Assembly (NCBI RefSeq): GCF_000016985.1
Contig: NC_009633.1
Span: 2,895,539-2,959,538 of the forward strand
Direction: 5' to 3'
From: Alkaliphilus metalliredigens QYMF
GTDB taxonomy: Bacteria > Bacillota > Clostridia > Peptostreptococcales > Natronincolaceae
DNA: 64,000 bases
The position numbers and the translations under genes were made by a program. Shown here one piece after another: positions 1 through 64,000 of this stretch. The notes beneath the pieces were generated by a model. That model saw only the letters and a list, made by a program, of their open reading frames with translations, was not told the origin of the DNA and did not search any database. Numbering within the stretch: the first letter of the stretch is position 1; every line of letters starts with the position of its first letter.

Positions 1-1357
1 CCATTTTCATTCCCCTGGATCCCTTTACCAGTACCACATCTCGAGGCGAAAGTAAGGTTTTTAATACTTTAATTGCTAAATCATTAGAGGGTGTCTGGTA
101 AATATGGGCTTGGCTAAAGCCTTGTTCTACTGCCTCTCTAGCAATCCACTGTGCACTTTTTCCTACTGTAATTAAGTAATCTACAGGACTGGTTGCTATA
201 AAACTACCTATCCTTCGATGGCCCTCTTCGGCAAATGAACCCATCTCTAATATATCTCCTAAAATCGCAATCTTGCGTATTCCTGTACTTTGGTTTAAAA
301 CTGTTATAGCCGCTTTCATAGAATCAGGACTGGCATTATAGGCATCATTAATTACCTTGACATCCCCATAAGTAACAATTTCCAGTCTCATTTTAGAGAG
401 TTCTAGCCTATCAAATCCTTTTTGTATTGCTAAGGGTGTCATTTGATAATGTAGTCCAACCCAAAGGGCCACTAACCCATTATATACATTATGAATTCCC
501 GGTTGTCTTACTTGAAATGTATGCTTTTTCTTTTGAATCATGACATCAAATCGATAGCCAACCTCTCCTAAGCACACTAAATTCTCTGCATAAATGTCAT
601 TAGATGGATCTATTCCAAAGGTGATTATTCGATACGTCTTGCTTTCCTCCTTGACAGTCTTTAGAAAAGGATCGTCTCCATTAATAAGTAAGTAGTCTTT
701 TTCTCGTAGTCTAGTTGTAATCTCCATTTTTGCAGTTAATATATTTTCTTGACTGCCCAAATGCTCTATATGTGAAAACCCCACATTAGTAATCACTGCG
801 ATATGCGGTTGTACCGTTTTAGCTAAACTTAAAATTTCTCCTAAGGAATTCATCCCCATTTCTAAGACACCGATTTCATGGCACGGCTCTAAATTAAATA
901 AGGTTAAAGGGAGTCCTATTTGATTATTTAAGTTACCTTCATTCTTCAGTACGTTGAAATTAGTCTCTAATATACCAGCAATCATATCTTTAGTTGTTGT
1001 TTTTCCTGTACTTCCTGTGACGCCTATAAATGGAATGTTAGAATTCTGACGATAATGTCGTCCAATTTCCTTTAGTGCCTGCAATGTATCTTCTACTTCA
1101 ATAACATAAAAATCATTCAACTTGCCTAATGGAAATTCCTGACCTTTTTGTACCAAAGCACCTATTGCCCCTCGTTCCATGGCCTGTAGAATAAATTGAT
1201 GCCCATCAAAGAACGCTCCTATTAATGGCACAAAAAGTGATTCTTCCTTCATTTTTCGTGTGTCAGTAGAGATTTCATTAACCTGGTCCTTTGTTCCCTC
1301 AAGAATCATTTTACCTTTACATACAGTGATGATTTTATGAATGGATATCGGAATCAT
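1..1357 (-). CDS. murF: UDP-N-acetylmuramoyl-tripeptide-D-alanyl-D-alanine ligase, C-terminus cut by window edge
   Basis: MurF adds D-Ala-D-Ala to UDP-MurNAc-tripeptide in the cytoplasm, the last soluble step of peptidoglycan precursor synthesis. Reading the minus strand from an ATG at 1357 gives a protein beginning MIPISIHKIITVCKGK, with the Mur-ligase P-loop GVTGSTGKTTTK, the motif LEMGMNSLGEI, and NDAYNASPDSM near the middle, all typical of MurF. An AGGAGG ribosome site stands just before the ATG. The gene overlaps the end of murE by 23 bases, so the two are probably translationally coupled. About 452 codons are visible and the frame is still open at base 1, so the C-terminus is missing. 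The family is normally about 450-460 residues, so little is lost. Confidence 0.95.
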   Translation of the reverse strand, partial: MIPISIHKIITVCKGKMILEGTKDQVNEISTDTRKMKEESLFVPLIGAFFDGHQFILQAMERGAIGALVQKGQEFPLGKLNDFYVIEVEDTLQALKEIGRHYRQNSNIPFIGVTGSTGKTTTKDMIAGILETNFNVLKNEGNLNNQIGLPLTLFNLEPCHEIGVLEMGMNSLGEILSLAKTVQPHIAVITNVGFSHIEHLGSQENILTAKMEITTRLREKDYLLINGDDPFLKTVKEESKTYRIITFGIDPSNDIYAENLVCLGEVGYRFDVMIQKKKHTFQVRQPGIHNVYNGLVALWVGLHYQMTPLAIQKGFDRLELSKMRLEIVTYGDVKVINDAYNASPDSMKAAITVLNQSTGIRKIAILGDILEMGSFAEEGHRRIGSFIATSPVDYLITVGKSAQWIAREAVEQGFSQAHIYQTPSNDLAIKVLKTLLSPRDVVLVKGSRGMKM

Positions 1358-2819
1358 CCAATCCTTCCTCCTTTGCAATCTCTCTGGCTACCCCGCAATC
1401 ATCAAAGATAATCACATTGCTTCCTATCTGTTGGGTCGCTTCATGACCTTTTCCTGCAATTAAGACAATATCCCCCTTTTTTGCCTCTTTCATGGCGTAG
1501 CGAATGGCTTCACGTCTATCCTCTATAATCGTATATAATCCTTTTGTTTTCTTTATTCCTGCTTCAATCATCATTAAAATTTTATAAGGATCCTCTGTCC
1601 GAGGGTTGTCAGACGTAATCACAGACAAGTCACTTAGTGACCCGGATATTTCACCCATGACAGACCTTTTGGTTCGATCTCGATCCCCACCACATCCAAA
1701 AACAGTAATCACTCGATGTTCCGTTACATTTTTTGCTGCCTGAATCACATTTTCGATTGCATCAGGTGTATGCGCATAATCCACTATAACAGAAAAGTCC
1801 TTAATTCCTAGTACAGACTCAAACCGTCCCGGAACACCAGGAATAGATTGTATTCCTTGGACAATGACGTCAAATGGAACACCTATTGCAATGCTCGTTG
1901 CAATAGACGCCAGTGCATTATATGCAGAAAAAATCCCTGGAATTTTGACCGTCACCCGCGCTTCTCCTACGGGTGTGACTAAATCAAATGTCACATCCTT
2001 TAATGTGGTTGCTATGTTTTTCGCCATCACTGTTGCCTGTTTCTTTATGCCAAATGTAATTAAGCTAGGTTTTAGCTTCTTCACCTCTTCTGCAATCATG
2101 GCCCCATGAGGATCATCTATATTAATGACGTTGGCAACAGTGGTCAAATAAAAAAGCTTCTTCTTAGCCTCTCGATAGTTGTCAATATTTTCATGAAAAT
2201 CCAAATGCTCTGGGGTTAAATTTGTAAAGACTCCTACCTTGAACTCACTTTCAGCTACCCGTTCTAACGCTAGTGCATGGGAGGATACTTCCATGACACA
2301 CTCTGTGACTTTTTCATCCGCCATCTCTTTAAAGATTTGCTGTAAGTCTATGGATTCCGGCGTTGTCCGTTGGGCTTCAACTTCTGTGTTACCAATCCAG
2401 TTGGCAATGGTCCCGATGAGCCCCACCTTTCTTTCATGATTCTCTAGAATTTTCTTAATCATATATGTGGTGCTGGTTTTACCATTGGTACCCGTTACCC
2501 CAATTAATTCAAGATGTTGACTGGGTCTTCCATAAAATGTAGACCCTAGCTGAGCCATAACCTGTCTGGTATCCTTTACTTGAACCCAGGTGACACCATC
2601 TAAACCTGTCATATCTTTTTGTGCCACAATGGCAATTGCACCTTTTTTGATTGCTTGATCAATAAAATGGTGTCCGTCGGTTTGAAATCCCTCTATGCAT
2701 ATAAACAAGCTATTTGGCGTTACTTTTCTTGAATCATAGTAAATATTCTCTATATTAATACGTTCTTCACCTTTAATCTCTATTGTATCAATTTCCTCTA
2801 ATAGGTCCATTAATTTCAT
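1335..2819 (-). CDS. murE: UDP-N-acetylmuramoyl-tripeptide synthetase, meso-diaminopimelate type
   Basis: MurE adds the third stem-peptide residue to UDP-MurNAc-L-Ala-D-Glu in the cytoplasm. The 494-residue protein has the ATP-binding loop GVTGTNGKTST at about residues 107-117, a DNPR motif at 404-407 and GKGHE at 456-460. The DNPR motif is the established mark of enzymes that use meso-diaminopimelate rather than lysine, so this organism should have mDAP peptidoglycan. The start is supported by GGAGGGG eight or so bases before the ATG. It lies 141 bases downstream of the transpeptidase gene, and the gap contains inverted GGCAAC/GTTGCC arms (about 2874-2916). Length is normal for the family. 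Confidence 0.96.
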   Translation of the reverse strand: MKLMDLLEEIDTIEIKGEERINIENIYYDSRKVTPNSLFICIEGFQTDGHHFIDQAIKKGAIAIVAQKDMTGLDGVTWVQVKDTRQVMAQLGSTFYGRPSQHLELIGVTGTNGKTSTTYMIKKILENHERKVGLIGTIANWIGNTEVEAQRTTPESIDLQQIFKEMADEKVTECVMEVSSHALALERVAESEFKVGVFTNLTPEHLDFHENIDNYREAKKKLFYLTTVANVINIDDPHGAMIAEEVKKLKPSLITFGIKKQATVMAKNIATTLKDVTFDLVTPVGEARVTVKIPGIFSAYNALASIATSIAIGVPFDVIVQGIQSIPGVPGRFESVLGIKDFSVIVDYAHTPDAIENVIQAAKNVTEHRVITVFGCGGDRDRTKRSVMGEISGSLSDLSVITSDNPRTEDPYKILMMIEAGIKKTKGLYTIIEDRREAIRYAMKEAKKGDIVLIAGKGHEATQQIGSNVIIFDDCGVAREIAKEEGLDDSDIHS

Positions 2820-2960
2820 CTGAACCCCTCCAATCCTATTTGCTATTATTAACCTTTGTTTTCCTTTTTAAAAGGCAACATAAAATTAAAGGTGATTGCC
2901 TCTAACTTTAGTTGCCCTATTCATTATAATGCGTAATCTATGATTTGTCAGTATTGAATT

Positions 2961-5135
2961 TTAACCGGGCTTAAAGACTACGTTCACAATCGTTCCGGGA
3001 TCCACTTCAGTTCCAGGCTCTGGAGATTGATTGTCTGCTTTACCACTTCCAGTTACCTTTAAATTCAATCCAACTGTTCTGAGTATTGTATTGGCTTCTC
3101 GAATGGTTTTACCCCTTAAATCTGGAACCAACACAGTAGAAGGAATATGTTCATTTGGTTGGGTATATAGCAAGACAATGGATTTATCCGTTACCCGTGC
3201 CCCTGGCTTTGGAAACATATCAATCACCATGGCCTGATCATCCTGTATATATTCTGGCTCTGTATTATACTGTAGTTTATTGTCAATTAAAATCTGTGCA
3301 GCATCCTTCACTGTCATGTCTCGTACCTCTGGAACGATCACTTCAGTTTGGGCATACATTTCAGCTTCGCTTTCTGTGTATTTCGGTTTAATATCCAAGT
3401 AGCGAAGAGATTCTTCGAAAATTTCCTTTGCCACTGGTCCTGCTGTGGTACTGCCAAAGTGACTGAATCCATTTGGTTCATCAACAATAACCAAAATAGC
3501 TAGTTGTGGATCATCAATAGGGACGACACCAACAAATGAGGAAACGTATAGGCCTTGAGCATATCTTCCGTCTACAGCTTTCTGAGCTGTTCCTGTTTTT
3601 CCACCAACCCTGTGACCAGGGATATATGCTGGGCCTCCCCCACCTGCTGCCACAACTGACTCCATGATTTCCAACATCTCTTTTGAAGTTTTTTCTGAGA
3701 TTACCTGCCGAACCATAGTCTCTTCAAATTGATGTACTATGTTGCCCTCTAGATCTACAAGCTCTTTCACTATTCTTGGTTTCATTAACTTTCCGTCATT
3801 GGCAATGGCCGCAGTGGCTGTTAACAGTTGAATAGGTGTCACTGAAATACTTTGCCCAAAAGAAATGGTCGCTAGCTCTACTGGCCCCACATTCCCAAGA
3901 CTATACATAATCGATTTACGTTCTCCCGGTAAATCAACCCCTGTGACATCTGCGAAACCAAAACCATTTATATATCGATAAAAAGTCTCTGGTCCCATCC
4001 GTTGCCCTAATTCAACAAAGACTGGGTTGTCGGAGTTTTGAACAGCTTCGGCTAATGTTTGGTGTCCAAAGGGATTATACCAACGCCAGCTCCTGATTAT
4101 TGTACCTGCTACATTGATCGTCCCGCTTGAATAGAAAGTACTATCCAAGGTGGCGACTCCCTCTTCTAAAGCTGCTGAAGTTGTAATCACTTTGAAGGTA
4201 GAGCCTGGTTCATAAGTGTCATTAATTACAGGGTTACGCCACATAGCATACCAAGCGTCTAGTTGTTCTTCGTTACTCATATTCTCTAACTCTGCCTTTA
4301 AAATATGATCTAAAGGAATTCTTGGCTCATTAGGATCATAATCTGGTTTAATGGCCATGGCTAAAATTTCTCCTGTTTTAATATCCATCACTGTTGCTGA
4401 TACCCTTTTTGCTTTGTTAATCTCAAGAGCGTTTTCCACAGCCTTTTCTGCAAAATGCTGTATTACCTCATCAATTGTCAAGACAACATTCAACCCGTTT
4501 TCCGGTGGATAATATCTCTCAACTCCAAAAGATAACTGCCTTCCTGCACCATCTGTGCTCTTAATCCATCTACCTGGCAAACCAGTCAGATACTTATCAT
4601 ACTCTAGTTCAATCCCCGCCATTCCATTATTATCGTTGGTGGTGTGTCCTAGTATATAAGATGCAAAATTTCCATAGGGATAATAACGTTTATTATCTTC
4701 AGCAATCCATACGCCGCTCAATCGTTGTCCTCGAACTGCATCCGCAATTTCATCATCCACCCATCTAGAAACCCGCACTAGTCCATAGGTTTTATCCAAC
4801 AATTGTTCTAGCAATTTTTCTTCTTCTAAGTCTAGCATTTCTGCTAATATTTTGGCCGCTTCTTCAGGCTTTTGAACTTCTCTTGGGCTGGCCCAAATGG
4901 TATTGGTACTGGCACTAATGGCAAGTTCCTTTCCATTTCGATCATAAATCGTTCCTCGTGTTGCTGGTATTGGTGTGTCCCTCGTTTGTTGTGAGTTTGC
5001 TAATTCTTTATATTTTTCGCCATTTACGATCTGAATCCACCCTAATCTGATAATCAATCCGAATATCACAAAGGATACAACAGCAAAAATACCGACGAGT
5101 CTTCTTTTGCTAGAAATACTTGGTTGAGACACCAA
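2961..5135 (-). CDS. spoVD: Class B penicillin-binding protein (SpoVD/FtsI-type transpeptidase) with two PASTA domains
   Basis: This is a membrane-anchored transpeptidase that cross-links septal or spore-cortex peptidoglycan. It has an N-terminal membrane segment (about residues 13-33), a PBP dimerisation region, and a transpeptidase domain with STFK (Ser at about 312), SDN (368-370) and KTG (513-515). Two PASTA domains follow at about 610-660 and 665-724. Two PASTA repeats resemble Bacillus PBP2B, whereas Bacillus SpoVD has one, so the name is uncertain; only one such gene is visible in this cluster and it may serve division as well as sporulation. The start is TTG at 5135 or the GTG one codon later; both follow a G-rich ribosome site. 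It sits between ftsL and murE as in most dcw clusters. Confidence 0.93.
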   Translation of the reverse strand: MVSQPSISSKRRLVGIFAVVSFVIFGLIIRLGWIQIVNGEKYKELANSQQTRDTPIPATRGTIYDRNGKELAISASTNTIWASPREVQKPEEAAKILAEMLDLEEEKLLEQLLDKTYGLVRVSRWVDDEIADAVRGQRLSGVWIAEDNKRYYPYGNFASYILGHTTNDNNGMAGIELEYDKYLTGLPGRWIKSTDGAGRQLSFGVERYYPPENGLNVVLTIDEVIQHFAEKAVENALEINKAKRVSATVMDIKTGEILAMAIKPDYDPNEPRIPLDHILKAELENMSNEEQLDAWYAMWRNPVINDTYEPGSTFKVITTSAALEEGVATLDSTFYSSGTINVAGTIIRSWRWYNPFGHQTLAEAVQNSDNPVFVELGQRMGPETFYRYINGFGFADVTGVDLPGERKSIMYSLGNVGPVELATISFGQSISVTPIQLLTATAAIANDGKLMKPRIVKELVDLEGNIVHQFEETMVRQVISEKTSKEMLEIMESVVAAGGGGPAYIPGHRVGGKTGTAQKAVDGRYAQGLYVSSFVGVVPIDDPQLAILVIVDEPNGFSHFGSTTAGPVAKEIFEESLRYLDIKPKYTESEAEMYAQTEVIVPEVRDMTVKDAAQILIDNKLQYNTEPEYIQDDQAMVIDMFPKPGARVTDKSIVLLYTQPNEHIPSTVLVPDLRGKTIREANTILRTVGLNLKVTGSGKADNQSPEPGTEVDPGTIVNVVFKPG

Positions 5136-5146
5136 AGTTCCCCCCC

Positions 5147-5644
5147 TTATGTTCTAATTAAACTAAAAATTTTTCCAAATAACCGCTTAATCCCACGGTG
5201 CTGTAACTGGTCCTGTTTATGTTGACTAAGGCGATGGGTTGAAATAACTTGATTAACCAATGCCACCTGAGTCACATCAATCTGAATGTAGTTCATCTGT
5301 TGAGAAGTTGGATATTGTAGATTCAATCGCTCCTTTGCCTCCTGCTCTATCCACTTAGACTTGGATGCACGTTCTACTTCTACCCTGAGGTGTTCCTTTT
5401 GAACCTCTAATTGCTCTAACTCATTACCTAGATTATGGACACGATGTCTTGCCTCGGTAATACCTACATATCGTAGCAACAGTAATAGGCTCAGTGCTAA
5501 AATCACACCTAAGCAGGAAGCAATCATTATTTTTTCAAATTTTCGGCTCTTGGGTTTCGGCTTTTTTTGTGTTTTAGGTGCTTGCTGTTGATATTGCTTT
5601 TCCTCTTGGCCCAAATGTTTGTATTCTTCCTGTGCTACTACCAA
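5147..5644 (-). CDS. ftsL: FtsL-like cell-division protein
   Basis: The 165-residue protein is a small bitopic membrane protein. It has a long, basic, Gln/Lys-rich cytoplasmic N-terminus (about 1-37), one hydrophobic segment (about 40-60: IMIASCLGVILALSLLLLLR) and a heptad-like coiled coil (about 70-105) that would lie outside. This build and its place between rsmH and the transpeptidase gene fit FtsL, the divisome scaffold that partners FtsB/DivIC. Sequence conservation in this family is weak, so the call rests mainly on architecture and position. The likely start is TTG at 5644, six bases after AAGGGTGA. The C-terminal tail after the coil is unusually long and basic. Confidence 0.8.
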   Translation of the reverse strand: MVVAQEEYKHLGQEEKQYQQQAPKTQKKPKPKSRKFEKIMIASCLGVILALSLLLLLRYVGITEARHRVHNLGNELEQLEVQKEHLRVEVERASKSKWIEQEAKERLNLQYPTSQQMNYIQIDVTQVALVNQVISTHRLSQHKQDQLQHRGIKRLFGKIFSLIRT

Positions 5645-5675
5645 ATTTATTCACCCTTTCTTCTCTTTAGAACTG

Positions 5676-6611
5676 CTACACTCTTTCGGCAACCCGCAAC
5701 TTTGCACTTCTTGATCTCGGATTTACCTCTAATTCTGCTTCACTTGGTAAAATTGGTTTCCTGGTCACAATCTTTACCATCTGCTCTTTTTCACATTTAC
5801 AAACTGGAAACTGAGGTGGACAAACACATGGATTCTGTAATCTTCTAAATACATTTTTCACAATTCGGTCTTCAAGTGAATGAAAACTAATAATCGCAAT
5901 TCGGCCTCCAGGCTTCATATGTTTGGCTGCTGCTTCTATGGTTGCTTCTATAATTTCTAGTTCTTGATTGACTTCGATTCGAATGGCTTGAAATGTACGT
6001 TTTGCCGGATGCGGTCCATCTTTTCTGGCACCCTTTGGTACAGCCTTCTTAATCACTTCCACCATTTGGTGAGTGGTCTCAATTGGGGCCAGTTCTCTCT
6101 CTTGAACAATAAACTGGGCAATTCGTCTAGCCCATCTGTCTTCCCCATACTCCTTGATAATTCGCTCCAATTCTTTTTCGCTATAGTCATTCACAATATC
6201 CCTAGCAGAAAAACCACTTCTTCTATCCATCCGCATATCCAATGGTGCATCCTGCATATATGAGAACCCGCGCTCCCGCTCATCTAATTGGTGGGAGGAA
6301 ACCCCTAAATCCAGCAAAACACCATCAATAGTTGTAATTTCAAGGTTTTCTAATATTTTATCTAGATTATGGAAATTATCATGTACTAGTTTCACCTTTG
6401 TTCCATGTTCTTCTAGTCTCTCTCCAGCAGCACTAAGGGCATTTTCATCCTGGTCAATTCCGATTAGCAACCCTTCTTTACCTAATACCTTAAGGATTTC
6501 TTGCGAATGTCCTGCACCACCCAAAGTACCATCTACATAGATACCATTTTCCTTAATGTCTAGTGCCTCTATACATTCTTTTAATAAAACCGATGTATGT
6601 TCAAAATTCAT
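5676..6611 (-). CDS. rsmH: 16S rRNA (cytosine(1402)-N(4))-methyltransferase RsmH
   Basis: RsmH (MraW) methylates N4 of C1402 in the 16S rRNA decoding centre using S-adenosylmethionine. The protein begins [17 protein letters not shown] and has the AdoMet loop [12 protein letters not shown] at about residues 25-36, followed by [12 protein letters not shown] and the [14 protein letters not shown] motif. The late [13 protein letters not shown] motif and a [12 protein letters not shown] cysteine pair cluster are also typical. I place the start at the ATG at 6611 because AAGGTG lies just before it and 311 residues is the usual family length; an in-frame ATG seven codons upstream (6632) has no ribosome site. 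It follows mraZ by 27 bases. Confidence 0.95.
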
Positions 6612-6638
6612 TTTATCACCTTCAACTTTCAATTATCT

Positions 6639-7070
6639 TTATATTCCTAGCTCTTCCATTCTATTGGCAATTTCGTCATAGCTTAAATTGGAATCATCAT
6701 TATACTGACCCCACTGGTCTGAGCTCCAAATCTCAATTCGTGTTGCAACGCCAATGACGATAACTTCTTTTTCTAGATAGGCATGGGATCTTAGATTATT
6801 GGGAATTCTTATTCTCCCCTGATTATCTAATTCACATTCCGTGGCACCGGAAAAGAAAAACCTGACAAATGCACGAGCATCTCGATTGGTTAAGGGAAGC
6901 TTTTTCAATTTGTCTTCTAATACCTTCCACTCATCCATAGAATAGACAAACAAACAGTTATCAAGGCCCTTGGTTAAAATAAACCGGTCTCCTAGTTCTT
7001 CTCGGAACCTTGAAGGAACACTTAATCTGCCTTTACTATCTATCGAATGATTATATTCCCCAATAAACAT
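6639..7070 (-). CDS. mraZ: Transcriptional regulator MraZ
   Basis: MraZ is a DNA-binding protein of the AbrB-like swapped-hairpin fold that controls the dcw operon it heads. The 143-residue product begins [24 protein letters not shown], and its second half repeats the fold with [19 protein letters not shown]. These are the two canonical MraZ half-domains with their SKGR/DNQGR signatures. AAGGTGGG gives a ribosome site. The gene is first in the cell-wall cluster and has repeated GTGG-type boxes just upstream, which is the expected autoregulatory arrangement. Confidence 0.96.
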
Positions 7071-7075
7071 GACTC

Positions 7076-7122
7076 ATCCCACCTTAGGGTTTTTATCCCA
7101 CATCATACCACTTCATACCACT
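7076..7122 (-). promoter_or_regulatory. MraZ-binding repeat boxes upstream of mraZ
   Basis: On the minus strand three near-identical units, AGTGGTATGA, AGTGGTATGA and TGTGGGATAA, follow one another at exactly 10-base spacing (plus-strand positions 7095-7122). A fourth unit, GGTGGGAT, lies 19 bases further down at 7076-7083 and overlaps the ribosome site. MraZ is known to bind GTGG-type direct repeats spaced by about one helical turn upstream of its own gene. The match is seen directly; that MraZ binds them here is inferred from the family. Confidence 0.8.
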
Positions 7123-7220
7123 TTACCTATATTTTCTATTAATTTTGATTAAATCCTGCTTGTTTTCTTAATTTAATAATTTATTTTTTTGCTTTAGGCC
7201 TCTAGGACTATAAAAAGACA

Positions 7221-7247
7221 TAAAAAAAACTGCCTAATATAGGCAGT
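7221..7247 (-). terminator. Rho-independent terminator after the Spo0E-like gene
   Basis: ACTGCCT and AGGCAGT form a perfect 7-bp stem with a 5-base loop. On the minus strand the stem is followed by a run of eight T residues. It stands 17 bases beyond the stop codon of the small Spo0E-like gene and separates it from mraZ. Confidence 0.88.
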
Positions 7248-7263
7248 CTTCTTATCATTTTAT

Positions 7264-7419
7264 TTATCCATTAAAATTAATGGTATCTTCTTGGTTGTAG
7301 TAATCTACAATCAAGCAATCTAATTTCGTACTAAGGTCATAAATTTTACCATAATCCTCTTGATTTCCAATTAACTGATTTAGCACATTTCTCATTGACT
7401 CAATTTCATTTTTTATCAT
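7264..7419 (-). CDS. Small Spo0E-family aspartyl-phosphate phosphatase
   Basis: This short gene encodes 51 residues. The product contains LSTKLDCLIVDYYNQ (about residues 29-43), which matches the Spo0E family core S-x-x-L-D-x-L-I followed by a tyrosine. Spo0E proteins are two-helix phosphatases that remove phosphate from Spo0A~P and so restrain sporulation; the conserved Ser and Asp of the motif are present. The ATG follows GGGGTGA. A consensus promoter (7456-7484) and a terminator (7221-7247) frame it as a single-gene transcript. The assignment is by motif and size; the target response regulator cannot be read from sequence. Confidence 0.88.
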   Translation of the reverse strand: MIKNEIESMRNVLNQLIGNQEDYGKIYDLSTKLDCLIVDYYNQEDTINFNG

Positions 7420-7455
7420 CTGCTCACCCCAATTGTCTTTTGTTTTGTGATTCTT

Positions 7456-7484
7456 ATTCTAGACAATTTGGACTTATTTGTCAA
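7456..7484 (-). promoter_or_regulatory. Sigma-A-type promoter for the Spo0E-like gene
   Basis: On the minus strand TTGACA (7479-7484) and TAGAAT (7456-7461) are separated by exactly 17 bases. The -10 element lies about 37 bases before the ATG at 7419. This is one of the best vegetative promoter matches in the window. Confidence 0.85.
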
Positions 7485-7559
7485 AGATTAGAAGTACATT
7501 TTTTTTACATTTTTTCAATATTTTCTTGCTATTTCTCCTAAATACTACCTTTTTTAACC

Positions 7560-8297
7560 TTAGTTAGCATTTTTTTTCATGCCTTCTAGTATTTTCATTA
7601 CTATAATAGCCCCAATAACGATCCCAATACTAATGACTTGGGCAATTCGAAGGGGTCCAATCATTAAGCTATCAATTCGAAGTCCTTCAATAAAGAATCT
7701 CCCGATGGAATAAAGTATTAAATATAATAGAAATATTTGACCTTTGTATTTTCGTTTTTTTGTATAATAAAGCAGACCAAAAAAGACAATAAAGTTCCAG
7801 AGAGACTCGTAAAGAAAAGTTGGGTGTACCATCACACCATCAATTTGAATGGCCCAAGGTAGATCAGTTGGAGTTCCATAGGCCTCTTGATTGATATAGT
7901 TTCCCCACCTACCAATGGCTTGACCTAAAATAAGACTTGGGGCAGTAATATCTGCTAACTGCCAAAAATGAATCCTCTTATATCGACAAAATAGGTATCC
8001 TATTAAGACCCCCCCTATAATGCCTCCGTGTATGGCTAGACCCCCATCTCGAAAACGGAGAATACTTCCTGGATTAGCCATGTAGTAATCTAGACTAAAT
8101 AAAACATAGTAGAGCCTTGCCATGAGAACTGCAACCGGTACAGCCACTAAGGCTAAATCTATAATCACATCATCATATAACCCTTCTCTTTTGGCTCGAA
8201 TTGTGGCCACCACAATTCCTAAAAATATACCCAAGGATATAATGATACCATACCAAGCCACCGGTATACCAAATACTGTAAATGCTATGGGATCCAC
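7560..8297 (-). CDS. lgt: Prolipoprotein diacylglyceryl transferase
   Basis: Lgt transfers diacylglycerol from phosphatidylglycerol to the lipobox cysteine of prelipoproteins at the cytoplasmic membrane. The protein has multiple hydrophobic segments, the YGIIISLGIFLG start region, RLYYVLF, the signature GGLAIHGGIIGG, and GRWGNYINQEAYG, all hallmark Lgt motifs. A GTG start at 8297 is chosen because GGAGG lies seven bases upstream; a longer in-frame reading from a TTG at 8321 runs through that ribosome site. The resulting 245 residues are near family length. Many lipoproteins are encoded in this window and would be its substrates. Confidence 0.95.
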   Translation of the reverse strand: MDPIAFTVFGIPVAWYGIIISLGIFLGIVVATIRAKREGLYDDVIIDLALVAVPVAVLMARLYYVLFSLDYYMANPGSILRFRDGGLAIHGGIIGGVLIGYLFCRYKRIHFWQLADITAPSLILGQAIGRWGNYINQEAYGTPTDLPWAIQIDGVMVHPTFLYESLWNFIVFFGLLYYTKKRKYKGQIFLLYLILYSIGRFFIEGLRIDSLMIGPLRIAQVISIGIVIGAIIVMKILEGMKKNAN

Positions 8298-8395
8298 ATT
8301 GATTCCTCCTTCAATTAACAATTCAATTCTTTATAGGTTGCCGTTTCTCCATCAAGATATAGTTAATTATAAAGAATCTTTTAGTTAAAGTCAAA

Positions 8396-9685
8396 CTAGG
8401 AAGTTACAATGGACATCACTTGATGATTTTCATCAAAATGTTTTACAAAGCGCATTTCTACCGTTTCAAAAGTCATATTTTGAAGCTCTTCCACATAATT
8501 TAACAAATTGACTCCTTTAAAATGATAGGACACAAAGGAGCTCCCAATGAATTCAATGGAATTGAAAAGACTTAAATGCTCCCCAATTTGTTTGCGATGA
8601 ATCCGGTCAAAATCTTTTGGATTTAATCCATTCTTTTTTAGGTCTAACACATATCTATTGACTGTTTGTAAAACCTCTTGGGGCGACTCAGACTCTCCAC
8701 CAATGATACTATGGCCGTAGTCAACATCACCTATATAATCCGCCCCAAATGTATCGCTGTTAATTAACCCCTTATCATATAGCTCCTCATACAATGATGA
8801 GCCCTTTCCAAATACTATGTCCAAAGCGATTCTTGTGGCAATTTCTTTTTTAATTAGCGCAATCCCTTCTAACCCTAAATCAATGTCTTTATAGCCAATA
8901 TTAAATATTGGTGTGGAGATGGAAAGCTTGGTTTCCATAAGTGCCTCTTTAATTGTTGTTATCTCTTGAGGATATAATTTTTCAATTGTAATGCTTTCTT
9001 TTTCAGGCTGGTCTCTGAATACGGCTTCAGCTTTTTCAAAAACTTGTTCTCGATCTAAATCTCCTATGACAAACAGCACCATGTTACTAGGATGATAGAA
9101 TGTCTCATAGCAATCATATAGGTTTTCCTTAGTTGTTTGATGTATGCTTTCAACGGTTCCTGCAATATCATTTTTTACTGGATGCTCATGATACATTCCC
9201 TTTAATAAGTTAAAAAACACCCGCCATTGAGGGTTATCCTCATACATTCTTATTTCTTGTTCAATGATGCCCTTTTCTTTCTTCACACTCTCCTCTGTAA
9301 AGTAAGGGGATTGAACAAATTGAATTAAATTTTTTAGATTTTCATAAAAAGACTCTGTTGTAGTGAAATAATAGGTGGTTAGATTGAAATTAGTATAGGC
9401 ATTGGCACTTGCTCCTAGATCTGCAAATCGATCAAACACATTCCCCTCAGGCTCTTCAAACATTTTATGCTCTAAGAAATGTGCAATTCCTTCAGGAACA
9501 ATAATGACTTCGTCGTTCTTGCTACCTTTAAATTTGATGTCATTGGACCCGAAATGAGTTGCGAAAATCGCATATTTTTTTGAATATCCTGATTTGGGCA
9601 TATAAAATACTTCTAGTCCATTATTCAGTTTTTTATTATAGATTACTTCACCAATTAGTTCTCCTTTTATCTCTCGGTATTTCAA
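8396..9685 (-). CDS. M16 family zinc peptidase, catalytic subunit (YmfH-like)
   Basis: The 429-residue protein carries the inverted zinc motif HFLEH at residues 69-73 and an EQEIRMYEDNPQW segment near 142 that supplies the third metal ligand in M16 enzymes. It therefore should be the catalytic half of a split, clam-shell peptidase. Length and sequence style match Bacillus YmfH. The start is TTG preceded by GGGAGGG. Its neighbour 18 bases upstream encodes the other half, which lacks the zinc motif, as in YmfF/YmfH. The natural substrate is unknown; peptide degradation in the cytoplasm is the likely role. Confidence 0.9.
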   Translation of the reverse strand: MKYREIKGELIGEVIYNKKLNNGLEVFYMPKSGYSKKYAIFATHFGSNDIKFKGSKNDEVIIVPEGIAHFLEHKMFEEPEGNVFDRFADLGASANAYTNFNLTTYYFTTTESFYENLKNLIQFVQSPYFTEESVKKEKGIIEQEIRMYEDNPQWRVFFNLLKGMYHEHPVKNDIAGTVESIHQTTKENLYDCYETFYHPSNMVLFVIGDLDREQVFEKAEAVFRDQPEKESITIEKLYPQEITTIKEALMETKLSISTPIFNIGYKDIDLGLEGIALIKKEIATRIALDIVFGKGSSLYEELYDKGLINSDTFGADYIGDVDYGHSIIGGESESPQEVLQTVNRYVLDLKKNGLNPKDFDRIHRKQIGEHLSLFNSIEFIGSSFVSYHFKGVNLLNYVEELQNMTFETVEMRFVKHFDENHQVMSIVTS

Positions 9686-9703
9686 TTTAATCCCTCCCTC
9701 TTC

Positions 9704-10966
9704 CTATGCTTTTTTTAAAAAGTAGATGGTGTCTAATTCAATTTTTTCGGCTACTTCCACCACATCCGCCTTAGCTACTCCACGTATTTTTTCAATCATT
9801 GTATTGATGGTTTCATTGGTTTGACTCAAACTTTGACTCAGTATAAAATTGGCTAACCCATTACTGCTATCCCTCAATGACTCTAGATTTGTAATGACTG
9901 CTTTTTTCCCATGCTCCATTTGCATGTCACTAATATTTCCTGATTCCATCTCCTTTAATTGATTCTCAACAGCTTTAATCGTTTCTCCATATTGTGCTTC
10001 CTCAATCCCACTACTAATCAGCATCAATGATTTGAATTTTTCTAACTGAGAAAAAATATAGTAACACAAGCTCTTTTCTTCTCTGACCTTCAAAAACAGT
10101 TTAGAATGAGCTCCTCCCCCCAATATACTAGAATAAACCATTAACGCAGCATATCCTGCCTCCTCATATGGAATGTTTGTCCGATAACCTAATGTTAATT
10201 TCCCTTGATTAATTTCCATGTTTTCTTCTACTTCATTCACTTTATTTACTTCAAAGTTTACTTTCTCCCGTTCATTTTCCAACACTGTTTTTCTATTAAA
10301 CTTAAAAGTATCCTTAATCATCTTAACAATTTTTTCGTGTTGAATATCCCCTACCACAACAATATCAATAGGGCTGGTTTCCATTACCTTTTTATAGTGT
10401 TTATATAGCTTTGTTTCATCAATTCCCTCTAAATCCTCAATTTCACCCTGGGGAAAAATATGAAAGGGCTCCTCCTTGCACATTTCTTCTGCACAACGCT
10501 CTAAAGAGTAACTCATTTTGTCATTGATACGACCAGAGATTCGATCCTGAAGATTTTTCTTTTCTTGATTTACATATTCTTTTTTGAAAGCTCCATTTTC
10601 TAAGAAAGGCCCATGAATGATTTCATTTAAAAGCACCAATCCCTTTTCAAATACCGACTCCTCAACAAATTGATCATTGGCCAACATGAGTGAAAATTGA
10701 ATAATCTGCCGTTCTCCTTTTTTATCTACATTTGTATTAAAGCTCGCTCCATATAAATAATCTAGGGAATCCGAGATGGCCTTAGATGTTGGATGACTTT
10801 GTGTTCCCCTTTCTAAGATCATTGGTAGCAAAGCATTGTATGTGACTTCCTCCTTAGTAAGTGGTCTTTGGATGTTGAAATTAATTATATTGGTTTTAAA
10901 GTGACCCACCCTTAAAGTATGTAGGTACACACCTTCATTTATCTTCGTTCTCTTCGGTAATTCCAT
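9704..10966 (-). CDS. M16 family peptidase-like subunit without zinc motif (YmfF-like)
   Basis: The protein is a 420-residue M16 fold in which the place of the zinc motif reads NALLPMILERG, so the histidines and the catalytic glutamate are gone. It keeps the C-terminal KVREEKSLCYYIFSQ segment with the Arg and Tyr that, in heterodimeric M16B peptidases, contact substrate from the non-catalytic subunit. Together with the downstream HFLEH protein it should form one heterodimeric enzyme. The start is the ATG at 10966 with AGAGGAGGG before it; an upstream in-frame start at 10999 runs through this site and is disfavoured. Confidence 0.88.
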   Translation of the reverse strand: MELPKRTKINEGVYLHTLRVGHFKTNIINFNIQRPLTKEEVTYNALLPMILERGTQSHPTSKAISDSLDYLYGASFNTNVDKKGERQIIQFSLMLANDQFVEESVFEKGLVLLNEIIHGPFLENGAFKKEYVNQEKKNLQDRISGRINDKMSYSLERCAEEMCKEEPFHIFPQGEIEDLEGIDETKLYKHYKKVMETSPIDIVVVGDIQHEKIVKMIKDTFKFNRKTVLENEREKVNFEVNKVNEVEENMEINQGKLTLGYRTNIPYEEAGYAALMVYSSILGGGAHSKLFLKVREEKSLCYYIFSQLEKFKSLMLISSGIEEAQYGETIKAVENQLKEMESGNISDMQMEHGKKAVITNLESLRDSSNGLANFILSQSLSQTNETINTMIEKIRGVAKADVVEVAEKIELDTIYFLKKA

Positions 10967-11086
10967 GATACACCCTCCTCTTTTGATCATAACAATCATT
11001 GTTCCATATTATTGCCAAATCCCTTATATTTAACACACATCTTTTATGCTAAATCACCAATATAAATGATTTAATAAAAATTTAAG

Positions 11087-12259
11087 TCACCAGCTTTGTA
11101 GGGTAACCAGATGAATTCGCTGTTGTAATTCCCTGACTAGAAATTCATTACCCTCAAATCCAATAATATGTCTTATATTCACCGTATAGGGCACCTGTGC
11201 TTTTTTAGATGCTTTTTCAACCACTAATCTAGAAGTTCCTTCATCGTCTAAATGAGCAGTCTGTAAAATCACCATTTCCCTCACTCCATATGTCATCAAT
11301 TTTTCCATTTCCCGCTCAATATGTTTTCCGTCTAACCCCGAGAATCGAATTCTCCCTAGTTGAAATCCCTCATTAATCATCAAATCCTTGACTTTTTGTC
11401 TAAATAATAAATCCTGTTTGACATACTGAAGTCCTTCTCGCCCCTGCCCCAGCTCTTCTCCTAACAAAATAACACCAATATTATCTTGTCTTTGGCTTTG
11501 CGTTTGATTAAGAACTTGCTGTAAAAATGATTGTGCCATCAAATCACTATCCCATAATGGGTAGGTGGTTTTAATTTGTATCCCCTCTTGCATGAGATTT
11601 AAATTTCTAACAAAATCTGTTGTTTGCAGAAACCCTTCATTTTCTGACAGGATAACAGGTACAATGAGTAATTTGGAATGCCCTAGTTTAATGGCTTCAA
11701 ATACGACTTCCTCAAAAAAGGGTGGATGATTTTGATAGGACACATAAAGATTATGTTCCGAGCTGATTTGTTCTTTTAATTTTCCCTGAATCTTTTGACT
11801 TTGAATCACATGAGACCCTCTTTCGACTTTCTCATATCTAATCTTTTCCCGAAATAAATGTAGTGGCAAAAAAGCCTGGCTTAGCAAGCCTTCTTCTTCT
11901 CTTATTTTCCTTAATACAACTGGTAATTCATATGTAGCGGACTCTCCTTCAAATAGTAAAATAACACCAACATTTTCAGAGGGTACATGGTGTACCATGG
12001 GATGTCTTACTTCTACAGAGTGCTGTACTTCTATTGAATATTGCCAAATGCCCAATAAAATCATCATGACAATATAACCCATTACAATTCCACCCAAAAG
12101 AATCTGCATCTGTTTTATGCTTTGTTTTTTTAAGTGTTTCAACTGATTCCATATATATATGCCTGATGAAACCCATAATAACCTTTCCCAAATGCCTATT
12201 GAAATAAAAGCCAACATAATCATGATGCTGGCAATAAATGCTTTCATACCACTTACCAT
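11087..12259 (-). CDS. Membrane-anchored protein with a ferrochelatase-like domain, function unknown
   Basis: The N-terminal 90 residues hold two or three hydrophobic segments (about 6-27 and 52-76 when counted from the chosen start). The remaining 300 residues resemble the two-lobed ferrochelatase/CbiX chelatase fold. Pieces that line up by eye with HemH are GVILLFEGES, ERGSHVIQSQKIQGKLKEQ, NHPPFFEEVVFEAIKLG and LLIVPVILSE. The position of the HemH active-site SAHS motif reads LLGEELGQG, with no histidine, so classic iron insertion is unlikely. I choose the ATG at 12259 because AAGGGGG lies six bases upstream; a start nine codons earlier lacks a site. The fold assignment is my inference and needs profile searching. 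Confidence 0.6.
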   Translation of the reverse strand: MVSGMKAFIASIMIMLAFISIGIWERLLWVSSGIYIWNQLKHLKKQSIKQMQILLGGIVMGYIVMMILLGIWQYSIEVQHSVEVRHPMVHHVPSENVGVILLFEGESATYELPVVLRKIREEEGLLSQAFLPLHLFREKIRYEKVERGSHVIQSQKIQGKLKEQISSEHNLYVSYQNHPPFFEEVVFEAIKLGHSKLLIVPVILSENEGFLQTTDFVRNLNLMQEGIQIKTTYPLWDSDLMAQSFLQQVLNQTQSQRQDNIGVILLGEELGQGREGLQYVKQDLLFRQKVKDLMINEGFQLGRIRFSGLDGKHIEREMEKLMTYGVREMVILQTAHLDDEGTSRLVVEKASKKAQVPYTVNIRHIIGFEGNEFLVRELQQRIHLVTLQSW

Positions 12260-12386
12260 TACTTTACCCCCTTGTGCAAAACTCATTTTATAGTTCTCTG
12301 TGATGGTTCATCATTCATATACTTTCTTTATTGTAAAAGCATATGTCCATTTTTTCTCTAAAATAACCAAATTGGCTTAGTCAATA

Positions 12387-12438
12387 CACATTATTGATAA
12401 ACCCACAAGTTTTCACTTGTGGGTTTATCAATAATGTG
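12387..12438. repeat. Perfect 24-bp inverted repeat with 4-base loop
   Basis: Bases 12387-12410 are exactly complementary to 12415-12438, with loop TTTC. It lies 25 bases beyond the stop of the YhcN-like lipoprotein gene (12463) and before the next minus-strand gene. It may act as a transcript end, but there is no T-run on the minus-strand side, so a simple intrinsic terminator is not certain. The stem is far longer than needed for termination. Confidence 0.85.
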
Positions 12439-12462
12439 AGATGGAGTATGACTCCATCTTTA

Positions 12463-13056
12463 TTATGCACCTGGTGTAATTCTTCTAATTAGCTCTTCAA
12501 TTTCTCGTCCAAAGCCACTTAATGGTCTTCCTCTTCCTGCTTCTCGTGCTATATTCTCAATTCGCTCGAAAATATCAGGATCAGCAGTAACCGAAACCCG
12601 CTCAATTCTTTGATCTGCTGTTTTAACAGTTTCTTCAACTTTCCTTTTTATTTCAGTATTCATATCTCCTTTAGTTGGCGATGTAAGGTTAACGCCTACT
12701 ATGGCCATGTTATCTGTGATGACAACTGTCGCACTTTGAACTTCATCTAATTTAACCACTTCATTGACGATATTATCTGCTCTTAGAGTTAATTCTCTAT
12801 CCATCATTCCTTGCTCATCCGCCGTTTGTCCTGTGTCTTGTCGATTTGGATTTCTCATTGGATTATTTGGATCTGTATTTCTCATCTCTGGTTGTTGTAA
12901 AGGTGCATTAGGATCACCCATCACGCCATCTGGCGGCACACTTTCTTCAACAGGTCTTTGATCCGGTACAGGTCTCTCAGCTGGACGACAGCCTGTAATC
13001 ATAATTACAGCCACTAAGAATATAACTAAAATCAGTATGATTTTTGTCTTCTTCAA
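12463..13056 (-). CDS. YhcN/YlaJ-family sporulation lipoprotein
   Basis: The product has a lipoprotein signal peptide ending in the lipobox MITGC (Cys at about 23), then a proline- and asparagine-rich linker (about 25-85). A folded domain follows with VNEVVKLDEVQSATVVITDNMAIVGVNL. That segment is characteristic of the YhcN/YlaJ family, inner-membrane or spore lipoproteins of endospore formers linked to germination or outgrowth. The start is TTG with GGGAGGTGA upstream. The first 30 residues of the mature part, CRPAERPVP, are shared almost word for word with the next gene upstream (13119-13400), suggesting duplication. Confidence 0.88.
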   Translation of the reverse strand: MKKTKIILILVIFLVAVIMITGCRPAERPVPDQRPVEESVPPDGVMGDPNAPLQQPEMRNTDPNNPMRNPNRQDTGQTADEQGMMDRELTLRADNIVNEVVKLDEVQSATVVITDNMAIVGVNLTSPTKGDMNTEIKRKVEETVKTADQRIERVSVTADPDIFERIENIAREAGRGRPLSGFGREIEELIRRITPGA

Positions 13057-13118
13057 AAAGTCACCTCCCCATTCTATTGTCTCTCATAATCATTCTTTAT
13101 ATGAGTTCCTACTAATTT

Positions 13119-13400
13119 TTATTGACCTCCTCCTGGAGCTACATTTTGTGGTCCAACTGGATTCTCCGGTCTAACGTTCGGGTCTTGTGCTGGTGCTCCT
13201 GGAGTTCCAGGTGCAGCAGGGTCCTCAAATCCTGGACTCATTGGGTCTCTTACTGGTTCCTGTATTCTTTGGTCTGGCGGAACAGGTTGTTCTATTCCTG
13301 GTCCCTCTGGTACAGGTCTTTCGGCTGGCCTACAGCCAGTTACAACTACAGCTATTAGTAAAACCGCTAACAAAACAATTAATATTTTTTTATATTGCAC
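13119..13400 (-). CDS. Small proline-rich lipoprotein
   Basis: The 93-residue product has a signal peptide with lipobox VVTGC at about residue 22, then only a low-complexity tail rich in Pro, Gly, Asp and Gln. There is no globular domain. The mature start CRPAERPVP is the same as in the YhcN-like lipoprotein just downstream, so it looks like a copy that kept only the signal and linker. The GTG start has an AGGAGGTGA ribosome site, so it is probably expressed. Function is unknown; a surface or spore-associated linker protein is possible. Confidence 0.75.
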   Translation of the reverse strand: MQYKKILIVLLAVLLIAVVVTGCRPAERPVPEGPGIEQPVPPDQRIQEPVRDPMSPGFEDPAAPGTPGAPAQDPNVRPENPVGPQNVAPGGGQ

Positions 13401-13533
13401 AATATCACCTCCTAATTATATTCTTTCACCAGACTTCCTTTTTATTTGAGCTATATTTTTCTTGATTTCTCATTGTTTGACAAGAAATTTTTTATTCCCT
13501 TTGAAGCATAATAAAAGGAATACGAAAACCGTA

Positions 13534-13562
13534 TTGCAGTCCTCTTCATAATAAGGTATAAT
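13534..13562 (+). promoter_or_regulatory. Promoter for ychF
   Basis: TTGCAG (13534-13539) and TATAAT (13557-13562) are separated by 17 bases and lie about 40 bases before the ychF start at 13602. The -10 is a perfect match and the -35 differs at two positions. Confidence 0.75.
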
Positions 13563-13601
13563 TTTACCAGTGCGTATTTAGATAGAGAAAGGAAGTTTTT
13601 C

Positions 13602-14696
13602 ATGAAGTTAGGCATTGTTGGATTACCCAATGTTGGCAAAAGCACCTTATTTAATGCAATTACCCAGGCAGGAGCTGAATCTGCTAACTATCCTTTTTGT
13701 ACCATAGAACCAAATATCGGTGTTGTCGCTGTACCAGATTATCGTCTTTCAAATTTAAAAGAAATGTACAACTCTCAAAAGGTTATCCCTGCGGCAATTG
13801 AATTCTATGATATTGCTGGATTAGTAAAAGGTGCCAGTAAGGGAGAAGGTCTTGGAAATAAATTCTTATCTCATATCCGTGAGGTTGAATCAATTGTTCA
13901 TGTAGTCAGATGCTTCGAAGATTCTAATGTTACCCATGTAGATGGCAACGTTGATCCCCTAAGAGATATCGAAACAATTAATCTTGAGTTGATATTATCA
14001 GACCTAGAATCGGTTGAAAAACGTATTCCAAAATTAGAAAAGCAAGTAAAGCTTGATAAAAGTCTATTACCAGAACTTGAACTGCTACATCAATTACAAG
14101 GGGTCTTAGAACAAGGGCTTTCTGCTAGGTCTCAAGATCTTAATGAAGACCAACAAAAAATGCTAAAGGAATTTACATTGCTTTCAGCTAAGCCAATCAT
14201 CTATGTTGCTAATGTATCTGAGGATGAAGTTGGTGATGGTGGATCTGACAATCCTCATGTAACCACACTTAGAGAATTTGCAATGGAGGAAGGTTCCGAA
14301 GTTGTTGTGATTTGTGCTAAGATCGAAGCAGAAATTTCTGAGTTAGAGGAAGAAGAAAAGCAGGGTTTCTTAGAAGATTTAGGGTTGACACAATCAGGCT
14401 TAGATCGTCTTGTACAAGCCTCATATTCATTGTTAGGGCTGATCAGCTACCTAACAGCAGGACCTAAGGAAGTTCGGGCTTGGACAATTACACGTGGCAT
14501 GAAGGCTCCACAAGCTGCTGGAAAAATCCACACGGACTTTGAGCGAGGCTTCATTCGCGCTGAGGTGGTTGCCTTTGACAAATTAATGGAAGCAGGTAGT
14601 CATACTGCTGCCAAGGAGAAGGGCCATGTTGGTATAGAAGGAAAAGACTATATTGTTAAAGATGGAGATGTTATTCTTTTTAGATTTAATGTATAG
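13602..14696 (+). CDS. ychF: Redox-regulated ATPase YchF (Obg-related)
   Basis: YchF is a ribosome-associated P-loop ATPase of the Obg superfamily. The 364-residue protein begins MKLGIVGLPNVGKSTLFNAIT, with the Walker A loop GLPNVGKST (residues 6-14), the switch region DIAGLVKGASKGEGLGNKFL, and the C-terminal TGS-like domain ending in HVGIEGKDYIVKDGDVILFRFNV. These are nearly invariant in the family. An AAAGGAAG ribosome site precedes the ATG. It is a single-gene plus-strand unit with its own promoter, ending at a long terminator shared with deoC. Confidence 0.97.
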   Translation: MKLGIVGLPNVGKSTLFNAITQAGAESANYPFCTIEPNIGVVAVPDYRLSNLKEMYNSQKVIPAAIEFYDIAGLVKGASKGEGLGNKFLSHIREVESIVHVVRCFEDSNVTHVDGNVDPLRDIETINLELILSDLESVEKRIPKLEKQVKLDKSLLPELELLHQLQGVLEQGLSARSQDLNEDQQKMLKEFTLLSAKPIIYVANVSEDEVGDGGSDNPHVTTLREFAMEEGSEVVVICAKIEAEISELEEEEKQGFLEDLGLTQSGLDRLVQASYSLLGLISYLTAGPKEVRAWTITRGMKAPQAAGKIHTDFERGFIRAEVVAFDKLMEAGSHTAAKEKGHVGIEGKDYIVKDGDVILFRFNV

Positions 14697-14723
14697 GTTT
14701 AAACGAAGAAGATGAAAAATTTT

Positions 14724-14779
14724 CAACAAATAAAAACAACCTACTTAGTGGTCATTAAGTAGGTTGTTTTTATTTGTTG
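14724..14779. terminator. Bidirectional terminator between ychF and deoC
   Basis: A perfect 24-bp stem (14724-14747 with 14756-14779) surrounds an 8-base loop. Within the stem, A-rich and T-rich tracts flank the GC-rich core ACAACCTACTTA, so it can serve as an intrinsic terminator on both strands. The position between convergent genes fits. Confidence 0.9.
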
Positions 14780-14808
14780 AATTGACGTCCTATTTCCTAG
14801 CTCACTCA

Positions 14809-15483
14809 TTAATATCCTACGCTTTGGTTATCTGTGCCCTCTACAATGCTTACGGAGGTACTAGCACCTATTCTCGTGGCCCCAGCATCAATCATAGCCA
14901 TAGCAGTTTTTGTATCTCTAACCCCTCCAGAGGCCTTGACCCCCAAAGTAGGCCCCACAGTTTCACGCATCAAGCGTATGTCTTCTACGGTTGCCCCCCC
15001 ACTACTGAATCCTGTTGATGTTTTAACAAAATGGGCCCCGGCTTGCTTAGAAAGCTCACATGCCAAAACCTTCTCGCCCTCTGTTAACAGGCAAGTTTCA
15101 ATAATTACCTTAACAATGGCGCGACCTTGAGCAGCCTCCACAACAGACTGAATATCTTCTAAAACATAGATATTATTTTTATCTTTTAAAGCACCTATAT
15201 TAATGACCATATCTATTTCATGGGCGCCCTTAGTAATGGCGTCCTTTGTTTCAAAAGCCTTGGTTTCCTTAGAAGCTGATCCAAGAGGAAACCCCACAAC
15301 TGCAGTTACCTTTACGTCTGTTTCTTTTAATTGGTCCACTACATAACTCACATTAGACCCATTAACGCAAACCGAATAAAAATCGTGTTTCCTTGCTTCA
15401 TCGCACACCTGTTTAATTTGCGCCTTGGTTGTTTCGGGCTTTAAAATTGTATGGTCAATATATTTGCTCAACTGCTGTCTCAT
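14809..15483 (-). CDS. deoC: Deoxyribose-phosphate aldolase
   Basis: DeoC splits 2-deoxyribose-5-phosphate into acetaldehyde and glyceraldehyde-3-phosphate. The protein begins [19 protein letters not shown] and contains AVVGFPLGS, the Schiff-base lysine region [18 protein letters not shown] and the second lysine motif [10 protein letters not shown] set the start at 15483 because GGAGG lies eight bases before it and 224 residues is the usual length; the ATG five codons upstream overlaps the ribosome site. It is directly downstream of pduL, which suggests that acetaldehyde carbon is carried on to acetyl phosphate. Confidence 0.95.
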
Positions 15484-15499
15484 ATAGCTTGCCTCCATA

Positions 15500-16078
15500 T
15501 TATTCAGTAATTAATTCTACCATTTCACCATTTTTCAGCCCAGCAGCATTTCCTTCATCTACGTCAATGTGCATTTCGAGTGCATATGTTTCATGGGCTC
15601 TAACCAATACATTTTCAAATGTAATGGCTCTTTCCCCACCAGTTCTAATTTTTACTCTTTGCTTATCAACTACACCAAATGCTTCTGCATCACTGGTATG
15701 CATATGTATATGTCTTGCCGCAGCAATTATGCCTTCTTCCATTTCCACTTCGCCCTTTGGTCCTACTATTTTAAATTCTGGACTACCTGCTATATCTCCA
15801 GAATCTCTTACTGGAGGTTTAAGTCCTAAAATAAAACCATCCGCTATTGATATTTCAACTTGTGTTTTTGGCCTAGCCGGTCCCAATACCCTAACACCCT
15901 TAATTATATTTTTAGGTCCAACTAAATCTACTTTTTCTTCGCATGCATACTGTCCTGGCTGTGATAAATCTTTAACCTTTGTTAGCTCATGACCTACTCC
16001 AAATAATTTTTCAATGTCCTCTTGACATAAGTGAATATGTCTGTTTGATAGTGCAACTGGCAATACTTTTTTACTCAT
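15500..16078 (-). CDS. pduL: Phosphate propanoyltransferase / phosphotransacylase PduL
   Basis: PduL converts acyl-CoA and phosphate to acyl phosphate and CoA. The 192-residue product has the duplicated PduL barrel with its zinc-binding histidines in [14 protein letters not shown] (near the N-terminus) and [16 protein letters not shown] (about 122-137), and [13 protein letters not shown] between them. There is no N-terminal encapsulation helix, so it should be a free cytoplasmic enzyme rather than part of a microcompartment. The ATG follows GAGGGGG. With deoC two bases downstream, it likely completes conversion of deoxyribose-derived acetyl-CoA to acetyl phosphate for ATP; the aldehyde dehydrogenase needed between them is not in this window. 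Confidence 0.93.
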
Positions 16079-16097
16079 TATTATTCCCCCTCGTATT

Positions 16098-16133
16098 GTA
16101 TACTATGGTCAATCCATGGATGTGAGAGTATAC
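16098..16133. repeat. Inverted repeat upstream of pduL-deoC
   Basis: GTATACT (16098-16104) and AGTATAC (16127-16133) form a dyad 20 bases before the pduL start, with CATGG complementarity inside. A regulator-binding site for the pduL-deoC pair is possible. A T-run follows on the plus strand, but no plus-strand gene ends here, so I do not call a terminator. Confidence 0.4.
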
Positions 16134-16187
16134 TTTTTTTGTCAAAAAAGATACCCAATGATATTATACTTTTTTTAACATCAAAAA

Positions 16188-17996
16188 TCAAACCCCATAC
16201 TCAATCTCTGTTCGCTCATTATTTTTAATAATCATGAGTATCCAGTCATCTAAAAGTTGCTTTTTCCCAGTATGTAAGTTTAATGCCTCTTGTACACTTT
16301 CATTAATTTGATCTGCATCTTCTTGGTAATGCGCAATCAGTATATGCTTAAGGGCTTCAATACCAAAACCCTCTCCCAATCCATTCATTGCCTCTATTAC
16401 CCCATCAGTGAAGAGACACAAAAGATCATATTTCCCAACATCATAATGCTGATTCGTATAGCGTGTATCCTCCAATACACCTAGAGGCATCCCGCTGTCG
16501 AATAGGATCTCCTCAGCCACTACCCGTCCATTTTCCTTTTTAATCCCAATTGGCAAGTGATGCCCTGCATTAGAGGCATTGATTTGATTTCGATCTTGAT
16601 CATAAAAAATCAATGTTCCTGTTGTAAAAGCATCCATAGAATTAAAATCTTCAAACAATGTTTTATTCAGTTTAGTTAAGACCTCTCCTGCACTGACATT
16701 TTCTTTGACACTGGATTTAACAGCTCCCTTTAGCATAGCTACAAAGTAGTTTGATAATATTCCATGTCCCATGACATCTGCAATAAAAATGCAAGCTCGT
16801 TTCTTATTAATAAAAAAAATATCACAAAAGTCCCCACCAATATTACGTGCAGGATGATAATAGTATGAAATCTGAGTTGAATCAGATAACTTCAAATGAT
16901 TTTTAGGCATCATGATTCTTTGTTGTTTTTCTACTAGCTCTAATTCTTTTTCGATTACTTTATGTGCAATTAATTTAGAGGCATTCTCATACCTCTCGAT
17001 TGCAAATATAATTTGCATGGCAAATATATTAAGAATTTTAAGATCATCTGCTCTATATGAGGGCGCATTGCTGACCACAATAAAGCCGATTTCCTCGCCA
17101 TCCTTAATGAGCCTATGATATAAAAGGGTATTTATCTCATGGAGATCTATGTAATCAGGCATCTCCCGCTTATTATAATATTGTCCATTAAGAATCTTAG
17201 CACTGGATTTTTGAAACTGTTTATGTATCTTCAACGCAGCTTCTTTGAGCTTGATGTGCTCCCCAAAGCCACTTTCATATAAGTTTTCACCTTCACCAAA
17301 CTTCATCATAATAAAAGCACTCTTACTAAGGGTCACATTACATACCTGCTTGTTTATCAGCTTGAGAAACTTATTGAGCCCCAATCCTTTATATAGTTCA
17401 TCTGATGCCTTATTAATAAAGTTCAAAGACCCACGAACTTTTTTCATCATTAAATCAGCATCTCTTTTCTTTGTAGTGATATCAATAGAAAATCCAATCA
17501 TGGTAGCAACAGATGAAATAAAGTCAATGTCTTCATCATTGTAATAACTGCTTTCTTCTATAAAGAAGGAGGTCATAAAGCCAATTACTTGATTATTGGA
17601 AATAAGCGGGAACACGGCTCTTGATCTATATCCTTCATGAATTGCTAGGGGAATTTCGTTTATAGCTCTTTCATCGTTATAAATATCTTTAACCCAAATA
17701 ACTTCTTTCTTTTCAATCGCTTCATGAATATAAGGCGGGTAGCTTGCCAGGGGAATATGATATTCACCTTTTTCGTTCTTTTTATAAGCCTTGGGGATGT
17801 ATTCTAAAGTGCTGGAACACACTAAATGAACATTTTCAAAGTCATTAATAAACAAATTAACACATGCCTTAGCTGGATAAATCACCTCTAACATTTTCTC
17901 AACTACTGCATCTTTAATGTTAAAGAAATTATCTGTAGCTGTAACCATCTTTGATATTTCAACAATGCCCTTCATTCTTGAGTCCATTCGTCCCAT
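16188..17996 (-). CDS. GAF-domain PP2C (SpoIIE/RsbU-type) serine phosphatase
   Basis: The 602-residue soluble protein has two GAF-like sensor regions (about 20-175 and 195-340), a short helical linker, and a C-terminal PP2C domain (about 370-595). The phosphatase shows the metal-binding aspartates in NIGGDFCDIFFI and FIADVMGHGILSN, and GVIEAMNGLGEGFG late. Enzymes of this type dephosphorylate anti-sigma-factor antagonists in stress or sporulation switches. The start at 17996 is preferred because AGGGGGG sits five bases before that ATG. A possible STAS-type partner is encoded far away at 43633; linkage is only a guess. It follows a membrane Mrr-like gene by about 20 bases and is likely cotranscribed with it. 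Confidence 0.88.
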   Translation of the reverse strand: MGRMDSRMKGIVEISKMVTATDNFFNIKDAVVEKMLEVIYPAKACVNLFINDFENVHLVCSSTLEYIPKAYKKNEKGEYHIPLASYPPYIHEAIEKKEVIWVKDIYNDERAINEIPLAIHEGYRSRAVFPLISNNQVIGFMTSFFIEESSYYNDEDIDFISSVATMIGFSIDITTKKRDADLMMKKVRGSLNFINKASDELYKGLGLNKFLKLINKQVCNVTLSKSAFIMMKFGEGENLYESGFGEHIKLKEAALKIHKQFQKSSAKILNGQYYNKREMPDYIDLHEINTLLYHRLIKDGEEIGFIVVSNAPSYRADDLKILNIFAMQIIFAIERYENASKLIAHKVIEKELELVEKQQRIMMPKNHLKLSDSTQISYYYHPARNIGGDFCDIFFINKKRACIFIADVMGHGILSNYFVAMLKGAVKSSVKENVSAGEVLTKLNKTLFEDFNSMDAFTTGTLIFYDQDRNQINASNAGHHLPIGIKKENGRVVAEEILFDSGMPLGVLEDTRYTNQHYDVGKYDLLCLFTDGVIEAMNGLGEGFGIEALKHILIAHYQEDADQINESVQEALNLHTGKKQLLDDWILMIIKNNERTEIEYGV

Positions 17997-18016
17997 TATT
18001 TCCCCCCTCACTGCTA

Positions 18017-19024
18017 TTACTTATCTCGCAATAGTTCACTTAGCCCTTGGGCCCCTTCTTCCCTTAGATTTTTTTTGTTTAGAATATTAACAACGATTGC
18101 GATGCAGCCTAATCCAATTACCATTCCTGCCACTGCCATATAGTACACCTTGTAGGGCGTATAAAAAGCACCGATAATTAAATATATTCCTAATAAAATG
18201 TATCCTTTAATTTTTTTCTGAGAAAGCGCAGTACTTTTGTATTTTTCCCACTTACGCTCCCGCTGACTAATTTTATTACTGATCATTTCGTCAATTTCCT
18301 TTTCATCAGGAAACATATCATTACTTTCAATCAATTTTAATAGCTTTTCTTTATTAAAAATAAGCATTTTATACCGATCATTTAATTGTTCCATGAGCTC
18401 ATAGCAATCACTAGTAAAGTCTGAGGTAGTAATCATGATCCCAGTTTTAACCTTATGATCAATTAAAAAGCGAACAAACTCCTTCATCTCTTTTAGTTCA
18501 ACATAATATTCCCCTTTATATACATTCAATGATATCATAACTTCTTCTTTATTGTATACACTCTTTAATAAGATTAGCCTATGGTCACTGTTGATCATCT
18601 CCAAATCTGTAAATCCTGATTTCTCTAATATTTTTATAATATATGATTTTATCTCCACACCTGTTTTATTCATCATTTCTTGATAAACCCGTTGACTTGC
18701 GATGAAGCGCCTTTTTTCTTTTGTTAACTGCTGTAGCTTTTTATTTCGAATACGTGTTGAACCAGCATGAAGTAAAGAGAGTGTCACAGCAGCAATAATG
18801 ACAGCTATTAATAAATTGGTATGTATTTGAAATGCAATGAAAAATGCAATAAAGAAAAAGGCAAAGCGCCATAAAACATAATCAATTACCTTAGCCATAT
18901 TGGTTCTAGAATCAGCTTTTGTCTCCATGTAATAGGCCTTAAATTTCCTCTGTTTTTTATTTTCTTTGCCATAACCTCTGATCTGTGTGGCTATAAATTG
19001 AAACAATGCATGTATATTTTCCAT
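18017..19024 (-). CDS. Membrane protein with a degenerate Mrr/restriction-endonuclease-like domain
   Basis: The 335-residue protein has two hydrophobic segments near residues 50-85, a soluble middle of about 150 residues and two more hydrophobic segments at about 270-315. The middle resembles the Mrr fold: a helix NKTGVEIKSYIIKILEKSGFTD, strands, then GIMITTSDFTSDCYELMEQL and MLIFNKEKLLKLIE. The GIMITTSDFT...LIFNKEKLL pattern is typical of Mrr C-terminal strands. The catalytic D...QxK pair is not clear (the strand reads SLNVYK), so nuclease activity is doubtful. The ATG has an AAGGAGGT ribosome site. The gene leads into the GAF-PP2C phosphatase gene. Function is unknown. Confidence 0.6.
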   Translation of the reverse strand: MENIHALFQFIATQIRGYGKENKKQRKFKAYYMETKADSRTNMAKVIDYVLWRFAFFFIAFFIAFQIHTNLLIAVIIAAVTLSLLHAGSTRIRNKKLQQLTKEKRRFIASQRVYQEMMNKTGVEIKSYIIKILEKSGFTDLEMINSDHRLILLKSVYNKEEVMISLNVYKGEYYVELKEMKEFVRFLIDHKVKTGIMITTSDFTSDCYELMEQLNDRYKMLIFNKEKLLKLIESNDMFPDEKEIDEMISNKISQRERKWEKYKSTALSQKKIKGYILLGIYLIIGAFYTPYKVYYMAVAGMVIGLGCIAIVVNILNKKNLREEGAQGLSELLRDK

Positions 19025-19099
19025 TACGATACCTCCTTCTTTGTCTATACTTCTACTGTTGCCAATATATTCTAATTTATACTTGCGCTAAATTAACAT

Positions 19100-19128
19100 G
19101 CAAAAAGCGCCCACAGGACGCTTTTTGC
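19100..19128 (-). terminator. Terminator after the YkuS-like gene
   Basis: GCAAAAAGCG and CGCTTTTTGC form a 10-bp stem with a 9-base loop, 17 bases beyond the stop of the gene at 19145. The T-tract lies inside the distal arm on the minus strand, so it is plausible but not textbook. Confidence 0.65.
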
Positions 19129-19144
19129 TTTTATTGCTTCTACT

Positions 19145-19408
19145 TTATTGTATCTCTTCAATGACACTAATCAAGCCCTCACGACCCACTTCTTCAACAT
19201 TAATCATTTTAACAAACTTGTTATAGCTTTCAATCCCCAGCTTCCCTGTAGTATTGTGGGCTAAATAATTTGTATTCTTATTAGAGTACACAATCACATC
19301 AATTGGCTCCGTTGCATTATCCACTGTTGTGACCTCATATCCATTGACTCTTAGTAATTTTGCTTCTTCATGTAGTCCTTCCTGAACTGCAATTCTTTTT
19401 GTTCCCAT
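19145..19408 (-). CDS. YkuS-family (UPF0180) small protein
   Basis: The 87-residue product begins MGTKRIAVQEGLHEEAKLLRVNGYEVTTV. That pattern, a short strand followed by EGL, a helix and GYEV, is the start of YkuS/UPF0180 proteins of Firmicutes, whose role is not known. The second half, DVIVYSNKNTNYLAHNTTGK, also fits the family outline. AGGAGG lies seven bases before the ATG at 19408. It is a soluble single-gene unit ending at a hairpin. Confidence 0.75.
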   Translation of the reverse strand: MGTKRIAVQEGLHEEAKLLRVNGYEVTTVDNATEPIDVIVYSNKNTNYLAHNTTGKLGIESYNKFVKMINVEEVGREGLISVIEEIQ

Positions 19409-19494
19409 CAAACAACCTCCTCTTGAGATTATTCTTTCCTATTGCTAAAGAATTATCACTGAGAAGAGGCTGTTTCAATACGCTCACAAAATGA

Positions 19495-19662
19495 TTATCC
19501 CATTGCTCTTTCAAGTTTATCTAAATGTTGAATTGGAAAGTGTTTCAAGAGCTCTTTAAATTGATCTACACCTAGGCCTGATGTTGTTGTATAAATATCA
19601 ATTTTACCTTCTATATCTGCTTGAATGAAACGTTGTTTAATTTCTTCAAAATTCACAGCCAC
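19495..19662 (-). CDS. Small conserved-looking protein of unknown function (55 residues)
   Basis: A GTG start preceded by AAGGAGG at seven-base spacing opens a 55-codon frame. It reads VAVNFEEIKQRFIQADIEG, then KIDIYTTTSGLGVDQFKELL, then KHFPIQHLDKLERAMG. The composition is that of a real folded protein with two predicted helices around a short strand. I do not recognise the family. It sits 78 bases after the hpt stop on the same strand and may be the last gene of an hpt transcript. Confidence 0.7.
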   Translation of the reverse strand: MAVNFEEIKQRFIQADIEGKIDIYTTTSGLGVDQFKELLKHFPIQHLDKLERAMG

Positions 19663-19740
19663 CTTATCGCCTCCTTGAATAGTAATCCTTACAAATAGTA
19701 TGTTATACTTGCTAGAAAAGTATTCAAGAATCCCAAAACT

Positions 19741-20280
19741 TTAACGATAAACTTCTGATTTCAAAGTAGCAATATAGGGCAGGTTTCTATATTTTTCAGC
19801 ATAATCGATTCCATATCCAACAATAAACTCATCTGGAATGTCAAATCCGATATAATCAATTGGCAAATCACATTTTCTTCTGGCAGGTTTATCCAATAAT
19901 GTGCAAACCTTAATGCTTTTTGTATTTCTAGACTTTAAGTTTTCTGTTAAGTATTTCAGCGTCAATCCTGTATCAACAATATCCTCTACAATCAATATGT
20001 GCTTGTCTTCGATCTCTAAATCTAAATCCTTTAGAATTCTCACAACACCAGAACTCTCCGTTGACAATCCATAGCTTGATACTGCCATAAAATCAATTGA
20101 TAGTGGACGATCAATCTTTCTAACTAAGTCTCCCAAAAAAATACTCGCTCCTTTTAAAACACCAATGACGACTAAGCCCTCTTCATGATTATAGTCTGCA
20201 GTTATCTGCTTACCTAATTCTTCTACACGTTGTGCTATCTCCTCTTGGCTAAAAAGAGTTTCCTTTATATCATTAACCAT
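19741..20280 (-). CDS. hpt: Hypoxanthine phosphoribosyltransferase
   Basis: Hpt salvages hypoxanthine and guanine to IMP and GMP using PRPP. The PRPP loop ILIVEDIVDTGLTLKYL (about residues 95-111) with its acidic pair is clear, and VIGVLKGASIFLGDLVR, SYGLSTESSGVVRILKD and FVGYGIDYAEKYRNLPY-type segments are present. Two adjacent ATG codons occur (20283 and 20280); the second is better spaced from AGAGGTG. Length, about 179 residues, is normal. A TATAAT at 20312-20317 on the minus strand may be its -10, but the -35 is poor. Confidence 0.95.
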   Translation of the reverse strand: MVNDIKETLFSQEEIAQRVEELGKQITADYNHEEGLVVIGVLKGASIFLGDLVRKIDRPLSIDFMAVSSYGLSTESSGVVRILKDLDLEIEDKHILIVEDIVDTGLTLKYLTENLKSRNTKSIKVCTLLDKPARRKCDLPIDYIGFDIPDEFIVGYGIDYAEKYRNLPYIATLKSEVYR

Positions 20281-20379
20281 CATCTCACCTCTTCCATATT
20301 ATTACCAGTTTATTATAACATATATACGGTTTATGCTGAACTATATATTGATAAATTTTTATATCATTCGATTTTTCAC

Positions 20380-20910
20380 TTACTTTTTAAATTCAACATA
20401 TTTTAAATCACTCTCTAGGTATCTAGCCATTGCATAGATCGCATCTGATAGTCGATTCACATATTTGACTAAGTTTACACTTACATAGACTTCTTTTTGT
20501 AGTGTTAATATTCTTCTTTCAGCCCGTCTACATATGGTTCTGGCAACATGTAAACTTGCAGAAGCCCGATTGGTTCCAGGAATGATAAATCGATCCATCA
20601 GTTCCATCTTAGATAAGAAATAATCGATCATTTCTTCTAAGCATTTAGTATGAGATTGTTCTATTTTTTCTGGAAATTTTTCTTTATCTTCTGTGGCCAA
20701 TTCACCAGCCACATCAAAAAGCTCTCTTTGGATTTGAAAAATATAGTTAGAGATTTCATCATCTTCTACAAATGTTCTAGCAAAACCTAATGCGGAGTTC
20801 AGTTCATCAATGGTTCCATAACTTTCTACCCTAATGTCATCCTTGTCTACACGCTTACCATCATATAAGCTGGTTTGACCCTTATCTCCTGTCTTCGTAT
20901 ATATTTTCAT
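20380..20910 (-). CDS. Cob(I)alamin adenosyltransferase, PduO type
   Basis: This enzyme transfers the adenosyl group of ATP to cob(I)alamin, making coenzyme B12. The N-terminus MKIYTKTGDKGQTSLYDGKRV is the ATP-binding signature, followed by VESYGTIDELNSALGFAR and the C-terminal RTICRRAERRI...YVNRLSDAIYAMARYLE helix bundle. All are diagnostic of PduO/MMAB-type transferases. The 176-residue form lacks the extra haem-binding domain found in some PduO proteins. The ATG has an AGGAGA-type site. No B12-dependent enzyme is encoded nearby, so its client is elsewhere. Confidence 0.94.
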   Translation of the reverse strand: MKIYTKTGDKGQTSLYDGKRVDKDDIRVESYGTIDELNSALGFARTFVEDDEISNYIFQIQRELFDVAGELATEDKEKFPEKIEQSHTKCLEEMIDYFLSKMELMDRFIIPGTNRASASLHVARTICRRAERRILTLQKEVYVSVNLVKYVNRLSDAIYAMARYLESDLKYVEFKK

Positions 20911-21120
20911 TTTTTATCCTCTCCTTCATTGATCTTATGAACTTATTCATAATATACACTTCTTTACCAATGTATAATCTAAATCATGGAAGACTTTTTA
21001 ATTTGTATTTTTGCTACAGCAATCATTTTTATATTTTCATTTTATTACGTTTATGATATAATTCTATTACAAATATTTTATATATTTAATTAATCCTGTG
21101 GATAATTAAATCTTTGTTCA

Positions 21121-21157
21121 AAAAAAAGAAAAAAATAAGGGCTTTCACCCTTATTTA
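21121..21157 (-). terminator. Terminator of the first opp operon
   Basis: AAATAAGGG (21133-21141) and CCCTTATTT (21148-21156) pair with a 6-base loop. On the minus strand the stem runs straight into a long T-rich tract. The proximal arm overlaps the stop codon of the ATPase gene, as seen at two other operon ends in this window. Confidence 0.9.
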
Positions 21158-22126
21158 CTCTTTCCTTGGTTTCAAGTCACCGGCAAAGTGACAAGCAACA
21201 AACCGTAGGTCACCCATATCTCTTAGTTCAGGGGTATTTGATTTACATATTTCCTGTCTATATCTACATCTACCATAGAATCGACAGCCATCGGGAGGGT
21301 TAATTGGACTTGGAACGTCTCCCTCTAGAATGATTCTTTCTTTCTTTACATCAATTGAAGGTACTGGAATAGCTGATAATAACGCTTGTGTGTATGGGTG
21401 TATTGGGCTTTTAAACATTGTGTTATACTCAGATAGCTCTACCACTTGACCCAAATACATCACCGCAATACGATCACTTACATGTTTCACAACACCTAGA
21501 TCATGAGAAATAAACATATAAGTGAGTCCAAATTCTTTTTGAAGATCTCCCATCAGGTTTAAAATCTGTGCTTGGATGGATACGTCAAGTGCTGAGACCG
21601 GCTCATCCTGTACAATAAATTTTGGATTTAGGGCTAATGCTCTTGCAATTCCGATACGTTGTCTTCTTCCACCATCAAGCTCATGGGGATATACATTGAC
21701 AAGTCTTTCTGCCAATCCAACAGTTCCCATTAGCTCATTTACTTTTTTGTTAAGATCAACTTTAGATTTGTAAATTTTATTGACCACTAGTGGTTCTCCA
21801 ATAATTTCAGAAACGCTCATCCTAGGATTTAACGAAGCAAATGGATCCTGAAAGACAATTTGCATTTCCTTTCGAATGTCACGCATTTGGTTCTTATCAA
21901 ATTGGACGATATCTTTCCCTTCAAAGATTACCTCACCAGCTGTTGGCTCTAATAGCCTTAGAAGTACTCTACCTGTTGTTGACTTACCACAACCTGACTC
22001 CCCAACAAGCCCTAGGGTTTCACCTTTATTAATAAAGAAGTTCACATCATCTACAGCATGTAATAGTCCCTTTTTTGTATTAAAGTACTTCTTCAAATTA
22101 CGTACTTCAATTAGTCTCTCTGACAT
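21155..22126 (-). CDS. oppF: Oligopeptide ABC transporter ATPase, OppF/DppF type (operon 1)
   Basis: This is the second nucleotide-binding subunit of a peptide importer. Walker A is [15 protein letters not shown], Walker B is [14 protein letters not shown], and the C-terminal peptide-transporter extension has the cysteine cluster CRFYGRCRYRQEIC, which binds an iron-sulfur cluster in some homologues. The ABC signature reads LDGGRRQR instead of the usual LSGGQ; the neighbouring paralogue at 27565 has FSGGQRQR. The start at 22126 has AGGAGGTGA before it. It is last in the operon and overlaps the terminator arm. Confidence 0.92.
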   Translation of the reverse strand: MSERLIEVRNLKKYFNTKKGLLHAVDDVNFFINKGETLGLVGESGCGKSTTGRVLLRLLEPTAGEVIFEGKDIVQFDKNQMRDIRKEMQIVFQDPFASLNPRMSVSEIIGEPLVVNKIYKSKVDLNKKVNELMGTVGLAERLVNVYPHELDGGRRQRIGIARALALNPKFIVQDEPVSALDVSIQAQILNLMGDLQKEFGLTYMFISHDLGVVKHVSDRIAVMYLGQVVELSEYNTMFKSPIHPYTQALLSAIPVPSIDVKKERIILEGDVPSPINPPDGCRFYGRCRYRQEICKSNTPELRDMGDLRFVACHFAGDLKPRKE

Positions 22127-22148
22127 AATTGTCACCTCCTACATTCTA

Positions 22149-23132
22149 TTATTCGACTCCTCCGTCAGAAAATAATAAGCATTTCACAAAGTGACCCGGT
22201 GCCACCTCAATAGATTTTGGCATAACCTCCGCACATTTTTTTGTTGCGTGTGGACATCTTGGATGGAATGGACAGCCCGTTGGTAGATCAGTAGGATCTG
22301 GCATCAATCCTTTAATTGGCTTTAGCCTTGTTTCATCCTCTTCCGGGTTCGGAATCGAGTTGAAAAGTCCAATGGTATAAGGATGCTTTGGCACTGTATA
22401 TAAGTTTTCCTTACTAGTGTATTCCACCACATTCCCAGCATACATAATCGCAACCTTGTCACAAACCTCTGCCACAACCCCTAAATCATGGGTAATCATA
22501 ATCATTGAAGTCTCAAACTCTTCTTTTAGCTTTTTCATCAAATCAAGCACTTGGGCTTGAATCGTTACATCTAGGGCTGTTGTTGGCTCATCAGCTATCA
22601 GTAGTGTTGGGTTACAGGCTAATGCAATGGCAATGACAACACGTTGTCTCATCCCACCACTAAATTGATGTGGATAATCCTTATGTCTCCCAGCTGGGAT
22701 CCCTACCGTATCAAGCATCTCTTGGGCCCGTTTAATTGCTTCCTTGGCATTCACCTTTTGGTGAAGCTTAACAACCTCTGCGATTTGCTCTCCAACAGTC
22801 ATCACTGGGTTTAAAGAAGTCATTGGATCTTGAAAGATCATTGAAATCTTATTCCCACGAATCTTTCTTAATTGAGTTGCTGTTTTCTTTAACAGGTCTT
22901 CACCTTCGAATATAATTTCGCCCTTTATAATCTTGCCTGGAGGATTCGGAACCAATTGCATAATACCTAATGCAGTTGTTGTTTTCCCTGCTCCAGTTTC
23001 GCCTACTAAACCCAATGTCTCGCCCTTACCTATTTCAAGATTCATATCATCTACTGCACGAACAGTCCCATCTTCGGTTATATATTGAATGGATAAATCT
23101 TTAATTTCCAATAATTTTTTCTTTTCACTCAT
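22149..23132 (-). CDS. oppD: Oligopeptide ABC transporter ATPase, OppD/DppD type (operon 1)
   Basis: This is the first nucleotide-binding subunit of the same importer. It has Walker [16 protein letters not shown], the Q-loop region [19 protein letters not shown], the signature [16 protein letters not shown] and Walker [15 protein letters not shown]. The C-terminal oligopeptide-transporter domain includes [15 protein letters not shown]. The likely start is the ATG at 23132 after AGGAG; an in-frame GTG three codons earlier overlaps that site. It sits 22 bases upstream of oppF. Confidence 0.93.
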
Positions 23133-23159
23133 CTTTTTCACACTCCTATACTGGTGAAA

Positions 23160-24074
23160 TTAGTTCTTTAATCTAGGATCAAGTGCATCTCTTAATCCAT
23201 CTCCTAGTAGGTTAAGACCGAAAATCGTAAACATAATGGCTAGTCCTGGGAATGTTGCAATATGCCAGTAATCCCTCATATATTGTCTTCCCGATGATAG
23301 CATGGCACCCCATTCAGGAGTTGGCAATTGAATTCCTAATCCAATAAAGCTTAGTCCTGCAGCTGATAAAATTGCCCCAGCTACCCCTAGTGTTGCCTGC
23401 ACGATAATGGGTGCCATAGAGTTTGGAAGAATGTGTTTCATAATAATTCTAAAGTCATTGGCTCCGATGGCTCTGGCTGCTTCTACAAATTCCTGGTCTC
23501 GAATTGTCAATACCGAAGCACGTACAATTCTGGCATATCCTGGAATTGAACCAATCCCAACGGCAATCATTACATTGGTAAGTCCTGGTCCTAAGGATGC
23601 AACAATTGAAATCGCCAGCAAAATTCCTGGGATTGCCAATAGCACGTCCATTAATCTCATGACAACATTATCTAATTTCCCACCATAGTACCCTGCAATC
23701 GCCCCTAGTGATCCACCAACGATGGCAGCAATTCCTACGGCAACAAAGCCTACCTGTAATGAAATTCTAGATCCATGAACAATACGATCAAATATATCAC
23801 GGCCAAAGTTATCTGTTCCGAATAGATGTTCTCTGCTTGGTGATTGAAATCGATTCGTCAAATTTTGACTATCATAGCCATCTGGTGCAATCACATCGGC
23901 AAATAGTGCTGTTAAAATTAAAATAGTAAGAATGGTCAAACCAACCATGGCTGCTTTATTTTTTCTTAATCGTCCCCAAACTGCTACCCATTGGCTACGC
24001 TTCTTCTTTTTTGGAGCAGTCTGTTGACTTCCCTGTGCTTGTGAATCCTTTACAGCTGAATTTGAACTTGACAT
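23160..24074 (-). CDS. oppC: Oligopeptide ABC transporter permease, OppC/DppC type (operon 1)
   Basis: The 304-residue membrane protein has about six hydrophobic segments. A cytoplasmic N-terminus rich in Gln, Lys and Ser is followed by RLRKNKAAMVGLTILTILI, then FGTDNFGRDIFDRIVHGSRISL, the standard opening of OppC permeases. The EAA loop that contacts the ATPases reads EFVEAARAIGANDFRIIMKHILPNS. The C-terminus NLLGDGLRDALDPRLKN is diagnostic. A strong AGGAGG site precedes the ATG. Confidence 0.94.
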   Translation of the reverse strand: MSSSNSAVKDSQAQGSQQTAPKKKKRSQWVAVWGRLRKNKAAMVGLTILTILILTALFADVIAPDGYDSQNLTNRFQSPSREHLFGTDNFGRDIFDRIVHGSRISLQVGFVAVGIAAIVGGSLGAIAGYYGGKLDNVVMRLMDVLLAIPGILLAISIVASLGPGLTNVMIAVGIGSIPGYARIVRASVLTIRDQEFVEAARAIGANDFRIIMKHILPNSMAPIIVQATLGVAGAILSAAGLSFIGLGIQLPTPEWGAMLSSGRQYMRDYWHIATFPGLAIMFTIFGLNLLGDGLRDALDPRLKN

Positions 24075-24104
24075 ACGGTTACCTCCTTTTCATGCTTATC
24101 AACT

Positions 24105-25034
24105 CTATTTATACTGAGATTTAATTCTTGGATCAACATAGGCATATAAAATATCCACAACTAGATTAACCATACTAAAGGTAACTGCGATAAATAGTAC
24201 GCCTCCTTGTACAACTGGAAAATCTCTTGTAAGAATAGAATCAACCATTAATTTTCCTACCCCAGGGATAGAGAAAATAGATTCAGTTAAAACTGCTCCT
24301 CCAAGTAAGTATCCAAATTGCAATCCAATAACAGTTATAATGGGAATAAGTGCATTTTTAAGCGCATGCTGATTGATAACAACCGACTCAGCCTGTCCCT
24401 TGGCTCTGGCAGTTCTGATGTAATCTTGTCTAACAACCTCTAGCATACTAGAGCGGGTCATTCTTGTAATAATTGCTGCTGAACTTGTTCCAATTGTTGT
24501 TGCCGGTAAAATGAGATGCCTGAATGTGGAGAATCCCGAGGACGGAAACCATCCAAGATAAACAGAGAAAATTAAAATCCCCATCATCCCTTGCCAGAAG
24601 TTTGGCATCGAGACCCCCATCAAGGCAAAAATCATGGCAACGTTATCAAAGAGTGAATATTGTTTTGTTGCCGATATGATCCCTATTGGAATTCCGATGA
24701 CAACCGCCACAAAGACACCTGCTGCTGCTAGTTTTAGTGTAGCAGGGAATCTCGTCAAGACTTCTTCCGCCACGGGTCTACCTGTACGATATGATCTTCC
24801 AATATCTTGATGCACCACCGCATTTTTAACATATCTGCCAAACTGCACAACATAAGGATCATCCAATCCTAATGACTCCCGCATTCTTGCAACCTCTTCA
24901 TCTGGTGCTGACTCTCCTAGCATGATTCTCGCTGGATCACCAGGTGTAAAGTACATCATTGTGAAAACAATTAAAGAAACCCCTAAAATAACCGGTATCA
25001 AGTACAGCAACCTTCTTAGTATATACTTATGCAT
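24105..25034 (-). CDS. oppB: Oligopeptide ABC transporter permease, OppB/DppB type (operon 1)
   Basis: The product has about six transmembrane segments and starts MHKYILRRLLYLIPVILGVS, the usual OppB/DppB opening. The EAA loop is DYIRTARAKGQAESVVINQHALKNALIPI, and the C-terminus ends DILYAYVDPRIKSQYK. GGAGG lies seven bases before the ATG at 25034. It is separated from the binding-protein gene by a 14-bp hairpin that could lower expression of the permeases relative to the binding protein. Confidence 0.94.
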   Translation of the reverse strand: MHKYILRRLLYLIPVILGVSLIVFTMMYFTPGDPARIMLGESAPDEEVARMRESLGLDDPYVVQFGRYVKNAVVHQDIGRSYRTGRPVAEEVLTRFPATLKLAAAGVFVAVVIGIPIGIISATKQYSLFDNVAMIFALMGVSMPNFWQGMMGILIFSVYLGWFPSSGFSTFRHLILPATTIGTSSAAIITRMTRSSMLEVVRQDYIRTARAKGQAESVVINQHALKNALIPIITVIGLQFGYLLGGAVLTESIFSIPGVGKLMVDSILTRDFPVVQGGVLFIAVTFSMVNLVVDILYAYVDPRIKSQYK

Positions 25035-25077
25035 CAATGGTCCTCCTTCCTATATTTAACACCTTCCATTGCATTAA

Positions 25078-25108
25078 TATAGGGTCATATGAAACATATG
25101 ACCCTATA
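25078..25108. repeat. Hairpin between binding-protein and permease genes of opp operon 1
   Basis: TATAGGGTCATATG and CATATGACCCTATA form a perfect 14-bp stem with an AAA loop. There is no T-run, so it is more likely a mRNA-processing or stabilising stem than a full terminator. Such stems are common between abundant binding-protein genes and their permease genes. Confidence 0.8.
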
Positions 25109-25162
25109 GTTTTATGCAATCTACTATTTCACTTTGTTTTCAAGCGATTTACTAAATCACTT

Positions 25163-26728
25163 TTATTCGAAGTAAACACCGTGTAATTTATGATGTCCTG
25201 CTGGATGTGGTACAAATCCTCTTACATCGCTTTGTGTACCATTTAGGTCTTCACCACTCCATGTAAAGATCCATGGTGCTTCATCTCTAATGATTACTTG
25301 TGCTTCCATATAATATGCTTCTCTTTCTACTGGATCAGCTGATCTTCTTCCAAGGTCTAACAGCTCATCTACTCTGTCATTTCCATAGAAGGATCTGTTT
25401 CCTGCTGTTCCGGTTGATTTTGAATGGAATAATGAATATAAACCATAGTCAGGGTCACCGGTTACTGTTGTCCAACCCATGATAAGCATGTCATGCTTTC
25501 CAGCCGCTGTGTCCTCTAGATAAGTTCCCCATTCAACTACTGATATTTCAGCTTCAATACCAATTTGTCCCAATTGGTTCGCAACGATTGTTGCAATGTC
25601 TTCTCTTTGTTGATTTTGATTTGTCCAAAGTGTTGTTTTGAATCCTTCTGGGTATCCTGCCTCTGCCAATAGTTCCTTTGCTTTTTCTTGATCAAATCCG
25701 TATTCCTCAAGGCTTTGATTTGAGGCCCATACGTTTGGTCCTAGAGGCCCTTTAGCTGGTGCACCAACGCCTTGGTATACTGCCTCAACAATGGCTTCCA
25801 TATCCACAGCATAGTTAATGGCTTGACGTACTCTTACGTCATTGTATGGTTCTTTAGCAACGTTAAATCCTACATAGGCTGTTGAGAAGTTAGGTTGTCT
25901 TAATAAAATTAAGTCATCATGTGCTTCTACTCGGTTTACATCATTTGGTGAAATATCATAAGCAATATCAATTTGTCCTGTTTCAAGCTCAATTGTTCTG
26001 TTTGCATTTTCTGTAATACTTCTCATAATTACTTTTTCAATCTTTGGTGCTTCACCATGGTAGTTATCATTTCTTAATAATTCAATGCTATCACCAGTGT
26101 TCCACTTATCAAATACAAATGGTCCTGTCCCGATTGGGTGCTGACCATAGTCCTCACCAGCTTCAGTTACTGCTGTTTCATTTAACATAGCAGTTGCTGT
26201 ATGTGCTAAATGTGCTAATAATGGCGCAAATGGCTCTGTTGTAGATATTCTAATGGTGTGATCATCGATAATTTCAATACCCTCTGGGTCAATTTGACCT
26301 ACAATATGCCCAATATGAGTAGACTCTAATGCTCTTAACAATGTAAACTTAACATCATTAGCAGTGAACGCTTCTCCATTATGGAAGACTACGCCTTGCT
26401 TTAGTGTAAACTCAAAAGTTAGCTCATCAATTTCTTCCCAGCTTGTTGCTAAGCCTGGTTGAAGTGCCATGTTTTGATCTTGCTCAACAAGTGTGTCATA
26501 AATTTGCTTTGAAACTCTTGAAGATGGTTGGTCATTTGTTGCATGTGGATCTAAAGAAACTGCATCTGCACCTTGTCCTACAACTAATACAGTTTTGCTT
26601 TCAGTCACTTCTCCTTCAACTACTTCTTCCCCACCCGCTGGTGCTTCTGGACTACTACAACCAACAGCAACTAGAGCGAATACTAGTATTAGGCTTAAAA
26701 GCAATAATACTTTTTTACTCTTGAACAT
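25163..26728 (-). CDS. oppA: Peptide ABC transporter substrate-binding lipoprotein (operon 1)
   Basis: The 521-residue product is a family-5 solute-binding lipoprotein. It has a signal peptide with positive MFKSKK start and lipobox VAVGC (Cys about 24), a Glu-rich linker, then SLDPHATNDQPSSRVSKQIYDTLV and TFEFTLKQGVVFHNGEAFTANDVKFTL-type motifs typical of SBP_bac_5. The later segment RVRQAINYAVDMEAIVEAVYQG is also diagnostic. It should capture peptides (or nickel or another ligand; specificity cannot be read) and deliver them to OppBC. AAGGGGGAAACAAA is the ribosome site. It heads the operon. Confidence 0.94.
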   Translation of the reverse strand: MFKSKKVLLLLSLILVFALVAVGCSSPEAPAGGEEVVEGEVTESKTVLVVGQGADAVSLDPHATNDQPSSRVSKQIYDTLVEQDQNMALQPGLATSWEEIDELTFEFTLKQGVVFHNGEAFTANDVKFTLLRALESTHIGHIVGQIDPEGIEIIDDHTIRISTTEPFAPLLAHLAHTATAMLNETAVTEAGEDYGQHPIGTGPFVFDKWNTGDSIELLRNDNYHGEAPKIEKVIMRSITENANRTIELETGQIDIAYDISPNDVNRVEAHDDLILLRQPNFSTAYVGFNVAKEPYNDVRVRQAINYAVDMEAIVEAVYQGVGAPAKGPLGPNVWASNQSLEEYGFDQEKAKELLAEAGYPEGFKTTLWTNQNQQREDIATIVANQLGQIGIEAEISVVEWGTYLEDTAAGKHDMLIMGWTTVTGDPDYGLYSLFHSKSTGTAGNRSFYGNDRVDELLDLGRRSADPVEREAYYMEAQVIIRDEAPWIFTWSGEDLNGTQSDVRGFVPHPAGHHKLHGVYFE

Positions 26729-27265
26729 TTTGTTTCCCCCTTATATTATATTTAATTTTTGCCTGTGAGGCAAAAGTGAAAACCAATCAGATGAATTAAT
26801 AAAATTTTGTAAAACATGATATTCATTCAATAAATTATGCAATCGATGTATTAATTTGTTTTTTATGAATTGTCATTCAATTGATTTAACTATAGGAGCA
26901 TTATATCTCCTTTATTCTCTAATTTGCAAGGTAAAAGCCTAAACCTTAAATTATCTTAATATTTGATAGAATAGAACTTTTATCGCATTCGCACTTTCTT
27001 CTTGAAATTACAACACAAGTGTTTAATTTACATATTTATATATTTTTTTCTCCTCAATCAATTATAACTTTTTTGTAATAAACATATTTCTATTTTAACT
27101 TCAAAACCTATAATTGATTCACACACACATCTCCTATAATTTATGTACGTACAAATAAAGCAGAACAACAATTTCCACACAATCCTATATACCATTACCA
27201 TTTTCAATCTTGAATAACCCACTCCCTATGGATATGGAAACAATGGACACTTCCCCCAAGCGCAA
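26729..27265. other. AT-rich intergenic region upstream of opp operon 1
   Basis: No coding frame is supported. Near the operon start there is a perfect 8-bp dyad TTTTGCCT/AGGCAAAA (26757-26775). Its AGGCAA arm can be read as a -35 (TTGCCT) 17 bases from TATAAT at 26745-26750 on the minus strand. However, that promoter would begin transcription only about ten bases before the ATG, inside the ribosome site, so I treat the dyad as a candidate operator and the promoter as doubtful. The rest is AT-rich with no clear element. Confidence 0.45.
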
Positions 27266-27293
27266 AAGAAACTAGCATTTCTGCTAGTTTCTT
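27266..27293 (-). terminator. Terminator overlapping the end of the small membrane-protein gene
   Basis: AAGAAACTAGC (27266-27276) and GCTAGTTTCTT (27283-27293) form a perfect 11-bp stem with a 6-base loop. On the minus strand a TTTCTTTT tract overlaps and follows the distal arm. The stop codon of the gene at 27284 lies inside the proximal arm. It ends the second opp operon region. Confidence 0.85.
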
Positions 27294-27502
27294 CCCAATA
27301 ACAATGAAAATAGTAACATTATAACTGCATAGCTTCCAGCTAGTGCCAGGGCATAGGGGAATATCACTTGGAATGTTGCTATAGTAAACGCTAAAGTATC
27401 ACTCCAATCAAACTGGATTTCATCTTTGCTTACATCGGACTCTAGTTCACTTTTATACTGTTTCTCAATGTGATCATAATGCCCATGCTGCTTTTTAAGC
27501 AT
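27284..27502 (-). CDS. Small membrane protein of unknown function
   Basis: The 72-residue product has a charged, hydrophilic N-terminal half (His, Lys, Glu, Asp rich) and a hydrophobic C-terminal half of about 35 residues ending LLFSLLLGRN. The latter can form one long or two short membrane helices. The ATG at 27502 is supported by GAGGGGGGA four bases upstream. It follows the second opp ATPase gene by 62 bases with no terminator between, so it is probably the last gene of that operon. I do not recognise the family; a transporter-associated small subunit is one guess. Confidence 0.65.
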   Translation of the reverse strand: MLKKQHGHYDHIEKQYKSELESDVSKDEIQFDWSDTLAFTIATFQVIFPYALALAGSYAVIMLLFSLLLGRN

Positions 27503-27564
27503 TTTCTCCCCCCTCAAATTTTAAGAAAGTTGATATTTATCTATATGAAATGTTTTAGACTTTT

Positions 27565-28563
27565 TTATACTAAATGACATGCAACAAAATGTTTTTCTTT
27601 TGCTTCTTTAAACTCCGGAACCTCTATCTTACATTCATTCATCGCATAAGGGCATCTCGTATGAAATCGACAACCTCTAGGTGGGTTTGACGGACTGGGA
27701 ATATCACCCTTCAGTAAAATTCGATTTATCTTTTTTCTAGGGTCAGCTAATGGTATTGCCGATAGTAAGGCTTGGGTATAGGGATGCAATGGTTGTTCAT
27801 ATAAATCATCCTTATCTGCTAATTCCACTAGATTACCTAAGTACATCACACCAATTCGGTCGCTGATGTGTTTTACCACACTTAGATCGTGGGAGATAAA
27901 TAGATATGTTAATTGACGCTCCTGTTGAAGATCCATCAATAGATTTAATATCTGCGACTGAATGGAAACATCTAGTGCCGATACCGGCTCATCACATACA
28001 ATGAAATCAGGATTTAATGCCAAAGCCCTTGCAATACCTATTCGTTGTCTTTGTCCACCACTAAATTCGTGAGGATACCTTCTAATATGATAAGGGGCCA
28101 GACCACAGGTTTCCACCAGTTCTTTAACTCGTTCAATTTTCTGCTTTCCTTTCGCTATCCCATGTTGTTCTAGGGCTTCTCCAACAATATCTGAAACCGG
28201 CATTCTTGGATTCAAGGAACTATAAGGATCTTGAAAGATAATTTGCATTTCTCTTCGTAATTGTATCATCTCGTGCTTAGACAAATCATAAATATCTTGA
28301 CCTTTATAGTAAACCTCCCCTTCAGTCTTTTCTAGTAACCGTAAAATCGTTCTTCCGGTAGTCGACTTACCGCAACCCGATTCTCCCACCAGTCCTAGTG
28401 TTTCCCCCTTTCTAATTGTAAAATTAATATTTTCTACTGCCTGAACATGACTGACTATTTTCTTTAATAGTCCCGCTCTGATAGGAAAGTATTTTTTCAA
28501 GTTTTTAACTACGATCAAATCATCCGTCTCTTGAAAACGATCATTTTTTTTTATCATTTCCAT
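27565..28563 (-). CDS. oppF: Oligopeptide ABC transporter ATPase, OppF/DppF type (operon 2)
   Basis: This nucleotide-binding subunit has Walker [16 protein letters not shown], signature [19 protein letters not shown] and Walker [16 protein letters not shown] peptide-transporter C-terminal domain contains [15 protein letters not shown]. Compared with the paralogue of operon 1, the signature is canonical. The ATG directly abuts the stop codon of the preceding ATPase gene, and its GGAGGAGAG site lies in that gene, implying translational coupling. The 332-residue length is normal. Confidence 0.94.
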
Positions 28564-29553
28564 CTATTCACTCTCCTCCCCATGACTGTTATGAAATAAC
28601 CAGCACCGCACTTTTCGCTCTTCGGTATAATGCACTAAGTCTGGAACTTTTTCTGTGCATATATCCATTACTTGGGAACATCTGGGGTGAAAGGCACATC
28701 CCACCGGCATAGCTAAAGGATTTGGCACGCTACCTTGTATTACTTCTAATCGTTGGGATTTTTTATCTATACTTGGTTTGGAGTTTAAAAGTCCTATTGT
28801 GTATGGATGCTTAGGATCTTCGAAAATATCCATTACATTTGCTTCTTCAACAACTCTACCTGCATACATAACAATCACATGATCTGCGGTTTCTGCCACC
28901 ACACCAAGGTCATGGGTGATGAGCATAGTCGCAGTATTGAGTTTTTCTTTTAGCCCCTTCATTAATTCTAAAATTTGTGCTTGAATGGTTACATCTAAGG
29001 CAGTCGTCGGTTCGTCGGCAATTAGTAATTTGGGATTACAGGATAATGCCATCGCAATCATCACACGTTGCCTCATACCACCACTAAATTGATGGGGATA
29101 ATCATTTACAACCTCAGCCGCTCGGGGTATCCCCACTAACTCTAGCATTTCAATGCATTTTTCTTGGGCTTTATTCTTGTTTAGCTTCTGATGTAGCATC
29201 ACGGCTTCCATAATTTGACTACCAATTGTATAGACTGGATTCAATGAAGTCATAGGTTCTTGAAATATCATCGCAATATCATTTCCTCGAATTCGTCTCA
29301 TCTCTAGCTCTGAAATAGCTAATAAATCCTTGTTATCAAATATAATCTCACCATCTATAATTTTACCAGGTGGCGTTGGGATCAAACGCATGATAGACAT
29401 GGAAGTAATACTTTTGCCACAACCTGATTCACCTACAATTCCCAATGTTTGTCCTGGCTTCAAAGTAAAATCCACACCATTTACTGCAGGTACAACACCA
29501 TCCTCAGTATAAAAATAGGTTTTTAAATTTTTCACTTCTAACAAATTGTCCAA
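28564..29553 (-). CDS. oppD: Oligopeptide ABC transporter ATPase, OppD/DppD type (operon 2)
   Basis: This is the partner nucleotide-binding subunit, with Walker [16 protein letters not shown], signature [16 protein letters not shown] and Walker [15 protein letters not shown]. The C-terminal cysteine segment is [15 protein letters not shown]. The start is probably TTG at 29553, five bases after AGAGGTGA; a GTG three codons earlier lies inside that ribosome site and has none of its own. The stop touches the start of the oppF-type gene. Confidence 0.92.
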
Positions 29554-29569
29554 TAGTTTCACCTCTATT

Positions 29570-30481
29570 CTATTGTTTTAACCTTGGATCCAAGGCATCT
29601 CTCAATCCGTCACCTAATAAGTTCAAACTCATGACAACTAAAAAGATTAGTAAACCTGGTGGAATCCATTGCCACCATCTATTTTGCAGTACATATTGAT
29701 TTTGAGCCTCAGTTAACATATTTCCCCAGGTCGGTTGAGGTGGTGAAACGCCTAAGCCTAAAAAGCTCAAAGATGATTCCGTTAAAATTGCTGCTGCAAT
29801 CCCTAGGGTTGCTGACACAATAATCGATGCCATTGTATTGGGTATTAAATGTCTCGTGATTTTTCTAAAGTCACTAATTCCTAGCGCCGTCGCAGCTTCC
29901 ATAAATTCTCTTTCTCTCAGAGAAAGGATTTCAGCCCTCACAATTCTCGCAATCCCGGGCCATCCAATTAATCCAATCACCAGCATTATATTGTAAATAC
30001 TAGGTCCTAATAATGCCACAAAGGTAATGGCGATCGGTAGAAAAGGAAAACAGGCAAATACATCAGCCACCCGCATAATAAAACCATCAACGGCTTTTCC
30101 ATAATATCCAGCAATACCACCAAGTACCACACCAATAACCATACGAATCCCTGTAGCTACAAACCCCACTGTCAAGGAGACCCTGGCTCCATAAATGAGC
30201 CGTGCGAAAATATCTCTTCCCAGGGAGTCTGTCCCAAGCCAATTTTCAGCATTTGGTGCCATATTACTGTTTGCTAAATTTATTGCATCTCTTTCATGTG
30301 GTGTAATCCACGGTGCAAAGATTGCTAACAAGGATAGTGTCACAATAATTGTCAATCCAACCAGTGCTAATTTGTTTCTTTTCAAGCGTTTCCACATGAG
30401 TTTCCATTGACTCGATACTTCTGAGCTTTTAGCTTGTTTATTAATCTCAGGAAGATTTTTCTCTCCTTCTTTACTAATCAT
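29570..30481 (-). CDS. oppC: Oligopeptide ABC transporter permease, OppC/DppC type (operon 2)
   Basis: The product has a charged cytoplasmic N-terminus, WKRLKRNKLALVGLTIIVTL, and LGTDSLGRDIFARLIYGARVSL, the standard OppC pattern. The EAA loop is EFMEAATALGISDFRKITRHLIPNT, and the protein ends SLNLLGDGLRDALDPRLKQ. The ATG at 30481 has AAAGGGGG before it. A longer in-frame reading starting at 30544 would overlap the oppB-type gene and lacks support. About 303 residues. Confidence 0.93.
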   Translation of the reverse strand: MISKEGEKNLPEINKQAKSSEVSSQWKLMWKRLKRNKLALVGLTIIVTLSLLAIFAPWITPHERDAINLANSNMAPNAENWLGTDSLGRDIFARLIYGARVSLTVGFVATGIRMVIGVVLGGIAGYYGKAVDGFIMRVADVFACFPFLPIAITFVALLGPSIYNIMLVIGLIGWPGIARIVRAEILSLREREFMEAATALGISDFRKITRHLIPNTMASIIVSATLGIAAAILTESSLSFLGLGVSPPQPTWGNMLTEAQNQYVLQNRWWQWIPPGLLIFLVVMSLNLLGDGLRDALDPRLKQ

Positions 30482-30494
30482 TGTTTTTCCCCCT

Positions 30495-31460
30495 TTAATC
30501 GTACCGAATTCTTGGATCAATAAACGCGTAGGAAATATCCGCAACCAAATTACCCATCAATGTTAACACGCCTAAAAAAAGATTAATTCCCATCATCAAT
30601 GGATAATCTCTATGTAGTACTGAATTATATTGCAACCTCCCCATACCTGGCCAAACGAATACGATTTCAATTAGTAAAGCACCAGAGAAAAGAATAGGTA
30701 AACTAGCTCCTAATAGTGTTACAACAGGAATCAATGCATTTCTTAATGCATGCTTATAAATAACGACTTTTTCATTTAATCCCTTTGCTCTAGCTGTTCG
30801 AATATAATCCTGACGAATCACTTCTAGCATACTGGACCTAGTATAACGCATAAATCTCCCTGCTTGGGTTAGACCAAGTACAGTCAATGGCAAAACACTA
30901 TGCTTTAAAAGATCAAACATATTGTGAGGAAAAGAGAAGTCAGCCGCCGGGGTCCGCATACCTGATATTGGAAACCAGCGCAGGTCTATCCCAAACTGCT
31001 TAATTAATAATAAGGCAAAGAAAAAGATAGGTATCGAAACTCCCATAAGAGCAAAAATAGTCCCTGCATAATCGAAAATAGAGTATTGCTTTGTGGCCGA
31101 AATAACACCTATGGGAATTGCAATCATCAGACTAATAAATAAAGACACAAAAGAAATATAAAACGTTGTCCACATCCGTTCTCCAATCAATGTAGAAACA
31201 GGCTGCCTCAGTTGAAATGACGTTCCTAAATTGCCCACTACTACCCCTCTCATATAATCAACATATTGTAGGTGAACGGGTCGATTAAGCCCATAGGCCT
31301 CTTCCAATTGTTCCATTTGTTCACTGGTCATGCTTGGATCCATATAAAAAGAAGCTAAAGGACTGCCAGGCGCCAATTGAAAGATAGCAAAAAGTAAAAT
31401 ACTTACACCAATTAGAATTGGAATTTGTTGAAATAATCTTCGTAGGATATACTTCCCCAT
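30495..31460 (-). CDS. oppB: Oligopeptide ABC transporter permease, OppB/DppB type (operon 2)
   Basis: The membrane protein starts MGKYILRRLFQQIPILIGVS and has about six hydrophobic segments. The EAA loop is DYIRTARAKGLNEKVVIYKHALRNALIPV and the tail is ADISYAFIDPRIRYD. GAGGAGGG lies five bases before the ATG at 31460. It is 321 residues and somewhat longer than operon 1 OppB in the periplasmic loop after residue 60. Confidence 0.94.
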   Translation of the reverse strand: MGKYILRRLFQQIPILIGVSILLFAIFQLAPGSPLASFYMDPSMTSEQMEQLEEAYGLNRPVHLQYVDYMRGVVVGNLGTSFQLRQPVSTLIGERMWTTFYISFVSLFISLMIAIPIGVISATKQYSIFDYAGTIFALMGVSIPIFFFALLLIKQFGIDLRWFPISGMRTPAADFSFPHNMFDLLKHSVLPLTVLGLTQAGRFMRYTRSSMLEVIRQDYIRTARAKGLNEKVVIYKHALRNALIPVVTLLGASLPILFSGALLIEIVFVWPGMGRLQYNSVLHRDYPLMMGINLFLGVLTLMGNLVADISYAFIDPRIRYD

Positions 31461-31546
31461 ATTTTCCCTCCTCACAATTTTTTTGAAAAATTAGCATATG
31501 GCCTTGCATCCAAAACCATATGCTAACTCATAACCCTTAAAACAGC

Positions 31547-33247
31547 TTAATTTTCTATTATCTCAATCTCGTGGGCATTTGCATACCACTCAACAAATTC
31601 ACTTGGTTGGAAATTCTTCACTCGTTTGTTTATCAGCCATGGATTCATTCTAGTGTATACATAGATATAAGGTAAATCTTCGTTGAATTTGTGAGCTAAT
31701 TCTTGATAAATTTCTTTACGCTTTTCTTGTTCTAGCTCTAGTACACCTTCTTCCATCAACGCTTCAATCTCTTCATTAGCATAATATCCTCTATTATTTC
31801 CTGGAGGTGTATGTTCTTTAGCATAGGTGGATTGCATATTAGGATCAGCCGTTAAACTCCAAGCCATATTAAACATATCCCATTTATCGTGATTATTGAG
31901 ATCTCCAACAAGGGTAGACAAAGAGTTGAAATCCATTAATTCAATTTCACAGTCTACGCCGATGTGTTTCCAATTTTCCTTGGCTAGGGCAGTAAATTGA
32001 ACCGACCATTCTGCATCATTATAAGAAGTCCAAGTAAAGGCCAGTTTTTCACCATCTTTATATCTAAATCCATCATCTTTCATTTTCCAACCCGCTTCAT
32101 CTAATAACTCATTGGCTTTTTCAGTGCTGTATTCATATGGGTTTAATTCCGCTTCTGGATAAGCCCAAGAAACAGGTGAAATGGGACTATGGGCCACTGC
32201 TCCACCTAAATCTCCAAAAAATGATTGAACAAATCCAGCTCTATCTACACCGTATACCAATGCTTGTCGTACTCTTTGATCCTGAAAAATAGGGTTCTTA
32301 AAGTTAAAGCTCACATAGGTGTATCCATTGTTCCAGTTATTTAACAATTCTCCATGTTTAAAAGTTGGACCTTCGATTGTTTCATAGTTCTCAATGGCAT
32401 TTTCAAAATTAACTGCATCTACAGAGCCCACTTGAAATTCAGATAGTTCATTGACATTTGCAACAACTTTGTAAATAATCCCATCTAATTTAGGAGTACC
32501 TTGCCAATAATCTACATTGGGTTCGAATTCTACATACTGTTCTACCACATAATTTTTAATTTTAAAAGGTCCATTTCCAATAGGCTCACGGTCAAGTTCC
32601 GCCATGGCATCTGCTGACCCCACGTCATAATAATGCTTTGGAATAGGGAACATTCTCTCCCCTGCCAAATTTCTAAGAGTAGTGGCCTTCGCCACCGTCG
32701 TTACAATTTCAATTGTTCTTTCATCTATAACGTTAATTCCTTCAGCTGATTCTGCAACGCCTTTCTTCACTTCATTTGCTCCAACAATATCTTGTACATT
32801 ATTAAAAAGTCTCCCCTTATAATCAGGTTGCATAATCGTCTCATAGGTGAAGGCAATATCTTCAGCAGTAATAGGCTGACCATCATGCCAAACTAATCCT
32901 TCCTTCAGGGTAAATGTATAAATTAAACCATCTTCAGATATTTCGTAGTTCTCCAATAGCCCTCCTTCAGTCACCAGTGTCCCATCTGTTTCCATTCCTA
33001 ATAATGTATCAAAAACCAATCCAATGATATATGAATCATAAACCGTTGAATACGTAATGGGATTAAATATCCCATTTACATCAGTTCCACCCACAGTCAG
33101 CACATTTCCCCTACGGGTAGCAGGATTGTCAAAATCGCTACCCTCCCCTAGAGCACTTCCTTCTTGGCTAGAGGTCTGTGTGTCTGTGCCTCCACAGCCT
33201 ACTAAAAATGTGGAAATCAATAGAATCATTGTCAATAAAAATACCAT
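31547..33247 (-). CDS. oppA: Peptide ABC transporter substrate-binding lipoprotein (operon 2); start codon probably ATT at 33262
   Basis: This is a family-5 solute-binding lipoprotein with GGTDVNGIFNPITYSTVYDSYI, YTFTLKEGLVWHDGQPITAEDIAFTYE and QDQRVRQALVYGVDRAGFVQSFFG. The first usual start codon is the ATG at 33247, but it lies 20 bases from the only ribosome site (AAAGGGGG, 33268-33275) and gives a signal peptide with no positive charge. Five codons upstream an ATT at 33260-33262 stands at ideal spacing and adds Ser-Lys-Lys-Ser, giving a normal signal with lipobox LVGC. The same leader with ATG precedes the operon 1 paralogue. I list the conventional start but favour ATT. Function: peptide capture outside the membrane. 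Confidence 0.9.
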   Translation of the reverse strand: MVFLLTMILLISTFLVGCGGTDTQTSSQEGSALGEGSDFDNPATRRGNVLTVGGTDVNGIFNPITYSTVYDSYIIGLVFDTLLGMETDGTLVTEGGLLENYEISEDGLIYTFTLKEGLVWHDGQPITAEDIAFTYETIMQPDYKGRLFNNVQDIVGANEVKKGVAESAEGINVIDERTIEIVTTVAKATTLRNLAGERMFPIPKHYYDVGSADAMAELDREPIGNGPFKIKNYVVEQYVEFEPNVDYWQGTPKLDGIIYKVVANVNELSEFQVGSVDAVNFENAIENYETIEGPTFKHGELLNNWNNGYTYVSFNFKNPIFQDQRVRQALVYGVDRAGFVQSFFGDLGGAVAHSPISPVSWAYPEAELNPYEYSTEKANELLDEAGWKMKDDGFRYKDGEKLAFTWTSYNDAEWSVQFTALAKENWKHIGVDCEIELMDFNSLSTLVGDLNNHDKWDMFNMAWSLTADPNMQSTYAKEHTPPGNNRGYYANEEIEALMEEGVLELEQEKRKEIYQELAHKFNEDLPYIYVYTRMNPWLINKRVKNFQPSEFVEWYANAHEIEIIEN

Positions 33248-33275
33248 ACTTTTTTTCGAAATTTTTTCCCCCTTT

Positions 33276-33715
33276 AAATATATAATTTTGTTTTGTATAG
33301 AATTTGCTTCTTCTCCCCCCCTTTTTTTCTATCATTTTTCACTTTTGACATTTTTGATTTTTTTGATTTTTTCGTAATCAGTGAAAATTGTTTATATTCC
33401 AAATATTCTCTTCTTATCCAATAATTCCTGCTACTATTTAAGTTTATTTTATTTTATTTTTATATATAACTTTAATTCCACCTAAATTCTAAGGGAAAAT
33501 TGAACCGATTTAAAAACTATAAAATTTAGAGAAATACTTTCCGCTTCATTGATTGAGTTCGATATAGCATTTTGAAGTAATTCAGTAGTCTTTCTAGAGA
33601 TTTTACGAATGATTTCTTTGATAAAGGTCTTCCACTTCAAATATTTTCCTAATCTCAAATAAAATAATCAATAAGAAGTACAATCATAATTATATAAAAT
33701 ATAATCTTCTCTTTT
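33276..33715. other. Intergenic region between opp operon 2 and the NUDIX gene
   Basis: The right part is very AT-rich. Around 33300-33375 the plus strand is a pyrimidine-rich tract with repeated TTTTTTGA units. On the minus strand an open stretch of about 60 codons (roughly 33484-33668) contains helical-looking sequence KTFIKEIIRKISRKTTELLQNAI. It has no ribosome site or good start, and I do not call it a gene; it may be an old gene remnant. The promoter of opp operon 2 must lie in this region but no confident element was found. Confidence 0.4.
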
Positions 33716-33744
33716 TTGAATACAGAGCAAATGAATGGTATAAT
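33716..33744 (+). promoter_or_regulatory. Promoter for the NUDIX hydrolase gene
   Basis: TTGAAT (33716-33721) and TATAAT (33739-33744) are separated by 17 bases, about 58 bases before the gene start at 33803. The -10 is perfect. An ATG codon inside this promoter cannot be the translational start. Confidence 0.78.
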
Positions 33745-33802
33745 AACTATATTGACTTATTTACGATTAATTTCATTAGTTAAAAAGGTTAGGAGTTTAT
33801 AT

Positions 33803-34414
33803 ATGAAAAAGTATGCTGGCATTATTGAGGCCTTTCAAAAAAGAAACCTGGCTTATGAACAACATTCTTCGGTTTTGGTTCCTCTTATAGAGCGGGACGG
33901 TGAACTTCATGTCCTCTTCGAGGTTAGATCTTTACAGATGAATCATCAACCTGGAGAAATCTGCTTTCCAGGTGGAAAAATCGAAAAAAATGAAGCACCC
34001 AAGGAAGGTGCTCTTCGAGAAACCACAGAAGAACTAAATATTAAAAAGGATCATATCCATATTATTGGGGAAATTCAACCTATTATTACCCCCTTTCATA
34101 TGACCATCTATTCCTATTGTGGTATTTTAAAGGACATTGCCTTTGAAGACATTGCGTTTAACCCCTCTGAGGTTCACTCTCTTTTTACTGTCCCTCTTCG
34201 ATTTCTTTTAGAAGTGACACCACTCATTCATCATGTTGAAAACAAAATGTATCCAAAAGATGATTTCCCTTATCATCTGATTCAAAGCGGACGAAATTAC
34301 CACTGGAAAACCGGTGATTATGAGGTTTATTTTTATGAATATGGTGATTATATGATCTGGGGTATTACTGCGAAAATTTTAAATCACTTTTTAAAAATCT
34401 TAAAAGATTATTAG
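33803..34414 (+). CDS. NUDIX hydrolase, probable CoA pyrophosphatase type
   Basis: The protein has the NUDIX box GGKIEKNEAPKEGALRETTEEL (shown in part; about residues 52-74), with the expected G-x5-E and RE-x2-EE residues. The preceding segment LFEVRSLQMNHQPGEICFPGG resembles NudL/YeaB enzymes that cleave coenzyme A to phosphopantetheine and 3',5'-ADP. The start is the ATG at 33803 with AGGAG seven bases upstream; longer frames would begin in the promoter. It is a 203-residue cytosolic protein and a single-gene plus-strand unit. Substrate is inferred from the motif and not certain. Confidence 0.85.
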   Translation: MKKYAGIIEAFQKRNLAYEQHSSVLVPLIERDGELHVLFEVRSLQMNHQPGEICFPGGKIEKNEAPKEGALRETTEELNIKKDHIHIIGEIQPIITPFHMTIYSYCGILKDIAFEDIAFNPSEVHSLFTVPLRFLLEVTPLIHHVENKMYPKDDFPYHLIQSGRNYHWKTGDYEVYFYEYGDYMIWGITAKILNHFLKILKDY

Positions 34415-34431
34415 AACACTATATCAATTTA

Positions 34432-34461
34432 AGGACCCATTACTCACCGGTAATGGGTCCT
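34432..34461. terminator. Hairpin between NUDIX gene and lipoprotein gene
   Basis: AGGACCCATTAC (34432-34443) and GTAATGGGTCCT (34450-34461) form a perfect 12-bp stem. It lies just beyond the plus-strand NUDIX stop and overlaps the stop of the convergent minus-strand lipoprotein gene. T-runs are weak on both sides, so its efficiency as a terminator is uncertain. Confidence 0.7.
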
Positions 34462-34958
34462 GTTGCTCCGCTATTTTTAAATGTTTGCTTTATTTGTGCA
34501 GCTTCTTTAGGTGTCACTAAGAAGTAGTATCCTTCAATATACAATATATTTTCCTTTAGTAGGGCAAAAATGTCCTCATGGGTATCGAAGTAAAAATTAA
34601 TCGGTCCAATCACGCTTCCCTCATCGAATTCCACATCAAACTCTTTTCTGATGGTAATTTCAAAGATTCTCTCTATAAAATCCGTCACTTCTTCCATCTC
34701 TTGTAACATTCCCACTGTTTCATTGTCAATCGTTCTCATTTCGATGGCTCGCGCTTCCAACAATTGCTGTTGAAGCCCCTCTGGTGTAGAAAGATCATAG
34801 GGTACAACAACTTGGTCCTCTAGTCCTTCCTGTATTGAAAGGTCCTCTTCTACTCCTAGAAACTCCTCTTGCTCTACTTGTTCTGGGGCACATCCAACAA
34901 TTAATAAGGGCACCAGTATCAAAAAGATCAGCAATTTTAAGTTTATGTTTATCTTCAT
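34440..34958 (-). CDS. Lipoprotein of unknown function
   Basis: The 172-residue product has a signal peptide with lipobox LLIVGC (Cys about 23), an acidic Glu/Gln-rich linker, and a folded part of about 120 residues. The latter includes ITIRKEFDVEFDEGSVIGPINFYFDTHEDIFALLKEN. I do not recognise the family. It lies downstream of the ccsA/resC gene on the same strand with 28 bases between, so it might be cotranscribed with the cytochrome c maturation genes. Its terminator hairpin overlaps the stop codon. Confidence 0.75.
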   Translation of the reverse strand: MKININLKLLIFLILVPLLIVGCAPEQVEQEEFLGVEEDLSIQEGLEDQVVVPYDLSTPEGLQQQLLEARAIEMRTIDNETVGMLQEMEEVTDFIERIFEITIRKEFDVEFDEGSVIGPINFYFDTHEDIFALLKENILYIEGYYFLVTPKEAAQIKQTFKNSGATGPITGE

Positions 34959-34985
34959 GTCTACTCACCTTCCTATTCAGATTTA

Positions 34986-35819
34986 TTATAGCATATTTAT
35001 CCATAGAATCCCATAGGCATGGTAACCGGATAAGATTGTGTTAACGCCTATATAAGTGAATAATATCGACACAAAACCTAAAATAGCAAACCATGCTGCT
35101 CGCTTATCCTTCCATCCACGCCCTAATCTTACATGTAAGTACATGGCATAAATGACCCACGTAATAAATGACCAGGTTTCCTTAGGATCCCATTGCCAAT
35201 ATCTTCCCCAGGCTTGATCTGCCCAAATGGCACCACTTATGATCACGATTGTTAGCATCATGAATCCTAGAGCAATGGCTCGATAACTTATCATATCTAA
35301 TGTACGAGAACTAGGCATATGCTTTTTTATAAATTGATCTTCCTTCATCCGGTCTCCTATGACGAACATTAGTGATGCCGCGCAGGCGATGGCAAAGCCG
35401 CCATAGCTTAAAATAGCGGTGCTCACATGAGCGATCAGCCAATTACTTTGTAATGCAGGCATTAACGGTCTAATCTCCTTGGATTGTACCGCTGCATAAA
35501 AAGTGATCATAAGGATTAATGGCGTCACAAATGTACCTAATAATCTGTACTTGTATTTCTGGTCAAAGGCAAGAAAACAAGCTGAAATTCCCCATGCAAA
35601 GCTTGTCGCAAATTCATACTGATTGCTTAATGGTAAACGACTTGCTTCCACTGTTCGGGTTCCCAAAGAAAGGGTGTGAAAAAGCAGTCCAATTACAACC
35701 AGTATTTTGCCATATTTAGCTAGACTCTCTTTTCTTAAAAGAAAAAACATAAAGTAGCTGAACATTGCACTTGTATATAAAAGTACTGTCATTGTAAAGC
35801 TATTATTCTCCAAATTCAT
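34986..35819 (-). CDS. ccsA: Cytochrome c biogenesis protein CcsA/ResC
   Basis: CcsA (ResC) is the haem-handling membrane subunit of the System II cytochrome c synthase. The 277-residue protein has about eight hydrophobic segments. The tryptophan-rich haem-binding motif WGRYWQWDPKETWSFITW (about 205-222) is clear, with conserved histidines in HTLSLGTRTVEA, LIAHVSTAILSYGG and SGYHAYG. The start has a ribosome site GAGGGG. It lies 11 bases downstream of resB. Together they should attach haem to NrfA, encoded just upstream. Confidence 0.92.
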   Translation of the reverse strand: MNLENNSFTMTVLLYTSAMFSYFMFFLLRKESLAKYGKILVVIGLLFHTLSLGTRTVEASRLPLSNQYEFATSFAWGISACFLAFDQKYKYRLLGTFVTPLILMITFYAAVQSKEIRPLMPALQSNWLIAHVSTAILSYGGFAIACAASLMFVIGDRMKEDQFIKKHMPSSRTLDMISYRAIALGFMMLTIVIISGAIWADQAWGRYWQWDPKETWSFITWVIYAMYLHVRLGRGWKDKRAAWFAILGFVSILFTYIGVNTILSGYHAYGILWINML

Positions 35820-35829
35820 ACGACCCCTC

Positions 35830-37110
35830 CTAAATATCTAATGATTTTCCTTCCCCTATTTTTGATTGATTCCTAATGAAACTTGCATACTTCTCATCAT
35901 GACTGCTAAACACTTGGAGTTTATCCTTCGCCTCTACAATCACTAATGCCTTAGTTTTCATATAGAAAGTCATCATTAAACCCATCATTATGCTAATGGC
36001 ACCCATGCCAGCGCCAAGCTTACCACCCATTTTATTAACCTGAAGGTAAGTATACCTCCTAGGTTCATTAAATTCAAACTCGAACTCATTCCACTGTATT
36101 GACTCCCCAATATCCGCTATATTCATCGCCACACGATTGCCACGGTAAAAAATACTATACAGGACCTTTGGGTGATTTAACTCATGGGATCGAGACATGG
36201 GTCCCCTATCCGTATTAATAAAATCTGGATAGAATCCTGTAAACTGTATGGCTAGGGCTTCCTCTTCTGATACCAATGTGGTGCTTTCATAAAACACTTC
36301 ATTCTCTATCAATTCATCAGACTTTTTTAGGGAAAAATCTGTGGCCCAACCGGTACTTGTTTGATAGAACTTGTATCCATTATGATTTAAGGGGTGATTA
36401 ACCGATACCTCACTTTGGGTTATTGGGTCTCCCTCTGAATTCAATAGCTCTAATTCAGTTATATACTGTTCTACGCTCCCATCCTCCCGATAATTGATTG
36501 TGAAATCATTAATCCTGGCTGTGTACCCTGTGTCCCCAACCCCTTGTTCTGTGCCTGGTACACCATAGACTGCTGTAGAAACATAAGTATATTGTCCATA
36601 GGCATAAAATATAATGATTAACAAGAAGCCTACATGAGTTAACCATGAGCCTATGTACCGGATGTTATTTCCTGTACTGTAATGAACTTTTTCATTTCTT
36701 TTTTCCCTTGTATTAAATTCTTCAAAACCATATTTTTGGAACTCATCTTGAATCCACTTTATGAGTCCTTCCCTTGGTTTTTTCATTGTTTGTATATGAA
36801 AGAGTTTTGCTTGATCGGGCATTTGCTTTATTTTCTTTTTTAAATGATCTAGACGCGCCACACTACACAAAAACAGATTCACACTTAATGCGGCAAAAAG
36901 AAAGATAAAATAAAAAGAGTGATAGATGTCATTTAATCCAAATAATAAAATGAGCTCAGCGGTCTTCTGGGAAAAGTTGCGATGATAAAATATCGCTTCC
37001 TGTCCCTGGGGAACCATGGAACCAAATACTGATATAACACTTAACACACCCAAGAGTATAAGTCCCACCTTCATAGATCTTAAAAATTGTAAAAATTCAT
37101 TTTCTTTCAT
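35830..37110 (-). CDS. resB: Cytochrome c biogenesis protein ResB
   Basis: ResB partners CcsA in System II cytochrome c maturation, delivering apocytochrome. The protein has the opening FLRSMKVGLILLGVLSVISVFGSMVPQ, more membrane segments at about 60-90 and 140-165, a large extracytoplasmic domain (about 165-375) and a last hydrophobic segment near 385-400. The pattern SWLTHVGFLLIIIFYAYGQY matches the conserved third segment. The start at 37110 has AAGGAAGG in front; a longer in-frame reading from 37182 starts inside the terminator of nrfA and is rejected. It is 426 residues. Confidence 0.88.
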   Translation of the reverse strand: MKENEFLQFLRSMKVGLILLGVLSVISVFGSMVPQGQEAIFYHRNFSQKTAELILLFGLNDIYHSFYFIFLFAALSVNLFLCSVARLDHLKKKIKQMPDQAKLFHIQTMKKPREGLIKWIQDEFQKYGFEEFNTREKRNEKVHYSTGNNIRYIGSWLTHVGFLLIIIFYAYGQYTYVSTAVYGVPGTEQGVGDTGYTARINDFTINYREDGSVEQYITELELLNSEGDPITQSEVSVNHPLNHNGYKFYQTSTGWATDFSLKKSDELIENEVFYESTTLVSEEEALAIQFTGFYPDFINTDRGPMSRSHELNHPKVLYSIFYRGNRVAMNIADIGESIQWNEFEFEFNEPRRYTYLQVNKMGGKLGAGMGAISIMMGLMMTFYMKTKALVIVEAKDKLQVFSSHDEKYASFIRNQSKIGEGKSLDI

Positions 37111-37157
37111 ATGATACCTTCCTTTACTCCTTAGTCTAATTTCATTTTTTATGTTGA

Positions 37158-37203
37158 TTAAAAAAACTTTCACTATCGACAAGTGTTGCCGATAGTGAAA
37201 GTT
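37158..37203 (-). terminator. Terminator between nrfA and resB
   Basis: AACTTTCACTATCG (37165-37178) and CGATAGTGAAAGTT (37190-37203) form a perfect 14-bp stem with an 11-base loop. On the minus strand it is followed by seven T residues. It separates nrfA from resB-ccsA, so the maturation genes may have their own promoter or rely on read-through. Confidence 0.9.
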
Positions 37204-37311
37204 ACTATACTTTATACATTTTTAATTTTTAAGGAGTCTGTGAATATTGTTGCACACGGCCCTAACCATAGCCTGTGTATGTTTTTAACTGTACATAAGT
37301 TACTTATATCA

Positions 37312-38589
37312 TCACTGATTATTCAACCCTTCCAATAGTTCCAGTGCTTGCTGTGCATATTCCTTACCATCTTCTAGGGTTCTTCTTGCCTTAGATGCAT
37401 TATGGAAACCTGTGCTGTTTTCTACAAATACGAAATCCCAACGATATTGGGCCTTTCGATGAAGTGACCAGAGTTCATGAAGTGTCTCTTCATCTAGATC
37501 CCGTTCTTCAACAAGAACAGCAAAGTCTTCGATCAGCTTCACAATCATACTACTGAGTTCAGCTAACTCTCCTTTGATTTCCTTTTGAATTGCCTGAGTA
37601 TCCGCGATGATTGCGTCTCCGTCTGGTCCATGACATTGTCCGCAGGATTCATTCACGGTTTTCAGTGGGCTTTTTGCCCAGTGGGATGTATATGTTTCTC
37701 CATCTTCTTCTACTGTAGGCATATGGCAGTCTATACAGGTGATACCCAATCGTGCATGGAGGCTATCGGTATACATCTCAAACTCAGGATGCTGTACCTT
37801 AATGAGAGGTGTCCCTGTCCTAGGATGCTTCCAATCATGAAAGTCTCTTTCATCAAAATATGCCTCTATTTCGTCTACCCCAATGCCATTATCCCAAGGA
37901 AGTACAATAGTCCCTGTTTCAGGTTCAAAATAATACTCAACATGACATTGGGCACAGGCCATGTTTCCTGGTGGTATTTCTAAATCTAATCTTTCAACTG
38001 CATCAGCAAAATGTGGTGACGTCACTTGTACCCGTTCACCTGGTTCATTTCGATGACAATTGTAACAGCTGATTCCATTTTCAATCTCCTGTACTGTTTC
38101 ATGAAAATCCATTCTAAATAAATCGTCCCCATTTTCTACATAGAGCCTTTCATATTCAGAGGTTTTACAGGCAAGACATGAGGCCCCAGGTTTTGGTCTT
38201 ACAGTATTGATCACATCCGTCAGTGCGTAATAATGACCTCTAGCCGCATAGTATTCTTTAGCGAATCCAATCCCATCATATAATATTTCAATCTCCGGGT
38301 ACTCCTGTATATAATCCAGTGGCATGAGTCCACCTAACTCAGGGTCCTCTATTACGCCATCTTTATATCTTGATGTACGAATAAATGACTCATAAATCAT
38401 TGGGTATTCTTCCTGCCATGCTTCAGATGATAAGATCATTTCACCAACATTTGGAACTTCTACCCTCTCATCTTCTATCTCAGGAGTTAGAGGTTCTCCT
38501 GGCTCTTCTTCCCTGGCACAGCCCAAACTCGATATCAATAATCCCAATATAACCATTATACTGACTACAAATTTTAATTCTCTTTTCAT
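37312..38589 (-). CDS. nrfA: Cytochrome c nitrite reductase (ammonia-forming) NrfA, lipoprotein form
   Basis: NrfA reduces nitrite to ammonia with six electrons outside the membrane. The 425-residue protein has five haem sites: the diagnostic CLACK (residues 138-142), then CYNCH (175-179), CAQCH (212-216), CIDCH (285-289) and CGQCH (316-320). The KVQHPEF segment (264-270) supplies the active-site histidine, and CHRNEPG and CHVEYYF provide the catalytic Arg and Tyr. The signal peptide ends LISSLGC with Cys 24, so it should be a lipid-anchored protein. The usual membrane quinol dehydrogenase NrfH is not encoded next to it. ResB and CcsA, which attach the haems, follow downstream. Confidence 0.95.
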   Translation of the reverse strand: MKRELKFVVSIMVILGLLISSLGCAREEEPGEPLTPEIEDERVEVPNVGEMILSSEAWQEEYPMIYESFIRTSRYKDGVIEDPELGGLMPLDYIQEYPEIEILYDGIGFAKEYYAARGHYYALTDVINTVRPKPGASCLACKTSEYERLYVENGDDLFRMDFHETVQEIENGISCYNCHRNEPGERVQVTSPHFADAVERLDLEIPPGNMACAQCHVEYYFEPETGTIVLPWDNGIGVDEIEAYFDERDFHDWKHPRTGTPLIKVQHPEFEMYTDSLHARLGITCIDCHMPTVEEDGETYTSHWAKSPLKTVNESCGQCHGPDGDAIIADTQAIQKEIKGELAELSSMIVKLIEDFAVLVEERDLDEETLHELWSLHRKAQYRWDFVFVENSTGFHNASKARRTLEDGKEYAQQALELLEGLNNQ

Positions 38590-38806
38590 GAAACCGTAAC
38601 ACTCCCTTCAAACTTCACTTCATTACCTTTATTATTCCATTTGTATTGAAATCTATAAGAACTTTTTTCAAAATACATAAATGCTTTGATTTTAATGATC
38701 AGGTATGTATCCAGGGCACATAATTAGAATTTTTTCATATGATGGTAGTGTTCATCTATAAATCCATAATGGACGACCTTAAATTATTTTAAAAGGAGGT
38801 CATGAT

Positions 38807-40519
38807 ATGTTATTAACACAGCCGGACAATCCAACACCCAATGAGCGATATCAACTATTATTAAGCGCATTAACTGAACTTGGACGTCCCGAAGACTTTC
38901 AGAACATTATTGAACTCTTCAGTCCCCCCCAAGACATTACTAAGATCAATCCAGCAGGCTCCTGTAAGCATATTAAAGTTGGGATTTTAGGTGGAGGCCT
39001 AGCAGGATTATCTGCGGCCTTTGAATTAAGAAAACTTGGTTTTGATATTACGATTTTCGAAGCAGAGGAGGAGCGTATTGGTGGTCGGGTTTACACCCAC
39101 TTTTTTGATGAATTTAAAAGCCTATACGGTGAGTTAGGTCCCATGCGCATTCCCGTTAGTCATGAGACTGTATGGCATTATATGGATCTGCTCCGATTGA
39201 AAACCAGGCCCTTTGTACAATTCCAACCCAATGCTTTCATATTTGTTCGAGATGTACGTCTTCGCCAAGACGATGGCGGTGAAAGTGTACAACAAAAGAT
39301 TTACCCATTTTTCGATATGACACCAGAGGAGCGAGCGACCCTATGGCCTGAATTTTTCGAACTGATTTTTGACGAAACCCTCCAGGAAATGCCACCTGAA
39401 ATTCGCCGAGAGCTATTAGAGGTCTTGCCTATCTATAGCCCCGAAATCCTTGCTTTGGATACACTTAATTTCCGAGAGTTAATGCAGGCAAAGGGACTTA
39501 GCGAAGGGGCCATAGAAATGCTTAGTAATATCCAACCATTTGTGGAAGCATTTTTGTATTTAAATTTTCTTGATGAGCTTGGACCCGAGTATGCGGCTTC
39601 TTATTTTTACATGTATGAAATCCTAGATGGGATGGTTCAGCTTCCCTTGGCACTTCACCAAGCTATTTTAAGTCCTCTTCCTCCCTATGGTTATGATGAC
39701 ATCCCAGCACACCTTCTTGGAAATGTTCACTGGAAGAGCGGACATTATATCACTGGACTAAGCCAATCAATACCAGGAGGCTCCGTTCAAGTAGATTATC
39801 TAAATAAAAAGAAAAAATGCAAGGGAGAAGATACTTTTGATTTTGTCATTTGCACCCTGCCTTTTTCTAGTCTACAAAGAGTAGAGTTAAATCCAATTTT
39901 TAAAAGCAGAAAAATGCAGGCAATTTCTGAAGTGAATTATGCCTCAGCTCAAAAAACCATCATGCTCTGTCGCCATCGTTTTTGGGAAACTGGGGACATG
40001 AGTGAACGAATTTTAGGAGGAGGCTCTGTAACAGATTTACCTATTGCAACAATTTGGTACCCTTCAGACCACGCTTATCCAATTAATCTAGAGGAAAACC
40101 TATGGGGATTCAGACCCGGAACCAGTCCCTATGAGCCCGGTGTGCTTCTTGCTTCTTATAACTGGACCCAGGAGGCCATCCGAGTGGGAAATACCCCTGG
40201 TCCCACTCGCTTTGAGGACATTAAACGTCAAGTAGAGAAGGTTCATGGACTTCCTGAAGGTTACTTAGACTCCATTGTTTTAGACTATAAAACTGTACAC
40301 TGGAATCGCGAACCACTATTCCTTGGTGCCTTTGCCTTCTATGAGCCCCAACAGAAAAGTCTTTTTAACTTTGTGTCAGCTGAACCAGATTATCATGGGA
40401 GAGTTCACTTTGCAGGAGAGCATGTTTCCGCTATACGCCAATGGATGCAAGGGTCTTTGAAGACTGGAATGGAAGCTGCCAATGCAGTGGCTAAGATATG
40501 TAGTCATTATGTTTCTTAG
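38807..40519 (+). CDS. FAD-dependent amine oxidase family protein
   Basis: The 570-residue protein is a flavin monoamine/L-amino-acid oxidase-type enzyme. The dinucleotide fold VGILGGGLAGLSAAFELRK (about residues 58-76) is followed by EAEEERIGGRVYTH and YGELGPMRIP. The C-terminal FAD-binding motif HFAGEHVSAIRQWMQGSLKTGMEAAN completes the family pattern. About 50 residues precede the FAD fold and contain no signal peptide. A strong AAAGGAGGT site fixes the start. It is transcribed divergently from nrfA; a 217-base region between them has no clear promoter match. The amine or amino-acid substrate cannot be told from sequence. In a strict anaerobe the electron acceptor would not normally be oxygen, which is notable. 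Confidence 0.9.
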   Translation: MLLTQPDNPTPNERYQLLLSALTELGRPEDFQNIIELFSPPQDITKINPAGSCKHIKVGILGGGLAGLSAAFELRKLGFDITIFEAEEERIGGRVYTHFFDEFKSLYGELGPMRIPVSHETVWHYMDLLRLKTRPFVQFQPNAFIFVRDVRLRQDDGGESVQQKIYPFFDMTPEERATLWPEFFELIFDETLQEMPPEIRRELLEVLPIYSPEILALDTLNFRELMQAKGLSEGAIEMLSNIQPFVEAFLYLNFLDELGPEYAASYFYMYEILDGMVQLPLALHQAILSPLPPYGYDDIPAHLLGNVHWKSGHYITGLSQSIPGGSVQVDYLNKKKKCKGEDTFDFVICTLPFSSLQRVELNPIFKSRKMQAISEVNYASAQKTIMLCRHRFWETGDMSERILGGGSVTDLPIATIWYPSDHAYPINLEENLWGFRPGTSPYEPGVLLASYNWTQEAIRVGNTPGPTRFEDIKRQVEKVHGLPEGYLDSIVLDYKTVHWNREPLFLGAFAFYEPQQKSLFNFVSAEPDYHGRVHFAGEHVSAIRQWMQGSLKTGMEAANAVAKICSHYVS

Positions 40520-40563
40520 ATTCAGTCCTTGTCCTATGCGCTAATTTCTTGTAGACATAAAAA

Positions 40564-40616
40564 TACTCCCCTTGTAACAGATTTTAGTTATTTAATCTGC
40601 TTACTTAAGGGGAGTA
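40564..40616. terminator. Terminator between amine oxidase and acetamidase genes
   Basis: TACTCCCCTT (40564-40573) and AAGGGGAGTA (40607-40616) form the outer stem. An inner stem GTAACAGATT/AATCTGCTTAC continues with small bulges. On the minus strand it is followed by TATTTTTATG. It serves the convergent pair, best for the minus strand. Confidence 0.78.
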
Positions 40617-40685
40617 CATCATTATAAAGGGTGATGGCTTTTAATCGTTCCAAATACCTGTCTCAGGTACTTTTTACATTTTTAA

Positions 40686-41573
40686 TTAGAATATTTTCTT
40701 TAGGACGGCTTTAGACATGGAAAAACGCACTGTTAGTAAGGGATCTACCACCTGGCAAACCTCTACATTTCCCGCTGCACTCAGTAGCATACCAGCTTCA
40801 TTAAATGAAAGCTTTAATTGTTCCATCACGTGTTTTTGCATCTCTGATGTGGCAAGTTTGACAGCCACTAATAATTCTTCGTGGGAAGCAATTGTATAAA
40901 AATAGCCTTCATCCTCTAAAAGTGGATGTGCAATCTGCTTATTTTTAATTACTTCCACCTTGACAGTGACCCTCCCAGGTACCTCCACTCCTGAAACCAT
41001 AATTTCTCCGTCCCCCATTGCCGCATGCAGGTCTCCTATTGCAAGAAGGCCTCCCTCTACAAAAACAGGTAGGTACAGGGTCGTTGCTTTTTTTATTTTC
41101 TTGTTATCCATATTCCCCCCATGGGCACCAGGTGTCCCACATGGAATGGGGTCCCCTTTTGGGGCCACACCTATCACCCCAATCATTGGGTTTAGGGGCA
41201 AACTAATCTCTTCATTAAACCATACCATTTCTCCTTCTATAGATACCCTCTTTATCTCAGGAGTCAAAACTTGATCCCCCAGTAGGCCTGCTCCTGGAAT
41301 AGCAGCCATAATTCCATAGTTGGATACTTCAATATCAATAATCCTTACCTTTAAGGTATCTCCTTCACGGGCCCCTTCAACATAAAGTGGTCCAGTAGCA
41401 GGATTAATGCGATTCCAATTGAGGCTATCAATGGACTGATCTTCACTTTGAATCTGATTTTCAAAGCAATCATAGGTTTCAAAAATCACATTGCTTCCAG
41501 ATTTAATCCTTAGACAGGGTTCATTGTTCTTATCCATAAAATAAACACCATTTTCCTTTTTAATTTCCAACAT
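40686..41573 (-). CDS. Acetamidase/formamidase family protein
   Basis: The 295-residue protein belongs to the FmdA/AmdA family, hydrolases of formamide, acetamide and related short amides. Recognisable parts are NPATGPLYVEGAREGDTLKV, MIGVIGVAPKGDPIPCGTPGAHGGNMD and LPVFVEGGLLAIGDLHAAMGDGEIMVSGVEVPG, the last being the most conserved stretch. The likely metal-binding histidines and acid residues sit in GAHGGNMD and GDLHAAMGDGE. AAGGGGG lies about ten bases before the ATG. Substrate specificity is unknown. Its DUF4153 neighbour is 36 bases upstream on the same strand. Confidence 0.92.
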   Translation of the reverse strand: MLEIKKENGVYFMDKNNEPCLRIKSGSNVIFETYDCFENQIQSEDQSIDSLNWNRINPATGPLYVEGAREGDTLKVRIIDIEVSNYGIMAAIPGAGLLGDQVLTPEIKRVSIEGEMVWFNEEISLPLNPMIGVIGVAPKGDPIPCGTPGAHGGNMDNKKIKKATTLYLPVFVEGGLLAIGDLHAAMGDGEIMVSGVEVPGRVTVKVEVIKNKQIAHPLLEDEGYFYTIASHEELLVAVKLATSEMQKHVMEQLKLSFNEAGMLLSAAGNVEVCQVVDPLLTVRFSMSKAVLKKIF

Positions 41574-41609
41574 AAATTCTTTCCCCCTTGATAATATGAT
41601 TTTCCGTAA

Positions 41610-43367
41610 CTAGCTCATTATTGAAATAAAAACATAAAACTCCATTCCTTCAACACTACCTTCATCAATGGATCTATTTTCAAAACCGTTGATTTGTTTG
41701 AATACCAGTTGAATTTTAATTACTTCATTCTGATCTACAAAGGTCATCTGTTCTTTTGTAGGATTACGAGTCCCTGTATTTTGACGATGAACCTCCAGGG
41801 CTAATTCTTCAATATTCTTAAAATAAATGGTTTCCTCTAGATGCTGAATTTCTAGTACTTTTTCTCCCCTGTCATAAACAATGGCATACCCATCCTTCAA
41901 TTCTTGGAGGTTTTGATCCCCATATGTGGTATACTCTATAAAATAATCAAAGCCCCCGATATCAATGGAATGACCCATTACATTAAAATAATAACTAAAA
42001 TGGTCTCTGTTTTGATAGCCTCCCCAGCCTTGATCATATAACTCAAATCCAAATAGTTCCTCCATTTGGTTGACTTGAAAATCATTTGGAAGGTATTTTA
42101 TATCTCCTAAGCTGTGATATCGCTCAAAGTAAGAAATGATGGCACTGACTTCTCTCTTGTCTTCTTCCACAAACGCTCTGTCTGGCCCTTTGATATTTGA
42201 GGTCTGATCAATCATGTCATAGCGCTTTAAAATTTCTTGAAATCGATTATTTTGACTGATTTGGGAGATAGAATATGCACTCCAGGGTCCTGTAACCGTT
42301 GCCAAAGCCACTATTGCCAGGGTCATGGCAAGTACAATATTCTTCACATCCCTCTTAAGGGCATAATAAATCATCATACAAGTTACCCACAGTCCTATCA
42401 ATAAGACAAAATACCTGCCTTCTGTGATCCCATAGGCATTAATTCGAATCCATAGGGCCACAAACATCATGCCTAATAAAGGAATAATAAGCTTTGGAAG
42501 ACAAGTGATAAAGTATTTCATCCATTGACTGTTTTTTCTTAAGGGGTAAATGAAAAATAAAACAACGGTACTTACGATGGAATACCACAAAACCAAATTA
42601 CCGATCAGCCCTTGGGGTAATTCCCTGGTTAAAAGTATTTGTCCAAAATAAATGTATAGAATCAATGTATAGATACTTAATAAGGGTAAGATAATAAATT
42701 GTAATAACACACTTAATACCTTGGGATAGCTTTCAGGTGAAATTTCTTCATTTCTAACAGGTACATCAGCAAGAAAAAATCCAGGAGCAAAAATCCCTAC
42801 CACAATTAGGAAAACATCAAAAAAGAATTTTCCAGGGATTCCTGCATCAAAAAGCAAATTAATGGTACCTAAAATTGCAGCAATACCTAAATAGAGAATG
42901 ACAGAATACAGATATGTCACAATAAATCGAGTCAATAACTTGACAACATAGCGTTCATAATTCTCCTTTTTCTCTAAATATGGGATAAATGTGAATGTCA
43001 AATAAAGAAAAATGCTATGCCCAATATACCTCGTTACAGTTACCATTTCCATGTCCTTTAAAAAGAAAAAATAGTAGAGTATGAGTAGTAGTCCACTTCC
43101 AACATGGGCTAGGATTCGATGATGCTTTTCAGACTTCGTTCTACCTTCAAAGAGTACATATATACATAAACTCAAGGGAATTCCAAGGCTCAAAGCCATC
43201 ACAATATGATTGTATATTTCCCTTGTCTTTCCAAAGGGAATGGAACTGTGGTTAATAAAAATAGAGACCGCCACTGCCAATGCACCAAAGAGCATTGTAA
43301 TTGGAAACCGCTTTAAACTCATATCTAGTTTATTGGTTACCCTTTTCATTCGTTCAGCAATATTCAT
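41610..43367 (-). CDS. DUF4153 multispanning membrane protein
   Basis: The roughly 585-residue protein has about 11-12 hydrophobic segments in its first 400 residues. A soluble C-terminal domain (about 400-585) follows, with NIKGPDRAFVEEDKREVSAIISYFERYHSLGD. The overall plan and local segments fit DUF4153 proteins of Firmicutes, whose function is not known. The ATG at 43367 is preferred over one three codons upstream because AGAGG needs the extra spacing. The gene precedes the acetamidase gene and may be cotranscribed. Confidence 0.75.
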   Translation of the reverse strand: MNIAERMKRVTNKLDMSLKRFPITMLFGALAVAVSIFINHSSIPFGKTREIYNHIVMALSLGIPLSLCIYVLFEGRTKSEKHHRILAHVGSGLLLILYYFFFLKDMEMVTVTRYIGHSIFLYLTFTFIPYLEKKENYERYVVKLLTRFIVTYLYSVILYLGIAAILGTINLLFDAGIPGKFFFDVFLIVVGIFAPGFFLADVPVRNEEISPESYPKVLSVLLQFIILPLLSIYTLILYIYFGQILLTRELPQGLIGNLVLWYSIVSTVVLFFIYPLRKNSQWMKYFITCLPKLIIPLLGMMFVALWIRINAYGITEGRYFVLLIGLWVTCMMIYYALKRDVKNIVLAMTLAIVALATVTGPWSAYSISQISQNNRFQEILKRYDMIDQTSNIKGPDRAFVEEDKREVSAIISYFERYHSLGDIKYLPNDFQVNQMEELFGFELYDQGWGGYQNRDHFSYYFNVMGHSIDIGGFDYFIEYTTYGDQNLQELKDGYAIVYDRGEKVLEIQHLEETIYFKNIEELALEVHRQNTGTRNPTKEQMTFVDQNEVIKIQLVFKQINGFENRSIDEGSVEGMEFYVFISIMS

Positions 43368-43601
43368 TTTGATCATCCTCTATTATATTATTCTTATCTA
43401 ATTCAATCATACCATTTTATAACGGTCAAATGTAAATCAGATTAGGTCTAGGAGTGTTCATTTTATACATATGATTCTAAAGGGAATCGCCCCTTACATA
43501 TCAAGAAAACAACTTGTATCTCTAAAAATATTAAGGATTTTCCCAAATAATTCTTTTCTAATGGCAAAAACTATTATACAATCGAATTGTATCCACCTTT
43601 T

Positions 43602-43608
43602 TTCGACA
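43602..43608 (-). promoter_or_regulatory. Candidate Spo0A box upstream of the STAS-like gene
   Basis: The minus strand reads AAAAAATGTCGAAAAAAGG, containing a perfect 0A box TGTCGAA with A-rich flank as in strong Bacillus sites. It lies 25 bases before the ATG at 43633, overlapping where the promoter or leader of the plus-strand gene should be, which would suit repression. Binding is inferred only. Confidence 0.45.
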
Positions 43609-43632
43609 TTTTTTTTAAATAGGAGGCGCCTT

Positions 43633-44037
43633 ATGGAAATCAATGATATAAAGGGAATGTATACCTTAAAAATAGATTTAATTAGAAACGTGGTGTATGA
43701 AACCCCCAGAAATTATTGGAAGCACGAAGATTACCTCAGGCTACATAATGAATATGTGACCAAAGTTGTTCCCCTTTTTAATGGAAAGCCATGGCGAAAG
43801 TGTTGTGATTTAAGAACATATCACATCTCCATGATCACCGAAGACATACAAGATCATGTTAAGTGGGGATCGAAGAATGGATTCATTGGGGGAGTCATTA
43901 TTATTGATTCTTCAAATCCTGCAACGTCAGCCATTGCGCTTCAAATGAAGCTAGGTACAAAGCATATTGATTTTGACACGATGGTATGTGAAAGTCTTGA
44001 AGAAGCCAACCTTTGGTTGGAGAGTCGATTACCTTAG
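43633..44037 (+). CDS. STAS/SpoIIAA-like small protein
   Basis: The 134-residue product begins MEINDIKGMYTLKIDLIRNVVYET and contains PWRKCCDLRTYHISMITEDIQDHVKWG, GGVIIIDSS and a C-terminal SLEEANLWLESRLP. The alternation of strands and helices, the CDLR segment after a strand and the final SLEEA-x2-WL helix resemble SpoIIAA-like/STAS superfamily proteins of unknown role. AGGAGG six bases before the ATG at 43633 fixes the start; an apparent longer frame from 43471 has none. It is a single plus-strand gene with a Spo0A-box candidate upstream. It could be the target of a PP2C-type phosphatase such as that at 16188, but this is only speculation. Confidence 0.6.
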   Translation: MEINDIKGMYTLKIDLIRNVVYETPRNYWKHEDYLRLHNEYVTKVVPLFNGKPWRKCCDLRTYHISMITEDIQDHVKWGSKNGFIGGVIIIDSSNPATSAIALQMKLGTKHIDFDTMVCESLEEANLWLESRLP

Positions 44038-44185
44038 TATATTTTAACTCCTGAAAGTGGTTATCTATAAGACATAAATAATATAATTAAAAGATAAAAC
44101 AGAGTCAGTTTTTAACTTTTGAACTCACTTTATTTTATCTTTTTTTATGAGATTTTAAAATGCTAATCCATGAAGATTTCAATGT

Positions 44186-46210
44186 CTACTTTAATTTTTC
44201 TTGTATCTCATGGATTGGTATGGGTCTACTCATTAAGTAGCCTTGTCCACTTTCACAAGAATGCTCCTTCAAGAATGCTAACTGTTCTTCTGTTTCAATC
44301 CCTTCTGCCACTACTTTATAATTTAAATCTTTAGCTAAATATAAAATAGATTTAATGATAAAGGATTCCTTACTGTTCTCCTTGATGCTCTTCACAAAAC
44401 TTCTATCCAATTTAACAATATCAATGGGTAAAACATTTAAATAAACTAATGATGAATAGCCTGTTCCAAAGTCATCTAAAGCAATTTTCAAACCTAATTT
44501 CTTGAGTTGCTCTAATCTTTCAATTGCAAACTTAACATTTGATATAATAGCAGTTTCTGTAATTTCAATTGTTATTTTAGAATGGTCTATATCAAAGGAA
44601 CTGATGATCGCTTCCACTTCTTGAAAGTTCACGTTGCTCATCAATGTTTTGCTAGAGAGGTTAATGGCGATCTCTAAATTTATCAATCCTTGTTTTTCAA
44701 ACTTTTCTTTTTGAGTTAAGGCTGTTTTGATAACCCACTTTTCTATCTCATATATTTGACCAGTTTCTTCAGCTAGAGGAATAAATTTTGCTGGAGAAAT
44801 AAACCCTTTTTTAGTATGAATCCATCTTATTAATACCTCTAATCCACTTATTTCTCCCGTATTTAGATTATACTGTGGCTGATAGTAAAGCACCAGTTCC
44901 TCTTTTTCAATGGCATGCTGAAGATGATTGGTCATCTCTATATGCTCTGCATTACTTTCTAGTATTTCATCCACATAAAACAACAGTCTTCCCTTACCTT
45001 CTCTTTTAGCTTTACTCATTGCTAAGTCAGCATTTCTAAATAAGATGGTATGATCAAGACCATCTTGGGGATACAATGAAACCCCCATACTGAAGGACAC
45101 AAAAAATTTATGATGATTACTTGTCCATGTTTTCCCTAGGCTATGTATTATCTCTCCTAGTAAGTGCTCCACATGCTCCTTTGAGGTTGGTTCCTTCAGT
45201 AATATTGCAAATTCGTCACTAATGAGTCGTCCAACTATATGTGGTTTTTCAACCGCGTTGTGTAGCTTATCTGCTATATATTTTAGAAATTCATCTCCAA
45301 TAGAATAACCTAAAGTATTATTAATGTATTTAAAATTATTAAAATCTAAGTGAATTAAGGCAAAGGATACATCTTCTTCTATTAGTCTGGTTACTTCCAC
45401 TTCTAAGAATGTCCTTTTATACAATCCAGTCAGTGAATCATAGAATGCTGCATTTTTCAATTCCTCTTCCAATGCCTTTCGATTGGTAATATCCACCCCG
45501 ATGGAAAGAATTTCAGTGGGTTCACAATGTTCTTGATGCTGTAATACACTACTATTCCAAAGGAGATCCACTCTCTTTTGATCACTGGCAATGAACTCAA
45601 GCTCATGATTCTTAAATTGTTTGCTATTTTTCACTTTTTTAAAAATATTCTCCATTAAATTTTCATCCGCTTCAGTGTTCAAAAGATCCCACCATTTCTT
45701 GTCATAGAGCTCATCCTGACTATATCCAAATATGGATTCTCCAAAGGGATTCAGACTTTTAATTTTCCCTTCTTCATCCCAAATTCCAATAACCACTGGT
45801 GCTTCTCTAATAATACTTTCAGTCAAATCCTTTTGATACAATAGTTCTTGTTCCGTCGCCACCAGTTCCTCGTAAGTTGCCTGTAATTCTTCAAAGGCTT
45901 CTTTTATTTTCATGATCGATTTTCCAAATAATACCGAACGCTTTTCCACTAATACATAAATTAGTATCATGGTCACCAAGACATATAGCCAACCTTTATA
46001 TGTCTGAATTTGTCTATAAATCGTGATATTTTGTACCATTATATAAAGTATCTTATCGGATAAGGCGATCCACAGTAATCCAAAGATTCCATAGATACCT
46101 GTAATGAACATGGCTTCTTTATGGGGATTGATTTGATGGTTTTTATCAAGATATTGATTAATATTTTCTTCATTTTTATGTAGTTGGTTTGTTTTGCTTT
46201 TAAAAAGCAT
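44186..46210 (-). CDS. Membrane PAS-GGDEF-EAL protein with degenerate GGDEF motif
   Basis: The product of about 674 residues has two membrane segments in its first 95 residues, a coiled linker, a PAS domain (about 120-245), a GGDEF domain (about 255-415) and an EAL domain (about 425-674). The GGDEF site reads LISDEF, so diguanylate cyclase activity is unlikely; such domains often bind GTP to tune the partner. The EAL domain has EVLIRW (ExLxR intact), ITETAI, DDFGTGYSS, KLDRSFV and AEGIETEEQ, so c-di-GMP phosphodiesterase activity is plausible. The start at 46210 follows AAGGGGAT; an earlier ATG at 46243 has no site. Confidence 0.9.
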   Translation of the reverse strand: MLFKSKTNQLHKNEENINQYLDKNHQINPHKEAMFITGIYGIFGLLWIALSDKILYIMVQNITIYRQIQTYKGWLYVLVTMILIYVLVEKRSVLFGKSIMKIKEAFEELQATYEELVATEQELLYQKDLTESIIREAPVVIGIWDEEGKIKSLNPFGESIFGYSQDELYDKKWWDLLNTEADENLMENIFKKVKNSKQFKNHELEFIASDQKRVDLLWNSSVLQHQEHCEPTEILSIGVDITNRKALEEELKNAAFYDSLTGLYKRTFLEVEVTRLIEEDVSFALIHLDFNNFKYINNTLGYSIGDEFLKYIADKLHNAVEKPHIVGRLISDEFAILLKEPTSKEHVEHLLGEIIHSLGKTWTSNHHKFFVSFSMGVSLYPQDGLDHTILFRNADLAMSKAKREGKGRLLFYVDEILESNAEHIEMTNHLQHAIEKEELVLYYQPQYNLNTGEISGLEVLIRWIHTKKGFISPAKFIPLAEETGQIYEIEKWVIKTALTQKEKFEKQGLINLEIAINLSSKTLMSNVNFQEVEAIISSFDIDHSKITIEITETAIISNVKFAIERLEQLKKLGLKIALDDFGTGYSSLVYLNVLPIDIVKLDRSFVKSIKENSKESFIIKSILYLAKDLNYKVVAEGIETEEQLAFLKEHSCESGQGYLMSRPIPIHEIQEKLK

Positions 46211-46720
46211 CGCATCATCCCCTTTTTTTGTTTCTCCATGCAATACAGCTTTATAAAGATCTTATCTTCGGGGCATAAGATTCTCCACCGCATTCTCCAA
46301 TATCTCAGTTCGGTAAAACCAGTAAATTGAGTTTCCTGTATTTTGAGAAAGTCGTCTCTTCCTTACCACTATTTACGATAAATGAATTGTAAAGCTATTA
46401 CTATAGATTCGTCAATTATCAGCAACTTTCCTTCTTTTTCCGTATTTTTTTTCCTGAAATCACATATTATTTTCTCCATTTTGGGTTTTCGCCCCCTTAA
46501 TCAATACAAACTTCCCTTTCATCAATGATACCCTAAATATATGGTGAATCACTTCAAATAAGAAAGGATTTAATTGAATATGAATGCTGCTTTCCTACAC
46601 TTAAATCATTAAAAGTTATTTACTCTTTTAAATTCGGGTATACATGACTTATAATACTGAAAATCGATGTTTAATAATCAATCCATCTATTTCATTAAAT
46701 CCTCTAAAAAATCTAGTTAA
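46211..46720. other. Long non-coding region upstream of the PAS-GGDEF-EAL gene
   Basis: About 500 bases contain no supported gene. On the minus strand the leader near the gene has a 7-bp hairpin ATCTTAT/ATAAGAT (46260-46282) with a purine-rich stretch GGAGAATGCGGTGGAGAATC just upstream. I checked it for the c-di-GMP-I core found at 49.3 kb and did not find it. The remainder is AT-rich with no clear element. Confidence 0.4.
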
Positions 46721-46736
46721 AAAAGGAGTTGTTTAT

Positions 46737-46867
46737 GTGAAAATCAATCAAAAAAATTATTAATGAGTTTAGTTTTAGTTTTTTTAATTTCATTGCTTGT
46801 GGCATGCAGCGTTTTTCACTCACTTATTGCGTTATCGCAAAAAAGTATTGCCAAGGTCCCCACATGA
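46737..46867 (+). pseudogene. Decayed lipoprotein gene (signal peptide remnant)
   Basis: AAAAGGAG precedes a GTG that opens MKINQKN then stops. If one A is added to the run of seven A residues (46750-46756), the frame continues as KKLLMSLVLVFLISLLVAC, a complete lipoprotein signal peptide with lipobox LVAC. The frame then runs about 18 more codons, across the terminator of the opposite gene, and stops. So only the start of a lipoprotein gene survives, broken by a one-base slip in an A-tract and lacking any mature domain. Confidence 0.6.
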
Positions 46868-46890
46868 ATAAGCAGGAGCCTTAGCAATAC
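46839..46890 (-). terminator. Terminator of the riboswitch-controlled GGDEF-EAL gene
   Basis: On the minus strand GTATTGCTAAGGCTCC pairs with GGGACCTTGGCAATAC (15 of 16 positions counting G-U) around a 14-base loop, followed by six T residues. It is about 130 bases beyond the stop at 47023 and is a strong intrinsic terminator. Confidence 0.85.
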
Positions 46891-47022
46891 ATTGTAGATA
46901 AATCTTACGCGTTTTCGTATAAAAAATAAGCTTATCAGGATAAGTGTAATCTAAAAGAACGATGTACATTCCAATCAAAATTAATTTTTTAAAAACCAGT
47001 AGAATCCTCACCTCCATGCTTT

Positions 47023-49173
47023 TTATTCATCATACTCTTCAAATAAAAGCTTATGTAAAAAGTTATCGTTATATATTTTTTCCACCTCTTTTACCTCCAA
47101 TGGCCTGCTAAATAGATAACCTTGGATGTAGTTGCTCCTTGCTGCTTTCAGTTGTATATATTGAGCTTCCTCTTCTATGCCTTCTGCCACTACATCTAGA
47201 TTTAGACTATGGGCAAGGGCAATGATTCCACCTATCATCTTGAAATTTTTTGTTTCCAGATATTTATCACTTAAGGATTTATCCAACTTTATTTTATCTA
47301 CTGGTAAAAATGTTAAATAACTAAGAGAAGAGTACCCAGTACCAAAATCATCTAGGGCCATTTTCACCCCTAGTGCTTTAATTTGATTTACAAATTCAAT
47401 TGTCTTCTCAATTTTTTCTAAAAAGAGACCCTCTGTAATTTCTATCTCAAGATAGTTAGCCTCCACATGATTTTCCTTGAGCTTAGCTTGTAAAAAATCA
47501 ATATAACTTAAATCATTCAGTTGCTTTGCTGAAAAATTAATTGCTATTGGCTTTAGGGATAATTCCTTCTTTTTCCATAGGGCTACTTGCTTGATGACTG
47601 CTTCCGTTACCCATCTACCAATTTCTATAATCATTCCCGTTTCTTCAGCTACTGGAATAAACTGTGCTGGAGATAGATTGCTTTTTTTAAGTCTTAAAAG
47701 AGCCTCAAATCCCACAATTTCTCCTGTATAGGTATCAATTTGTGGTTGGTATAATAATTTAAACCCATCATCTTTTAATGCTATCCTTAATTTATTTTCC
47801 ACTTCAATCTTTTCATTTAAATTGGTTAGCATTTCCTCATTAAAAAACATATAATTGTTTTTCCCAAAACCCTTAACACCATACATCGCCATGTCAGCAT
47901 TCATGATTAGCTGACTTACACTATTGCTATTTGACGGGTATAGAGCAATTCCAATACTGCAGGTTAGATAAACTTCATCATCCTCCACCAACAACTTGTT
48001 ACTAAATAAATCAATCACTTTTCTTGCGTAATTCTCAATTTTAAGAATATCCTCTTCTTCTTTTATAAGAATAAGAAACTCGTCTCCACCAAGTCTTGAT
48101 ACAACAAGATTTTCACCTTTTATATGCAATAGGGCTTCAGTCACTTTTTTTAACACCTTATCTCCATATACATGACCTAATGTGTCATTGATTTCCTTGA
48201 AATTATCAAGGTCTAATAGCATAATCGCCCCGGAACGATTATGAGTAAATTCCAGCTCTAGCTTTTCTACAAGCATTCTTCTATTAGGTAAATTTGTTAG
48301 GTCATCATGATAAGCAATATGCTCAATATATGCTTCCTGCTTTTTTAGCTGATAAAAATAGTGATTGATCTCATCAAGCATGGCATTAATAGAAGAAAAC
48401 AACCCTAAAAAGGTGTCTCTCTCCGGTGATGGAAGCCGATAGCCTGCATTCTTTTCTACATCAATTTGACGAATACTTTGATCTAATTGATCTACTGGCT
48501 TAATTACATTTCTATGTTGTGCCCACAAAAACAACAAAACCATAATCATCGTTATCATGCTAAAGCTTAGAAATATAAAGTAAATAGAACCATACACATT
48601 TTTCATGGACAGACCGATTCCAAGTATTCCTATGATTTCACCATCATCAAAGAGCGGAACTGTTATTTCCAATACGTTAGCATTTAGGTCTTCAGAATAC
48701 CACTCAGTTGCTATTGTTTCTCCCTTTAAAGTGCTTAGGTATTCCAGATCATCGGTATATACGATGCCAATGTCTCTAATATCTGAATCAGCTATGGCCT
48801 TTAACTCCTTGTCTACAATAAGGGCATAGGCAATATTATCTTCTTTAGCTAAGCTTTCAACAATTTCCTGGTAGTTAAATTCTTGTTTTAGGATTTCATT
48901 GTTAATGACTGGATTTCTTGCTTGTTTAAGCCCATCTTCTAGTAAATCATTAATTATCTTCATAGAGCTAATCTCATTATTAATTTTTCTAGTGGTTAAA
49001 TTAGCCAAATTGATTCCGCCTTGTTTCATTTCATCTAACAGTAAATTTTTACTGATATAATAGCTCGTCACACTGACAGTTAAAATAGCCAACACCCCAA
49101 TGAATAATGGCAGGTATACTAATTTGTACTTATTAACAATGTGGTTTTTCACTTTATGCTTTGACTTTGGCAT
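47023..49173 (-). CDS. Membrane GGDEF-EAL protein with extracytoplasmic sensor, under c-di-GMP riboswitch control
   Basis: The 716-residue protein has a membrane segment at about 18-42, an extracytoplasmic sensor (about 43-195) ending VPLFDDGEIIGILGIGLSM as in Cache-type sensors, a second membrane segment (196-218), a HAMP-like linker, GGDEF (about 285-445) and EAL (about 455-716). The cyclase site SRLGGDEF (359-366) is intact, but the RxxD inhibitory site normally just upstream is absent (the place reads GENL). The EAL motifs FEALLRL (489-495), DDFGTGYSS, KIKLDKS and VAEGIEEE are intact. It may make or break c-di-GMP. GAGGGGAGG is the ribosome site; a c-di-GMP-I riboswitch and terminator lie in the leader. 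Confidence 0.94.
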   Translation of the reverse strand: MPKSKHKVKNHIVNKYKLVYLPLFIGVLAILTVSVTSYYISKNLLLDEMKQGGINLANLTTRKINNEISSMKIINDLLEDGLKQARNPVINNEILKQEFNYQEIVESLAKEDNIAYALIVDKELKAIADSDIRDIGIVYTDDLEYLSTLKGETIATEWYSEDLNANVLEITVPLFDDGEIIGILGIGLSMKNVYGSIYFIFLSFSMITMIMVLLFLWAQHRNVIKPVDQLDQSIRQIDVEKNAGYRLPSPERDTFLGLFSSINAMLDEINHYFYQLKKQEAYIEHIAYHDDLTNLPNRRMLVEKLELEFTHNRSGAIMLLDLDNFKEINDTLGHVYGDKVLKKVTEALLHIKGENLVVSRLGGDEFLILIKEEEDILKIENYARKVIDLFSNKLLVEDDEVYLTCSIGIALYPSNSNSVSQLIMNADMAMYGVKGFGKNNYMFFNEEMLTNLNEKIEVENKLRIALKDDGFKLLYQPQIDTYTGEIVGFEALLRLKKSNLSPAQFIPVAEETGMIIEIGRWVTEAVIKQVALWKKKELSLKPIAINFSAKQLNDLSYIDFLQAKLKENHVEANYLEIEITEGLFLEKIEKTIEFVNQIKALGVKMALDDFGTGYSSLSYLTFLPVDKIKLDKSLSDKYLETKNFKMIGGIIALAHSLNLDVVAEGIEEEAQYIQLKAARSNYIQGYLFSRPLEVKEVEKIYNDNFLHKLLFEEYDE

Positions 49174-49204
49174 GGGGTGCCTCCCCTCAATTCAATAGAT
49201 TTTA

Positions 49205-49240
49205 TTCAAAAAAATAAGTGCCTTAAAGGGCACCTATTTT
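49205..49240 (-). terminator. Regulated terminator in the riboswitch expression platform
   Basis: On the minus strand AAAATAGGTGCC and GGCACTTATTTT pair (11 Watson-Crick plus one G-U) around the loop CTTTAA, followed by a run of T residues. It lies between the c-di-GMP aptamer and the start codon at 49173, 32 bases from it. Its loop and distal arm are complementary to sequence next to the aptamer P1 stem, giving an alternative antiterminator fold. Confidence 0.88.
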
Positions 49241-49254
49241 GACAAAATATAACT

Positions 49255-49338
49255 TTAATAGGCAACCCGACTATCCTATCGTCAAACGACTTAGATTCGT
49301 GGCTTTGCGTCACCATCTTTCGATGGTTTTGCCTTTAC
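49255..49338 (-). ncRNA. Cyclic-di-GMP-I (GEMM-I) riboswitch aptamer
   Basis: The minus strand shows the class I c-di-GMP core. P1 is made by GGCAA (near 49333) and TTGCC (near 49261). The stem-loop CCATCGAAAGATGG carries a GAAA tetraloop. The highly conserved GTGACGCAAAGCCAC joins the two halves, followed by CTAAGTCG, a second stem-loop and ATAGGATAGTCGGGTTGCC. The GACGCAAAGCC and CGGGTTGCC strings are the signature of this class. The aptamer lies about 85 bases upstream of the GGDEF-EAL start with a terminator between, so it should act on transcription. Confidence 0.93.
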
Positions 49339-49384
49339 TTATTTTTAAAAATGAATTTTTAAGAAATATTGCTAATTTTCAGAT

Positions 49385-49413
49385 ACAAAGTCCTATTGGA
49401 AGTAGGACTTTGT
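49385..49413. repeat. Hairpin between riboswitch and sigma-factor gene
   Basis: ACAAAGTCCTA (49385-49395) and TAGGACTTTGT (49403-49413) form a perfect 11-bp stem. On the plus strand a T-rich tract follows, but no plus-strand gene ends here. On the minus strand it would lie in the leader upstream of the riboswitch. Its role is unclear. Confidence 0.6.
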
Positions 49414-49604
49414 TCTTATTTCTACAATCATACTATCACAATTTACATAATATTTCAATATATGCCATCTCATATTTCCTTACAAAATGAGGAAAATAAT
49501 CTTCCTAATAAGAAGATTTTAAATTTACTTAGTCTTTTTATTTTTTTTGCATATATTTGAAACTTTTACATCAATTTCGTGTATATAATAAGTGAAGGTC
49601 AAAA

Positions 49605-50168
49605 ATGGGGGGGATACCTTTGGAGGTCTCTGATGAAAAGCTAATTAAGCTTTGCCAAGATCAAAACATGGAGGGGTTTGATCTATTATATACGAAATAC
49701 CAAAGCTATATCTATCGACTATGCTACAATTATACCCACTCTAAAGAAGATTCCTTAGATTTATTACAGGAGGTATACATAAAAATCTATCAATCCATCC
49801 CTCGCTTTGAAAAAGGCCATCCGCTATCTCCTTGGATTAAGAAGATTACAATTAATACCTGTCATAATTTCGCTAGGGCTAAAAAACCAACCCCATTGCC
49901 TTTAGATCCCACATTAAGCATTCCATCTGCTGACAACGTTGAATTAGCATTATCCTATAAAAGCACTGAAAAACTACTGAAGACCAGTATCAGTCAATTG
50001 CCCCATGAAATAAAGTCGGTGATTCTTCTTAGGCATGTAGAAGCCATGAGCTATCAGGAGATTAGCCAATGTTTGTCCATACCCATAGGAACTGTCAAGA
50101 CCCATTTATTTCGAGGAAGAAAACACTTAAAAGATCAGTTAAAAAAAGAAGGGGTTTGGGAGGTGTAG
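49605..50168 (+). CDS. ECF-type RNA polymerase sigma factor
   Basis: The protein has a sigma region 2 (FDLLYTKYQSYIYRLCYNYTHSKEDSLDLLQEVYIKIYQ, about residues 24-62) and region 4 (QLPHEIKSVILLRHVEAMSYQEISQCLSIPIGTVKTHLFRGRKHL, about 135-178) with no regions 1 or 3. That is the ECF (group 4) layout. The ATG at 49605 follows AAGGT; a TTG at 49620 follows GGGGGG and is an equally good start. Upstream TGAAAC (49558-49563) and CGTGTA resemble an ECF promoter, but the spacing is short, so autoregulation is only a possibility. The next gene encodes its likely anti-sigma factor. Confidence 0.93.
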   Translation: MGGIPLEVSDEKLIKLCQDQNMEGFDLLYTKYQSYIYRLCYNYTHSKEDSLDLLQEVYIKIYQSIPRFEKGHPLSPWIKKITINTCHNFARAKKPTPLPLDPTLSIPSADNVELALSYKSTEKLLKTSISQLPHEIKSVILLRHVEAMSYQEISQCLSIPIGTVKTHLFRGRKHLKDQLKKEGVWEV

Positions 50169-50170
50169 AA

Positions 50171-50626
50171 TTGAACTGTTCATTTGATAAAAGCTTACTT
50201 CAAGAGTCTCTAGAAAATACAATTGAACCATTGGAGTCCATTATACTAGAGGAGCATCTGAAGGTATGTCATGGCTGCCGAAGGGATTTAATGGAACTGA
50301 AACTCCTTCTTTGGGAACTTGAGGAGATGTCTTCCGTTGACTTACCTCCCGAGGCACTTGATGTGAAAGCCCGTGTATTACATGATTTTAAAAATCGCCA
50401 ACCATCTTCCGAAGATACTCATCCCTTCGGTATAAAGGATTTTGTTGACATTCAAAGTAACATACTCAGTAGTGCTACCCTCTTTCTAAGGTTTATTCCA
50501 GGAGCTAAGGTAGCTTCTAAGACGTCTAAGTCCACGATAAAAAAGGCATCTTCTTTGCTGGAAAACTTCATTACAGGATCCTTTAAGATAAGGTCCAAGA
50601 GTTCCTTGCTAAGGAATGGCCTATGA
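50171..50626 (+). CDS. Zinc-binding anti-sigma factor (ZAS type)
   Basis: The 151-residue product contains HLKVCHGC near residue 30, the H-x3-C-x2-C motif of zinc-binding anti-sigma proteins, within a helical N-terminal domain. There is no clear transmembrane segment, so the protein appears to be soluble or peripheral, unlike many relatives. The start is TTG at 50171, five bases after GGAGGTG, immediately past the sigma-factor stop; a longer frame overlapping the sigma gene is rejected. It ends in an ATGA overlap with the next gene. It should hold the upstream sigma factor inactive. Confidence 0.85.
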   Translation: MNCSFDKSLLQESLENTIEPLESIILEEHLKVCHGCRRDLMELKLLLWELEEMSSVDLPPEALDVKARVLHDFKNRQPSSEDTHPFGIKDFVDIQSNILSSATLFLRFIPGAKVASKTSKSTIKKASSLLENFITGSFKIRSKSSLLRNGL

Positions 50627-51324
50627 TTTTATTAGCGATACTTCGTTATCTACTCCTATTTTTATTGGCAATACTACTATTAATCCTAATTATCCCAGTG
50701 GATTATCATTTAATGGCTTCAAAGGACCTAGTTGTCACGTTTAAAGGTCATATCGGCTGGTTTTGGCACTTAGTAAAGGTGGATTTCACCATCATCAACA
50801 ACAGTCCTAAAGCGATAAGAATTAAACTTCTTGGTCTTCCTATTTCCATCCACACCAGTGGAGAAGAAAGGAAGACATACAAGAAAAAACAAGAATCAAA
50901 AAAACCGAAGAAGAAAAAGACAACAAAGAAAAAAGTAAAATATAAGAATAAGTTCCCATTAGCATGGGAACATGTTACCAGAGAGTTATTAGATGTTATT
51001 TTCTTGGCTATCAAAAGGGTGCTACATCATTTGAAACCCAAAAAGTTCAGACTTGAGGGAGTCTATGGATTTGATGATCCTTACTATACCGGTATCATAC
51101 TGGCCATTACAAGTTCCCTACAGCCCTTATTTAATGACTCTCCCCTAGAGATAACCCCCTCTTTTGGGGAAACAAAGCTTGAAGGAGAGTTAGAAGTCCA
51201 TGGTAGAATCATTGTTATTTTGTTTCTATGGATTGTGTTGCAACTTACTTTATCTAAGCCCATTAGAAAGATTCTAAAAATATTATTTATTAAAGAGAAG
51301 GAGGAAAAAAAACATGTCAACTAA
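50623..51324 (+). CDS. DUF2953 membrane protein (YtfI-like)
   Basis: The 233-residue protein has an N-terminal membrane segment (about 3-25), a central lysine-rich stretch (about 84-112, nearly all Lys/Thr/Gln), and a region PKKFRLEGVYGFDDPYYTGIILAITSSLQPLF typical of DUF2953. The C-terminal hydrophobic segment is at about 205-215. In Bacillus the related ytfI is next to ytfJ, as here. The start overlaps the anti-sigma stop (ATGA), so translation is coupled. Function is not known but the association with GerW/YtfJ suggests a sporulation role. Confidence 0.85.
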   Translation: MILLAILRYLLLFLLAILLLILIIPVDYHLMASKDLVVTFKGHIGWFWHLVKVDFTIINNSPKAIRIKLLGLPISIHTSGEERKTYKKKQESKKPKKKKTTKKKVKYKNKFPLAWEHVTRELLDVIFLAIKRVLHHLKPKKFRLEGVYGFDDPYYTGIILAITSSLQPLFNDSPLEITPSFGETKLEGELEVHGRIIVILFLWIVLQLTLSKPIRKILKILFIKEKEEKKHVN

Positions 51325-51691
51325 CTTTTCAGAAAATGCAGGTCAATTATTCGAAAAGCTTGAAAAATTCTTTACATCTAAAACCGTTGTAGGAGAGCCT
51401 ATTACCGTAGGAAGTGTTACCCTCATACCCATGGTAGATATCTCATTTGGTCTCGGTACAGGATCAGGGGATGGAACCGATGAAAAAGGAAATAAAGGAG
51501 TTGGAGGTGGTGGTGGCGTTGGTGCCAAGGCTACACCAACAGCCATAATCGTCATCAAAAATGAAGAAGTTCAAGTCCTCCCAATCAGTCAAAGAGCTGG
51601 TATGGAAAAGCTTTTAGAAATGGTACCAGACATCGTTGCTAAGGTAAATTTAAATAAGGAAACAACACAAGAGGCTCCCAAAGAAGAGTAA
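51314..51691 (+). CDS. ytfJ: GerW-family spore protein (YtfJ)
   Basis: The 125-residue protein contains VVGEPITVGSVTLIPMVDISFGLGTGSG, a glycine-rich loop and GVGAKATPTAIIVIKNEEVQVLPI, which are the signature of the GerW/YtfJ family. Members are forespore proteins needed for germination in Bacillus. GGAGG precedes the ATG, which overlaps the ytfI-like gene by 11 bases. It is the last gene of a sigma/anti-sigma/ytfI/ytfJ operon and is followed by a strong terminator. Confidence 0.93.
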   Translation: MSTNFSENAGQLFEKLEKFFTSKTVVGEPITVGSVTLIPMVDISFGLGTGSGDGTDEKGNKGVGGGGGVGAKATPTAIIVIKNEEVQVLPISQRAGMEKLLEMVPDIVAKVNLNKETTQEAPKEE

Positions 51692-51740
51692 GATTACACC
51701 AGTTTAGTGCTTTATATAATACCTTGAAATAACTACTCAC

Positions 51741-51776
51741 AAAAAATACCTAGATATCATACTCTAGGTATTTTTT
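51741..51776. terminator. Bidirectional terminator after ytfJ
   Basis: AAAAAATACCTAGA (51741-51754) and TCTAGGTATTTTTT (51763-51776) form a perfect 14-bp stem. The T-run on the plus strand and the A-run on its left let it end both ytfJ and the convergent regulator gene. Confidence 0.93.
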
Positions 51777-51790
51777 CTTTTTAGCACCCT

Positions 51791-52555
51791 TCAGTTTTTC
51801 ACTCCTGCGTAAATATGAATTGCGTCTCTCATAAATGCTGCTGTTCCAGGTTGTTTTTTATCATAATATGCTCTAAACCTTTCGTCATCCACATACATCT
51901 GGGCAACTCCAGCATGGGCTTCTTTTGTATAGCTGTCCCAGTAAAAGCTTATCCATTGGCGATGTAAGTCTGCTGCTCTTTGGGCTAATTCACCTGCAGG
52001 GTCCCCGGTTTGAAGTGCTGTGTGAAATGTTTCAATCACCGCATCTGCAAGGGTGGTAATTTCATCATATTCTCCTTGTGTCATGTTTTTCAGTTTCTTA
52101 TTGGATTGATCAATGCTCTTATCACCATACTTCTCACGGATCTCCTTACCATATTTCTTTTCATTTTCCTCGGTTAACTTTTTCTTAAAGCCTTCAAATT
52201 TTTCATGGTCACTCATTATTATTCCCCTCTCCTTTGCTGCAATTGTTTTATCTACATTTGCAATTAACCTGTCTAGTTCAGCTCTTTTTTCAAGAAGCTT
52301 CTCCTGATGCTGACCCAATGCCTTTAATTCATCAAAGTTAGGTGCAGTGATTATTTGTTTAATCTTTTCCAAATTCACACCCAGCTCCCTGTAAAAGCGT
52401 ATTTGCTGTAGCCTATCTACTTCTTTTTCCCCATAAATACGATATCCGGATGAATTAACTCTTGCAGGCTTTAAAATCCCAATTTCATCGTAGTATCTCA
52501 ATGTTCTCGTACTCACACCTGCCATTTGGGCCAGCCTTTGCACCGTGTACTCCAT
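51791..52555 (-). CDS. MerR-family regulator with TipAS-type ligand domain
   Basis: The N-terminal 70 residues are a MerR winged-helix: YTVQRLAQMAGVSTRTLRYYDEIGILKPARVNSSGYRIYGEKEVDRL. A coiled dimer helix follows (about 75-115). The C-terminal half (about 120-250) resembles the TipAS drug-binding domain: LAQRAADLHRQWISFYWDSY, AHAGVAQMYVDDERFRAYYDK and GTAAFMRDAI. Relatives bind thiopeptide-like compounds and activate their own gene. AGGAGG lies just before the ATG. An elongated-spacer promoter upstream supports autoregulation. Target genes beyond itself are not evident. Confidence 0.92.
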   Translation of the reverse strand: MEYTVQRLAQMAGVSTRTLRYYDEIGILKPARVNSSGYRIYGEKEVDRLQQIRFYRELGVNLEKIKQIITAPNFDELKALGQHQEKLLEKRAELDRLIANVDKTIAAKERGIIMSDHEKFEGFKKKLTEENEKKYGKEIREKYGDKSIDQSNKKLKNMTQGEYDEITTLADAVIETFHTALQTGDPAGELAQRAADLHRQWISFYWDSYTKEAHAGVAQMYVDDERFRAYYDKKQPGTAAFMRDAIHIYAGVKN

Positions 52556-52577
52556 CCTCTCACCTCCTGTTAATCTT

Positions 52578-52608
52578 ATGATACACCTTTACGCTACGTC
52601 AATGTCAA
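52578..52608 (-). promoter_or_regulatory. MerR-type promoter with 19-base spacer
   Basis: TTGACA (52603-52608) and TATCAT (52578-52583) are separated by 19 bases instead of 17, the hallmark of MerR-controlled promoters. The spacer contains TTGACGTAGCGTAAAGG, a near-palindrome centred between the elements. It lies 23 bases before the TipA-like gene. Confidence 0.85.
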
Positions 52609-52663
52609 CGGGTATTTTAAGATTTCTCTATATCGATTTTTTATATGAAGCTAATTTAAATAA

Positions 52664-52713
52664 AAAATACTGCCGGATAAGGTGCATTTCGCACCTTGCT
52701 CGGCAGTTTTTTA
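52664..52713 (-). terminator. Terminator after the PstS-like gene
   Basis: ACTGCCG and CGGCAGT form the outer stem and AAGGTGC/GCACCTT the inner, with a small internal loop (52669-52707). The minus-strand side runs into ATTTTTT and the plus-strand side into TTTTTT. The proximal arm directly follows the stop codon of the gene at 52711. Confidence 0.9.
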
Positions 52714-54297
52714 TTTACCTACATATCCGGTTTGTTCAACCAAGCTTTGTCCCTCATCCGATAACACCCATTCAACAAACCGCTTTACATTTTCATCTTC
52801 ATTAGATTTTAATGTCACTGCATAAACAGGAACTGTAAAGGGATAGGTCTTATTCCGTATATTTTCTGAAGACGGTCCAATACCATTGACCGAGATATGC
52901 TTAATTTGATTATTGTTAATCATCTCTGATGAGTAGTACATAAAGGAATATCCGATGCAATTCCTGGCATTTTTGTAGCCTGCAACTTGAGTAATTATGT
53001 CGCCCATCCCACCTGCATAAGTTGTTTCAGTAGGGGGGAGCATTTGGATCTCCTGCATGACCTGATTTTCCATTACGGTTTGACTACCAGAGTTTTCAGG
53101 TCTTTGGTAAGGCAATATGCTCCTATTTTCTCCGCCAACTTCCCGCCAATTTGTTATTTTGCCAGCATATATCTCCTGTATCTCTTTTATCGTTAGATTA
53201 TCAACAGGATTTCGAGCATTTGTAAAGAAGACAAATGCCTCGTATCCAATGGGGACTAAGTTGAATTCTTCTCCCTTTACTTTAGCTAACTCAATATGTC
53301 CCTGAGAAGGTTCTGCCACAAATATGATGTCGGTTTCCCCATTGATTAACCGTTCGTATGCAGTGCCTGTTTTTGTACATTTGATGATGTCAAATGGTTC
53401 CTCTTCACTGGATACAAAGGCAGTATAAACGTCCTTTTCATGACTATTTTTATGTTTTTCATAATGTTCTCCTAGGCCTTGATACACTTCTTGTACAAAG
53501 GCTGCATAAACAGGATAGGCTGCGGTGGCCCCATCAAGCCGAGGCATCGTATCAAAGTCATTAAATTGCAAAGAAGCAGGTTTGTCTAGCCTTGCAAGTC
53601 CATTCCCCTCTTTAAATGGCGCAATTTGATAAAGGTCATATTCATTTAAATCCTTACTTATTGTGGATTCTCCGTAACGAAGTTCAATGATCCCATTACT
53701 AATCTTCTCCCTAGAAATCAGTCCGGAAAAAAACAAAGGAATAATCAGTGCAAGAACGTATGCCTTCCTTGTTTTAAATAAACTCTCATGATGTAATTCT
53801 GCCTTTGATAAAAACTCATGCAAATGGATCCCCAGGGCAAAACCTGTGTACCCCATGAGCTCTGCTACAATTGCCAAGTACTGAAAATTACCAAAAAAGA
53901 GTATTAAATGAAAAATAGAAAAGGCAGGATTTTTAAAAAAGTAAATTCCCCACCAAGTAGAATTATAATCATGAGGCCCCATGACAATTGCAAGGGTAGC
54001 AAAAATCAAAGTATAAAGAATAGGTACCATGGATGCAATATAGATGCCCTTCATTGAGGTTATCTTATTTTTTATACTCTTCTTAAACATAAATCCAATG
54101 CCCCCACCAATTAAAAGTGGTATCGTAAAGGCCATGAGCAAATAAATCAATCTACGAGTCTCTCTTCCCATGCTATCGGGTAAAAGTTGTCCTGAAGCCA
54201 GCTGCAAGCTTAGGGTTAGTGCTAAGGTCAGTATCAGCGGAATTAATAACATTGGTAACGCTAGGCATGATTTAATGTAATTTTTAGTTGGTGTCAA
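52711..54297 (-). CDS. Membrane-embedded PstS-like substrate-binding protein
   Basis: The 528-residue product has five or six transmembrane segments in its first 200 residues, then a substrate-binding domain (about 230-525). In the second part LDGATAAYPVYAAFVQEVY, DIIFVAEPSQGHIELA, IGYEAFVFFTNARNPVDNLTIKEIQEIYAGKITNWREVGG and ENSGSQTVMENQVM are typical of PstS-like phosphate-binding proteins. So it is a fused membrane and binding-protein form rather than a free lipoprotein. The start has GGGGG before the ATG. No PstABC genes are next to it. It could be a sensor or a tethered scavenger; ligand unknown. Confidence 0.78.
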   Translation of the reverse strand: MTPTKNYIKSCLALPMLLIPLILTLALTLSLQLASGQLLPDSMGRETRRLIYLLMAFTIPLLIGGGIGFMFKKSIKNKITSMKGIYIASMVPILYTLIFATLAIVMGPHDYNSTWWGIYFFKNPAFSIFHLILFFGNFQYLAIVAELMGYTGFALGIHLHEFLSKAELHHESLFKTRKAYVLALIIPLFFSGLISREKISNGIIELRYGESTISKDLNEYDLYQIAPFKEGNGLARLDKPASLQFNDFDTMPRLDGATAAYPVYAAFVQEVYQGLGEHYEKHKNSHEKDVYTAFVSSEEEPFDIIKCTKTGTAYERLINGETDIIFVAEPSQGHIELAKVKGEEFNLVPIGYEAFVFFTNARNPVDNLTIKEIQEIYAGKITNWREVGGENRSILPYQRPENSGSQTVMENQVMQEIQMLPPTETTYAGGMGDIITQVAGYKNARNCIGYSFMYYSSEMINNNQIKHISVNGIGPSSENIRNKTYPFTVPVYAVTLKSNEDENVKRFVEWVLSDEGQSLVEQTGYVGK

Positions 54298-54383
54298 CTG
54301 GTATCCCCCTTTAGAGTCAATATTTGTATCGGGTATTCTTATCCGAACTTACGAACGCTACTCCATTGTACCTTTGGTTAAAG

Positions 54384-54767
54384 CTACATCTCCTCCATAA
54401 GCCTCTTTATCAACGGTATATCCGCTGGTGAAAAATCAAATTGATCAAGTTCTTTCATACTTACCCACTTTACTTGATCGTGTACAGATAACTGAATTTC
54501 ACCAGTCACCTTTTTAGAGAAATATGCTAATAATTTTATTTCTCCAGTGGCATAGCGATAAGTACTTTCACCAAAAAAATCACCTACCTCAATCTCTATA
54601 TTTAATTCCTCTTGAATTTCTCTTTTTAAACAACCTTGAGGTGTCTCTCCCTTTTCCATCTTTCCTCCTGGTAACTCCCACATTCCTTGTAATTTTTCAT
54701 TTTTTCCCCGTTGTGCTATTAGAACCAGATCATTTTTCATTATAATTGCTGCTGTTACTCTTTTCAT
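54384..54767 (-). CDS. mutT: MutT-type NUDIX hydrolase
   Basis: The 127-residue protein begins MKRVTAAIIMKNDLVLIAQRG and has the NUDIX box GGKMEKGETPQGCLKREIQEEL (about 37-58). The LQGMWELPGG segment before it is typical of MutT, which removes 8-oxo-dGTP from the nucleotide pool. The second of two adjacent ATG codons (54767) is chosen because AAGGGTGG is five bases before it. Other (d)NTP substrates are possible for this family. Confidence 0.87.
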   Translation of the reverse strand: MKRVTAAIIMKNDLVLIAQRGKNEKLQGMWELPGGKMEKGETPQGCLKREIQEELNIEIEVGDFFGESTYRYATGEIKLLAYFSKKVTGEIQLSVHDQVKWVSMKELDQFDFSPADIPLIKRLMEEM

Positions 54768-54961
54768 CATAACCACCCTTAGCAAAAGAAACAATATGTA
54801 ATCCATCCAAAATAACATCCATATTATACCACATTATTGCTTATTAATATATAAACCCTCTTCACTTTAAATTTGCATGATGAAAGCCCTCTCTTTATCA
54901 TAGCCTAAAGACAGGACTTATCATCATTATTAGTCGATATCACTTAAATTGCATGGTTTAT

Positions 54962-55165
54962 TTAATTACTTTTATATTTTCGAATGTGTCCGACGGATAC
55001 TCTCTCCAGATTAGCCTCTTCTTTTTTTCCTCTTACCGTCACCTGTGTAATAGGAATATTCATTTCCCTTGCGATGATTTCCTTTACCCTGGATCTACAG
55101 AAACTACCCTGACACAATCCCATACCCGCTCGGGTCCGTCTTTTGATTGCGTCTGTTGATTTCTT
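54962..55165 (-). pseudogene. Remnant of a BFD-like [2Fe-2S] protein or oxidoreductase C-terminus
   Basis: An open frame of about 67 codons without a start reads KRRTRAGMGLCQGSFCRSRV, then KEIIAREMNIPITQVTVRG. The KRRTRAGMGLCQG-x-C pattern is the second half of the BFD-like [2Fe-2S] domain found in small ferredoxin-like proteins and at the end of GlpA-type FAD oxidoreductases. The first half with its CRCEE motif is missing and a stop lies just before the surviving part. It is therefore a truncated remnant between the chemoreceptor and mutT genes. Confidence 0.75.
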
Positions 55166-55180
55166 TTAAATGATTCTATA

Positions 55181-57169
55181 CTAGTATTTAAATTTGCCAA
55201 TGCTTCCTTGCATTTCCTCGGATAAGCGTGCTAATGCTTCACTGGCATCGGATATTTCAATCATCGATGCAGTTTGTTCTTCCACTGATGCTGAGGCTTC
55301 CTCTGCACCCGCTGCATTTTCTTCAGCAATTGCTGCTAAGCTTTGCATAATACCCGCAAGTTCGTTTTTCCTCGCATTCATCGACTCAACGGATTCTACG
55401 GATTTATTTACGATTCCCTTCACTGACTCCACCTGTCCAGCAATGCCATCAAACTTGCTTTCTGTTATCTCTACACTTTCTACCTGCTCTTTAATAACAG
55501 ATGAAACATCCTTCATAGTCTTCACAGCATTTTGAGAATTATTCTGTAGTTTCTTTAACATATCATCTATTTCTTGTACAGAACGAGCTGATTGTTCAGC
55601 TAATTTACGAATCTCCTCAGCTACTACTGAAAATCCTTTTCCCGCTTCTCCGGCTCGAGCTGCTTCTATCGCTGCATTTAGTGCTAATAAATTGGTCTGT
55701 TCTGCAATACCTTCAATTAGCTTACTGACTTCACCGATCTTTTCAGCACTTTCATTTGTCTCTACAGTACTTTCATAGATCGTTTGTATTGCTTTTTCAT
55801 TATTCTTTGTTTTAACTGTTAATCCTTTTACAGTCTCTACACCTTCATCCTTTAAAAGCGTTAATTGCTTCATAGCTTCACTGATTAGCTCCATATCTTT
55901 TAAATCAGCTTCTATAATTTTACTTAATTCATCTGTTTTTAAAACGCCACCCTCAGTATCCTTTGCTTGTTCATTAGCACTTTCAGCTATTTGCTCAATT
56001 GTTTTGGCTACCTCATCTGCAGCAGTAGCTGATTGCTGACTAGTTGCGGTAAGTTCTTCAGAGGATGCAGCTACCTGTTCAGCCGTTTCTGCTATGTGTT
56101 TTATAAATGCCCTCAAATTATCTGTAATTGTTTGAAATGCAATTGCTAAGGAACCTACCTCATCTTTTCTTCTCATAAATGTTTCTGGTACATCTTCAGT
56201 AATGTCCAAACTAGCTATTTTTTTGGAGTGTTCTATTGTAGCAATAATTGGCTTTACAATGGAATTACCGATTAAATAACAAAGAATAATACTGATGATC
56301 AAAATAATGAATGTTGTCAAAGCAATACTTCTTTGTAACCCTGGAATCGCAGCCAAGACTTCCTCTTCATTAGCAGTAATCACGATGATCCAATCAGTTC
56401 CTTCTATATTGTAGAATCCTGAGTAAAGATTGTCTCCTTCAAATCGATAATCTGTTACCCCTGCTTTCTCTGCCATTACTATTTTAAGATATTCTGCTAC
56501 AGGCTTTAATTCTTCATCACCATTAGCTTCTTCTATGGGATTCCATTGATTCATTACTCTTTCTCTATCTGGATGAGCTATGATTGTTCCTTCACCATTG
56601 ATCATATAAGCATAACCTTGTTCTCCAAAGCCCATGTCATCAGTGATAGCGCTTAAAGCGTTTCCATCTCTTCTTCCGATCAAAACACCTACGACACTTC
56701 CATTATTTTTAATAGGGACAGCATACATCAAAACTGCTGAATTAGTCACCCTACTAGTAATGATGTCTGAAACATTAGATTCTCCATTAAATGCTTTTAT
56801 GACATAACCTCTGTCACCAAGCTCTGCTGTTGCTCCATCTTGGTAGTATGTAGTGCCATCGGGATGTACGATCCCCAGGGCAAGAAATCCAGTTCCTTCT
56901 ATTTGTTTCTGTAATGCAATCTGCTGTTGCTCAAAATCCATACTTTCCACATCTCTATTTCTAGCAATTGTTTCTAATGATTGCATACTGGTTTCAATTC
57001 GACTTTCTGTTAATTTTGCTCCTTCTTGGGCTAATCCTGTTAATGCACTCTCTGCTTCGTTGATAACAGCATCACTGGCTGTTGTCAACGAGATAAAGGC
57101 AAAGCTACCAGACACCAATAAGATTAGAATGCAGAAATAGACAATTAACTTTGTTTTTATACTTTTCAT
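55181..57169 (-). CDS. Methyl-accepting chemotaxis protein with dCache sensor
   Basis: The 662-residue receptor has a membrane segment at about 8-30, a large periplasmic-type sensor (about 31-275) whose segments [17 protein letters not shown] and [19 protein letters not shown] are dCache-like, a second membrane segment (about 280-302), a HAMP domain and a long coiled signalling domain. The hairpin tip reads [39 protein letters not shown], the invariant chemoreceptor motif. The start at 57169 has GGGGGGGA before it; an earlier ATG at 57232 runs through this site. A Spo0A-type box lies upstream. No cognate cheW is nearby. Confidence 0.95.
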
Positions 57170-57301
57170 TTTCTTCCCCCCCCATATTCTATTTAGAAAT
57201 TTAATTTCAGACTTTGTGTATACACCCCACACTTATCCTTCATGTGTTCCTCTTAATTGATTTTTATTATCACATAAATTAATCCATCAGGTTAACTTTT
57301 T

Positions 57302-57316
57302 AGTCGAAATTCGACA
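57302..57316. promoter_or_regulatory. Palindromic Spo0A-box candidate between chemoreceptor and S41 protease genes
   Basis: The plus strand reads AGTCGAAATTCGACA, a dyad in which the minus strand carries a perfect 0A box TGTCGAA and the plus strand has the near match AGTCGAA. It lies about 133 bases upstream of the chemoreceptor start and 214 bases before the protease gene. Binding by Spo0A is inferred from the motif. Confidence 0.45.
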
Positions 57317-57529
57317 TATCTTTACATTAATACCCATTTATCTGCTATTGTATCATTAATTTTACAGAAAAGAGCAATACTTCTATCATTTTTTATTTCC
57401 AATAATTATCATATAGATAACTGCTCACTCTATTTATGAATATATCAACATTCTCCCGAACTAGACATAAACACGAAGGTCATGTAGACTTAAGATTCAA
57501 TATGAACGGAATAAGTAAATAGATTTTTT

Positions 57530-58609
57530 ATGGGTAAAAATAAAATATCACTACCATGTGAAAAGACAGAGGGGAATGAGCCAATTATGACGGACGAAGA
57601 AAAGGACGATGAAACGCCTTCGGAGATAATCATGCAAGACATAGAGCAGGATCAATTAGGTGATGAAGAAATACCCCAGCAGTCTTCAAAGAAAGTATAC
57701 CGACTCTTAAGTCTCTTAATCATTATATCTATGCTATTTGTATTTGTCCTACCGCCCTTAATCAATTCCATCGTTTTTTTGCAAACCTTTAGAGGAAATG
57801 ATTTAGAGCCTGGGGAGGCACAGGAGTTACTTGGATATTTCGAAGAAAACTATCTATACCAGGAATTATTTGAAGAAGAGACCTACCATCAGAAAAAACA
57901 AAAGCTACTCAGCAGAAATTCCATCTCCAGAATGAGACTTCATTTGTTTATTAAGAATATGACCAATCATGTGGGAGATCAATATACTTATTTTTCAGGC
58001 AACACACAAAAACCCAATACTAAAAGTCCTTCAATTGAAAGTGAAATCATCGATGAAAATACTTATTATATTAGACTGCACGAATTCAATGAAGGTATTG
58101 CTGAAAAAACCAAAAGAACTCTTGTAAAGAGCACCCATCCAAATCTAATAATTGATTTAAGAGGAAATCCTGGCGGTAACCTTAGAGAGTTATTGGGAAT
58201 TGCAGAGTTGTTTTTGCCTGAAAATATAGAAGCCTTTCGACTAGAAGGAAGTAATCAATTACAGTCATTTATAACCAGAGAAGAGATGTTGGAGCCCTAT
58301 AAAAGAGTCTTTATCCTTTTAGATAAAAAAAGTGCCTCTGCCTCTGAAATTCTCGCCCTCACTATGAAGCTCAATATGGAGAATGTGGTGGTGATTGGCA
58401 AAGAAACTGTGGGCAAGTCCGTAGCACAAACTGAGCAGAAAGACAGCAACGATACCTATTCCTTTTCTATTGTTTCCTATAGGTGGTTTGTACAAAATGA
58501 ATCAGTTGATCATTTACAGAACTATCTTTTGGAATACAAAGATGTCAGGTTAAACAACCTTGATGATTATATTAAAGTTGTCAATAGAATAATCAAAAAA
58601 TTTAACTAA
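57530..58609 (+). CDS. S41 family (C-terminal-processing type) serine peptidase, membrane-anchored
   Basis: The 359-residue protein has an acidic cytoplasmic N-terminus, one membrane segment (about 61-82) and an extracytoplasmic peptidase domain. S41 motifs are LIIDLRGNPGGNLRELLG (about 204-221), the nucleophile region DKKSASASEILALTMKL and the lysine region VGKETVGKSVAQT. There is no clear PDZ domain, so it is shorter than typical CtpA proteins. The start is uncertain: the ATG at 57530 has no good ribosome site, and an ATG 19 codons later is preceded at a distance by AGAGGGG. A terminator follows. Confidence 0.83.
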   Translation: MGKNKISLPCEKTEGNEPIMTDEEKDDETPSEIIMQDIEQDQLGDEEIPQQSSKKVYRLLSLLIIISMLFVFVLPPLINSIVFLQTFRGNDLEPGEAQELLGYFEENYLYQELFEEETYHQKKQKLLSRNSISRMRLHLFIKNMTNHVGDQYTYFSGNTQKPNTKSPSIESEIIDENTYYIRLHEFNEGIAEKTKRTLVKSTHPNLIIDLRGNPGGNLRELLGIAELFLPENIEAFRLEGSNQLQSFITREEMLEPYKRVFILLDKKSASASEILALTMKLNMENVVVIGKETVGKSVAQTEQKDSNDTYSFSIVSYRWFVQNESVDHLQNYLLEYKDVRLNNLDDYIKVVNRIIKKFN

Positions 58610-58661
58610 AAAAAGAATCTATAGATGTATTACTTTAGCAAAATGTTGGCATAATACAGTT

Positions 58662-58734
58662 AATGAGAATATCGTGTACAGGTATTTTAGTCCCCCTTTA
58701 ATCCTGGTATATCACGATATTCTCATTTTTTTGT
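58662..58734 (+). terminator. Terminator after the S41 protease gene
   Basis: AATGAGAATATCGTG (58662-58676) and CACGATATTCTCATT (58713-58727) form a perfect 15-bp stem, continued inside by TACAGG/CCTGGTA. Seven or more T residues follow on the plus strand. Confidence 0.93.
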
Positions 58735-58779
58735 CAAATAAAATTATGCCACTGGCTAGAAGGGTTCTCTTTCCAATAA

Positions 58780-58805
58780 TTAAAGCCCCTTAATAGGGGC
58801 TTTAA
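58780..58805 (-). terminator. Hairpin downstream of the papain-like hydrolase gene
   Basis: TTAAAGCCCCT and AGGGGCTTTAA form a perfect 11-bp stem with a TAAT loop, about 90 bases past the stop at 58893. The T-tract on the minus strand is short, so efficiency is uncertain. Confidence 0.6.
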
Positions 58806-58892
58806 AAAACAAATTTTAACTCATATCCGATCCTTTTATTCATTTTCAAGTCAAGTTTACGTATTTTAACAGAGATTATATGGAAACCTTAA

Positions 58893-59546
58893 TCATGCCT
58901 TCTTTCTCTGCCACGGTTGATTAATTCCCCTATCAGGTAACTCTGATGGACAAAGTGTCAGGTTTATTGTCCCTGCCGACTTTATTTCTATTTCATTTGT
59001 ATTGTGATTGATATTTGACGAACTCATTCCTTTTAAATTTCCCATATAAATGAACTTGCTTCTTATATTTAATAAATCTTGAGGTCTAACCGTATTTCTC
59101 GCTATTTGAAGATCTGCAATGCCACTTTCCTTTAAAATGTAATATACAAACTCTGAGCAAAAGAATCTATTATCGCAGGGTTCTTTTCCGCTGAATAGAA
59201 TAGGAAATAATCCCTTATAATTATATTTATAAAGATTACTATTGGATATGAAATGGTCTATTAGACTATTAGCCTTCTTGTACTCTTCTTTTGACACCTC
59301 CACCTCCATTATTACACCAGGTAAGGTTTTATGAAATTTATAGATGCCTTCATTGATATTCTCCTGCTTGAATCTTCCAAGGCAAGGATTATAGGTATAT
59401 TTTCTTCCGAAACTGTACATACGGTCAAGATCTTTATCTAATGCAATGGCCGCATGGGTATATTCATCATTTTTTACAAGCTTTATGATCTTTGATACAG
59501 CAGTGCTTGGACTTGTTAGAACTATATATAAATAATATTTTTTCAA
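58893..59546 (-). CDS. Permuted papain-like (YiiX/NlpC-P60 superfamily) hydrolase
   Basis: The roughly 217-residue protein contains NDEYTHAAIALDKDLDRMYSFGRK, with a conserved histidine after a strand, and later CDNRFFCSEFVYYILKES, with the likely nucleophile cysteine. This order, histidine before cysteine, marks the circularly permuted papain-like group that includes YiiX and lecithin-retinol-acyltransferase-like enzymes. The TTG start at 59546 has GGGGGA seven bases upstream; a longer frame begins at that site. No signal peptide is seen. Substrate is unknown; amide or acyl bonds in cell-wall or lipid compounds are usual for the group. Confidence 0.72.
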   Translation of the reverse strand: MKKYYLYIVLTSPSTAVSKIIKLVKNDEYTHAAIALDKDLDRMYSFGRKYTYNPCLGRFKQENINEGIYKFHKTLPGVIMEVEVSKEEYKKANSLIDHFISNSNLYKYNYKGLFPILFSGKEPCDNRFFCSEFVYYILKESGIADLQIARNTVRPQDLLNIRSKFIYMGNLKGMSSSNINHNTNEIEIKSAGTINLTLCPSELPDRGINQPWQRKKA

Positions 59547-59779
59547 TATTAATTCCCCCATTTATTTACTCAATCTATTCATTATACCCTATAATATTTA
59601 AAAATGAATTAAGAATATATTAAATATAAATTAATTTTATAAACATATACTTTATGAAGCAGTAGATTTACCACATAAATCATATTAAGCTTGTTGTTTA
59701 CGAAGTGGGAGGAAACTTCAAGTATCCCAAAGCCTTCTTCATATGAGACGTGGTATACAATTTACTTCAGTCATTTCTT

Positions 59780-60820
59780 CTACCTTAAATACCAGTTGAA
59801 TATTTGAGGTAAGATTAAATAAATTGCCAAAAGTCTCGTTGTCTGGAATAAACTAACAAGAAAAACATCAGATTCTATCTCTTCTGCCACAATAATCATT
59901 TGCGAGAGTCCTGCTGGAGCTGAACATAATAAACAAGTGCTAAGATCCCACTTAGTTATGTTCTTAATAATGATTGCTAATAAAACCCCACTTAACACCA
60001 TAAAAAGAGGTAAAATAATCATTGGTCCTATTAATCGAGAAAATTGTTGAAAGGTTTCTTGGGTGAAACGCAACCCGATACTGATCCCGATTCCGATTTG
60101 AGCTATTAGTTGTACAGATTTAGGTAAATACGCAGATTTATTTAATATAATACTACTGCCCCCTACACCGATTATTGCACCAATTAGTCCCCCTGCAGGA
60201 AAATTTAAGTACATCAGTAGAACCCCTACAATAAGACCAGTGCCTATAATCTCTACAGAAACTTTTCTTTTAACAACTTCTTCTATTACATCTTTTTTGT
60301 CTTTTATTTTCTCTGTGTACCCACCATTCTTTTTCTTAATACTTAATGACAAAAACGGTATAAAAGAAACAATAAAGGTTAATCTAAGCAATTGTAATAA
60401 TGCAACCGTTGGAACATCAGCTCCATAGGCAAATGCCACCACACTCATCTCCGTCAGGCCTCCAGGCGTTCCTGCAAGAAGGGCTGTAGCCACATCCAAA
60501 TCAGTCAGAGTCAGCAGAACATTTGCCGCAACAAGTGAAGACCCAACAGTCCAAATAAGTATCAGTATAAAAGAATAAAGTACTGTTCTTCTTTTTAATA
60601 GCTGGAATTGTCCCCTTGTTATTCTCATTCCCACAAAAATTCCGATAATTAATTGAAATATGGATACTGATACTTGGGGCAAATGAGGAAAATTAAATCC
60701 TCCGATACTGGCAATACCTACAAATATCATTGGGCCTAATAAAGCAGGAGCTGGGGCCTTAATTTTTCGCATCACTAACCAGCCAAATAGACCGATTGAT
60801 ACTATTAATAGATAAATCAT
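59780..60820 (-). CDS. AbrB-family membrane transporter
   Basis: The 346-residue protein has about ten hydrophobic segments arranged as two related halves. Each half has a re-entrant motif: LLAGTPGGLTEMSVVAFAYGADV and LLCSAPAGLSQMIIVAEEIESDV. These repeats, together with PAPALLGPMIFVG, identify the AbrB duplication family (often misnamed ammonia monooxygenase). In Bacillus and E. coli such proteins are membrane proteins of unclear substrate. The ATG has AGGAGGG in front. It follows the metallo-hydrolase gene by 17 bases in an operon. Confidence 0.88.
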   Translation of the reverse strand: MIYLLIVSIGLFGWLVMRKIKAPAPALLGPMIFVGIASIGGFNFPHLPQVSVSIFQLIIGIFVGMRITRGQFQLLKRRTVLYSFILILIWTVGSSLVAANVLLTLTDLDVATALLAGTPGGLTEMSVVAFAYGADVPTVALLQLLRLTFIVSFIPFLSLSIKKKNGGYTEKIKDKKDVIEEVVKRKVSVEIIGTGLIVGVLLMYLNFPAGGLIGAIIGVGGSSIILNKSAYLPKSVQLIAQIGIGISIGLRFTQETFQQFSRLIGPMIILPLFMVLSGVLLAIIIKNITKWDLSTCLLCSAPAGLSQMIIVAEEIESDVFLVSLFQTTRLLAIYLILPQIFNWYLR

Positions 60821-60837
60821 GGAATTCCACCCTCCTT

Positions 60838-61815
60838 TTAAACACTAAAATAAAATAATCCATTCTCCTTTTTCATCATGATTCTCTTTTCATAGACAAG
60901 ATATTCTAGATGGCTCATGGCTTCTCCTGCAGCAAAGGATTTTTGAGCTGGCGGAAAAGCATTCCAATCCTTAGCACGAATTTTCCAACTCATCTCTTTG
61001 GCCACATCCTCCACAGTCATTTTTCTTCCTTTTTCAGTCAAGATACTTACAATTTCTTGTAGTCTATGCTCATGATGCAATAAGAGCTCATCGATTCTTT
61101 TTCTATGGTCCCTTATGATTTTTCTATGGGAGGGCAGCATGAGTTGAATCCTATAATCATAGATTTTTTTTAAGCTCTCAAAATATTGATTTAGTATGAT
61201 AGGATATTCAAATCCCCAAAACCCAATATTGGGTGTAATGGGATCTAAAACATGATCAGCGGAAAAATAAATCTCATGTTTCCGTTCATACAAATTAATC
61301 ATATTTGGCGTATGGCCTGGCACCGATACTATATCAAAACGATAATCATCCACAGCTAGTTGATCTCCTTCTTTGAGAATGGTAAATTCGAAATCCCCCG
61401 ATGGAGCGTAAATCTTTCCTGGATGCGTATCTAAAAAGTCTTCTTCCACCTCAAGGCCAAAGGATTTCAATTGTAGGCTCATTTCCATCCAATTTTTCTC
61501 ATCTACTAGTTCTTTTGTAGCAAAGCCATCACCTTTACTCATCAAAATCTTAGCACCACGTTGATACAATTCAGAAGCCAGACCCGAATGGTCCGCATGA
61601 AGATGAGTAATCACCACTTCTGTATTTTTGATATCTACATCTAGTTTGTTTAGGCTTTCAAAAAAAGCCGCTTTACACTCTTCACGATTAAATCCAGTGT
61701 CCACAATAATATTTTTTTCTTTTCCTTTTATGATATAGCTATTTAAAGCCTTAAGTGGATTTTCAGGCAGTGGAATTTCAGTACGATAAATATTTCCATA
61801 TACTTGTTCTATCAT
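60838..61815 (-). CDS. Metallo-beta-lactamase-fold hydrolase
   Basis: The protein of about 325 residues has the metal motif THLHADHSG, the downstream SVPGHTPNMINLYE histidine and FSADHVLDPI aspartate, all MBL-fold ligands, and a histidine in MLPSHRKIIRDH. A winged helix-like C-terminal region of about 100 residues follows, as in glyoxalase II-like relatives and LACTB2-like proteins. The start could be ATG at 61815 or TTG three codons earlier (61824), both downstream of GAGGAAAGG. It heads a two-gene operon with the AbrB-family transporter. Substrate unknown; thioester or lactone hydrolysis is typical. Confidence 0.88.
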   Translation of the reverse strand: MIEQVYGNIYRTEIPLPENPLKALNSYIIKGKEKNIIVDTGFNREECKAAFFESLNKLDVDIKNTEVVITHLHADHSGLASELYQRGAKILMSKGDGFATKELVDEKNWMEMSLQLKSFGLEVEEDFLDTHPGKIYAPSGDFEFTILKEGDQLAVDDYRFDIVSVPGHTPNMINLYERKHEIYFSADHVLDPITPNIGFWGFEYPIILNQYFESLKKIYDYRIQLMLPSHRKIIRDHRKRIDELLLHHEHRLQEIVSILTEKGRKMTVEDVAKEMSWKIRAKDWNAFPPAQKSFAAGEAMSHLEYLVYEKRIMMKKENGLFYFSV

Positions 61816-61824
61816 TTTATCCAA

Positions 61825-62126
61825 CCTTTCCTCATCAGTCTTTTCTTTTGTGCTAAATTAAATTGCTTATTTATCATGACAAAATAAATTTATATATATA
61901 TCTTTATTTCACCTAACAACTCTTGTATTCCTGCATATCAAAATATATTACTTTAAATTTCCACCGCAGTATTTGATATAAGGCATTTTTTCTTCATAGG
62001 GTTCTTTTAATATCTCATTTATTCTTTAGAAATCATTATGAAATAATCTTACTTCTTACTGAAGCGTATATAAAGTCCTTGTTTGCCATAGGAAATATTA
62101 CAATTGTATGACTTATACACTATAAA
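61825..62126. other. Intergenic region upstream of the secreted acidic protein gene
   Basis: I see no gene here. The stretch is AT-rich between the divergent MBL-fold and secreted-protein genes, and only its right edge leads into a recognisable promoter at 62127. Confidence 0.5.
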
Positions 62127-62156
62127 TTGGAAATGTAGTCATTAAAATGGTATAAT
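62127..62156 (+). promoter_or_regulatory. Promoter for the secreted acidic protein gene
   Basis: TTGGAA (62127-62132) and TATAAT (62151-62156) are 18 bases apart. About 100 bases of leader follow, containing an imperfect hairpin from AGTACA near 62165 to GTGTACT near 62210, then a T-rich stretch before the ribosome site. Confidence 0.65.
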
Positions 62157-62260
62157 ATCGAAGTAGTACATTGAATTCTTCATTATTTTATCTTGAATGA
62201 TGAGTGTACTTTATTTTCATTCAATAAAAAATCAATTCATTAAAAAAGGAGTGTAAAAAA

Positions 62261-63472
62261 ATGAAAAAAGGTTTAATTATTACCCTGTTAATCACATCCA
62301 TGCTGTTTATGGTTGGTTTTGCACCAACAGCAGGACAGTCATATTGGGAAGAAATGAAAAAGGTGTATGAGTGGGATGCTATGGAAGGTGACACAGATTT
62401 AGAAGTCATCATATCAGTTCCTGGTCAATTAGAAGCAACATACAATATTACCATGTACTCACAGACAGATTTAGAGGCATTTGTTTCTTACATCGAAATG
62501 GAAGTGGAAATAGAAGAAGCAGATGAAACAACACATCAAATTCCTACAGTAAAAATGTATACCAAGGGATCAAATATATACATCAATACTGATCTTGTTG
62601 TTCACTTGTTATCTTTGGCTGAATCAGAACTACCCTTCGAAACAGAGGCAGAATATATCATGTTACAAAGTGGCGAAAATAACATGAACATGGACTTAAC
62701 AAGTCTAACAGATATAATCGGATTTTTAGAAAACATGGATTTGGGAATCGATTTAGGTATGACACAAGAAGGTGACACCTATTCCTTACGAATAGAGTCT
62801 GATAAAATGATAGACCTTTTAGATGTTTATATCAAATATGTTATCACTAATATGGACCAATTAACAAATCTATTTATGCAAGGTGATGTGCCAGAAGAAA
62901 TGGTACTAACAGAGGAACAACAAGCAGAAATGCTAGAAATGTATGAGATGTATATTACACCTCAAAAGGATATGGCAAAGGGATTTATACTTGGTAGCTA
63001 TTATGACCAAGTGACAACATTCCATGAAAATAGCTACACAGAAGATGCTGAACTGTTTTTTACTACTCCAATGGGAAAAATGCATATAGATATGATCTCA
63101 AGCGGACAAAAACTTGATACTACTACCATTGAGTTACCAACATCCGTCATGGTTATCACTGAAGATGAACTGACAAATCTGATGATTAGTGGATTTGGTG
63201 CTACACAGGATATGCCCGAGGGATCGCAATTACAAGCCATCGTAGATCTTCAGGGTGACTACATGAAAATTACAGAAGGTGAAGTCCTAGAAGGAAATAT
63301 TAATTTGAAAGTAGAAGAAGGCAGATCATATATAGTGGTAGAAGACATCCAGGAGTTACTGGATATAGAGTTTGAAGGCCTAGAAGGCTTCATGATGATC
63401 CAAGACCTAGAGCAATACGGTTATCAGATTCAATGGAATCCTGATAGTCGTACAATAGAAATTTATAACTAA
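62261..63472 (+). CDS. Secreted acidic protein of unknown function
   Basis: The 403-residue product has a signal peptide (MKKGLIITLLITSMLFMVGFAPTAG, about 1-25, shown in part) with no lipobox cysteine, so it should be released or held by other means. The mature protein is very acidic and methionine-rich, with repeated beta-like segments such as VKMYTKGSNIYINTDLVV. The C-terminal part ends YGYQIQWNPDSRTIEIYN, resembling the end of copper-amine-oxidase-N-like or stalk-type repeats. AAAAAAGGAG is the ribosome site. It is a single-gene unit with its own promoter and terminator. I cannot name the family with confidence. Confidence 0.75.
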   Translation: MKKGLIITLLITSMLFMVGFAPTAGQSYWEEMKKVYEWDAMEGDTDLEVIISVPGQLEATYNITMYSQTDLEAFVSYIEMEVEIEEADETTHQIPTVKMYTKGSNIYINTDLVVHLLSLAESELPFETEAEYIMLQSGENNMNMDLTSLTDIIGFLENMDLGIDLGMTQEGDTYSLRIESDKMIDLLDVYIKYVITNMDQLTNLFMQGDVPEEMVLTEEQQAEMLEMYEMYITPQKDMAKGFILGSYYDQVTTFHENSYTEDAELFFTTPMGKMHIDMISSGQKLDTTTIELPTSVMVITEDELTNLMISGFGATQDMPEGSQLQAIVDLQGDYMKITEGEVLEGNINLKVEEGRSYIVVEDIQELLDIEFEGLEGFMMIQDLEQYGYQIQWNPDSRTIEIYN

Positions 63473-63490
63473 AAGTAAAAAAGATAGAAA

Positions 63491-63529
63491 ACAAAGTGGT
63501 AGGGAAGTCTCTGCCACTTTGTTTTTTTT
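63491..63529 (+). terminator. Terminator after the secreted acidic protein gene
   Basis: ACAAAGTGGTAG and CTGCCACTTTGT pair (with one G-U) around a small loop, followed by eight T residues on the plus strand. Confidence 0.9.
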
Positions 63530-63548
63530 ATCACGTTTTTATTATAAA

Positions 63549-63589
63549 TACTTAAAACCGCTGACCTAGGGGATCAACGGTTTTAAGTA
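63549..63589 (-). terminator. Hairpin after the HAD phosphatase gene
   Basis: TACTTAAAACCG (63549-63560) and CGGTTTTAAGTA (63578-63589) form a perfect 12-bp stem with additional TGACC/GGATCA pairing inside. On the minus strand it is followed by an AT-rich tract. It lies 17 bases past the stop at 63606. Confidence 0.75.
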
Positions 63590-63605
63590 CACTTGTTTTA
63601 TTCCA

Positions 63606-64000
63606 TTATACGATAGATAATATCTCTTCTGGGCTATTCACAATATAATCTGGTTCTTTCTGCTTAATGGTTTCCAGCAAATCAAATCCCCAAGAAACTG
63701 AAATAATTTTCACACCAACTTTTTTACAAGCAAGAATATCCCTTTCCTCATCACCTACATAAATGATTTCGGAATTACTTAGTTTCTCTTTCTTCATAAA
63801 AGCGTTCAGTACCTTATCTTTCCCAAAGATATGCTTGGAGGCAAACACTTCTTTAATGCTATAAATCTGATTTTTTTCCAAAAACTCTCTGATATTGTCC
63901 TCAGAATTTGATGAGATAATTGCCAGCTCATATCCTCTGTTCCTCAGTTCATCCAGCACCTCTTTTATCCCCTCAAACAGAGCAATATCCTGTATAGAGC
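63606..64000 (-). CDS. HAD-superfamily phosphatase, N-terminus cut by window edge
   Basis: The visible 131 codons read SIQDIALFEGIKEVLDELRNRG, then YELAIISSNSEDNIREFLEKN (HAD motif II, the Ser in ISSNS), GKDKVLNAFMKK with the motif III lysine, and YVGDEERDILACKKVGVKIISVSWGF (motif IV). Motif I with the nucleophile Asp lies beyond base 64000. The layout matches phosphoglycolate-phosphatase-like HAD proteins. The frame is open to the edge of the window, so the apparent GTG at 63959 is internal. The substrate is unknown. Confidence 0.88.
   Translation of the reverse strand, partial: SIQDIALFEGIKEVLDELRNRGYELAIISSNSEDNIREFLEKNQIYSIKEVFASKHIFGKDKVLNAFMKKEKLSNSEIIYVGDEERDILACKKVGVKIISVSWGFDLLETIKQKEPDYIVNSPEEILSIV

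Follow-up and report, generated by a model that had tools for sequence, protein, structure and literature searches.

The window, that is, the whole 64-kb stretch of DNA that was analysed, contains a gene for a GGDEF-EAL protein whose leader carries a c-di-GMP-I riboswitch aptamer followed by an intrinsic terminator (Table 1). In the Rfam search c-di-GMP-I (RF01051) is the sole RNA family found in the window. With 84.3 bits (E = 3.6e-15) the match lies well above the gathering score of 35, and it is full-length, covering model positions 1–87 of 87 without truncation. A sequence-only reading of this DNA had claimed a complete aptamer core and had proposed a covariance-model search for GEMM-I as a check; the search bears the claim out. 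The bounds given there, 49205–49338, locate the element properly but cut off five nucleotides of its 5′ end, the true start being 49343. From the aptamer through the terminator the leader folds with a z-score of −3.77, and none of 200 shuffled sequences folds as well.

Table 1. Features of the controlled gene and its leader (positions in the window)
Feature	Position	Strand	Basis
Candidate promoter TTGAAA-17-TAGTAT with TG extension	49458-49430	minus	consensus scan; matches not above chance number
Perfect 11-bp stem–loop between candidate promoter and aptamer	49413-49385	minus	fold −14.1 kcal/mol, z −5.67, 0/200 shuffles
c-di-GMP-I (GEMM-I) riboswitch aptamer, complete	49343-49258	minus	Rfam RF01051
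Switching strand UGCCUAU, aptamer 3′ end; predicted partner of the terminator 5′ arm without ligand	49264-49258	minus	stepwise folding
Intrinsic terminator with a stem of 11-12 bp (one G-U pair), a loop of 6 nt, and a U-run	49240-49208	minus	leader MFE fold; terminator finder
Terminator 5′-arm segment AUAGGUG, favoured antiterminator partner	49237-49231	minus	stepwise folding
Antiterminator partner of the sequence-only reading, CUUUAAGGCA (loop + 3′ arm)	49228-49219	minus	complementary to UGCC + UUAAAG (49264-49261, 49258-49253)
Ribosome-binding region GGGGAGG in short hairpin GGGG-AGGCA-CCCC just before ATG	49186-49174	minus	fold −6.8 kcal/mol
Controlled gene, 716 aa, transmembrane/sCache_3_2-GGDEF-EAL	47023-49173	minus	Pfam; motif alignment

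By homology to Vc2 the predicted ligand contacts are G 49333 (G20), A 49306 (A47), and C 49262 (C92). The placements of G20 and C92 follow from the Rfam alignment and the Vc2 numbering, and the mapping agrees with that of Bc1, where G11 is the equivalent of G20 (PMC11218506). The predicted pocket letters G, A, and C are those of a c-di-GMP binder, and by every available test, as far as sequence can tell, the RNA belongs to RF01051. We expect that the aptamer binds c-di-GMP. The letters TGCC near the 3′ end of the aptamer had been assigned to the 3′ side of P1, which applies to the last C only. In the Rfam structure the U closes P3 (pair A40–U80), the first C (49262) is the equivalent of Vc2 C92, and just the last C lies in P1.

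The terminator has an energy of −13.0 kcal/mol according to the terminator finder. It starts 18 nt past the end of the aptamer and uses no aptamer sequence in its stem; the ATG of the gene follows 34 nt past the terminator. We folded the transcript stepwise while it grows from the aptamer start. From position 112 on, once the 5′ arm of the terminator has been transcribed, UGCCUAU pairs with AUAGGUG. This helix has seven pairs, two of them G-U, and the mean probability of its four central pairs is 0.89–0.95 at transcript positions 112–124. The terminator, whose probability is low before, replaces this antiterminator only after the 3′ arm emerges. The preference for the 5′ arm is unchanged at 25, 37, and 45 °C and with the Andronescu parameters; the Langdon parameters give the same numbers as the latter and hence are not counted as independent.

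The sequence-only reading had also arrived at an OFF switch, but with a different antiterminator in which UGCC and UUAAAG pair with GGCA in the 3′ arm and CUUUAA in the loop. On paper all ten pairs form just as proposed, a 2-nt bulge (TA) included; the duplex energy is −10.1, and the CUUUAA loop and the U-run are present. Complementarity within the window alone does not separate the two antiterminators. Each beats all but 0.35% of shuffled partners, and among the terminators of other switches 3.8% do as well for the 5′ arm plus loop versus 2.9% for the loop plus 3′ arm. As this test separated nothing, we turned to the stepwise folds and to a test across many related switches. In the window switch UGCC:GGCA and UUAAAG:CUUUAA stay at or below 0.03 per helix at every transcript length (at or below 0.06 by a broader measure), because the partner is transcribed at the same time as the 3′ arm of the terminator, when UGCC is already held by the 5′ arm. 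For the group test we took 106 distinct switches with downstream terminators. Here the aptamer 3′ strand fits the 5′ arm of its own terminator better than in 5000 of 5000 permutations (z = −5.3). The loop plus 3′ arm is intermediate (7/5000 permutations), and for the 3′ arm alone the group gives no signal (z = −0.3; 1939/5000 permutations). In stepwise folding, antiterminators of the 5′-arm type exceed a probability of 0.5 in 41 of 108 switches and those of the loop/3′-arm type in 14 of 108. Both geometries occur, the 5′ arm being the usual one. The sequence-only reading had thus picked the right strand and a set of pairs that can be drawn, but probably not the right partner for it, and we regard an OFF switch built on the loop and 3′ arm as unlikely at this locus. 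Either antiterminator would take up the ligand-contacting C, so that ligand and antiterminator directly exclude each other.

The element is best read as an OFF switch. The terminator lies downstream and separate, and the strand that the ligand is predicted to hold would otherwise disable it, which supports the OFF direction and the terminator platform proposed before. We suggest that the switch works in the following steps. Without ligand, UGCCUAU including the ligand-contacting C would pair with AUAGGUG as soon as the 5′ arm is transcribed. This would delay the terminator hairpin and the polymerase could read through. With c-di-GMP bound, the same nucleotides would be held in the base of P3, the ligand pocket, and P1, leaving the 5′ arm free; the terminator would then form and the gene would be off. 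Taken as a whole, a transcriptional c-di-GMP-I OFF riboswitch with a 5′-arm antiterminator, in front of a GGDEF-EAL gene whose product more likely is a net phosphodiesterase, appears to us probable. ON-type platforms, in which the aptamer 3′ strand is part of the terminator stem, do occur, one of them in the same genome (L083, G000:C1:3839670). However, a ligand that raises expression is hard to reconcile with a terminator that stands clear of the aptamer. We have rejected an ON switch on this anatomy and consider it very improbable.

Another possibility is a leader in which the terminator nearly always forms and the ligand hardly matters. At full length the terminator fold has −39.7 kcal/mol versus −31.7 kcal/mol for the 5′-arm antiterminator and −30.2 kcal/mol for the antiterminator of the sequence-only reading. 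As the terminator is ahead by about 8 and 9.5 kcal/mol, respectively, an ON state has to come from kinetics, and the gene could be off most of the time. A kinetic ON state has likewise been modelled for Cd1 (PMC9262584), and Bc1 of B. thuringiensis was reported to be locked OFF regardless of c-di-GMP (PMC11218506). Against a dead leader stands the conservation of the aptamer and of the complementarity despite differing platform sequences. In the orthologue from another genus (G019, 64% identity) the riboswitch is found at the same place, and TGCCAAA fits TTTGGCA at the foot of the terminator. In the paralogue of the own genome (L075) GGTTGCC fits GGCAACC and the platform differs. The OFF logic thus appears to be kept in both although the letters differ, and we judge a leaky or dead leader to be improbable.

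The OFF switch suggested here would work like the Cd1/Cdi1_3 OFF riboswitch of the C. difficile flgB operon, whose OFF function has been demonstrated (PMC3649979). Cd1 has the same aptamer class, and its terminator lies entirely past the aptamer. There, too, an antiterminator is in competition with the terminator, and the terminator fold coexists with the ligand-bound aptamer (PMC9262584). Cd1 differs in that it controls flagellar genes and no c-di-GMP enzyme and has a longer leader. The cGAMP riboswitch of pilM (GEMM-Ib) has a homologous aptamer fold (PMC9262584), but it is an ON switch and its aptamer strand is used by the terminator.

The controlled protein consists of a partial sCache_3_2 sensor (residues 97–197), a GGDEF domain (287–439), and an EAL domain (460–691) according to Pfam. 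Motif alignment shows that the GGDEF signature and the metal-site residues are intact (SRLGGDEF, LDLDNFKEIND) and that the RxxD inhibitory site is absent, GENL being found at this position. Both points had been made from the sequence before. The protein had been called a c-di-GMP enzyme on its GGDEF part, and a complete phosphodiesterase domain was overlooked. The catalytic set E(AL), N, E, DD, K, E, Q of the EAL domain is present throughout (FEALLR, INFS, EIEITE, DDFGTGYSS, KIKLD, AEGIE, QGYLFSRP). The nearest solved structure to the GGDEF-EAL part is the "Motility regulator" MorA (PDB 4rnh, 4rnf; E = 4.8e-87 for 4rnh), which has a different sensor. As the EAL domain is intact, the sign of the feedback is unreadable from GGDEF alone. 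Most tandem GGDEF-EAL proteins of C. difficile act as phosphodiesterases (PMC6200980). For the window enzyme we think net phosphodiesterase activity somewhat more probable than net cyclase activity.

The extracellular sensor is shortened. The window protein lacks about 92–96 sensor residues, at about residues 88–95, which are found in every aligned homologue (L097, L013, L014, and L045–L047), including the riboswitch-controlled orthologue L097 of G019. The reading frame is intact; the loss is therefore a clean in-frame one. The same sensor is found at full length in a riboswitch-controlled chemotaxis receptor of this genome (L076, G000:C1:974342, plus strand). A single input domain thus serves the enzyme as well as the receptor, with the same RNA control on each.

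To see which genes such switches control, we surveyed 171 c-di-GMP-I riboswitches, all 91 found in 20 genomes of the family and 80 of the best-scoring ones from elsewhere in the order. High-scoring riboswitches are over-represented in this sample, and "OFF-type" describes anatomy and is no measurement. Enzymes of c-di-GMP metabolism follow 26 of the 171 switches (15%), with 14 genes for GGDEF and/or EAL proteins and 12 for HD-GYP proteins. A downstream terminator, that is, the OFF-type, was found for 25 of these 26 (12/12 HD-GYP, 13/14 GGDEF/EAL), while no terminator was detected for the remaining one, which precedes a GGDEF gene. The OFF-type label is weak for one switch, G006:C58:22122, whose only terminator-like hairpins lie inside an open reading frame starting at +14. 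The ON-type overlap was seen in none of the 26. The other 145 switches include seven ON-type calls; in at least four of these the aptamer strand makes up a perfect hairpin. Judged from this anatomy, the OFF platform serves enzymes that make c-di-GMP and enzymes that degrade it. It precedes each of the 12 HD-GYP genes as well as the gene of the SGDQF paralogue, and OFF control of degrading-type enzymes is therefore normal in the order.

OFF control of a cyclase is negative feedback, and OFF control of a phosphodiesterase is positive feedback. For the window gene negative feedback would require a net diguanylate cyclase, with the riboswitch as substitute for the missing I-site; the sequence-only reading had indeed suggested that RNA-level feedback may replace allosteric feedback. 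The intact GGDEF signature and metal site make a net cyclase possible, and GGDEF-only genes with OFF-type platforms exist. The complete EAL domain argues against it, and so does the distribution of RxxD. The site is missing in all aligned GGDEF-EAL homologues, including three from Clostridium that came from the genome scan, have no c-di-GMP riboswitch, and served as control, yet it is kept as RKGD or RKND in five riboswitch-controlled GGDEF-only proteins. The two forms of feedback thus do not trade off. Loss of the I-site, in these alignments, does not seem to go with gain of a riboswitch, and the proposed replacement is not supported. We consider a homeostatic circuit around a net cyclase rather doubtful.

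If instead the enzyme is a net phosphodiesterase, high c-di-GMP may shut off its own destroyer, and the loop would be positive and latch-like, not homeostatic. More generally, the OFF switches which the order carries on degrading (EAL, HD-GYP) and on synthesising enzymes could form double-negative latches at the RNA level with the window gene among them; this we put forward tentatively, with a little less than even confidence. If true, the window gene would be an RNA latch, in which the degrading enzyme is no longer made once c-di-GMP is high. A testable question arises: does the same RNA OFF switch serve homeostasis on cyclases and memory on phosphodiesterases? The window locus, the G019 orthologue, and the SGDQF-EAL-PilZ paralogue of the own genome make up a compact test set.

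Positive feedback of this sign is known for E. coli PdeL, where a phosphodiesterase gene is repressed at high c-di-GMP (PMC5052742). There, a protein transcription factor and not an RNA brings the repression about. In C. difficile the expression of the GGDEF-EAL phosphodiesterase gene CD630_07570 goes down 5.1-fold at raised c-di-GMP (PMC6200980); the part of the paper that we refer to does not state a riboswitch as the cause. c-di-GMP riboswitches on c-di-GMP metabolic genes have been called rare (PMC6366702), and GEMM RNAs ahead of diguanylate cyclase and phosphodiesterase genes have been on record since the beginning (review PMC12564702). In the literature covered, with most subscription papers outside its scope, we found no report of the locus or of a demonstrated c-di-GMP-I riboswitch loop on a phosphodiesterase gene. 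The kind of riboswitch is already known, and what makes the locus worthwhile is whether its loop is positive or negative.

Several further elements lie in the leader. The perfect 11-bp stem–loop, placed close to where the transcript is predicted to begin, may shield the 5′ end of the mRNA. The hairpin at the ribosome-binding region was considered as a second layer of control and dropped, its fold being no better than that of shuffled sequences (z = 0.46). We note that GGCACC in this hairpin contains the letters GGCAC with which the 3′ arm of the terminator opens; the GGGG/CCCC pairing and this repeat could affect translation.

Around the locus, a second GGDEF-EAL gene, with PAS, follows about 800 bases downstream on the same strand (44186–46216) without a riboswitch of its own. 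A divergent cluster at 49605–51691 on the plus strand encodes a sigma-70-like factor, a zf-HC2-containing protein, a DUF2953 protein, and a YtfJ-like sporulation protein. On its single contig of 4.93 Mb the genome carries 11 c-di-GMP-I riboswitches, mostly ahead of chemotaxis receptors. One of them is L075 (G000:C1:3306785, minus strand) with a near-identical aptamer and a different OFF-type platform, which precedes a PAS-GGDEF-EAL-PilZ protein with a degenerate GGDEF motif (SGDQF). This protein is probably a phosphodiesterase that senses c-di-GMP at both the RNA and the protein level. In the ON-type switch L083/L011 (minus strand) the aptamer strand GACTGCCATA itself forms the terminator stem, and no clear gene was found within about 1.2 kb.

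Among the relatives, tandem c-di-GMP-I aptamers occur two or three in a row (L143, G006:C24:209538-209903; L133; L139; L123), many of them without a detectable intrinsic terminator. The aptamers also vary at the G20 position (model position 11), where 32 of the 171 sampled have A instead of G, including L079 (G000:C1:480071) and the G019 orthologue L097. In GEMM-I RNAs a change of G20 to A has been associated with a different dinucleotide specificity. It is possible that the aptamers of the order with A at this position are cGAMP sensors or promiscuous sensors.
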